Below, piece by piece: positions 1 to 32,094 of a stretch of DNA of 32,094 bases. The notes below the pieces were generated by a model. The model was not told the origin of the DNA and did no database searches. It worked only from the letters and a program-made list of their open reading frames with translations. This DNA comes from Clostridiales bacterium (GTDB taxonomy: Bacteria; Bacillota; Clostridia; Lachnospirales; Lachnospiraceae), in the NCBI GenBank assembly GCA_021201535.1, contig JAJQEU010000058.1, forward strand, positions 1 to 32,094, written 5' to 3'. The position numbers and the translations under genes were made by a program. Positions within the stretch are counted from its first letter, which is position 1. Every line of letters begins with the position of its first letter.

Positions 1-62
1 AACAAAAAACAAAAAACTTCCTGTTTTTCACAGAAATTGTCATGTTTACGGGGATAGAGAAG

Positions 63-71
63 TGATATACT
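63..71 (+). promoter_or_regulatory. Possible extended -10 promoter for the VOC gene
   Basis: TGA followed by TATACT forms an extended -10 (TGnTATAAT type). No good -35 lies at the right distance, although a TTTACG is 15 bp upstream. It would give a leader of about 130 nt for the VOC gene. That leader contains GC-rich inverted pieces around 95-132 (CACTT and AAGTG arms), but I recognise no known element. The first 60 bases are A-rich and hold no gene I can see. Confidence 0.3.
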
Positions 72-211
72 TTCTATGATACAGCTGACGGGAACACTTC
101 ATCCGTATACGCGATAGCGGTACGCATAAGTGCCCGGACACAGATTGCGCAAAGAGGAGAGGGAACCCGTGAATGGAATTATAACAAAAACGGAAAGGAG
201 AAGGTATTGAT

Positions 212-628
212 ATGGCAGCGAGCAATGTGACGAAGGTACTCCACACCGGCATCAGCGTTTACAATATGCAGGAGTCGCTGGAGTGGTACAAAAAGAATCT
301 CGGATTTGAACTGGTGAAGGACGACGGTTACTGTCCTCCGCTGAAAGCGAAGATCTGTTTTATCGAGAAGGACGGCTATCAGATTGAGTTGTTCGAATAT
401 GACGAGCCGAAACAGATCCCGGAGGATCGCCTGACACCGAACACGGATCTTCAGACTGTCGGTACGAAGCATGTGGCGTTCGCGACGGACGACATGGATG
501 CGCTGAAGGAAGGTTTTGTGGCAAACGGCGTGGACATTGCGCATGAGGTTCGCATGGGCGACGACGCGGTTATGTTCATCCGCGACTGCAACGGTGTGCT
601 GATTGAACTGATCCAGCAGCCGAAGTAA
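212..628 (+). CDS. VOC-superfamily (glyoxalase/dioxygenase fold) protein
   Basis: This 138-residue protein is a single-copy vicinal oxygen chelate domain, the usual size for small glyoxalase I-like or methylmalonyl-CoA-epimerase-like proteins. Two beta-alpha-beta-beta-beta modules are visible, and the four metal-ligand positions of the fold are filled: H11 (LHTGISV), E59 (QIELFEY), H87 (KHVAFA) and E132 (VLIELIQ). A divalent-metal enzyme acting on a small substrate is therefore likely. The substrate cannot be told, because the fold also covers lyases, isomerases and resistance proteins. The start is set by a GGAAAGGAGAAGG ribosome binding site just upstream. The gene stands alone between a possible promoter and a strong terminator shared with the convergent regulator gene. 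It is probably cytosolic, since no signal peptide is seen. Confidence 0.85.
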   Translation: MAASNVTKVLHTGISVYNMQESLEWYKKNLGFELVKDDGYCPPLKAKICFIEKDGYQIELFEYDEPKQIPEDRLTPNTDLQTVGTKHVAFATDDMDALKEGFVANGVDIAHEVRMGDDAVMFIRDCNGVLIELIQQPK

Positions 629-656
629 GGAAAAACACCTTTTATAAAGCCATAGG

Positions 657-693
657 AAAAGCTTCCGGTATTGTTGTGTTCCGGAAGCTTTTT
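657..693. terminator. Bidirectional intrinsic terminator
   Basis: A perfect 12-bp stem (AAAAGCTTCCGG / CCGGAAGCTTTT) closes a 12-nt loop and is followed by TTTTT on the plus strand. The A-run on the left arm makes it work on the minus strand as well. It sits between two convergent genes, the VOC gene and the AraC-type gene. Confidence 0.9.
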
Positions 694-732
694 CTGTTTG
701 TTTTTTCTCCGACATTTTCATATGAAAAAAAT

Positions 733-1683
733 TCAGATAAATGATTCTTGTGCATTTGTGCCGGATTTCCCTGCAATCCGCTTTTTTCGAAATTCCATGG
801 GGCTCATGGCGTAAGTTTGTTTGAAGGCGTCCACGAAGGTTCGGGTATTATTATATCCTACCATCTCACTGATCTCATATACCATGAAATCCGTCTCCAT
901 CAGGAGATCCTGTGCTTTCTGCATCCGTATTTCGGTCAGATAAGCCTTATAATTTTTCCCGGTTTCGCGCTTGAACATATGGCTGAAATAGTTGACGCTC
1001 ACGCAGGCGATGTCGGACAGCTCTTTGATGGTCAGATTTTCCATGTAGTTTTCTTCCATATACATTTTAACCTTCTCAATCACGGTCTTGCCTGCCGGGC
1101 GCTCTGTTTTGTACACCTGCGGCAGAAGCTCCGCGAAATGCTGTCGGATACAGTCCTTCAGTTCATTCAGCGTGGTCACACGGAATACCTTGTCCTGCAG
1201 ATGGTTCTGCATGCTGAAGAAATCTCCATCCAGCAGGTGGTAGCGGAACAGGCGGGAGACCAGGACGCCGGTGTAATCCATGGTGCGCATGGAAACGGCG
1301 CGCCAGTTCCCGTAGTGGATGGAACCGATCAGATCCACCACGTCGATGATCCGGTCAAGCGCCTTTGTGTCCCGGGACAGGATGGAACGAAAGGCCTTTT
1401 CCACATAATCGTAATATTCATCGGGGGAAATGGTGAAATCCTTGTGGATATTCTGAAACGTGATCACCCGGTTCGGTTCAAAGAAATGCAGGTCAAACGC
1501 GTACTGAGATGTTTTGTAAGAGTTTTTCAGCTGGCTGAGCTGATCCGTATGCAGGCCGACACCGATGCAGAGGCGGATACCGTATTCCTGTTCGATCCGC
1601 TCTGTGACCGGGAGCAGATAATATTCCGGAAAATCATCCGCATGGCTTTTTGGAAAAATACCCATCATCTGTGAGTGGTTCAC
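733..1683 (-). CDS. AraC/YesN-type regulator, 5' end truncated
   Basis: The C-terminal 100 residues (about 202-300 of the 316 shown) are a complete AraC double helix-turn-helix: IKELSDIACVSVNYFSHMFK, then the second HTH with VGYNNTRTFVDAFKQ and the SPMEFRK end. The N-terminal part (GVGLHTDQLSQLKNSYKTSQYAF) matches the middle region of YesN-like response regulators and AraC activators. The start given is a GTG with no usable ribosome binding site. The same frame stays open upstream to about 1794, still reading regulator-like sequence (FFRRENIGFELCRG), and then meets a TGA with no start codon in between. The normal 5' part, probably including a receiver domain, is therefore missing. The gene abuts, head to head, the broken AraC copy on the plus strand. 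It is probably a pseudogene or a start-less remnant, and DNA binding without its sensor part is possible but unproven. Confidence 0.7.
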   Translation of the reverse strand: MNHSQMMGIFPKSHADDFPEYYLLPVTERIEQEYGIRLCIGVGLHTDQLSQLKNSYKTSQYAFDLHFFEPNRVITFQNIHKDFTISPDEYYDYVEKAFRSILSRDTKALDRIIDVVDLIGSIHYGNWRAVSMRTMDYTGVLVSRLFRYHLLDGDFFSMQNHLQDKVFRVTTLNELKDCIRQHFAELLPQVYKTERPAGKTVIEKVKMYMEENYMENLTIKELSDIACVSVNYFSHMFKRETGKNYKAYLTEIRMQKAQDLLMETDFMVYEISEMVGYNNTRTFVDAFKQTYAMSPMEFRKKRIAGKSGTNAQESFI

Positions 1684-1775
1684 CCCTCGGCACAGCTCAA
1701 AACCGATGTTTTCACGGCGGAAGAACGCGGCAATCCGATCATGGACAGAGGAACAGAGCTGATAATACTGCTGAA

Positions 1776-2321
1776 AGGAACTGGAACGCTGTTGTCATGC
1801 GGACCATGCACTTTACCGGGGATCTCGGTGCAAAGCTGAACCAGTACAAACTTCTTGATATAGATTTTTAAAAAATGCAGGATGAACTTCAGAGAAAAGT
1901 GGAGGCACAGTTTACCATGTCCGCTCTGAAGAAATGTATCCATAATCACTACGAAGATCTGCTGAACCGGATTTATGAGAAGGGAAAATCAGAGGAGAAG
2001 GTACTGATCGAGGATGTAAAAAAATACATCCGCCAACATTATACCGAGGATCTCTCCATCAAAGAGCTGGCCGATGTGGCCTGCGTCAGCCAGAATTATT
2101 TCAGTGCCATGTTTAAAAAAGAGACCGGGCAGAATTATAAGGCATATCTGACGTCCCTGCGCATGGAGGAGGCGCTGCGGCTGCTCCGGGAGACGGACGA
2201 CAAGACGTACGAGATTGCGGAACAGGTGGGATACAATAACGTGCGTCGTTTTGTGGACGCTTTTAAGCAGATTTATTCCGTCAGTCCGATGGAGTACCGG
2301 AAGGGGCTGCGGGAAAAATGA
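1776..2321 (+). pseudogene. AraC-type regulator remnant with an in-frame stop
   Basis: From about 1776 the plus strand encodes NWNAVVMRTMHFTG, which aligns with NWRAVSMRTMDYTG of the minus-strand regulator, and homology continues to the end of both proteins. An in-frame TAA at 1869-1871 interrupts it (LDIDF-stop-KMQDEL against LDGDFFSMQNHL). Reading resumes in the same frame from ATG 1875 and gives an intact 148-residue C-terminus with a full AraC double HTH (IKELADVACVSQNYFSAMFKK and VGYNNVRRFVDAF). The front half is absent: upstream of 1776 the same bases are the antisense of the neighbouring regulator. The piece from 1875 could still be translated as a free DNA-binding domain, but no ribosome binding site precedes ATG 1875. 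Confidence 0.75.
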
Positions 2322-2345
2322 GCTGGTGATTACATTAATACCCCC

Positions 2346-2530
2346 ATGCGCTACTGTCGCAGCGCGCCAACATCTATGAAAGTCGATGACTCCGCACTTC
2401 GTGCTCCCGTCATCGCCGCCGGTACAAGGTGAATTGCCGCATAGCGGCAAGAGAGGGCGGCCTGGGCCGTTCGCAATCCGCGCTATCGCGCTACTTGCTC
2501 ATACCGTCTTGGTCGTCGAATATCCAGCCA
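2346..2530. repeat. Hairpin-array intergenic element
   Basis: The 299-bp convergent gap 2322-2620 has no credible gene. Its left two thirds carry several perfect or near-perfect short hairpins: GCGCT/AGCGC (2348-2365); GATGAC/GTCATC closing GCAC-TTC-GTGC (2385-2414); TTGCCGC-ATA-GCGGCAA (2434-2450); and CGCG-CTAT-CGCG (2479-2490). This resembles a dispersed palindromic intergenic repeat, but the copy number in the genome is unknown. Nothing else is evident from 2531 to 2620. Confidence 0.5.
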
Positions 2531-2620
2531 TCTGGCCATGCAAGCATGCCCATCTGTCTGTCTATTCACGACACTTTCATAGAAAAAGTTCAGAGTTGAC
2601 TCGTTGGGGCAGGGGAAATG

Positions 2621-3484
2621 TCAGATTTCCCATCTGCCTGATGCCCCGCAGGGCAGTACGAGTCCGCTTGTCGATACCGAAAGACCGATTTCTTCCGCGG
2701 TTATCCGGCCGCCACATATTCTCATCTCCGTGCCGAGCAGGTAGGCGAGCACGGCGGGCTGCAGCCCGGTCGTATAAGAATTAATAAGGAAGAAAAGCGG
2801 CTGCTCCGATAAAATCTGCGTGCAAAGCTTTACCAGAGGATGGATGGCGTCCTCAATCTTCCAGATTTCTCCTTTGGGTCCCCTCCCATAGGAGGGGGGA
2901 TCCATGATGATGGCATCGTATGTATTCCCGCGCCGGATCTCCCGTTCCACGAACTTCACACAGTCGTCCACCAGCCAGCGGATCGGCGCATCGGCCAGAC
3001 CGGAGACGGCGGCATTTTCCTTTGCCCACTGTACCATGCCCTTTGACGCGTCCACATGCGTGACGTGCGCGCCGGCAGCTGCCGCGGCGAGGGTGGCCCC
3101 GCCGGTGTAGGCGAAGAGGTTCAGAACTCTGACCGGCCGTCCGGCCTGTCCGATCTTCCCGGAGAACCAGTCCCAGTTGACGGCCTGCTCCGGAAAGAGA
3201 CCCGTGTGTTTAAAACGGAACGGTTTCAGATGAAAGGTAAGATCGAGCTTCGGATAACGGATGGACCACTGCTCGGGCAGATCAAAAAACTCCCACTCGC
3301 CGCCGCCTCTGCTGCTGCGGTGGTAATGTGCATTTCGGTTTTTCCAGCCGGGATGAGTCTTCGGAGTGTCCCAGATGACCTGGGGGTCAGGCCGCACCAG
3401 CGTATACTGCCCCCAGCGTTCCAGTTTTTCTCCGCTTGAACAATCGATGACTTCGTAATCTTTCCAGTTGTCTGCAATCCACAT
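2621..3484 (-). CDS. Class I SAM-dependent methyltransferase (RlmI/RlmK-like, 23S rRNA type)
   Basis: The 287-residue protein has a beta-rich N-terminal part (about 1-90) and a Rossmann methyltransferase domain. Motif I is LNLFAYTGGA (121-130), the acidic end of strand 2 is HVDASKGM (143-150), motif III is WLVDD (170-174) and motif IV is DPPSYGRGP (195-203). FAYTGG together with DPPSYGRG is typical of the PF10672-type SAM methyltransferases related to the 23S rRNA C5-cytosine/N2-guanine methyltransferases. An N-terminal PUA domain, as in RlmI, is not seen. RNA methylation is the likely role, and the target base is not predictable. The start ATG has only a weak AAGG upstream. The gene is followed by the hairpin-array spacer and preceded by the SGNH hydrolase gene on the same strand, 93 bp away. 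Confidence 0.8.
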   Translation of the reverse strand: MWIADNWKDYEVIDCSSGEKLERWGQYTLVRPDPQVIWDTPKTHPGWKNRNAHYHRSSRGGGEWEFFDLPEQWSIRYPKLDLTFHLKPFRFKHTGLFPEQAVNWDWFSGKIGQAGRPVRVLNLFAYTGGATLAAAAAGAHVTHVDASKGMVQWAKENAAVSGLADAPIRWLVDDCVKFVEREIRRGNTYDAIIMDPPSYGRGPKGEIWKIEDAIHPLVKLCTQILSEQPLFFLINSYTTGLQPAVLAYLLGTEMRICGGRITAEEIGLSVSTSGLVLPCGASGRWEI

Positions 3485-3547
3485 ATGTCGAACCAGCCTT
3501 TTTCATGTATGAACTCTATCATGTAACCTGTTGTACCTGTATCATAA

Positions 3548-3565
3548 GGGCAAATGCGTTTGCCC
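3548..3565 (-). terminator. Hairpin after the SGNH hydrolase gene
   Basis: A perfect stem GGGCAAA / TTTGCCC with a 4-base loop lies 12 bases beyond the stop of the hydrolase gene and is followed on the minus strand by TTAT only. It may be a weak terminator or processing hairpin separating the hydrolase from the methyltransferase gene. Confidence 0.45.
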
Positions 3566-3577
3566 CGGACATTCCTG

Positions 3578-4918
3578 TCATTGGAAAATATCAAGCGGAA
3601 TCAGATCGACCAGCGCCTGTTGCCCGGCATCCGATAAATGGGCGCCGTCGAGTGTATACTCGCTCTTCAGTGTGGTGCAGGCTTCATCTTCGCACAGACT
3701 GTCCAGTTCGATGTAGCCATCCGCCGGATTATCTTCACTCCGGATCCATTCGTTCAGTTCCACGCGCATGGCGTCCAGTTCCTCGGACCACTGAATATCA
3801 TCTGTGCCTGAAATGTTGCGGGTATATCCATTCCAGGCCGTGCGGGTAAACAGATAAACCCGGATGCCGCGTTCATGGGCAGCCTCAATCAATTCCTTAT
3901 AAGCGGCAATCATTTCTTCTGTGGTGGTTTCCGGGGCAATCCCCTTCATACTTTCGCAATTCGGATGAATTATATCATTCATGCCGACTTTTATCAGGAT
4001 CACGGACACCCCGCTTTGATTCAGGGCATCCCGTTCGAAGCGATTTAACATGGATTCTCCGTAAATCATGCCGAGCGTCCCTGCTCCGTCCGCGACCAGA
4101 CGGTTTCCTTTGATCGCCTGCTGGAGCACCCCGGTATTCGTAATGCCCGCATTCTGCAGCTTATCTGACAGAAGATATGGAATGTCATTGGCCAGAGTGG
4201 AATCACCGATGACTACGACGGAGGACGCTTCCGGATTGTCCACCTCCACGGAGGTCAGCATCGGAATCACCTGATAGTCTCCGACATCCATGGATGCGGA
4301 CAATTCCAGACCCGCAGACATATACTGATTCGTGTCATTGCCGCCGGAGACATATGTTTTTCCGCCAATGAGTCCGAATGTCTTCATATTGCGGCTGTCT
4401 TTCAGCCAGGAGCTGATGGTTATGGATTCATTCGCCGCCACCTCCAGAGGAATCGCGTCCGAAGTCACGGTTTCCCCTGCGGGAATGGTCACGGACTGAC
4501 ATCCGTCGAATGTGACGGTACACCGCGTTGTCAGCACGATGGATCGGTCGGAGTATGTGGATGTCTTTGCTGCGGTCACCGCGTTGACGGTCAGCGGGCC
4601 GGTGCCGTATTCATTCGACAGCGTGATACGGATGCTGTCGCCGGACAGTGTAGTCCGGACAACGGTGCGGAAAGTGAGATTGCTCACGCTCAGTTTGCCT
4701 TCCAGGCTGGTGAGAGACAGCATTTTTGAAAAATTTACTTCCACGGGACTGGTGCTCCAGGCGCCGACCCAGCTGTAATCCGCGGAGATGGCAGTATTGT
4801 TACAGGAATGGCTGCCGGAATAAGGATAGACGAAGGCAGCCCGGGCCGGAGCGGCCATAAGAAGCATTGCTGCACATGCGCATAAAAGTACGGATAAAAA
4901 GCGTTTCATTTTTTTCAT
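3578..4918 (-). CDS. Secreted SGNH/GDSL-family hydrolase
   Basis: The protein has 446 residues from the chosen ATG. A signal peptide is plain: basic start MKKMKR, hydrophobic core, cut near APARAA. A beta-rich N-terminal domain (about 45-210, starting WVGAWSTSPVEV with FRTVVRTTLSGDSIRITLSNE) precedes the catalytic domain. The catalytic blocks are VVVIGDS (block I, nucleophile Ser240), VGMND (block III, Asn314) and DGAHLSD (block V, Asp424 and His427). The family removes acyl or acetyl groups from lipids or polysaccharides, so an extracellular esterase or carbohydrate deacetylase is likely. The start was chosen because GGGGGAG lies 6 bases upstream. An upstream in-frame ATG at 4978 would add 20 residues before the signal peptide, lacks a ribosome binding site, and would overlap the promoter. 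Confidence 0.88.
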   Translation of the reverse strand: MKKMKRFLSVLLCACAAMLLMAAPARAAFVYPYSGSHSCNNTAISADYSWVGAWSTSPVEVNFSKMLSLTSLEGKLSVSNLTFRTVVRTTLSGDSIRITLSNEYGTGPLTVNAVTAAKTSTYSDRSIVLTTRCTVTFDGCQSVTIPAGETVTSDAIPLEVAANESITISSWLKDSRNMKTFGLIGGKTYVSGGNDTNQYMSAGLELSASMDVGDYQVIPMLTSVEVDNPEASSVVVIGDSTLANDIPYLLSDKLQNAGITNTGVLQQAIKGNRLVADGAGTLGMIYGESMLNRFERDALNQSGVSVILIKVGMNDIIHPNCESMKGIAPETTTEEMIAAYKELIEAAHERGIRVYLFTRTAWNGYTRNISGTDDIQWSEELDAMRVELNEWIRSEDNPADGYIELDSLCEDEACTTLKSEYTLDGAHLSDAGQQALVDLIPLDIFQ

Positions 4919-4949
4919 AAGAATCTCCCCCTGCGAAGTTATATTTTTT

Positions 4950-4978
4950 ATTTTAGACAAATTTTGCTGAAATGGCAA
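4950..4978 (-). promoter_or_regulatory. Promoter of the SGNH hydrolase gene
   Basis: On the minus strand TTGCCA (4978-4973) is separated by 17 bp from TAAAAT (4955-4950). Transcription would start near 4943, giving a leader of about 25 nt that carries the GGGGGAG ribosome binding site. Confidence 0.6.
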
Positions 4979-5140
4979 GAAAAACGTCGTTCTTCTGTCA
5001 TTTGATCATATCAGAAATTGAATTCGTTGATTTTTAAAAAATTACATACAATGAAATTCACGAAAATGCCGGGATACAGGATTGTACTAAAAAAAATACA
5101 ATGGTTTTTTCAAAAATTTGTCTTTAAAGAAAAAAATCGC

Positions 5141-5169
5141 TTGCAATCCGACGCACAATCCCTTATACT
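5141..5169 (+). promoter_or_regulatory. S10 operon promoter
   Basis: TTGCAA (5141-5146) and TATACT (5164-5169) are separated by exactly 17 bp. A-rich runs (AAAGAAAAAAA) sit directly upstream and could act as an UP element. Transcription would start near 5175-5177 and give an rpsJ leader of about 217 nt. The stretch 4979-5140 is AT-rich with no gene visible. Confidence 0.85.
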
Positions 5170-5180
5170 TGTTCATGCTG

Positions 5181-5355
5181 TGACATTGATAGCTGAGAAG
5201 CGTGAGGTTGCTGCCTTCGTGGCAGGTTTTCCGTGGAGCGAATGTCAAGTTAGGAAACTGACGACAAGTCACTGTACGAAAGGAAGCCGAGAGGCCGAAT
5301 GCCGTGTGGGAACGAGATGAAACACACGGGGGAGTGTACAGTCACCGCTTGTCGT
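5181..5355 (+). promoter_or_regulatory. Structured rpsJ leader RNA (putative r-protein autoregulatory element)
   Basis: Two closed domains can be drawn by eye. Domain A is closed by TGACATT (5181-5187) with AATGTCA (5241-5247) and holds the hairpin CTGCC-TTCGT-GGCAG (5211-5225). Domain B is closed by ACGACAAG (5261-5268) with CTTGTCGT (5348-5355). After an internal loop it continues as ACTGTAC (5271-5277) with GTACAGT (5336-5342), and branches into GCC-GAGA-GGC (5286-5295) and CCGTGTG/CACACGG (5302-5329). All named helices are perfect Watson-Crick. The element ends about 20 bases before the AAGGAGG site of rpsJ. Feedback control by a ribosomal protein of the S10 operon is the natural guess. 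In E. coli that role belongs to L4 with an unrelated leader. I cannot match this structure to a named RNA family. Confidence 0.7.
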
Positions 5356-5392
5356 ACTGAATCAAAAGTGCGAAAAGGAGGCGACTTTTTTT

Positions 5393-5704
5393 ATGGCAAA
5401 TCAGGTCATGAGAATCATTCTGAAAGCGTATGATCACGAGATGGTGGATGCATCCGCGAAGAAAATCATCGAAACTGTCAGGAAAAACGGATCCCAGGTG
5501 AGCGGACCGGTACCCCTTCCTACGAAAAAGGAAGTAGTAACGATCATCAGAGCTGTCCACAAGTACAAGGATTCCCGTGAACAGTTCGAGCAGAGGACCC
5601 ACAAGAGACTCATCGACATCATTGCACCGACCCAGAAGACGGTCGACGCGCTGAGCAGGCTGGAGATGCCCGCAGGCGTAAGCATTGATATAAAGATGAA
5701 ATAG
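5393..5704 (+). CDS. rpsJ: 30S ribosomal protein S10
   Basis: This is the first gene of the S10 operon. S10 belongs to the 30S head and, as NusE, partners NusB in transcription antitermination. The length of 103 residues is standard. Signature stretches are [12 protein letters not shown] (about 34-45) and [14 protein letters not shown] (about 62-75), the latter in the extended loop. The AAGGAGG ribosome binding site ends 11 bases before the ATG, separated by a T-run. It is preceded by a long structured leader. An unusually long 204-bp hairpin-rich gap follows before rplC, so translation of rplC is not coupled to rpsJ here. Confidence 0.98.
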
Positions 5705-5717
5705 CAATGAGCCGTGC

Positions 5718-5879
5718 AAAAACGACGGAAGAAAATGAGACTGCTTGCAGGCTGCATTTTCAGACGACGTTTTTATAGGGCGAATGCCCGACAGCGAAGA
5801 AGCGAAGCTTCTGAGCTGAAATGGCGAATTGCTAAGTAATGGAAGCAATCCTGCTTCTAGAATGAGCGCGCGAGCGCTC
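5718..5879 (+). repeat. Hairpin array inserted between rpsJ and rplC
   Basis: Five hairpins follow one another inside the S10 transcript. The first is a two-part stem, AAAAACG/CGTTTTT with inner GAAAATG/CATTTTC (5718-5774). The others are GGGC-GAAT-GCCC (5778-5789), AGAAGC-GAA-GCTTCT (5798-5812), GAAGCA-ATCC-TGCTTC (5842-5857) and GAGCGC-GCGA-GCGCTC (5864-5879) with a GNRA loop. The rplC ribosome binding site comes right after. The array could be an inserted palindromic repeat, an mRNA processing or stability site, or a partial attenuator. No open reading frame of note is present. Confidence 0.65.
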
Positions 5880-5908
5880 CGCTGTAGGAAAAACAGGAGG
5901 TAAAAAGA

Positions 5909-6586
5909 ATGAAGAAAGCTATTTTAGCTACAAAGCTCGGAATGACACAGATTTTTGATCCGAACGGTGTGTTGATTCCGGTTACCGTGCTGCAGGCCGG
6001 TCCGTGCTATGTGACACAGATCAAGACGATCGATAACGACGGATACAGTGCCGTGCAGGTGGGATTTGTTGACAAGAAGGAAAAGGTTGTCAGCAGGGAT
6101 GCCCAGGGGAAAAAAGAGATCCGGCACAGACACGGCGTGAACAAGCCCCAGAAAGGCCACTTTGAGAAGGCCGGCGTCAGCAGCAAGAGATATGTGCGTG
6201 AGTTTAAGTTCGAGAACGCGGCGGATTACAATCTGGCAGATGAGATTAAGGCTGACATATTCGCCGAGGGAGATAAAATCGACGCGACCGCGGTTTCCAA
6301 GGGAAAAGGTTTTCAGGGAACGATTAAGAGATACGGACAGCACAGAGGCCCCATGACGCACGGTTCCAAGTTCCACCGCCATCAGGGTTCCAACGGTGCC
6401 TGCTCCTCGCCGAGCAAGGTGTTCAAGGGAAAAGGCATGCCGGGTCATATGGGTTCTGTAAAGGTTACGGTTCAGAATCTGGAAGTGGTCCGCGTGGATG
6501 CGGAGAACAATCTGCTTCTGATCAAAGGCTCCGTGCCCGGTCCCAGGAAATCTTTAGTGACAATCAGGGAAACCGTCAAGGCTTAA
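5909..6586 (+). CDS. rplC: 50S ribosomal protein L3
   Basis: L3 binds early to 23S rRNA domain VI and reaches the peptidyl transferase centre. The protein has 225 residues against about 210 in most bacteria; the extra length is spread over surface loops around 60-100. Diagnostic parts are [16 protein letters not shown] at the start, the long rRNA-reaching loop [18 protein letters not shown] (about 131-148) and [14 protein letters not shown] (about 175-188) with the end VKGSVPG-type [11 protein letters not shown]. The ribosome binding site ACAGGAGG is well placed. It is followed after 27 bp by rplD. Confidence 0.97.
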
Positions 6587-6613
6587 CCGGATTTGAGAAA
6601 GGAGGACATACAG

Positions 6614-7234
6614 ATGGCTAACGTATCTGTTTATAATATGGAAGGCAGTGAAGTCGGTTCCCTGGAGCTGAACGATGCTGTTTTCGGTGTAGAGATCAAT
6701 GAGCACCTGGTGCACATGGCAGTTGTACAGCAGCTGGCAAACAAGCGGCAGGGAACACAGAGCGCGAAGACGCGTTCCGAGGTTCGCGGCGGCGGCAGAA
6801 AGCCCTGGAGACAGAAGGGAACCGGTCACGCGAGACAGGGTTCGACCAGATCCCCGCAGTGGACGGGCGGCGGCGTTGTGTTTGCGCCGAAACCGAGAGA
6901 TTACTCTTTTAAGATCAATAAAAAGGAAAAGAGAGCTGCTTTAAAATCCGCGCTCACCAGCCGGGTACAGGATGAGAAGTTCGTTGTACTCGATGAGTTG
7001 AAGCTGGACGCAATCAAGACAAAAGATTTTGTAAAAGTGCTGAACAACCTGAAGGTTTCTAAAGCACTGGTCGTACTGGACGACAAGGATTTCATCATTG
7101 AGAAGTCCGCGGCGAATGTTCCGAATATCCGGACAGCTCTTGTGTCCACGATCAATGTATATGATATTCTGAAATATGATACCGTGATCACGACCAAAGC
7201 CGGCGTGGCAAAGATCGAGGAGGTGTATGCATAA
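6614..7234 (+). CDS. rplD: 50S ribosomal protein L4
   Basis: The protein has 206 residues from the ATG preceded by AGAAAGGAGG; an earlier in-frame start at 6593 would overlap that ribosome binding site and is rejected. L4 lines the nascent-peptide tunnel: the conserved loop [19 protein letters not shown] and [15 protein letters not shown] lies at about 61-95. In E. coli L4 also represses the S10 operon through the leader, and the present leader is a candidate target, though this is inference. The stop TAA overlaps the ATG of rplW by one base, so the two are translationally coupled. Confidence 0.97.
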
Positions 7235-7533
7235 TGGCAAACGTACAGTATTATGACGTCATTCTCAAACCGGTAGTGACAGAGAAGTCCATGAATCTCA
7301 TGAGTGAGAAGAAATACACCTTCCTGGTTCATCCGGATTCAAATAAGACGATGATCAAAGAAGCGGTCGAGAAGATGTTCGACGGCGTGAAGGTAGAGAA
7401 AGTCAGGACAATGAACTGCCCGGGCAAGACCAAGAGACGCGGTATGACCTACGGAAAGACAGCGAAGACCAAGAAGGCCATTGTCACGCTGACACCGGAG
7501 AGCGCGGATATCGAGCTTTTCGCAGGTCTGTAA
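7234..7533 (+). CDS. rplW: 50S ribosomal protein L23
   Basis: The 99-residue protein lies at the tunnel exit and is the docking site for SRP and trigger factor. Family marks are [13 protein letters not shown] near the start, [22 protein letters not shown] in the middle and the loop [27 protein letters not shown]. The start overlaps the rplD stop by one base (TAATG). Confidence 0.97.
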
Positions 7534-7580
7534 GTCTTGTGAAAGCAACAGCATTATTTTGATATGAAAGGAGATTCATT

Positions 7581-8423
7581 ATGGGAATCAAAACATATAA
7601 CCCATATACACCTTCCAGAAGGCAGATGACGGGGTCCGATTTTTCCGAGATTACAAAGAAGACTCCCGAGAAGTCTCTCGTTGTTTCCATGCCGAAACAT
7701 GCCGGAAGGAATAATCAGGGCAAGATCACGGTGAGACATCATGGCGGCGGCGCCAAGAAAAAATACAGAATCATCGATTTTAAGAGAAATAAAGACGGTA
7801 TTCCGGCAAAGGTGATCGGCATCGAGTATGATCCGAACCGCACGGCCAATATCGCTCTGATTTGTTATGCAGACGGTCAGAAGGCCTACATCCTTGCTCC
7901 GCAGGGACTGACAGACGGTATGCAGGTGATGAACGGACCGGAAGCTGAGATCCATGTGGGCAACTGTCTTCCGCTGTCGAATATCCCGGTCGGTACGCAG
8001 GTACACAATGTAGAATTGCATCCGGGCAAGGGCGGACAGATGGTCCGCGCAGCGGGCATGAGCGCGCAGCTCATGGCGAAGGAAGGGAAATATGCTACGC
8101 TTCGTCTTCCCTCGGGTGAGATGAGAATGGTTCCGATCGACTGCCGCGCGACCGTCGGTGTGGTCGGAAACGCAGATCACAACCTGATCAACCTCGGCAA
8201 AGCGGGGCGGAAACGTCATATGGGCGTGCGGCCGACCGTCCGCGGTTCTGTCATGAACCCGAACGACCATCCGCATGGCGGCGGCGAGGGCAGATCCCCT
8301 GTCGGACGTCCGGGACCTGTTACCCCCTGGGGCAAGCCTGCGCTTGGCTTAAAGACCAGGAAGAAACACAAGCAGTCGAATAAATATATCGTAAGAAGAA
8401 GAGACGGCAGAGCGATCAAATAG
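7581..8423 (+). CDS. rplB: 50S ribosomal protein L2
   Basis: L2 is a primary 23S rRNA binder needed for subunit joining and peptidyl transferase function. At 280 residues it has the usual length. Signatures are [22 protein letters not shown] (from about 42), the SH3-like centre, and the C-terminal [20 protein letters not shown] loop with the functionally important histidine. The ATG is preceded by AAAGGAGA. The 47-bp gap after rplW is the longest among the clustered genes rplC to rpmC. Confidence 0.98.
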
Positions 8424-8433
8424 GAGGTAAAAA

Positions 8434-8715
8434 ATGTCACGTTCATTAAAAAAAGGACCGTTTGCAGACGAGAGTTTACTGAAAAAGATTGACGCAATGA
8501 ACGCTTCCGGAGACAAGTCCGTCATCAGGACGTGGTCCCGCCGTTCCACAATCTTTCCGCAGATGGTCGGACATACAATCGCAGTTCATGACGGCAGAAA
8601 ACACGTGCCTGTCTATATCACAGAGGACATGGTCGGACATAAGCTCGGTGAGTTCGTACCCACCAGGACCTACAGAGGCCATGGCAAAGATGAGAAGAAA
8701 TCAAGAGTAAGGTAA
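8434..8715 (+). CDS. rpsS: 30S ribosomal protein S19
   Basis: The 93-residue S19 sits in the 30S head beside S13 and contacts the A-site tRNA region. It begins [13 protein letters not shown] and carries [30 protein letters not shown] and [12 protein letters not shown], all near-invariant in the family. Only 10 bp separate it from rplB, with AGGAGG inside that gap. Confidence 0.98.
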
Positions 8716-8735
8716 TTTAAAAGGAGGTACTATCC

Positions 8736-9122
8736 ATGGCAAAAGGACACAGATCACAGATCAAACGTGAGAGAAATGCACAGAAGGATACCAGACCTTC
8801 CGCTAAGTTATCTTATGCGAGAATGTCGGTGACAAAGGCCTGCTTCGTACTGGATGCAATCCGCGGCAAGGACGTCAACACGGCGCTTGCCATCCTGATG
8901 TACAATCCGAGATACGCTTCCGGCGTGATCGAGAAATTATTAAAATCCGCGATTGCGAATGCGGAAAACAACCAGGGTCTCAGCGCAGAGAACCTTTATA
9001 TCGAAGAGTGTTATGCGAACAAAGGCCCCACGATGAAGCGTGTTCGTCCGCGGGCACAGGGAAGAGCATACAGGATCGAGAAGAGAACGAGCCACATTAC
9101 GATCGTTCTCAATGAAAGGTAG
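8736..9122 (+). CDS. rplV: 50S ribosomal protein L22
   Basis: The 128-residue L22 extends a beta hairpin into the exit tunnel, and macrolide resistance changes fall in that hairpin. The C-terminal sequence KGPTMKRVRPRAQGRAYRIEKRTSHITIVL is the signature. The N-terminus is about 10 residues longer and more basic than in E. coli, which is common in Firmicutes. An AAAGGAGG site precedes the ATG. Confidence 0.97.
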   Translation: MAKGHRSQIKRERNAQKDTRPSAKLSYARMSVTKACFVLDAIRGKDVNTALAILMYNPRYASGVIEKLLKSAIANAENNQGLSAENLYIEECYANKGPTMKRVRPRAQGRAYRIEKRTSHITIVLNER

Positions 9123-9133
9123 GAGGTTAAAGC

Positions 9134-9787
9134 ATGGGACAGAAAGTAAATCCTCATGGACTGAGAGTCGGCATTATCAAAGACTGGAGTTCTAAATGGT
9201 ATGCGGAAAAAGATTTTGCCGATTGTCTGGTAGAAGATTATAATATCCGGAAGTTTTTAAAGAAAAAATTATACAGCGCGGGCATTTCCAATATTGATAT
9301 CGAGCGGGCGGCGGATCGCGTAAAGGTCGTTGTCTATACGGCAAAACCGGGCGTCGTGATCGGCAAGGGCGGTGCTGAGATCGAGAAAGTAAAAAAAGAA
9401 CTTCAGAAATTAACAGACAAGAAGCTGATCGTTGATATCAAAGAGATCAAGCGTCCGGATAAGGATGCGCAGCTTGTGGCGGAGAACATCGCCGCTCAGC
9501 TTGAGAACCGTATTTCTTTCCGCCGCGCGATGAAATCCTGCATGGGCAGGGCAATGAAAGCGGGCGCGCTGGGCATCAAGGCTTGCGTAGCAGGACGTCT
9601 CGGCGGAGCCGATATGGCGCGTACCGAGTTTTACAGTGAAGGTACCATTCCGCTTCAGACACTGAGAGCGGATATTGATTATGGATTTGCAGAGGCAGAT
9701 ACCACTTACGGCAAGGTTGGCGTGAAGGTCTGGATCTACAAAGGTGAGATCCTTCCGAAAAAATCAGTGGAAGGGAGAGATAAATAA
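9134..9787 (+). CDS. rpsC: 30S ribosomal protein S3
   Basis: S3 lies at the mRNA entry tunnel and has helicase-like activity with S4 and S5. The 217 residues start [14 protein letters not shown], followed by a type II KH domain with [20 protein letters not shown] (about 71-90, GxxG loop at 77-80) and the C-terminal [23 protein letters not shown]. The stop TAA shares a base with the rplP start. Confidence 0.98.
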
Positions 9788-10212
9788 TGTTAATGCCAAA
9801 GAGATCAAAGCATCGGAAACAGTTCCGGGGCAGTATGAAAGGAAAGGCTACAAAAGGCAATAAGATCACATACGGCGAGTATGGCATCGTTGCTCTGGAG
9901 CCCTGCTGGATCAAATCAAACCAGATCGAGGCAGCCCGTATCGCGATGACGCGTCATATGAAACGTGGCGGTAAAGTCTGGATTAAGATCTTCCCTGACA
10001 AACCGGTCACATCCCAGCCGGCTGAGACCCGAATGGGTAAAGGAAAAGGTTCGCTTGAATATTGGGTAGCTGTCGTGAAGCCGGGCCGTGTTCTTTTTGA
10101 GGTTGCCGGCGTGTCGGAAGAGGTTTCCCGTGAGGCGTTGCGCCTTGCCGTGCATAAACTGCCCTGCAAGTGCAAGATTGTTTCACGCGAAGAGTTAGAA
10201 GGCGGTGAATAG
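9787..10212 (+). CDS. rplP: 50S ribosomal protein L16
   Basis: L16 shapes the A-site region of the large subunit. At 141 residues it is of normal length, starting [15 protein letters not shown]. GxMKGxAxxG-like [16 protein letters not shown] and the loop [20 protein letters not shown] are conserved. The start overlaps the rpsC stop by one base, so coupling is likely. A second in-frame ATG two codons later is possible, but MLMPKR is the usual family start. Confidence 0.97.
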
Positions 10213-10213
10213 A

Positions 10214-10414
10214 ATGAAATCTGCAAAATATTTAGAAGAATTAAGAACACAGAGCCCCGCTGAGTTAAACAACCAGCTGGTTGCTGCAAAAAAAGAGCTT
10301 TTCAATCTCAGATTCCAGAATGCGACCAATCAGCTTGAGAATACAGCGAGACTGAAAGAAGTGAAGAAGAATATTGCCAGAATCAAAACTGTGATCGCCG
10401 AGAAGGCTGAGTAG
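10214..10414 (+). CDS. rpmC: 50S ribosomal protein L29
   Basis: The 66-residue all-helical L29 sits near the exit tunnel beside L23. The typical pattern is [48 protein letters not shown]. The ATG one base after the rplP stop is chosen over an in-frame GTG at 10205 inside rplP; the ribosome binding site overlaps the end of rplP (AAGGCGG). Confidence 0.95.
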
Positions 10415-10446
10415 TTTCCGGCTGAGACCCTGAAAGGAGAATTCCC

Positions 10447-10704
10447 GTGGAAGAAAGAAATCTTAGGAAAACACGTGTCGGCAAAGTGGTGAGCGATAAG
10501 ATGGATAAGACGATCGTAGTTGCTGTGGAATACAGAGTCAGACATCCGCTTTACGGCAAGATTGTGAAGAGAACCTATAAATTAAAAGCTCATGACGAGA
10601 ACAATGCATGCGGTATTGGTGATAAGGTCAGAGTGATGGAGACCAGACCTCTTTCCAAAGAAAAGAGATGGAGACTGGTTGAGATTATGGAGAAGGCCAG
10701 ATAA
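10447..10704 (+). CDS. rpsQ: 30S ribosomal protein S17
   Basis: The 85-residue OB-fold protein binds 16S rRNA helix 11 early in assembly. It carries [22 protein letters not shown] and [21 protein letters not shown], ending [14 protein letters not shown]. The start codon is GTG with AAAGGAGA 6 bases upstream. A 32-bp gap separates it from each neighbour. Confidence 0.96.
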
Positions 10705-10736
10705 GAGGCCTGATTATTTGGAAGGAGGCTGCCAGT

Positions 10737-11105
10737 ATGATTCAGCAGGAGAGCAGACTGAGAGTGGCTGATAACACAGGCGCAAAAGAGATCCTTTGCA
10801 TTCGTGTTATGGGCGGTTCTACAAGAAGATATGCACACGTTGGTGATATAATCGTTGCTACGGTAAAAGATGCAACACCAGGCGGAGTTGTTAAAAAGGG
10901 TGATATTGTGAAGGCTGTCGTTGTCCGCACAAAGAGGGAGATCCGCCGCAAGGACGGTTCCTATATTCGTTTTGATGAGAACGCTGCCGTGATCATCAAG
11001 GATGACAAGACTCCGAGAGGAACCCGTATTTTTGGACCGGTTGCCAGAGAGCTTCGTGAGAAGCAGTTCATGAGAATCGTATCTCTCGCGCCGGAAGTAT
11101 TATAG
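10737..11105 (+). CDS. rplN: 50S ribosomal protein L14
   Basis: L14 forms part of the subunit interface and is the docking site of RsfS. The 122-residue sequence begins [19 protein letters not shown] and has the signature [21 protein letters not shown], ending [16 protein letters not shown], as expected for the first gene of the spc operon. AAGGAGG precedes the ATG. No separate spc promoter is visible in the 32-bp gap after rpsQ, so transcription probably continues from the S10 promoter. Confidence 0.98.
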
Positions 11106-11118
11106 GAGGTAGCGGTTC

Positions 11119-11424
11119 ATGCTTAAAATAAAAAAAGGTGATACCGTAAGAGTGATCGCCGGCAAGGAAAAGGACAAAGAAGGCAAAGTGATCGCAGTTG
11201 ACGCGAAAAGAAGCCGCGTGACCGTCGAGGGTATCAATATGATAAAAAAACATACAAAGCCGACTATGGCAAATCAGGCGGGCGGCATTGTGGAGCAGGA
11301 AGCGCCGATTCACATTTCAAATGTTATGTATGTTCATAAAGGAAAACCCACCAGAGTCGGGTTTAAGATGGACGGAGACAGGAAAGTTCGTTTTGCCAAA
11401 TCCACCGGCGAAGTGATCGATTAA
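11119..11424 (+). CDS. rplX: 50S ribosomal protein L24
   Basis: The 101-residue assembly-initiating protein has an N-terminal KOW motif ([20 protein letters not shown], about 4-23) and the conserved [13 protein letters not shown] and [16 protein letters not shown] segments. It is 13 bp downstream of rplN with a strong AGGAGG. Confidence 0.97.
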
Positions 11425-11448
11425 TCGTAAGAGAGGAGGTCCATCAAG

Positions 11449-11988
11449 TTGAGTAGACTGAAAGACATTTATCAGAATGAGATCATAGATGCTATGGTCA
11501 AAAAATTTGGATATAAAAATATCATGCAGGTGCCGAAGCTCGAGAAGATCGTGATCAATATGGGCGTCGGTGAGGCAAAAGAGAACGCGAAGATTCTGGA
11601 GTCCGCCATGAAGGATCTGGAGACAATTTCCGGACAGAAGCCGATCAAAACCATCGCGAAGAAATCTGTCGCGAACTTCAAACTCAGAGAGGGTATGGCG
11701 ATCGGATGTAAGGTAACCCTGCGCGGTGAGAAAATGTACGAGTTCGCAGACCGTCTGATCAATCTCGCGCTGCCGCGTGTGCGTGACTTCCGCGGCGTGA
11801 ATCCGAATTCCTTCGATGGCAGAGGGAATTATGCGCTCGGTATCAAGGAGCAGCTGATCTTCCCGGAGATCGAGTATGATAAGATCGACAAGGTGCGCGG
11901 CATGGATATCATTTTTGTCACGACCGCGCAGACGGACGAAGAGGCGCGCGAGTTACTGAGACTCTTCAACATGCCATTTACGAAATAA
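11449..11988 (+). CDS. rplE: 50S ribosomal protein L5
   Basis: L5 is the central-protuberance protein that binds 5S rRNA and P-site tRNA. The 179 residues include [38 protein letters not shown] and [19 protein letters not shown], then [19 protein letters not shown]. The start codon is TTG, supported by AGAGGAGG seven to eight bases upstream and by homology starting at [11 protein letters not shown]. The rare TTG start may hold its output down relative to rplX. Confidence 0.96.
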
Positions 11989-12002
11989 CAGGAGGGAATT
12001 TT

Positions 12003-12188
12003 ATGGCTAAGAAATCTTTGAAAATCAAACAGCAGCGCAAACAGAAATTCTCTACCAGAGAATACACCCGCTGCAGGATCTGCGGACGTCCGCATTCGGT
12101 ACTGAGAAAATACGGTATCTGCAGAATCTGCTTCCGTGAACTGGCTTACAAAGGCGAGATTCCGGGAGTGAAAAAGGCAAGTTGGTAA
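12003..12188 (+). CDS. rpsN: 30S ribosomal protein S14, type Z (zinc form)
   Basis: The 61-residue protein is the short zinc-ribbon form of S14, also called rpsZ. The ligands are C24, C27, C40 and C43 in [20 protein letters not shown]. Many Firmicutes carry a second, zinc-free S14 elsewhere that is derepressed by Zur; none is visible here. It ends [11 protein letters not shown] like other type Z proteins. AGGAGG precedes the start. Confidence 0.97.
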
Positions 12189-12200
12189 GGAGGTAAGGGC

Positions 12201-12605
12201 ATGAGGACGACAAACGATCCAATCGCAGATATGCTTACGAGAATCCGTAATGCAAACATTGCAAAGCATGATACAGTAGATATTCCTTCATCCAAAATGA
12301 AACTCGCGATCGCCGAGATTTTATATAAGGAAGGCTACATTGCAAAATATGATATCATTGATGATGGTGATTTCAAGGCCATCCGTGTTACTTTAAAATA
12401 CAGTGCGGACAAGAAAGAAAAGGTTATCACCGGTCTCAAAAGGATTTCCAAGCCGGGGCTTCGCGTGTACGCGGGCAAGGATGAGATTCCGAAGGTACTC
12501 GGGGGTCTGGGTATCGTGATTCTTTCCACAAACCAGGGCGTGATCACCGACAAGGAGGCGAGACGCCTTCAGGTAGGCGGAGAGGTGCTCGCTTTCGTCT
12601 GGTAG
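12201..12605 (+). CDS. rpsH: 30S ribosomal protein S8
   Basis: S8 organises the central domain of 16S rRNA, and in E. coli represses the spc operon at the rplE start. The 134 residues begin [15 protein letters not shown] and end with the conserved [26 protein letters not shown]. The ribosome binding site AAGGAGG overlaps the rpsN stop region. The gap to rplF is 41 bp and AT-rich. Confidence 0.97.
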
Positions 12606-12646
12606 GCGCCGTCACATATTCTATTATATAAACAGGAGGTACGGGC

Positions 12647-13186
12647 ATGTCACGTATAGGAAGAATGCCAATCGCGGTTCCGGCCGATGTAACGGTTACG
12701 ATCGCAGAAAATAATCATGTGACTGTAAAAGGTCCGAAGGGCACACTCGAGCGGGTGCTGCCTGCGGAGATGGAGATCAGACAGGAGGGTGCTGAGATTC
12801 TTGTCAGCAGACCGAATGATTTAAAGAAAATGAAGTCCCTGCATGGTCTGACCAGAACACTGATCAACAACATGATCATCGGTGTGACACAGGGGTATAC
12901 CAAGACGCTGGAGATCAACGGCGTCGGTTACAGGGCTGCCAAGTCCGGAAAGAAGCTGACACTGACCCTCGGATATTCTCATCCGGTGGAGATGACGGAT
13001 CCGGAAGGTCTTGAATCCGTGGTAGATGGAAACAAGATCACGGTGAAAGGCATCGACAAAGAAAAGGTAGGCCAGTATGCGGCCGAGATCAGAAGCAAGA
13101 GGGCACCGGAGCCGTATAAGGGCAAGGGTATCAAGTATGAGGATGAGGTTATCCGGCGTAAAGTCGGTAAGACCGGCAAGAAATAG
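12647..13186 (+). CDS. rplF: 50S ribosomal protein L6
   Basis: L6 sits near the GTPase-associated centre. The 179-residue protein has two related beta-alpha domains, beginning [19 protein letters not shown], with [40 protein letters not shown] and the C-terminal signature [21 protein letters not shown]. The ATG follows ACAGGAGG. Confidence 0.98.
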
Positions 13187-13204
13187 AGGGAGGTGTGACA
13201 GAGT

Positions 13205-13573
13205 ATGATCAATAAGAAATCAAGATCGGAAGTTCGTGTGAAAAAACACAGAAGGATGCGCAATCATCTGGCAGGTACTGCTGAGAGACCGCGTCTGGCC
13301 GTTTTCAGAAGCAATCAGCATATGTATGCTCAGATTATTGACGACACGGCTCACAACACACTTTGCGCAGCTTCCACCATGGAGAAAGCGATACAGGCGG
13401 ATCTGGAGCATACGAATGATATAGAGGCAGCGAAAGCAGTCGGCACCGCTATTGCGAAAAAAGCACTGGAGAAGGGTATCACGACAGTGGTTTTCGACAG
13501 AGGCGGCTATATCTATCAGGGTAAAGTTCAGGCTCTGGCTGATGCGGCGCGTGAAGCCGGATTAAACTTTTAA
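13205..13573 (+). CDS. rplR: 50S ribosomal protein L18
   Basis: The 122-residue 5S rRNA-binding protein has the basic start [41 protein letters not shown] and the conserved C-terminal [28 protein letters not shown]. It follows rplF by 18 bp, with GGGAGG upstream. Confidence 0.97.
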
Positions 13574-13590
13574 CAGGAGGTAGAGCGACG

Positions 13591-14100
13591 ATGAAAAGGA
13601 CTATCATAGATCCGAATCAGTTTGAATTGGAAGAAAAGGTCGTGGCGATCAAGCGTGTCACAAAGGTTGTCAAGGGCGGACGCAACATGCGTTTTACGGC
13701 ACTGGTTGTAGTCGGCGACCGCAACGGCCATGTTGGCGCCGGTCTCGGGAAGGCTCTGGAGATTCCGGAAGCAATCCGCAAGGGCAAAGAGGATGCCATG
13801 AAGCATCTCATCGAAGTAAAGCTGGATGAGCATAACAGTATCACGCATGATGTCACCGGAAAGCATACCGGCGCATCCGTTCTGCTGAAGAAGTCTCCGG
13901 ATGGTACCGGTGTGATCGCCGGCGGTCCCGCGCGTAATGTCTGCGATCTTGCCGGAATCAAAAACATCCGTACAAAATCTCTGGGCTCCAACAATAAACA
14001 GAATGTTGTGCTTGCTACGATTCAGGCGCTCAGTCAGTTGAAATCTCCGGAAGAGGTGGCCAGACTGCGCGGCAAATCGGTAGAAGAGATACTGGGTTAA
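13591..14100 (+). CDS. rpsE: 30S ribosomal protein S5
   Basis: S5 works with S3 and S4 at the mRNA entry and in fidelity; spectinomycin resistance maps to its N-terminal loop. In the 169 residues this is [40 protein letters not shown] (about 28-67), followed by [24 protein letters not shown] in the C-terminal domain. AGGAGG is placed 8 bases before the ATG. Confidence 0.98.
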
Positions 14101-14115
14101 GAGGAGGATGGAGCA

Positions 14116-14298
14116 ATGGCGGATAAATTAAGAATTACACTTGTGAAATCGACCATCGGCGCGATTCCGAAGCACAGGAAGACCGTGGAGGCTTTAGGTC
14201 TTCGCAAATTAAACAAAACCGTGGAGCTGCCGGATAATCCCGCGATCAGAGGGATGGTTCAGCAGGTCAGACATCTGGTTAAAGTAGAAGAAATCTAA
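14116..14298 (+). CDS. rpmD: 50S ribosomal protein L30
   Basis: The 60-residue single-domain protein has the family pattern [47 protein letters not shown]. It lies 15 bp after rpsE with GAGGAGG upstream. It is the smallest gene in the spc section besides rpsN. Confidence 0.96.
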
Positions 14299-14328
14299 CA
14301 GCAAATCGAACAGACAGGAGGTGTCATG

Positions 14329-14769
14329 ATGGAATTATCGAATTTAAAACCGGCGGAGGGTTCGACGCATGGAGATCGTTTCCGCAGGGGCCGCGGGCAT
14401 GGTTCGGGAAACGGAAAGACGGCCGGCTACGGCCACAAGGGCCAGAAAGCCCGCTCCGGAGCTCCGAGACCGGGGTTTGAAGGCGGACAGATGCCTTTAT
14501 ACAGACGTCTTCCGAAGAGAGGATTTACCTGCAGGAACTCGAAGGATATCGTCGGTATAAACATTTCATCGCTGGAAGTATTTGACAACGATACAGTAGT
14601 GACTGTTGATACTCTGGTTGAGACGGGCATTGTAAGAAATCCGAAGGACGGAGTTAAGATTCTGGGTAATGGGGCGCTTACAAAGAAACTTACTGTTCAG
14701 GCAAATGCCTTCAGTGGTTCAGCAAAAGAAAAAATTGAAGCACTGGGCGGAAAAGCAGAGGTGATCTAA
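14329..14769 (+). CDS. rplO: 50S ribosomal protein L15
   Basis: The 146-residue L15 is a late-assembly protein with a long glycine- and arginine-rich N-terminal tail: [42 protein letters not shown]. The C-terminal domain has [10 protein letters not shown] and ends [19 protein letters not shown]. Two ATG codons stand side by side. The second (14329) lies 7 bases from AGGAGG and is preferred; the first, at 14326, would be only 4 bases away. The stop TAA overlaps the secY start. Confidence 0.96.
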
Positions 14770-16085
14770 TGCTGAAGATGATCCGCAATGCATTTAAGAT
14801 TCAGGAAATACGGAATCGAATCATTTTCACTCTTCTGATGCTGGTTGTCGTGCGTATCGGTTCTCAGATCCCGGCGCCCGGTATCAACGCAGAGTATTTC
14901 GCGGAGTGGTTTTCGGAAAATTCGGGTAATGCATTTGGTTTTTTTGATGCGGTTACCGGCGGTTCCTTTGAGAACATGTCTGTGTTCGCGTTGAACATTA
15001 CTCCCTATATCACTTCGTCGATTATCGTCCAGCTTCTGACGATCGCCATCCCGAAGTTTGAGGAGTGGCAGAGAGATGGGGAGGATGGAAGAAAGAAGCT
15101 GATCGCGATCACGAGATACCTTACTGTCGCACTGGCGGTGATGGAGTCTGTGGCCATGGCCATCGCGTTTGGCAGACAGGGGCTTTTCACTGACTATAAT
15201 GCACTGAGCGTGATCATGGCGGTGATTACGTTGACAGCCGGCTCCACGGTGATCATGTGGATCGGCGAGAGAATTACAGAGCGCGGCGTCGGAAATGGCA
15301 TTTCGATTGTCCTGACAATCAATATCCTTTCCCGTCTGCCGTCTGATCTGACATCCTTATTTGAGCAGTTTGTAAAGGGAAAAGAGCTGCAGAACGCGAT
15401 CCTGAACGCGGCGATCATTGTGGCGATCATTGTACTGGTCGTGGTACTGGTCGTGGTGCTGCAGGGGGCGGAGAGACGGATTCCCGTACAGTATTCCCGG
15501 AAGGTGATGGGAAGAAAACAGGTGGGAGGACAGTCCTCGCATATCCCGCTGAAGGTCAATACCGCAGGCGTTATCCCGGTCATCTTTGCGCAGTCACTGC
15601 TGATGTTCCCGGTGATTATCTGCCAGATGCTCGGCAAGACCGGCGGAACCGGTATCGGCGGAAAGATTCTGGGCATGCTGACCCAGTCCAACTGGTTCAC
15701 TTTCAACACACCGATCTACAATATCGGTCTGATTGTTTATATTCTGTTGATTGTCGCGTTTGCGTATTTTTATACCTCCATCACGTTTAATCCGTTGGAG
15801 ATTGCAAACAACATGAAAAAACAGGGCGGATTTATCCCCGGCATCCGGCCGGGCAAACCGACCAGCGATTATCTCTCGAATGTGCTGAGTTATATTATAT
15901 TTATCGGCGCGGTTGGTCTGGTGATTGTAGCGATTATTCCGATTTTCTTTGAGGGCGTGTTTAACGCGGACATCTCGTTCGGCGGGACATCTCTGATCAT
16001 TATCGTCGGTGTTATCATTGAGACCTTAAAGCAGATTGAGTCACAGATGCTTGTCCGGAACTACAAAGGTTTTTTAAATGAATGA
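14769..16085 (+). CDS. secY: Protein translocase subunit SecY
   Basis: The 438-residue channel of the Sec translocon has ten membrane segments, as expected. Marks are PAPGIN after the first segment (plug region PYITSSIIVQLL near 75-90), the cytosolic loop with GAERRIPVQYSRKVMGRK (about 233-250) and the C-terminal ESQMLVRNYKGFLNE. It overlaps the rplO stop by one base, and translation is probably coupled. A 72-bp gap with two stem-loops separates it from adk. Confidence 0.98.
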   Translation: MLKMIRNAFKIQEIRNRIIFTLLMLVVVRIGSQIPAPGINAEYFAEWFSENSGNAFGFFDAVTGGSFENMSVFALNITPYITSSIIVQLLTIAIPKFEEWQRDGEDGRKKLIAITRYLTVALAVMESVAMAIAFGRQGLFTDYNALSVIMAVITLTAGSTVIMWIGERITERGVGNGISIVLTINILSRLPSDLTSLFEQFVKGKELQNAILNAAIIVAIIVLVVVLVVVLQGAERRIPVQYSRKVMGRKQVGGQSSHIPLKVNTAGVIPVIFAQSLLMFPVIICQMLGKTGGTGIGGKILGMLTQSNWFTFNTPIYNIGLIVYILLIVAFAYFYTSITFNPLEIANNMKKQGGFIPGIRPGKPTSDYLSNVLSYIIFIGAVGLVIVAIIPIFFEGVFNADISFGGTSLIIIVGVIIETLKQIESQMLVRNYKGFLNE

Positions 16086-16093
16086 TCGGCGCA

Positions 16094-16149
16094 AAAGCTG
16101 GAGATGGGCGGGAAGCCGTATCTTCAGCTTTCTGTGTCACAGAAAAGGA
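16094..16149 (+). promoter_or_regulatory. Stem-loops between secY and adk
   Basis: A 12-bp stem with one G-T wobble (AAAGCTGGAGAT / ATCTTCAGCTTT, 16094-16131) is followed at once by the palindrome TTCTGTGTCACAGAA, which abuts the AAAAGG ribosome binding site of adk. There is no T-run, so it is not an ordinary terminator. It may mask or expose the adk ribosome binding site, or be a processing site. Confidence 0.45.
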
Positions 16150-16157
16150 GAATACGC

Positions 16158-16802
16158 ATGAAGATTATTATGTTAGGGGCGCCGGGCGCCGGCAAAGGAA
16201 CACAGGCAAAAATGATTGCGGATAAATACGGGATTCCGCATATCTCCACCGGTGATATTTTCCGCGCGAATTTAAAGGCGGGGACAGAGCTGGGGCAGAA
16301 AGCAAAGGTTTATATGGATCAGGGACTTCTTGTCCCGGATGAGCTGACGTGTGACCTTGTCGTTGACCGGATTTCAAACGAAGACTGTAAAGACGGCTTT
16401 ATTCTGGACGGATTTCCGAGAACGATTCCCCAGGCGGAGTGCCTGACCGACGCGCTGAAGGCGCGCGGTGAGAGTATGGACTTCGCGGTGGATGTGGATG
16501 TGCCGGATGAGAATATCATCACCCGGATGTCCGGAAGGAGAGCCTGTGTGAACTGCGGAGCGACGTATCATATCGTCAACATCCCGACCAAAGTGGAGGG
16601 AATCTGTGACCGTTGCGGGAATGAGGTTGTTCTGCGGGCAGATGATGAGCCGGAGACGGTGAAGAAACGTCTGGATGTGTATCACGCCCAGACGCAGCCG
16701 CTGATCGACTACTATAAACAGCAGGGGATTCTTAAGACAGTGGACGGCACGCAGCCGATGCAGACGGTTTTTGAGAATATTATCGCTTTGCTGGAAGCAT
16801 AA
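16158..16802 (+). CDS. adk: Adenylate kinase (zinc-binding LID form)
   Basis: The enzyme interconverts ATP plus AMP and two ADP. It has 214 residues from the ATG preceded by AAAAGGAGAA; an upstream in-frame ATG at 16104 lies inside the stem-loop region and is rejected. The P-loop is [10 protein letters not shown] (7-16) and the AMP-binding parts are STGDIFR and [11 protein letters not shown]. The LID domain carries a zinc site, C130, C133, C150 and C153 (CVNC and CDRC), typical of Gram-positive adenylate kinases. Its place after secY is ancestral in Firmicutes. Confidence 0.98.
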
Positions 16803-16911
16803 GATGAAACGATGCCGGGCTCAAAAGTCATGTATCGGATGCCTGCATTTGAATTCATGGCTTTGGTATCCTGGTATCAAAGAAAATTCAGGTGTCATAT
16901 GGGAGGCGGAT

Positions 16912-17742
16912 ATGTCAGTATCAATTAAATCAGACCGGGAGATCGAGCTGATGCGCGAAGCCTGCAGAATTATAGCAAAGGTACATGAAGATCTGGGAAA
17001 GGAGCTGCGGCCGGGCATGTCGACTCTGGATGTAGACCGTAAGGCGGAGGAGATGATCCGAAGCTACGGTTGTGTTCCGAATTTTAAGAATTATAACGGG
17101 TTTCCGGGGTCTGTATGTGTATCCGTGAATGAAGAAGTTGTTCATGGGATTCCCAGCAAAAAGAGAATTCTCCGGGAGGGAGATATCGTCAGTCTGGATA
17201 TGGGGTGTATTTACAAAGGTTATCATTCGGACGCGGCGCGGACACATGCCATCGGTGAGATTACCGAGGATGCGCGTCTTCTGATTGAGCGCACCCGTCA
17301 GAGCTTTTTTGAGGGAATCAAATACGCTAAAAACGGGAATCATCTTCATCAGATATCCAACGCGATCGGCGATTATTGCGAGAGTTTCGGATATGGCGTG
17401 GTGCGGGATCTGGTTGGACACGGCGTTGGCTCTGTTCTTCACGAAGATCCTCAGATTCCGAATTTCCGACAGAAAAGCCGCGGTATCCGGCTTCGCAGCG
17501 GTATGACGCTGGCTGTTGAACCGATGGTGAATGCAGGTACCTGGGAAGTAGACTGGCTGGATGATGAGTGGACAGTCGTGACTCGTGACCGTTCCCTGTC
17601 CGCCCACTATGAAAATACGATTCTGATCACCGACGGTGACCCGGAGATCCTGACGCTGACAGACGAAGAAAAACAGACGTTAGGAACTGTCGGAACAGGA
17701 CTGACAGAGGCGGTGCGCCGCAGGAAGCAGAACCATTTGTAA
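16912..17742 (+). CDS. map: Type I methionine aminopeptidase
   Basis: The enzyme removes the start methionine from new proteins. The 276 residues run from the ATG behind GGGAGGCGG; an in-frame extension back to 16771 would overlap adk and has no family match. The two-metal site is complete: D96 (SLDMG), D107 (HSDAART), H170 (VGHGVG), E203 (AVEPMV) and E234 (YENTIL), with the substrate histidines H79 and H177. About 25 residues past the usual end (LTDEEKQTLGTVGTGLTEAVRRRKQ) form a polar, basic tail. The 109-bp gap after adk holds no gene I can see. Confidence 0.97.
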   Translation: MSVSIKSDREIELMREACRIIAKVHEDLGKELRPGMSTLDVDRKAEEMIRSYGCVPNFKNYNGFPGSVCVSVNEEVVHGIPSKKRILREGDIVSLDMGCIYKGYHSDAARTHAIGEITEDARLLIERTRQSFFEGIKYAKNGNHLHQISNAIGDYCESFGYGVVRDLVGHGVGSVLHEDPQIPNFRQKSRGIRLRSGMTLAVEPMVNAGTWEVDWLDDEWTVVTRDRSLSAHYENTILITDGDPEILTLTDEEKQTLGTVGTGLTEAVRRRKQNHL

Positions 17743-17764
17743 TTAGAAAAGGCGAGATGATTTC

Positions 17765-18040
17765 ATGGACAACGGCGACAAAAAACTGGCGATGTCAAAA
17801 TCGGGGCATGACAAAGGGAAATATTATGTCATCCTGAAAGAGGACGGAGATTCTGTTTATCTGGCGGACGGCGTCTGCCGTACCTTACAAAAACCGAAAC
17901 GAAAAAATCAAAAACATATTCAGGTGATCCGGAATATTCCGGAGGATGTCTCAGAACTGTTATCAGGGAAGACGCCGGGAGATCTGGAAATAAAACGTGC
18001 GTTGAAGCTTTATGTGAATAGAGGAAATCAGGAGAAATAA
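17765..18040 (+). CDS. KOW-domain RNA-binding protein (L14e-like, YbzG type)
   Basis: This 91-residue basic protein lies between map and infA, exactly where Bacillus subtilis has ybzG. Residues about 8-45 ([27 protein letters not shown]) look like a KOW/L14e-type beta barrel, followed by a basic stretch [13 protein letters not shown] that could bind rRNA. The C-terminal third ([16 protein letters not shown]) is helical. The function is not established; a ribosome assembly or translation role is inferred from context. Its stop lies one base before the infA ATG, so the two are coupled. Confidence 0.8.
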
Positions 18041-18041
18041 T

Positions 18042-18260
18042 ATGTCAAAGGCAGATGTAATTGAAGTAGAAGGCGTAGTGGTCGAAAAACTTCCGAATGC
18101 ATTTTTTAAAGTGGAACTGGAGAACGGCCACCAGATCATGGCAACGATCAGCGGGAAGCTGCGTATGAATTTTATCCGTATTTTACCCGGTGATAAGGTG
18201 ACGCTGGAACTCTCCCCCTATGATCTGACAAAAGGTCGGATTATCTGGAGAGATAAATAG
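18042..18260 (+). CDS. infA: Translation initiation factor IF-1
   Basis: The 72-residue OB-fold factor blocks the A site during initiation. It matches the family throughout: [63 protein letters not shown]. The ribosome binding site CAGGAGAAA lies in the end of the preceding gene. A 198-bp gap with a new promoter follows. Confidence 0.98.
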
Positions 18261-18302
18261 CAGAAAAGCAGTCATAAAAATTGTCCTGAAAACAAAAAAG
18301 GC

Positions 18303-18331
18303 TTGCAATAGAAGAAACTCCGTGTTATAAT
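18303..18331 (+). promoter_or_regulatory. Internal promoter upstream of rpmJ and the alpha operon
   Basis: TTGCAA (18303-18308) and TATAAT (18326-18331) are 17 bp apart, with AAAACAAAAAA just upstream. The layout copies the rpsJ promoter, including the same -35 and the A-run. Start of transcription is near 18336-18337, giving a leader of about 120 nt for rpmJ. Confidence 0.85.
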
Positions 18332-18357
18332 TTTGAGCGACGCTTTGAGAAACCAAG

Positions 18358-18390
18358 GGGAAATTGCGCATATTTGCAGAATTTCCACCG
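18358..18390 (+). promoter_or_regulatory. rpmJ leader stem-loop
   Basis: Within the leader that follows the internal promoter, GGAAATT and AATTTCC form a 7-bp stem around a 14-base loop rich in GC dinucleotides. No T-run follows. A role in rpmJ control is possible but not shown. Confidence 0.35.
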
Positions 18391-18458
18391 GGCACAATTC
18401 AGAAAGCCGAAAGCTCTGAACATGGAGTTTTTTATGTTGGCGGAAAGGAGGATTTACT

Positions 18459-18572
18459 GTGAAAGTAAGAGCATCAGTTAAACCAATGTGCGAAAAGTGC
18501 AAAGTAATCAAGCGAAAGGGTCGGGTTATGATTATCTGTGAAAACCCGAAACACAAACAGAGACAGGGTTAA
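18459..18572 (+). CDS. rpmJ: 50S ribosomal protein L36 (zinc form)
   Basis: This 37-residue protein reads [20 protein letters not shown] and so on to HKQRQG. The zinc ligands are C11, C14, C27 and H32. The start is GTG, with GGAAAGGAGG seven bases upstream; MKVRxSVK is the invariant family start. It is flanked by long non-coding stretches on both sides (198 and 325 bp), so it is an isolated small gene under its own promoter within the superoperon. Confidence 0.96.
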
Positions 18573-18602
18573 TTATCATGCGACCGCAGTTTTCTATGAA
18601 TC

Positions 18603-18862
18603 ATGTCCTTTGTCGCCTTCGTTCAGGGGGGGTGGATCAGGGATGGCATCTGCGGATAGATGATGAGAGCAGGTTGGACTGCATAATCCGTTTCTCCCCG
18701 GATGACTCTGCCACAGAGCACCGATTTGAAACAGGATCTGTTTGAATCAGAAGGGCGGCAGCGTGCCTGAGACCTTTTTCGTGTGCGGCTGCAGCAGGGA
18801 TCCCTCAAACTCTGCTGTTCACGGAACGGGTGAAATCGCTGTGTGCAACGACGAAAGGACAT
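18603..18862 (+). promoter_or_regulatory. Structured rpsM (alpha operon) leader RNA, putative S4 target
   Basis: The 325-bp gap between rpmJ and rpsM has no gene. A long-range helix closes almost all of it: ATGTCCTTT-GTCG (18603-18615) pairs with CGAC-g-AAAGGACAT (18849-18862), 13 bp with one bulge. Inside are CTCTG-CCA-CAGAG (18706-18718), AAACAG-GAT-CTGTTT (18729-18743), a CAGCAG/CTGCTG stem (about 18790-18817) and TTCAC/GTGAA (18818-18834). The closing helix ends about 20 bases before the TGGAGGTG ribosome binding site of rpsM. In E. coli the alpha operon is repressed by S4 through a leader pseudoknot just before rpsM. Here rpsD is also in this operon, so S4 is the first candidate. I see no match to the E. 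coli structure. Confidence 0.65.
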
Positions 18863-18897
18863 TGTCCGGTAAAATCAGTATGGAGGTGTAAACACAC

Positions 18898-19269
18898 ATG
18901 GCTCGAATCGCAGGTGTAGATTTACCAAGAGAAAAACGTGTAGAGATCGGTTTGACTTATATTTACGGCATCGGTGTTTCAACATCAAGACGTCTGCTTG
19001 CTGCCGCGAATGTCAATCCCGATACCCGCTGCAAGGACCTGACCGGAGAAGAGGTCAAGGCGCTCAGCGACGCCATTGAATCAGAAGGAGTCATCGTAGA
19101 AGGCGAACTCCGCAGAACGGTTGCGATGGACATCAAGAGACTTCAGGAGATCGGGTGTTATCGCGGCATCCGTCACAGAAAGGGTCTTCCGGTCCGTGGT
19201 CAGAATACAAAGACCAATGCGAGAACCAGAAAGGGTCCGAGGAAGACAGTAGCAGGCAAGAAAAAATAA
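18898..19269 (+). CDS. rpsM: 30S ribosomal protein S13
   Basis: The 123-residue 30S-head protein contacts the P-site tRNA through its basic tail. Family marks are [25 protein letters not shown] and [35 protein letters not shown]. It is the first gene of the alpha operon, with TGGAGGTG upstream, and follows the structured leader. Confidence 0.98.
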
Positions 19270-19293
19270 AGACGAAAGTAGGTTAGTTTAATT

Positions 19294-19689
19294 ATGGCTA
19301 AAAAAGTTGCAAAAAAAGTGACAAAAAAGCGTGTAAAGAAAAACGTTGAACGCGGACAGGCACATATTCAGGCTTCCTTTAATAACACGATCGTGACATT
19401 GACGGATACCCAGGGGAACGCTTTATCGTGGGCAAGTGCCGGTGGTCTTGGATTCAGAGGTTCAAGGAAATCTACTCCCTATGCTGCACAGATGGCGGCT
19501 GAGACTGCTACAAAGGCAGCGCTTATTCACGGCTTAAAGACCGTGGATGTTTTCGTAAAGGGACCCGGTTCCGGAAGAGAAGCGGCGATCCGCGCGCTTT
19601 CCGCAGCAGGTCTCACTGTAACAAGCATCACAGATGTGACGCCGGTGCCGCACAACGGCTGCCGTCCGCCAAAACGCAGAAGAGTCTAA
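19294..19689 (+). CDS. rpsK: 30S ribosomal protein S11
   Basis: S11 lies on the 30S platform at the mRNA exit. The 131 residues include a lysine-rich start, then [47 protein letters not shown] and the C-terminal [19 protein letters not shown]. The upstream region has only a weak AAAGTAGG ribosome binding site. Confidence 0.98.
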
Positions 19690-19707
19690 TCAGGAGGTGA
19701 ATCTATT

Positions 19708-20301
19708 ATGGCAGTAAACAGAGTACCTGTTCTTAAAAGATGCAGATCACTTGGCCTGGAGCCGACATATTTAGGAATAGATAAGAAATCAAAAAGACAG
19801 TTAAAGAGAGCAAATCGAAAAGTTTCCGAGTACGGTCTTCAGTTACGGGAGAAGCAGAAGGCAAAGTTCATTTACGGTGTTCTTGAGAAGCCTTTCCACA
19901 ACTACTATGTGAAAGCCGACCGGATGAAGGGCATGACGGGCGACAACCTCATGATCATGCTGGAGTCCAGACTGGACAATGTCATCTTCCGTCTCGGGAT
20001 GGCGAGAACCCGGAAAGAGGCGCGTCAGATCGTGGATCATAAGCATGTGCTTGTGAACGGGAAATGCGTGAACATTCCTTCTTATTTAGTAAAGGCCGGC
20101 GACACGGTCGAGATTCGGGAGAAGTCCAAGGGCTCCCAGAGATACAAGGATATTCTCGAGAAGACGGAGGGACGTATCATACCGGAGTGGCTGGAGTCCG
20201 ACCTTGAGAATCTGAAAGGCGTCGTAAAAGAGCTGCCGACCAGAGAGATGATCGATGTTCCTGTGGACGAGATGCTGATTGTCGAGTTGTATTCCAAATA
20301 A
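19708..20301 (+). CDS. rpsD: 30S ribosomal protein S4
   Basis: S4 nucleates 30S assembly, guards the mRNA entry and is a known autorepressor. The 197-residue protein has the S4 RNA-binding domain at about 88-150 ([35 protein letters not shown]). It is the zinc-free form, as only C12 is present near the N-terminus. B. subtilis keeps rpsD alone with its own leader; here it is inside the alpha operon as in E. coli. That makes control through the rpsM leader plausible. Confidence 0.98.
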
Positions 20302-20344
20302 TTGATGTAAGCGGTATCACTATAATTAGAAGGAGGACTACTGC

Positions 20345-21304
20345 GTGTTCGATTTTGAAAAACCCAGAATTGAGATTGCTGAAATTTCAGAAGACAAGAA
20401 GTACGGCAGATTTGTTGTAGAACCGCTCGAAAGAGGATATGGCACTACACTTGGCAATTCCCTGAGAAGAATTATGCTCTCGTCCCTGCCCGGTGCAGCG
20501 GTCAGTCAGGTTAAGATCGACGGTGTCCTGCATGAGTTCAGTTCCATCCCCGGTGTGAAGGAGGATGTGACAGAGATCATCATGAACATCAAGAATTTAG
20601 CATTAAAGAATACCAGTCCGACAAATGAGTCAAAAGTTGCTTACATCGAATTTGAAGGAGAAGGAGATGTGACCGCGGCGGATATTGAGGTGGATCCGGA
20701 TGTTCAGATCATGAACCCGGAGCTTGAGATCGCGCATCTGAACGGCGGTACAGATTCCAGGCTGTACATGGAGCTCACCATCACAAAGGGGCGCGGTTAT
20801 GTCAGTTCAGAGAAGAATAAGACGGAAGATACCCCGATCGGCGTGATTGCGGTTGATTCCATTTACACCCCGGTGGAGCGCGTGAATCTCTCTGTGGAGA
20901 ATACACGTGTGGGGCAGATCACGGATTATGATAAGCTCACACTGGATGTTTTTACAAACGGGACGTTAGAGCCGGATGAGGCTGTCAGTCTTGCTGCGAA
21001 GGTTCTGAGTGAGCATCTGAGCCTCTTCATCGACCTCTCGGAGAATGCGAAGACCGCTGAAGTGATGATAGAGAAGGAAGACAATGCCAAAGAGAAGGTT
21101 CTGGAGATGAATATCGATGAACTGGAGTTGTCTGTGCGCTCCTATAACTGCCTGAAGCGGGCGGGCATCAACACCGTGGAGGAACTGACGAACCGTACAC
21201 CGGAGGATATGATGAAGGTGCGTAATCTGGGGCGCAAGTCCCTGGAAGAGGTTCTTGCGAAGTTAAAAGAGCTGGGACTGCAGCTGAATCAGGGTGAAGA
21301 GTAA
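20345..21304 (+). CDS. rpoA: DNA-directed RNA polymerase subunit alpha
   Basis: The 319-residue subunit has a complete N-terminal dimerisation domain ([35 protein letters not shown], about 27-61) and, after a linker, the C-terminal domain ([49 protein letters not shown], about 258-306) that binds UP elements and activators. The start codon is GTG, behind AGAAGGAGGA. A 43-bp gap precedes it and a 278-bp structured gap follows. Confidence 0.98.
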
Positions 21305-21307
21305 GGC

Positions 21308-21557
21308 TGATCCTGCTGATTGCATTGCCGCAGAGAGCAGCGTGTGACACAGGACAGGATCATGTCAGTTTCGGCAGGGCATATAGGTCCGATGAGCGAT
21401 GCCCGGTCGGGCGACCGGTATCTGATTCGCTGTATTAGCAGCGTATGGGATGTGTGACACAGGATACCGGCTCATGATGAAATCAGATCAGTGGAGGAAT
21501 ACCGCACAAAACAGGGTGCGGGCATCTGACGGATAAGACCGCAGGCGCTGTCAGATG
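21308..21557 (+). promoter_or_regulatory. Structured rplQ leader RNA with a duplicated module
   Basis: Module 1 is closed by TGATCCTG (21308-21315) with CAGGATCA (21355-21362). Module 2 is closed by CCGGTATC (21415-21422) with GATACCGG (21463-21470). In both, a GCTG...CAGC hairpin is followed by the identical 13-mer GTGTGACACAGGA (21342-21354 and 21452-21464) right at the 3' closing strand. Between them lie GGGCAT/ATGCCC (21377-21404) and an overlapping CCGGTC-GGGC-GACCGG (21403-21418), which also competes with module 2. After module 2 come CCGCAC/GTGCGG (21502-21521) and CATCTGAC/GTCAGATG (21523-21557), then the CGGAGG ribosome binding site of rplQ. A protein or ligand binding two equal sites is suggested. 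Confidence 0.7.
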
Positions 21558-21582
21558 TACCACAAAAACGGAGGATTATAAA

Positions 21583-22107
21583 ATGGCAAAATATCGTAAG
21601 TTAGGCAGAACATCAGACCAGAGAAAAGCGCTGCTGCGCAATCAGGTGACGGCGCTGCTGTATCACGGCAGGATCGTTACGACGGAGGCCAGAGCGAAGG
21701 AGGTCCGCAAGCTTGCGGAGAAGATGATTGCGCTGGCGATCAAAGAGGCTGACAACTATGAGGAGGTAACCGTTAAGGCAAAGGTTGCCCGCAAGGACAA
21801 GGACGGAAAGAGAGTCAAGGAAGTGGTAGATGGAAAGAGAGTCACCGTTTACGACGAGGTTGACAAGAAGATCAAAAAAGATCTGCCCTCCCGTCTGCAT
21901 GCCAGAAGACAGATGTTGAAGGTATTTTATCCGGTTGTTGAGAAAGGCGCTAAGAAAAGAGAGACGAAGAAAGTGGATCTGCCGGATAAATTATTTACGG
22001 AGATCGCGCCGAAGTATAAAAACCGCCAGGGCGGTTATACCAGAATCGTAAAGATCGGACCGCGCAAGGGCGATGCGGCGATGGAGGTTGTACTCGAGCT
22101 GGTGTAA
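21583..22107 (+). CDS. rplQ: 50S ribosomal protein L17, long form with internal insertion
   Basis: L17 binds near the tunnel exit. At 174 residues it is about 50 longer than the usual 115-125. The family parts are intact: [49 protein letters not shown] (1-49), [11 protein letters not shown] (105-115) and [32 protein letters not shown] (143-174). The extra part, about 52-103, is a charged lysine- and valine-rich stretch ([30 protein letters not shown]) replacing the short turn normally found there. It is the last gene of the superoperon. Confidence 0.97.
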
Positions 22108-22112
22108 TGGCG

Positions 22113-22158
22113 GCAAACGAGGCGGATATACGGTTTGCATAAAATGTTTGCGCATTTT
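22113..22158 (+). other. Two stem-loops just after rplQ
   Basis: GCAAAC/GTTTGC (22113-22138) is followed by AAAATG/CATTTT with a TTTGCG loop (from 22141), ending in a T-run. They precede the main terminator and may be a weak first terminator or a 3' stability element. Confidence 0.4.
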
Positions 22159-22199
22159 TGGACAATGCCGTCGAATGTATGTGCATGTAGCAGTAAGGG

Positions 22200-22248
22200 A
22201 CGGACAGAATGTATTGATTTTTTTGTACATTCTGTCCGTTCTTTTATT
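22200..22248 (+). terminator. Intrinsic terminator of the ribosomal superoperon
   Basis: A perfect 14-bp stem, ACGGACAGAATGTA (22200-22213) with TACATTCTGTCCGT (22226-22239), is closed by a T-rich 12-base loop and followed by TCTTTTATTT. Confidence 0.93.
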
Positions 22249-22308
22249 TGACTATGTGAGAATGTGCCGATTAATAACTTTTTGTTATTACAATAAAGGT
22301 TTTATGTA

Positions 22309-22366
22309 TTGGAAATGTGCAAAAAATCAGTGTATTATACAATTGTTCTTGAGAAAGAACAGTATA
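22309..22366 (+). promoter_or_regulatory. Promoter and overlapping dyad upstream of the BlaI-like repressor
   Basis: TTGGAA (22309-22314) and TATTAT (22333-22338) are 18 bp apart. A dyad starts inside the -10 and covers the start point: TATAC (22336-22340), then GTTCTT-GAGA-AAGAAC (22345-22360), then GTATA (22362-22366). BlaI-family repressors bind dyads at their own promoter, so this is a reasonable autoregulation site, although it is not the classical TACA/TGTA box. An AT hairpin TAATAAC/GTTATTA (22272-22290) lies upstream. Confidence 0.5.
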
Positions 22367-22442
22367 TACGAAATATCTCATTTATATAAATACCAAACCT
22401 TCATAAAAACCAAACTCCTGTTTATGCTGCAAGGCATAGACG

Positions 22443-22478
22443 CAAAACTGCCGCATCTTCTCCGGATGCGGCTGTTTT
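22443..22478 (+). terminator. Hairpin in the leader of the BlaI-like gene (attenuator-like)
   Basis: CAAAAC-t-GCCGCATC pairs with GATGCGGC-t-GTTTTG around a 7-base loop; the right arm ends in a T-rich stretch. It lies between the putative promoter and the repressor gene, so it could be an attenuator or the terminator of a short RNA. Confidence 0.55.
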
Positions 22479-22497
22479 GTTGAAAGGAATTCTCAGA

Positions 22498-22590
22498 ATG
22501 CCTGCGACAGGGACATGGGGTATGGGTGGATCACTGAGATCTGTAGAAAGTTCTTTACAAACAGGCCGATTGGGGGTAGTATTACTGTAA
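22498..22590 (+). CDS. Possible 30-residue leader peptide
   Basis: The ATG stands 9 bases after a GAAAGGA site and opens a frame of 30 codons, MPATGTWGMGGSLRSVESSL then QTGRLGVVLL. I do not recognise it. It sits between an attenuator-like hairpin and the repressor gene. The good ribosome binding site is the main argument; a chance frame is quite possible. Confidence 0.3.
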   Translation: MPATGTWGMGGSLRSVESSLQTGRLGVVLL

Positions 22591-22654
22591 AAGCGTCCTT
22601 CATAGACAGAATTAAGGTGCGCTTGCACATAAAAAACAATCAAAAGGGGTATTT

Positions 22655-23038
22655 ATGGGTACAACGAACGAGGAATTGACAAAAGTGGAGATTATGGTCA
22701 TGCAGACAATCTGGGCTTCAGATGAGGAGTTGATGATGGGAATGATTCTGGAGCGGATGAACCGGAAGCTTCCGAAGCCATGGAAGCCGCAGACGATGAC
22801 CAGCTATCTCCAGCGACTGGTAAAAAAAGGCTTTATACGGATGAAGCGGCGGGGACGGAGTTATGTGTATGAAGTTCTGATCCCGGAGGACGAGTTTCGG
22901 CAGATGGAGATGGCGCGTTTTACAGATACATGGGGGCATCAGTCTCCCGCAGGCTTTGTCGCGGCATTTAATAAAGATCATCCACTGACGAAGGAACAGA
23001 AAGAAGAGCTGAGGAATCTGATTAATGATTTTGACTGA
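22655..23038 (+). CDS. BlaI/MecI/CopY-family transcriptional repressor
   Basis: The 127-residue protein has the Penicillinase_R fold: a winged helix at about 8-76 (LTKVEIMVMQTIWASDEELMMGMI, TMTSYLQRLVKKGFIRMKRRGRSYVYE) and a C-terminal dimer helix pair (about 80-127). In S. aureus BlaI is cleaved at an Asn-Phe bond just before the last helix; the equivalent spot here reads GFVAAFNKDHPL, so Phe is kept but Asn is replaced by Ala. The ribosome binding site AAAAGGGG is modest. Its 3' end overlaps the peptidase gene by 14 bases, the usual sensor-repressor pairing. Targets are unknown: no beta-lactamase gene is near. Confidence 0.9.
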   Translation: MGTTNEELTKVEIMVMQTIWASDEELMMGMILERMNRKLPKPWKPQTMTSYLQRLVKKGFIRMKRRGRSYVYEVLIPEDEFRQMEMARFTDTWGHQSPAGFVAAFNKDHPLTKEQKEELRNLINDFD

Positions 23039-24401
23039 TCTGATATTTTTGATCGTATTGACAAACGCGCTGACCGGAGCGCTCTACATGAAGGTCTGGT
23101 CGGCGGTCTTGGGCTGTCTTGAGGAGAAGTCAGATTATATCAGTATATATCGATGGCTCAGGCTGGGATTGCTGTTTTATATCCTGCCGGGTCTGGCCGT
23201 AGTTTTTGCAGGAGGTTTTCGTGCGCTGGCTGCCGGAATGGGGCAGTCGGAGATATTCTCCCCTATGAAGATTGCGGTGTTTTTGATTTTTGCGGCGGCG
23301 CTGCTCTGGATAGCCGGCGCAGCGGTCAGTGTCTGCCGCTATATTCGGGAAATCCGGACTTTCTGCAGGATCTGCGAACACAATGTGGAGATCGAAGATA
23401 AATGGATGCAGGAGTATTTTGTCGACATATGCAAACGGCAGGATGTCTATAAATCAGTGTCTGTCTATGAAAATACTGAGATTACGGTTCCGGTTATCTT
23501 TGGTATATTCCGGCGTCAGATACTTCTGCCTTCGGATGGTATTGAGGCTCAGGATATACGGATGATTCTGGAGCACGAGATCGTTCATGTCAAACACCAT
23601 GATCTTCTCGCTGAACGGCTGGCGGCGATCATAAGCCTGATCTGCTGGTTTCAGCAGCAGCCGAAGCGGATGCTTGCGGCAATGGAGGACTGGAGCGAGA
23701 CCATGTGTGATATCTCCGTATGCGCGAGCGATGTTTCCGTCTGGTCGCCCAGACAGTATTTTGATCTGGTGGTGCGCTGTGCCGGGGAAGCGAAAGGGTC
23801 GGAGTACGGGACAGTGATGGCACTTGGCGGCGGAGAATCCTCCGCCATCCGAACGAGGATCCTGCGTATGAAAAGATTTACCCGATACAGACCTGCCGGT
23901 TGTGAAGCGGGATTTCTGCCACGGAGGAGATCTTCTGTTCTGGCTCTCGGGCTCGCGGTCTGCGCGGCATTTCTCATCTGGCAGGCGGGGCGGCAGGCAG
24001 TGATACAGGTGACGACCGACCACCTTGTCTCTCATACGGCGCTCTGGTCAGGCGTGAGGGCTGATGACCATATGCAGCTGAGGGGCAGTCGTCATCTATG
24101 GGCAGGCAGCTCCGGGTACCGGTTGGTATATCTGAAAGAAAAGGGTCAGATCCGGATTGCGTTTGAGGCGTCTGCGATCCGCCCGACCCTGGTCGGCAGT
24201 ATGGATGAGGACATGGATATGGGCGTATTCGGAAGTGTATATATCTATCGGCTGTTTGAAGAACCGCAAACCGGCGTTCCAGCCACTCTGGGCGACGGAT
24301 CCGTGGATTATGTGGTGCAGGATGCCGGTTGGTATGTCGTGAGATGGGATAACGCCCTGACAGATACAGGGGTTACAGTTGACTACGTGATTACAAGATA
24401 A
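23025..24401 (+). CDS. BlaR1/MecR1-like M56 membrane metallopeptidase with atypical sensor domain
   Basis: The 458-residue protein has membrane segments at about 3-22, 46-66, 82-104 and 304-322, and a cytosolic zinc-protease domain with HEIVH at 184-188 (LEHEIVHVKHHDLL) and WSETMCD downstream, as in peptidase family M56. In BlaR1 the part after the last membrane segment is a penicillin-binding sensor of about 250 residues with STxK and SxN motifs. Here only about 135 residues follow, predicted beta-rich (YRLVYLKEKGQIRIAFE, VDYVVQDAGWYVVRWDNA), with no such motifs. It probably senses another envelope signal and cleaves the co-encoded repressor. Overlap with the repressor gene implies coupled translation. 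Confidence 0.85.
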   Translation: MILTDLIFLIVLTNALTGALYMKVWSAVLGCLEEKSDYISIYRWLRLGLLFYILPGLAVVFAGGFRALAAGMGQSEIFSPMKIAVFLIFAAALLWIAGAAVSVCRYIREIRTFCRICEHNVEIEDKWMQEYFVDICKRQDVYKSVSVYENTEITVPVIFGIFRRQILLPSDGIEAQDIRMILEHEIVHVKHHDLLAERLAAIISLICWFQQQPKRMLAAMEDWSETMCDISVCASDVSVWSPRQYFDLVVRCAGEAKGSEYGTVMALGGGESSAIRTRILRMKRFTRYRPAGCEAGFLPRRRSSVLALGLAVCAAFLIWQAGRQAVIQVTTDHLVSHTALWSGVRADDHMQLRGSRHLWAGSSGYRLVYLKEKGQIRIAFEASAIRPTLVGSMDEDMDMGVFGSVYIYRLFEEPQTGVPATLGDGSVDYVVQDAGWYVVRWDNALTDTGVTVDYVITR

Positions 24402-24416
24402 TTATAGATCAGGAGG

Positions 24417-24450
24417 CGGTGCCGGATGAAACTCCGGCATCGTTTTTTTT
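24417..24450 (+). terminator. Terminator of the repressor-peptidase operon
   Basis: GTGCCGGA / TCCGGCAT form an 8-bp stem including one G-T pair, with a 6-base loop, followed by CG and eight T. Confidence 0.92.
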
Positions 24451-24500
24451 CGCCCTGATGAAAAACTGAAATAACTAATTGTAAAATGTGCATAAGCAGT

Positions 24501-24537
24501 TTGACAATAGATACTTGTCATACCTAAATAAATAGGT
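24501..24537 (+). promoter_or_regulatory. Promoter and dyad operators of the iron-type ABC operon
   Basis: TTGACA (24501-24506) and TAAATA (24525-24530) are 18 bp apart. Two inverted repeats cover the promoter. TGACAA-n7-TTGTCA (24502-24520) spans 19 bp, the size of a Fur-family box, and overlaps the -35. ACCTA-n6-TAGGT (24522-24537) covers the -10. Metal control by a Fur-like or DtxR-like repressor is a fair inference for this type of importer, but neither dyad is a perfect consensus box. Confidence 0.6.
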
Positions 24538-24604
24538 TAGTATAAAGCGGTAACAATGACAGGCTCGATGGCATCGGGCAGATACAGACAGGCGGATTGT
24601 GAAG

Positions 24605-25843
24605 ATGGGTAGTAAAATACAACTCAAACAGGAAGAAGAACAGATACAGAGCAATCCGTACCGGGAGGATTATCGGCGAAGAAAGGGCATGGAGCCCCGT
24701 AAAAAAAAGCTGCTGCAGCTTCTCATCGCGGCGGCGGCTGTCTATATCATCTATGTGATCGTGCCGCTCCCGGTTGCCAATTCATTGGATTATATCTTTA
24801 CCATTCGTATGTCGCCGGCACAGTACGCGGATGAGCTCAGATCCAGTGTGCAGAGTCTTGGCATTATCCTTTCCGGCCAGGATTTATCAGACACGCTGGG
24901 CTATACCGAGTGGCTTTCGGTTGAGGAGAAGCTCCGCGATATCCTGTGGGGTATATGCGCGCTGGCGGTAGGCGCTGGCCTCTCCGTGACCGGCGCGGTG
25001 TTCCAGGGCAGCTTCCGCAATTCCATCGCTTCACCGACCACTTTAGGGGTGATGAGCGGAGGCACCCTGGGATCGACCATCTACATTATGTGGGGGTCGG
25101 CGTGGTTCGGCGGAGGGATCGGAAATCAGCTGAGTGAGTTCACCGGTATGAGCTCGCTGGGGGCCGGAAAGTTCCTCTTTGTTCTGATCGGATGCTTCGG
25201 GGCGGTGCTGTTCACAGGAGGCGTGGCGAAGCTGGCGAGCCGGGGCGGCAGAATCTCCATGGTGACGCTGATTGTGGTCGGCATGGTGTTTTCCACGGCA
25301 GTCAGCACTGTCTCTCAGTATATACAGATGTACGTTAACACGACAGATCCTTACGGCTCGAAGGCAGCGCAGCTGCAGACGGCCATGGCGGGCCGTATGA
25401 GCGAAGGCGCGGTGTGGATCGTGGTGGTGGTGGTCGCGGCCGTCGTGACATTTCTGATCCTGTCGGCCAAGCGGCTGAATCTGATCGTCTTCGGTGAGGA
25501 TGAGGCGCGTGCCATGGGGATCAACGTGAGTCGCACCCGGAATATCATGATGGCGCTTTGCACGGTGATGACAGCCGTGATCATCGCCGCCTGCGGCGGA
25601 ATCGGATTTGTCGGTCTGATCATCCCGCATATCACGCGGCGGGTGGTCGGCTCGGATTTCCGCTATCTGCTGCCGGGCTGCGTGATGATCGGCGGTATAT
25701 TTGTGCTGATCTGTCAGTGGATTCCGCCGATTTCCTGGATGTCGTCGGCGCATGTCAGCGACTATACCAGCATTGTGGGTGGTGCCGTGTTCCTCTTCAT
25801 GATCATACGAAACAGGAGGCAGAGCCATGCGGATTGGGCTTAA
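24605..25843 (+). CDS. FecCD-family ABC transporter permease (iron-siderophore/heme type), first
   Basis: The 412-residue inner-membrane subunit has about ten hydrophobic segments and FecCD marks: VTGAVFQGSFRNSIASPTTLGV after the second segment, LNLIVFGEDEARAMGINVSRTR (coupling loop) and GGIGFVGLIIPHITRRVVGSDFR, the family signature. It starts with an unusually long charged cytosolic head (about 35 residues) and has an extended outer loop (about 55-105). ATG 24605 is preferred, 9 bases from AGGCGG; an in-frame GTG at 24599 is only 3 bases away. It overlaps the second permease gene by 17 bases. Confidence 0.9.
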   Translation: MGSKIQLKQEEEQIQSNPYREDYRRRKGMEPRKKKLLQLLIAAAAVYIIYVIVPLPVANSLDYIFTIRMSPAQYADELRSSVQSLGIILSGQDLSDTLGYTEWLSVEEKLRDILWGICALAVGAGLSVTGAVFQGSFRNSIASPTTLGVMSGGTLGSTIYIMWGSAWFGGGIGNQLSEFTGMSSLGAGKFLFVLIGCFGAVLFTGGVAKLASRGGRISMVTLIVVGMVFSTAVSTVSQYIQMYVNTTDPYGSKAAQLQTAMAGRMSEGAVWIVVVVVAAVVTFLILSAKRLNLIVFGEDEARAMGINVSRTRNIMMALCTVMTAVIIAACGGIGFVGLIIPHITRRVVGSDFRYLLPGCVMIGGIFVLICQWIPPISWMSSAHVSDYTSIVGGAVFLFMIIRNRRQSHADWA

Positions 25844-26945
25844 AGAATCGATTGAAATTAAAAAAGAGGACAACCGATTGTTCCGGCGGAATATGCTGAT
25901 CCTTGTTCTGGTTACCGTTGCAGCTTTTCTGGTGTTTATGAACGCCTATAACTATGCGGCCTGGAAACCTCCGGCCTACACGTGGAGCTGTATCCGGACC
26001 TGGTTCGCCTATGCCTGGGCGACGGTCACGAATCAGCCCCGACTGGATATCATTGAGAGATATCCGGTCGGGTACTCACACACCTTTTCCAATATTAAAA
26101 GCCTGTTTATGGCGATGGGCTGCGGGGCGCTGCTGGCGCTCTCCGGCAATATCTTTCAGAACGTGTTCCGCAATCCGATGGCGGCGCCCACAATGCTGGG
26201 GGTCAACACCGGGGTGCAGGCGGGAATGCTCTACCTGGTTGTCGTCTATGGCGGTGCGGCTTTGAACATGACAAAAGAGCGTTATCTCATCTGCTATCTC
26301 GGTGCGGCCATTATGCTGGCGGCCATCATGCTCTTCGGCAAGCTGGCGTCGGGGCGAGGGCGGTTCGCTGTGGAGGATCTGATTCTCGTGGGCGTCGCTC
26401 TCTCACAGATCGTCGGAGCGGTGCTGTCCGGCTATACGAACGGCATGGATACCGACGTCCTCGCTATCTACCAGATGGTCTCCATGGGGACATCCCTGCA
26501 GACAGACTGGATCTCCATCCTCTGGCTGCTGATCGCGTTCAGCGCGAGCGTCATCCCCATGTATCTGTTGCGGTTCTCGTTCAATGTGGTATCCTTCACA
26601 CCGGACGAGACGAAGGGGCTGGGAGTTGACTCCGGCATCTTCCGGTTTATCACGCTGATCATCGGCACCTTTATGGTGACGGCGGCGATGGTTCACTGCG
26701 GCGTGATCGGCATGCTGGCGCTGGCGGTACCTCATATGGGCAGAGCCTTTTTCGGGTCGGATTTCCGGAAACAGTTCTGGGCGAACCTGCTGCTGGGGGC
26801 GCTGCTTCTGATGATCTGCCGGGGCGTGGTTATCCTGATGCCGCGCGTGCTGGGGCAGTATTTCCCGATCAGCATCATCGTCAACATCATGGTGCCGCCG
26901 ATCTTCGCGCTGTTTCTGGCGAAATCAAAGAGGGGGTGGGAGTGA
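25827..26945 (+). CDS. FecCD-family ABC transporter permease, second
   Basis: The 372-residue partner permease shares the family pattern: LSGNIFQNVFRNPMAAPTMLGVNTG, VVSFTPDETKGLGVDSGIFR (coupling loop) and HCGVIGMLALAVPHMGRAFFGSDFRKQF. FecC/FecD-type importers work as a heterodimer, and two different permease genes in a row fit that. A good ACAGGAGG precedes the ATG within the first permease gene. The stop TGA shares a base with the ATPase start. Confidence 0.9.
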   Translation: MRIGLKESIEIKKEDNRLFRRNMLILVLVTVAAFLVFMNAYNYAAWKPPAYTWSCIRTWFAYAWATVTNQPRLDIIERYPVGYSHTFSNIKSLFMAMGCGALLALSGNIFQNVFRNPMAAPTMLGVNTGVQAGMLYLVVVYGGAALNMTKERYLICYLGAAIMLAAIMLFGKLASGRGRFAVEDLILVGVALSQIVGAVLSGYTNGMDTDVLAIYQMVSMGTSLQTDWISILWLLIAFSASVIPMYLLRFSFNVVSFTPDETKGLGVDSGIFRFITLIIGTFMVTAAMVHCGVIGMLALAVPHMGRAFFGSDFRKQFWANLLLGALLLMICRGVVILMPRVLGQYFPISIIVNIMVPPIFALFLAKSKRGWE

Positions 26946-27727
26946 TGAAACTCGAACTGAAACGCGTGAGCGTCGGCTACGACGTCGCGGAGCCGGTGCT
27001 CGAGGATATCAATTTTTCCGTGGATACCGGGGAGATCTGCTGTATCCTCGGACCGAACGGTGTGGGAAAGACGACACTGTTCCGGAGTATTCTGAAGTTT
27101 ATGCCGGTTCTGAACGGAGAGATCCGCATAGACGGAAAGGACATACGAGCATGGCCGCACGCTGTCATGGCGAAATATATGGCCTATGTGGCACAGTATC
27201 ACAACCCGCCCTTCCCCTACGAGGTGAAGGATGTGGTTCTTCTGGGCCGGGTCAACAGCACACGCTATTTCGGGCAGCCGGACCGGCAGGATTACGAGAT
27301 CGCGGAGAACGCGATGAAGGATATGGGGATCCATCATCTGCGGAACCGTTACTACACTGACATCTCCGGCGGGGAGCGGCAGCTGGTCATGATCGCGCGG
27401 GCGCTCGCACAGCAGCCGAGCTTCCTCGTCCTGGATGAGCCGACGGCAAATCTGGATTACGGCAATACGATCCGGGTGCTCCATGAGATACGCCGGCTGA
27501 CGGATCTCGGCTACGGGGTCATCATGACGACGCACAACCCCGACCATCCGTTTTACTGCAACGCGAAGGTGGCGCTGCTTACAAGAAGCAGCCCGCTGCT
27601 GTACGGCAGCGCGGTGGACGTGGTAACGGAGAAAAATATGCGGGATGCCTACGGCGTCGGTATCGGAGTCGTGGAATATATCAACAAACAAGGCGTAAGA
27701 ATGCGATTGTGTGCACCGGAGACCTAA
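26945..27727 (+). CDS. FecE/FhuC-type ABC transporter ATP-binding protein
   Basis: The 260-residue ATPase powers the importer. Walker A is GPNGVGKTT (36-44), the Q-loop is VAQYHNPPF (Q84), the signature is SGGERQ (141-146), Walker B is LVLDEPTANLD (161-171) and the switch histidine is H197 (TTHNPDH). All are intact. The start ATG overlaps the permease stop (TGATG), behind GGGGTGGGAG. The last 13 codons (QGVRMRLCAPET plus stop) recur 104 bp downstream in diverged form. No substrate-binding protein gene is present before or after. Confidence 0.92.
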   Translation: MKLELKRVSVGYDVAEPVLEDINFSVDTGEICCILGPNGVGKTTLFRSILKFMPVLNGEIRIDGKDIRAWPHAVMAKYMAYVAQYHNPPFPYEVKDVVLLGRVNSTRYFGQPDRQDYEIAENAMKDMGIHHLRNRYYTDISGGERQLVMIARALAQQPSFLVLDEPTANLDYGNTIRVLHEIRRLTDLGYGVIMTTHNPDHPFYCNAKVALLTRSSPLLYGSAVDVVTEKNMRDAYGVGIGVVEYINKQGVRMRLCAPET

Positions 27728-27752
27728 AATCCACTTTCAAACCCAGCCAAAA

Positions 27753-27772
27753 CCCACCCGTTAACGGGTGGG
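27753..27772. repeat. 20-bp perfect palindrome after the ABC ATPase gene
   Basis: CCCACCCGTT joined to AACGGGTGGG is a perfect palindrome 25 bp after the stop. It is followed by two tandem copies of a 12-14 base unit, GTGGGATTCGAC (27768-27779 and 27782-27793). It may act as a terminator without a T-run, or be part of a transposable end. Confidence 0.6.
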
Positions 27773-27792
27773 ATTCGACGAGTGGGATTCGA

Positions 27793-27831
27793 CAGGGAGT
27801 GCGGATGCGATTGTGTGTACCGGAAACATAG
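27793..27831 (+). pseudogene. Diverged second copy of the ATPase gene 3' end
   Basis: These 13 codons read QGVRMRLCVPET plus stop, matching the true end of the ATPase gene (27689-27727) with one amino-acid change. Within the 12 shared codons the DNA differs at 8 positions and 7 of these are silent. That means the copy diverged while it was still coding, so it is the tail of a related gene, not a recent slip duplication. The body of that gene is missing. Confidence 0.65.
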
Positions 27832-27842
27832 TCTGCAAGAAG

Positions 27843-27964
27843 TCCGCCCGTTTAAGGGCGGAAGCAGAAAACAGAAAATCGCCCACAGGGCGAAAATGGG
27901 GAGATATAGATTGTACAAAACAGACAGCAGGAGGAAGCAGAAAGATACCCGACCTTTAAAGGGT
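27843..27964. repeat. Palindrome cluster before the MoxR gene
   Basis: TCCGCCC-GTTTAA-GGGCGGA (27843-27862), TCGCCC-ACA-GGGCGA (27879-27893) and CCTTTAAAGG (27953-27962, inside a longer imperfect dyad) follow one another. The first and last share the plan C-run, TTTAA, G-run, GGAA with the palindrome at 27753. No gene is visible between 27832 and 28011. The MoxR ribosome binding site AAGGAGGAAG closes the stretch. Confidence 0.55.
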
Positions 27965-28011
27965 GGAACTTATGGGGAGGCCACAGGTACAAAAATAAGG
28001 AGGAAGCGGAT

Positions 28012-28986
28012 ATGAGCTTAACACAGGAACAGGTACAGCAGGGCAGTTCCGTTCTGAATCGCATTATGGATAATATCGAGACTGTCATCATAGGAAAACG
28101 GGAGGCCGTGGAGCTGGTGACGCTCGCCATGGTGAGCAACGGGCACGTGCTGGTGGAGGATGTGCCGGGCGTGGGCAAGACCAGCCTGATCACTTCCCTG
28201 GCGAAGACGATCGACTGCGGGTTCTCCCGCATCCAGTTCACGCCGGATATCATGCCGTCGGACGTGACCGGATTCTCGATTTTCAACCAGAAAGATCGGG
28301 ATTTTGAGTTCCGTCCCGGCGCGGTGATGAGCAATGTCATCCTCGCGGACGAGATCAACCGCGCTTCCGCGAAGACCCAGTCGGCGCTGCTGGAGGTCAT
28401 GGAGGAGCGCCAGGTTACGGTGGACGGGCACACCTATCCCATGCAGGAGCCGTTCATGGTGCTCGCGACACAGAATCCGCTGGAGTCCTACGGCACCTAC
28501 CCGTTGCCGGAGGCGCAGATCGACCGTTTCCTGATCAAGATTTCCATCGGTTATCCATCCTTCGAGCAGGAGGCGAAGGTCGTAAAGATGGGGAAGGCTT
28601 CGAAGCAGGCGATCGGCCCGGTTGTAAAGGGCAGGGATATTCTGGCGGTGCGGGAACTGGCGGAACAGGTCTTTGTCCACGACATGATCATCGATTACAT
28701 CGTGCAGATCGTCACCGCCACACGGAATTATGCGGATATCCAGATCGGCGCATCCCCGCGCGGCTGCATTGCGCTCTTTAACCTGGCGAAATCGTATGCC
28801 CTTTATCGTGGCAGAAATTATGTGCAGCCGGATGATGTGAAATATCTGGCGCCCTTCGTCCTCTGCCACCGCATTACCCTGATGCAGGAGGCAAAGATCG
28901 ACGGCAAGACGCCGCAGCGGGTGATGGACGAAATCCTCGGAAGCATCGCCGTGCCGACCAACGAGAACAAATATCAGCCGATCTAG
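28012..28986 (+). CDS. MoxR-family AAA+ ATPase
   Basis: The 324-residue ATPase has Walker A EDVPGVGKTS (49-58), Walker B VILADEINRAS (109-119), sensor 1 LATQNP (152-157) and sensor 2 GASPRG (246-251). MoxR proteins act as chaperones or maturation factors for partner proteins, commonly encoded with DUF58 and transglutaminase-like membrane proteins. That is the order here, so all three likely act together at the envelope. AAGGAGG sits before the start. Confidence 0.95.
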   Translation: MSLTQEQVQQGSSVLNRIMDNIETVIIGKREAVELVTLAMVSNGHVLVEDVPGVGKTSLITSLAKTIDCGFSRIQFTPDIMPSDVTGFSIFNQKDRDFEFRPGAVMSNVILADEINRASAKTQSALLEVMEERQVTVDGHTYPMQEPFMVLATQNPLESYGTYPLPEAQIDRFLIKISIGYPSFEQEAKVVKMGKASKQAIGPVVKGRDILAVRELAEQVFVHDMIIDYIVQIVTATRNYADIQIGASPRGCIALFNLAKSYALYRGRNYVQPDDVKYLAPFVLCHRITLMQEAKIDGKTPQRVMDEILGSIAVPTNENKYQPI

Positions 28987-28998
28987 AGGTGGGACAGT

Positions 28999-30318
28999 AT
29001 GGATCTGAACATCGAACGCCCGGTAAAAACGAAACCGGGGGCATACCGAAAAGATAAACGTGTCCGGCGCCGCCGAGTCAAAAATCTGGAGCGCCGGAGG
29101 AAAATCCGGCTGACAGTCACCTGTGCGGTGCTGCTCGCCGTCTCCGTGGTGCCGGCCGTATTTGTCAATACGGTCATCGGATATCTGCCGGTCTTTATGG
29201 TGGGGCTGCTTATCGCACTGTCGTTCATTTACCTGCAGTGCCTGCGGCGCGCGCTGGTCTTTGAGGAAAAATCGGAATTCAATAACTGCAGGAGGGGGAC
29301 GGCGAGCGCCTTTTCCATCCGGGTGAAAAACCGGTCGCCGCTGGTCTATCCGAAGCTGGAGGTGTTTTTCTATATATCGGATCTCTTTGGGGGAGAGGAC
29401 GATATTACCTCCACGACCATCACGCTGTCGCCTTTTGAGGACAGGATCTTCGAGTTCAACGTGCAGTTCGAGCACATCGGAACCTACGAGGCGGGTCTGA
29501 ATAAAGTGGTCATCCAGGATCTGTTCGGTTTTTTCCAGAAAACACTGCCGAACACGAGCCGCTATGAGATTCAGGTGGCGCCGAAAGTCTATGACCTGGC
29601 CAGGCTGAATATCTCGAACCGCGCATTTTCGGAGAGCCGGAACATGCTGAAGCCGACTTCCATGGACGGCACGGACTATACCGGCGTCCGGGAGTATGTC
29701 ATCGGCGACCCGATCAAAAATATTCACTGGAAGCTGTCTGCCCGGACCGAGCACTATATGACCCGCCAGTTTGAGAGCTACGGCAATATGGGCGTCTCCA
29801 TTCTCATGGACTTCCAGTGCCCGTCCTGGGACAGGGACAGCATGATGTCCGTGTTCGACGGCGTGGTGGAGACGGCGCTCTCCGCGGAAGCCTACGCGCG
29901 CCGGAACGGCATGGAGGCGGAGCTCCTCTATCTGAATAAAAACGGCGGTCGCAGGCGCTATATCTCACGCAATGACGAAGGTCATGCGGAGCTGGTCGCG
30001 GATGTGCCGAAGATCACGGCGGAGAAGCTGCAGAAGAGCGCTTTACAATTGCTCCGCGAGGAGGGGAACGCCGCTTACTCGAAGAGCAATCTCGCTTTCA
30101 TCACCGGCAATGTCACGCCGCAGCTGCCGCGGACGCTGATGGATATTAAGGCGAGGCGGAAGAATCCGATCCTGTTTGTTGTCCTTCCCAATATACTGAC
30201 GGGTGAGGAGCGGCAGAAATACTTAAAGCCTCTGCGCGGCCTGGATTACGCGGGCATTCCCTACTATGTGATCGGGGAGGCGCAGGAGCTGATGGGAGGT
30301 GAGCGCCGTGTTTCCTAG
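28999..30318 (+). CDS. DUF58 domain membrane protein
   Basis: The 439-residue protein has a strongly basic cytosolic head (RKDKRVRRRRVKNLERRRK, about 17-36) and two membrane segments (about 38-58 and 62-81). After these comes a long region with the DUF58 core DYTGVREYVIGDP (226-238) and IHWKLSARTEHYMTRQFES (242-260), then a vWA-like part without a clear metal site. Such proteins are thought to be MoxR partners. It follows the MoxR gene by 12 bp, behind GAGGTGGG, and its end overlaps the next gene. Confidence 0.92.
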   Translation: MDLNIERPVKTKPGAYRKDKRVRRRRVKNLERRRKIRLTVTCAVLLAVSVVPAVFVNTVIGYLPVFMVGLLIALSFIYLQCLRRALVFEEKSEFNNCRRGTASAFSIRVKNRSPLVYPKLEVFFYISDLFGGEDDITSTTITLSPFEDRIFEFNVQFEHIGTYEAGLNKVVIQDLFGFFQKTLPNTSRYEIQVAPKVYDLARLNISNRAFSESRNMLKPTSMDGTDYTGVREYVIGDPIKNIHWKLSARTEHYMTRQFESYGNMGVSILMDFQCPSWDRDSMMSVFDGVVETALSAEAYARRNGMEAELLYLNKNGGRRRYISRNDEGHAELVADVPKITAEKLQKSALQLLREEGNAAYSKSNLAFITGNVTPQLPRTLMDIKARRKNPILFVVLPNILTGEERQKYLKPLRGLDYAGIPYYVIGEAQELMGGERRVS

Positions 30319-31648
30319 ATATCTGAAAAGCTCCGTGTACAGTTTTCTGCTCTGCTGCGTGATGTCCTGGAGCCTCGCGCAGATGTGCTTTCTCGGATTT
30401 TATGTGAATGAGGAGCAGCAATACAATCTGCCGCTGCTTCTGGCTGTCGTGATCATTTTAAATGTCATCCTCTGGCTGGTGTCCTTCGGGAAACGGACCA
30501 TGGCGGGTGGTGTGATCGGCTTTGTCGCCGCCATCGTGATCGTGCTCGTTTACCTGAGCGTCAGCGGGAACATGCTGACGGCGTTTACGGATACCGCGGA
30601 CAGCCCGAACCCGTATCTGTATTACATGATCTGCTTTGTGGTGATCGTGGGGGTATGGCTTCTGGCATCCACACGGCGCGGAACCCTGGTTCTGATGCCG
30701 CTGGGCGCACTGGTCGCCGCGCTGATCCAGTATCTCTACCACAACAATCATTTCCTGTGGCTTGCACTCTTTCTGATCGCCTGCATGGTGAACCTGGCGC
30801 TGAAAAACTATCAGAATCAGGTGCTGCACTATGGAAACCGGAACAGTTCCTTCGGGCGGACCGCGCTGGTGGCGCTGGTCTGCGTGCTCGCCGCGTTCCT
30901 CATCGGAACCGGGGCGTTTTACGGGATCGTCAGTCCCTTAAACCCGCCCGCGAAAAAGCTGGAGCTGTTCACACATGATATGACGCAGACGCCGCTCGAC
31001 CGGATGGGGCTGGCGAGCGAAGTGAAGGTGATGGATCCGGATCACAAATCGGACGTGATCGAGGAGGTACCCGGCGTCAGCGGCTCTGAGAGCAGCCAGA
31101 CTGCGGCGGACGACGACGGGGGAATCGTCGGAGACGAGATCGACGAGGACTCCGAGATGGACAATGCGTCGAACCTGTTCTCGCAGGACGCCGAGAACGA
31201 TGAACTGGACGCGATCAGCTATAACCGTCTGAAAAAAGTCATATGGACGACAATTCTTGTAATTGTCATTCTGGCGGCTGCCGCAATCGTGCTGAAAGTG
31301 GTTTCCCACCGGATGTGGCTGCAGAGGATTCAGAAAAAATCCCGGAAGGAACAGATCTCGGCGATGTACCATCTCTTTCTGCGCAAGTTCGGTCAGATCA
31401 GGGAGGGAAAAAACCGGGAGGAGACGCCGTATGAATACGCCAGAAGAGCGGAAGTCAATCTCGCATCCTTTGTCACGTCTCACGCAGATTTTTATGAGAT
31501 TACAGACATTTTTGTCCGCTCCGAATACAGCGCGGACGGTATTACCGGGGAGGAGTATGAAAAGTTTACGGAATATTACCGGAATATTTTCCGGTGTCTC
31601 AGACAGTATCTGGGACTGCGGTGGATATTAAAGTTCTTTTTGTTATAG
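30308..31648 (+). CDS. TgpA-like membrane protein with DUF4129, no transglutaminase core
   Basis: The protein has about 446 residues: seven predicted membrane segments in the first 210, an acidic outer stretch (about 240-303, DDDGGIVGDEIDEDSEMDN), an eighth segment (312-331) and a cytosolic tail like DUF4129 (ETPYEYARR near 372-380). In TgpA-type proteins of MoxR-DUF58 operons a transglutaminase domain of about 150-250 residues stands in the outer stretch; its Cys-His-Asp core is absent here. The start is GTG 30308 behind GGGAGGTGA. An in-frame GTG at 30299 is the alternative. It overlaps the DUF58 gene by 11 bases. Confidence 0.75.
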   Translation: MFPRYLKSSVYSFLLCCVMSWSLAQMCFLGFYVNEEQQYNLPLLLAVVIILNVILWLVSFGKRTMAGGVIGFVAAIVIVLVYLSVSGNMLTAFTDTADSPNPYLYYMICFVVIVGVWLLASTRRGTLVLMPLGALVAALIQYLYHNNHFLWLALFLIACMVNLALKNYQNQVLHYGNRNSSFGRTALVALVCVLAAFLIGTGAFYGIVSPLNPPAKKLELFTHDMTQTPLDRMGLASEVKVMDPDHKSDVIEEVPGVSGSESSQTAADDDGGIVGDEIDEDSEMDNASNLFSQDAENDELDAISYNRLKKVIWTTILVIVILAAAAIVLKVVSHRMWLQRIQKKSRKEQISAMYHLFLRKFGQIREGKNREETPYEYARRAEVNLASFVTSHADFYEITDIFVRSEYSADGITGEEYEKFTEYYRNIFRCLRQYLGLRWILKFFLL

Positions 31649-31664
31649 TGATGGAAATACGAAG

Positions 31665-31678
31665 CCTGTCTGTACAGG
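31665..31678 (+). other. Small stem-loop after the DUF4129 gene
   Basis: CCTGT-CTGT-ACAGG lies 17 bases after the stop. There is no T-run. A longer alternative pairs AGCCTG (31663-31668) with CAGGCT (31716-31721). The stretch 31649-31804 contains no gene I can support. Confidence 0.35.
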
Positions 31679-31804
31679 TACGTTAGCATGAAATGAGCGA
31701 TATGTGTTATGTATGCAGGCTGTTCGATTATGCCATGCGGGACGATTCCTGGCGAAACGGTTCATAAGCGACAAAGCTCAAAGGTAAGATATACGGGAAA
31801 AGGC

Positions 31805-31850
31805 GGCGCATGTGCCGGAGAAGATCCGGAACATGCGCCGTTACTTTTCT
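31805..31850 (+). terminator. Probable intrinsic terminator of the MoxR operon
   Basis: GGCGCATGT pairs with ACATGCGCC, then after one mismatch CCGGA pairs with TCCGG around a GAAGA loop (31805-31839). GTTACTTTTCT follows. Outer bases ACGGG and CCCGT can extend the structure. The T-run is broken, so efficiency is uncertain. Confidence 0.65.
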
Positions 31851-31906
31851 CATCCCGTGAAAAGCAACGGAGAATCCGTAAGCCTGAATTGAACTTGAAA
31901 TTCAAA

Positions 31907-31935
31907 TTGAAATCCACGAAAAATTATGCTATGCT
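31907..31935 (+). promoter_or_regulatory. Promoter at the right edge
   Basis: TTGAAA (31907-31912) and TATGCT (31930-31935) are 17 bp apart. TATGCT is also the left arm of a dyad with AGCATA about 10 bases further, so a repressor may bind there. The transcript would run off the window into a gene not seen here. Confidence 0.65.
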
Positions 31936-31999
31936 ATTTGCATAAAAGCATATGATTTCTTATTCTTATTTCTGAAGATTCTGAAGCTCTTTACGTTTC

Positions 32000-32053
32000 A
32001 TTGTAAATCCGTGCTTTTACAATCAACAAGACAAAGCAGGGGGATTTTACAAT
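32000..32053 (+). promoter_or_regulatory. Leader with mutually exclusive hairpins (cut by window edge)
   Basis: ATTGTAAA (32000-32007) can pair with TTTACAAT at 32016-32023 or with the second TTTACAAT at 32046-32053, 30 bases later. The two pairings exclude each other. A GGAGAG motif follows at about 32061-32066, as at the start of some riboswitch aptamers (glycine, tetrahydrofolate), but the window ends too soon to tell. Confidence 0.4.
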
Positions 32054-32094
32054 CAGATGCAGGAGAGCGGGAGGATCTGCCGCACGTAAAGTAC

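Follow-up and report, generated by a model that had tools for sequence, protein, structure and literature searches.

Tandem copies of a covarying RNA module between rpoA and rplQ in Lachnospiraceae, a candidate leader for ribosomal protein L17

RNA elements with a proposed role in the control of rplQ, the gene for ribosomal protein L17, are known from other bacteria. An L17 r-leader is predicted in Actino- and Proteobacteria, according to the available text of PMC7247131, and was assigned to L17 since rplQ is the sole regulated gene; in the same text, predicted r-leaders are named after the downstream r-protein where only one exists. The L17 downstream element, RF01708, is proposed to serve L17 feedback in Firmicutes, is listed for Lactobacillales and Listeria, and has GNRA tetraloops (PMC2864571, available text). 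Whether there is a control site between these genes was already at issue in 1984, when one between rpoA and rplQ was proposed for E. coli (PMC10931766, available text). The protein bL17 influences how domain III of 23S rRNA forms, and it mediates the stable folding of H47-49 (PMC9935924, available text).

The stretch of DNA analyzed here, referred to as the window, is 32,094 nt in length. The gap between rpoA and rplQ spans positions 21305-21582 and measures 278 nt, the length also given in a first-pass annotation made from the sequence alone. The features of this locus are as follows, in order; R1 is the covariance model of the module described below.

20345-21304, + strand: rpoA, the 5' neighbor of the leader (Pfam PF01000, PF03118 and PF01193)
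21308-21362, + strand: hairpin 1 of the first-pass annotation, with a 13-mer at 21342-21354; strain-specific and outside the conserved element
21372-21409, + strand: leader module 1, stem CGGCAGGGCAT/ATGCCCGGTCG and loop A-UAGGUCCGAUGAGC-G (cmsearch with R1, 35.7 bits, E 2.4e-6 in the window, a match by construction as both window modules are among the 60 training sequences)
21415-21470, + strand: hairpin 2 of the first-pass annotation, with the 13-mer at 21452-21464; strain-specific and outside the conserved element
21491-21494, + strand: 5' strand (GTGG) of P1, the outer helix of module 2; pairs with 21560-21563 in the MFE structure of this unit
21502-21521, + strand: extra hairpin CCGCAC/GTGCGG between P1 and module 2, from the fold; a like sequence is found in leaders L004, L005 and L197
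21522-21558, + strand: leader module 2, stem GCATCTGACGG/CTGTCAGATGT and loop A-UAAGACCGCAGGC-G (cmsearch with R1, 36.2 bits, E 1.8e-6, likewise by construction)
21560-21563, + strand: 3' strand (CCAC) of P1 of module 2, 6 nt 5' of the Shine-Dalgarno core, from the fold and covariation in relatives
21570-21574, + strand: Shine-Dalgarno core GGAGG of rplQ, from the sequence, with its position taken from the fold
21583-22107, + strand: rplQ, ribosomal protein L17 (174 aa), the presumed controlled gene (Pfam PF01196, 109.3 bits)

One RNA module occurs twice in the window leader, and the strain-specific hairpins lie before the first copy and between the two. The next-best R1 match in the window scores 11.2 bits. 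The fold of the whole leader has a z of -2.25 relative to shuffled sequences. A counterpart of module 1 is present in four leaders of the same genus (L195-L198).

The module consists of an 11-bp stem and a loop that reads R-UAAGNCC-N(4-7)-GC-R. Loci of relatives were fetched from GTDB by way of L17; the best 80 matches were taken and four without a readable rpoA end were set aside, which leaves 76 gaps. UAAGNCC is present in 72 of the 77 rpoA-rplQ gaps formed by the window and these 76; over 300 letter shuffles the count averages 2.1 and never exceeds 6. The motif is mostly found as the loop of a stem. It is preceded by a purine in all 109 copies, which the search pattern did not require. GC follows at a loop length of 13-17 in 107 of the 109 copies and is then followed by a purine in 107 of 107; neither of these was required by the pattern. 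The T, G, C, C and GC that are invariant in the module alignment (A1, below) are in part a consequence of the pattern used for collection. A small inner stem in the loop (C-C with G...G) is possible in 56 of 58 distinct loops, with some of the residues required by the pattern, and hence this count does not serve as a test.

The stem, in contrast to the loop, is free in sequence and maintained in pairing. When stems were located by the loop sequence alone (106 copies from 71 leaders, two copies without GC and one that is cut being left out), the 93 unique stems showed 81% pairing versus 37-42% in slid registers; none of 1000 shuffles was as good, the best reaching 55%. Alignment A1 holds 60 of 110 modules, with near-duplicates and weak modules omitted and both window modules included. 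Here 89.1% of the stem cells are paired versus a shuffled mean of 51.8, and all 11 pairs vary on both sides. The covariation score is 1.024, compared with a shuffled mean of 0.274 and 0.233 for the best slid register. This pattern of base changes shows a conserved, covarying RNA element in the rplQ leader. The first-pass annotation had proposed a structured rplQ leader with two copies of one module and covarying stems, and this description holds for 21372-21409 and 21522-21558, a pair of segments that it had not named.

The segments that it did name are the two hairpins containing the 13-mer GTGTGACACAGGA, which is 100% identical at 21342-21354 and 21452-21464. The exact repeat and the closed stems both exist, although the folds are unremarkable relative to shuffles (z of -1.75 and -0.77). 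The proposal that these hairpins (21308-21362 and 21415-21470) are the tandem binding modules draws on this repeat and on degenerate copies in two near relatives. The distribution of the 13-mer makes that proposal scarcely credible. In the same genus L17 is present in 18 of 20 genomes, which provides 17 leaders besides that of the window, and the exact 13-mer is in none of the 17. With up to two mismatches it is found as a single copy in each of L195 and L196, and with up to one mismatch in L196 only. The leader of L197, whose L17 is 96% identical, is 170 nt in length and retains neither hairpin. Among the 76 gaps of the wider relatives (from the best 80 GTDB loci), GTGTGACACAGG is absent from all and GTGACAC occurs in L005 only, twice. 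The annotation had itself named a 13-mer confined to this strain as evidence against its proposal, and for the exact 13-mer this is what the 17 leaders display. It had also predicted covarying outer helices; in an alignment compared by eye the outer helix of hairpin 2 is apparently kept in L195 and L196, with a change to G-U in L196, and no compensatory change is seen. The hairpins thus stand as structures of this strain, and not as a conserved functional module.

The 13-mer has a palindromic core, GTGTGACAC, at both places (window 21342-21354 and 21452-21464). The leader of L196 is 361 nt and appears by eye to contain further degenerate copies. A third exact copy in the genome of the window is on another contig, within what appears by eye to be a long repetitive coding sequence.

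The R1 model was used to search genome samples; it was trained on rplQ leaders, and the GTDB loci and the genome samples probably overlap, such that the sets are not independent. At E<=0.01 R1 gives 62 matches, spread over 50 of 100 family genomes. All 62 are on the strand of rplQ and 12-173 nt upstream of it, and 40 of the 62 end 21-29 nt before the gene. Of these 100 genomes 96 have a detected L17, and 95 entered the comparison (the fragmentary L17 of G069 was excluded; a second L17 place in G016 was retained, with a leader that has a weak match, L188). A further 45 genomes have a usable L17 start but lack a genome-wide R1 match. In 13 of them a weaker match (E<=0.05) appears when the leader is searched on both strands, and all 13 are inside the rpoA-rplQ gap on the sense strand. 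There is no module match in the other 32 of the 95 genomes, where 23 gaps are shorter than 50 nt and nine are 55-135 nt. With R1 and weaker matches combined, the module precedes rplQ in 63 of the 95 genomes, about two thirds.

Samples of more than 40 genomes were searched with stricter scoring filters, by which weak matches are lost. Under these filters 21 of 196 genomes of the order have R1 matches, 18 from the same family, including the window's own, and three from another family. All three matches from the other family fall in the rpoA-rplQ gap, and in the fold of each the module is enclosed by a 9-pair outer helix. In the phylum sample 3 of 299 genomes have matches; all three belong to the same family as the window, whose own genome is among them. 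Within the genomes examined, the module is an element before rplQ in Lachnospiraceae-type bacteria. Covarying structure together with a specific association with an r-protein gene, the general marks of an r-protein leader, are both present (62 of 62 matches in the family and 3 of 3 in the second family). The first-pass annotation had also linked the leader to an unusually long L17. The window L17 is 174 aa compared with a Pfam profile of 97 columns, but of the 96 family genomes with L17, 88 show an unbroken match over residues 1-174, many of them without the leader, and the link is not supported.

Three other RNA families were seen in the course of these searches. An S10-Clostridia ribosomal protein leader (RF03136, 94.7 bits) is at window positions 5187-5267 on the + strand, and a 103-aa reading frame follows downstream at 5393-5704. 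A Clostridiales-1 RNA (RF01699, 63.1 bits) is at 2374-2582 on the - strand. In two relatives' loci a TwoAYGGAY RNA (RF01731) is found shortly 3' of rplQ on the opposite strand (L017, 2692-2817, and L021, 2666-2831, both -).

The number of modules differs between leaders. The 67 leaders that hold an accepted module comprise 32 with a single accepted copy, 23 with two copies at least 45 nt apart and 12 with two copies that nearly abut; leaders with two or more modules thus number 35 of 67 at this stricter cut-off and 38 of 71 at a laxer one. Many leaders read CCACAAAUGGAGG or a variant of it 3' of the last module. By sequence comparison, the last module is usually just 5' of the ribosome-binding site of rplQ and in part of the set is closed by the outer helix P1 (NUGG/CCAN), with the 3' strand of P1 ending near the Shine-Dalgarno sequence. 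A first, generous search for outer helices gave a weak result (10/200 and 8/200). In the narrower search for NTGG/CCAN the N positions form Watson-Crick pairs in 20 of 31 leaders compared with a shuffle mean of 12.7 (0/2000 as good), a test that is partly post hoc, as it was framed after the sequences had been viewed, and whose shuffles ignore relatedness. The 31 derive from 89 leaders, of which 78 have an accepted last module; 27 of these are without CCA and six have a short upstream region, leaving 45 usable leaders and 31 with TGG. The window is outside the 31, with its GTGG located farther upstream, beyond the extra hairpin, and P1 of the window is predicted from the fold.

A second GGAGG is present at 21493 after GTGG (window 21491-21497, +), upstream of module 2, and its placement is much like that of the Shine-Dalgarno sequence after module 2. 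Judged from this likeness, it looks as if a unit had been duplicated.

In part of the 27 spaced tandems considered, module 1 has a putative outer helix of its own, P1a, of the kind ACUCAU/AUGAGU (9 of 1000 swaps as good, with the same two qualifications as for the P1 test). In spaced tandems the 3' strand of P1a shares positions with the 5' strand of module 2's P1. This arrangement would allow a two-stage switch in widely spaced tandems, where the outer helices of module 1 (AUGAGU) and module 2 (GUGG) are mutually exclusive and L17, or L17 with a second protein of the operon such as S4, selects the state and thereby sets translation of rplQ. As a model this is speculative and unlikely; the literature consulted describes no tandem r-protein switch of this type. 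A helix of the ACUCAU/AUGAGU type is absent from the window leader.

An extension of P1 that would sequester the Shine-Dalgarno sequence was considered and rejected. It was matched by 49 of 5000 letter shuffles, but shuffling of partners gave 56 observed versus 55.4 expected (2424 of 5000). The predicted pairing of the Shine-Dalgarno sequence is moderate, with a mean unpaired value of 0.46 over 63 leaders and 0.6 in the window.

The rpoA-rplQ gap is probably an rplQ-specific ribosomal-protein leader by which L17 represses its own translation; we infer both L17 as the ligand and repression as the direction of control. L17 in surplus over 23S rRNA would bind the module loops. The bound protein would stabilize the module and P1 next to the ribosome-binding site, which would block initiation at rplQ and leave the upstream rpoA untouched. 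The second, upstream copy of the module may increase affinity or set a second threshold. Two sites may also sharpen the response, as proposed in the first-pass annotation; in 32 of the 67 leaders just one copy is accepted. Translational control is the most likely mode, given that the leader is between two genes of one operon and no terminator is seen in the gap. A simple scan of 20300-22300 on the sense strand gave no terminator; the same scan also overlooked a T-rich inverted repeat that is visible 3' of rplQ.

Mimicry of the L17 site in rRNA was considered and set aside, as nothing rises above shuffled rRNA by sequence or covariance model. The best R1 match to E. coli 23S rRNA is 8.1 bits (E 0.88). 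A loop profile gives best scores of 12.2-14.1 in four rRNA loci (E. coli 23S and those of three relatives), whereas the top scores of 20 letter-shuffled versions of E. coli 23S range from 7.7 to 16.3. Look-alikes in E. coli 23S at about 1262-1279, 1299-1309 and 1950-1966 and in 16S (GTTAAGTCCCGCAACGAGCG) are regarded as chance.

The main rival to L17 as ligand is S4 (uS4), whose gene is upstream in the same cluster. With a second site in the gap, S4 would repress rplQ along with the operon's first genes, and such a site before rplQ was the 1984 proposal for E. coli, made without strong evidence (PMC10931766, available text). The conserved GUAA of the Firmicutes S4 leader, which imitates rRNA (PMC7247131, available text), also has a counterpart of sorts in the (G/A)UAAG of the loop described here. 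Against this, all 62 family matches are within 173 nt upstream of rplQ and none precedes rpsM or rpsD, and no Rfam S4 family matches the leader at E<=10 or the window at the gathering threshold. We regard S4 as a rather unlikely ligand.

A role that involves no ligand would be that of a processing or stability element, with an RNase site or a protective hairpin setting the level of rplQ mRNA relative to rpoA. The intercistronic position is compatible with such a role, as are a stem whose structure is kept while its sequence is free and the existence of single-copy and absent forms. However, the conserved loop, including its purines and GC outside the pattern, and the tandem copies suggest specific recognition, and the tie to rplQ would be left unexplained, so that this explanation too is unlikely. 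A sensor of a small molecule, e.g., a riboswitch, would also be in keeping with a conserved loop and a tandem build. At about 38 nt and with a single long stem, the hairpin is nevertheless small for a known riboswitch, and only an r-protein gene is downstream in the 50 genomes; this last explanation is very improbable. Feedback by L17 remains the preferred reading. If true, it would show how rplQ is set apart from rpoA within one operon, and the compact and strongly covarying 38-nt module makes the question of L17 control directly testable with one protein.

Searches of described systems did not find this build. The window leader has no credible match in Rfam 15 at E<=10 (two weak matches to snoRNA families have E values of 5.5 and 7.3), and the rplQ leaders of 20 relatives have no match at the gathering threshold. 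The open-access literature searched contains no other L17 or rplQ leader and no experimentally proven L17 leader. The statement in the first-pass annotation that no L17 leader of this build is described thus agrees with Rfam 15 and the literature searched, where r-protein leaders, and an L17 leader elsewhere, are already known. The glycine riboswitch, which the annotation had used for comparison, is similar in its tandem modules but differs in that a single copy is accepted in 32 of the 67 leaders here. Its aptamers are much larger and it is associated with other genes. The S4 r-leaders of Firmicutes and Clostridia are in the same operon and have a conserved GUAA or GAAA; the Clostridia S4 r-leader is listed for rpsM, rpsK, rpsD, rpoA and rplQ (PMC7247131, available text), and the window has no Rfam S4 leader at the gathering threshold. 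RF01708 is similar in its proposed L17 feedback, but it is 3' of the gene with GNRA tetraloops (PMC2864571, available text), whereas the element here is 5' of rplQ; RF01708 is absent from the window at the gathering threshold and from the leader at E<=10. No Rfam family of the kind of the Actino- and Proteobacterial L17 r-leader, a motif that Rfam 15 may or may not contain, matches the window leader at E<=10 or the leaders of the 20 relatives at the gathering threshold. Compared by its description, that r-leader is likewise an RNA predicted to control rplQ, but in other phyla (PMC7247131, available text).
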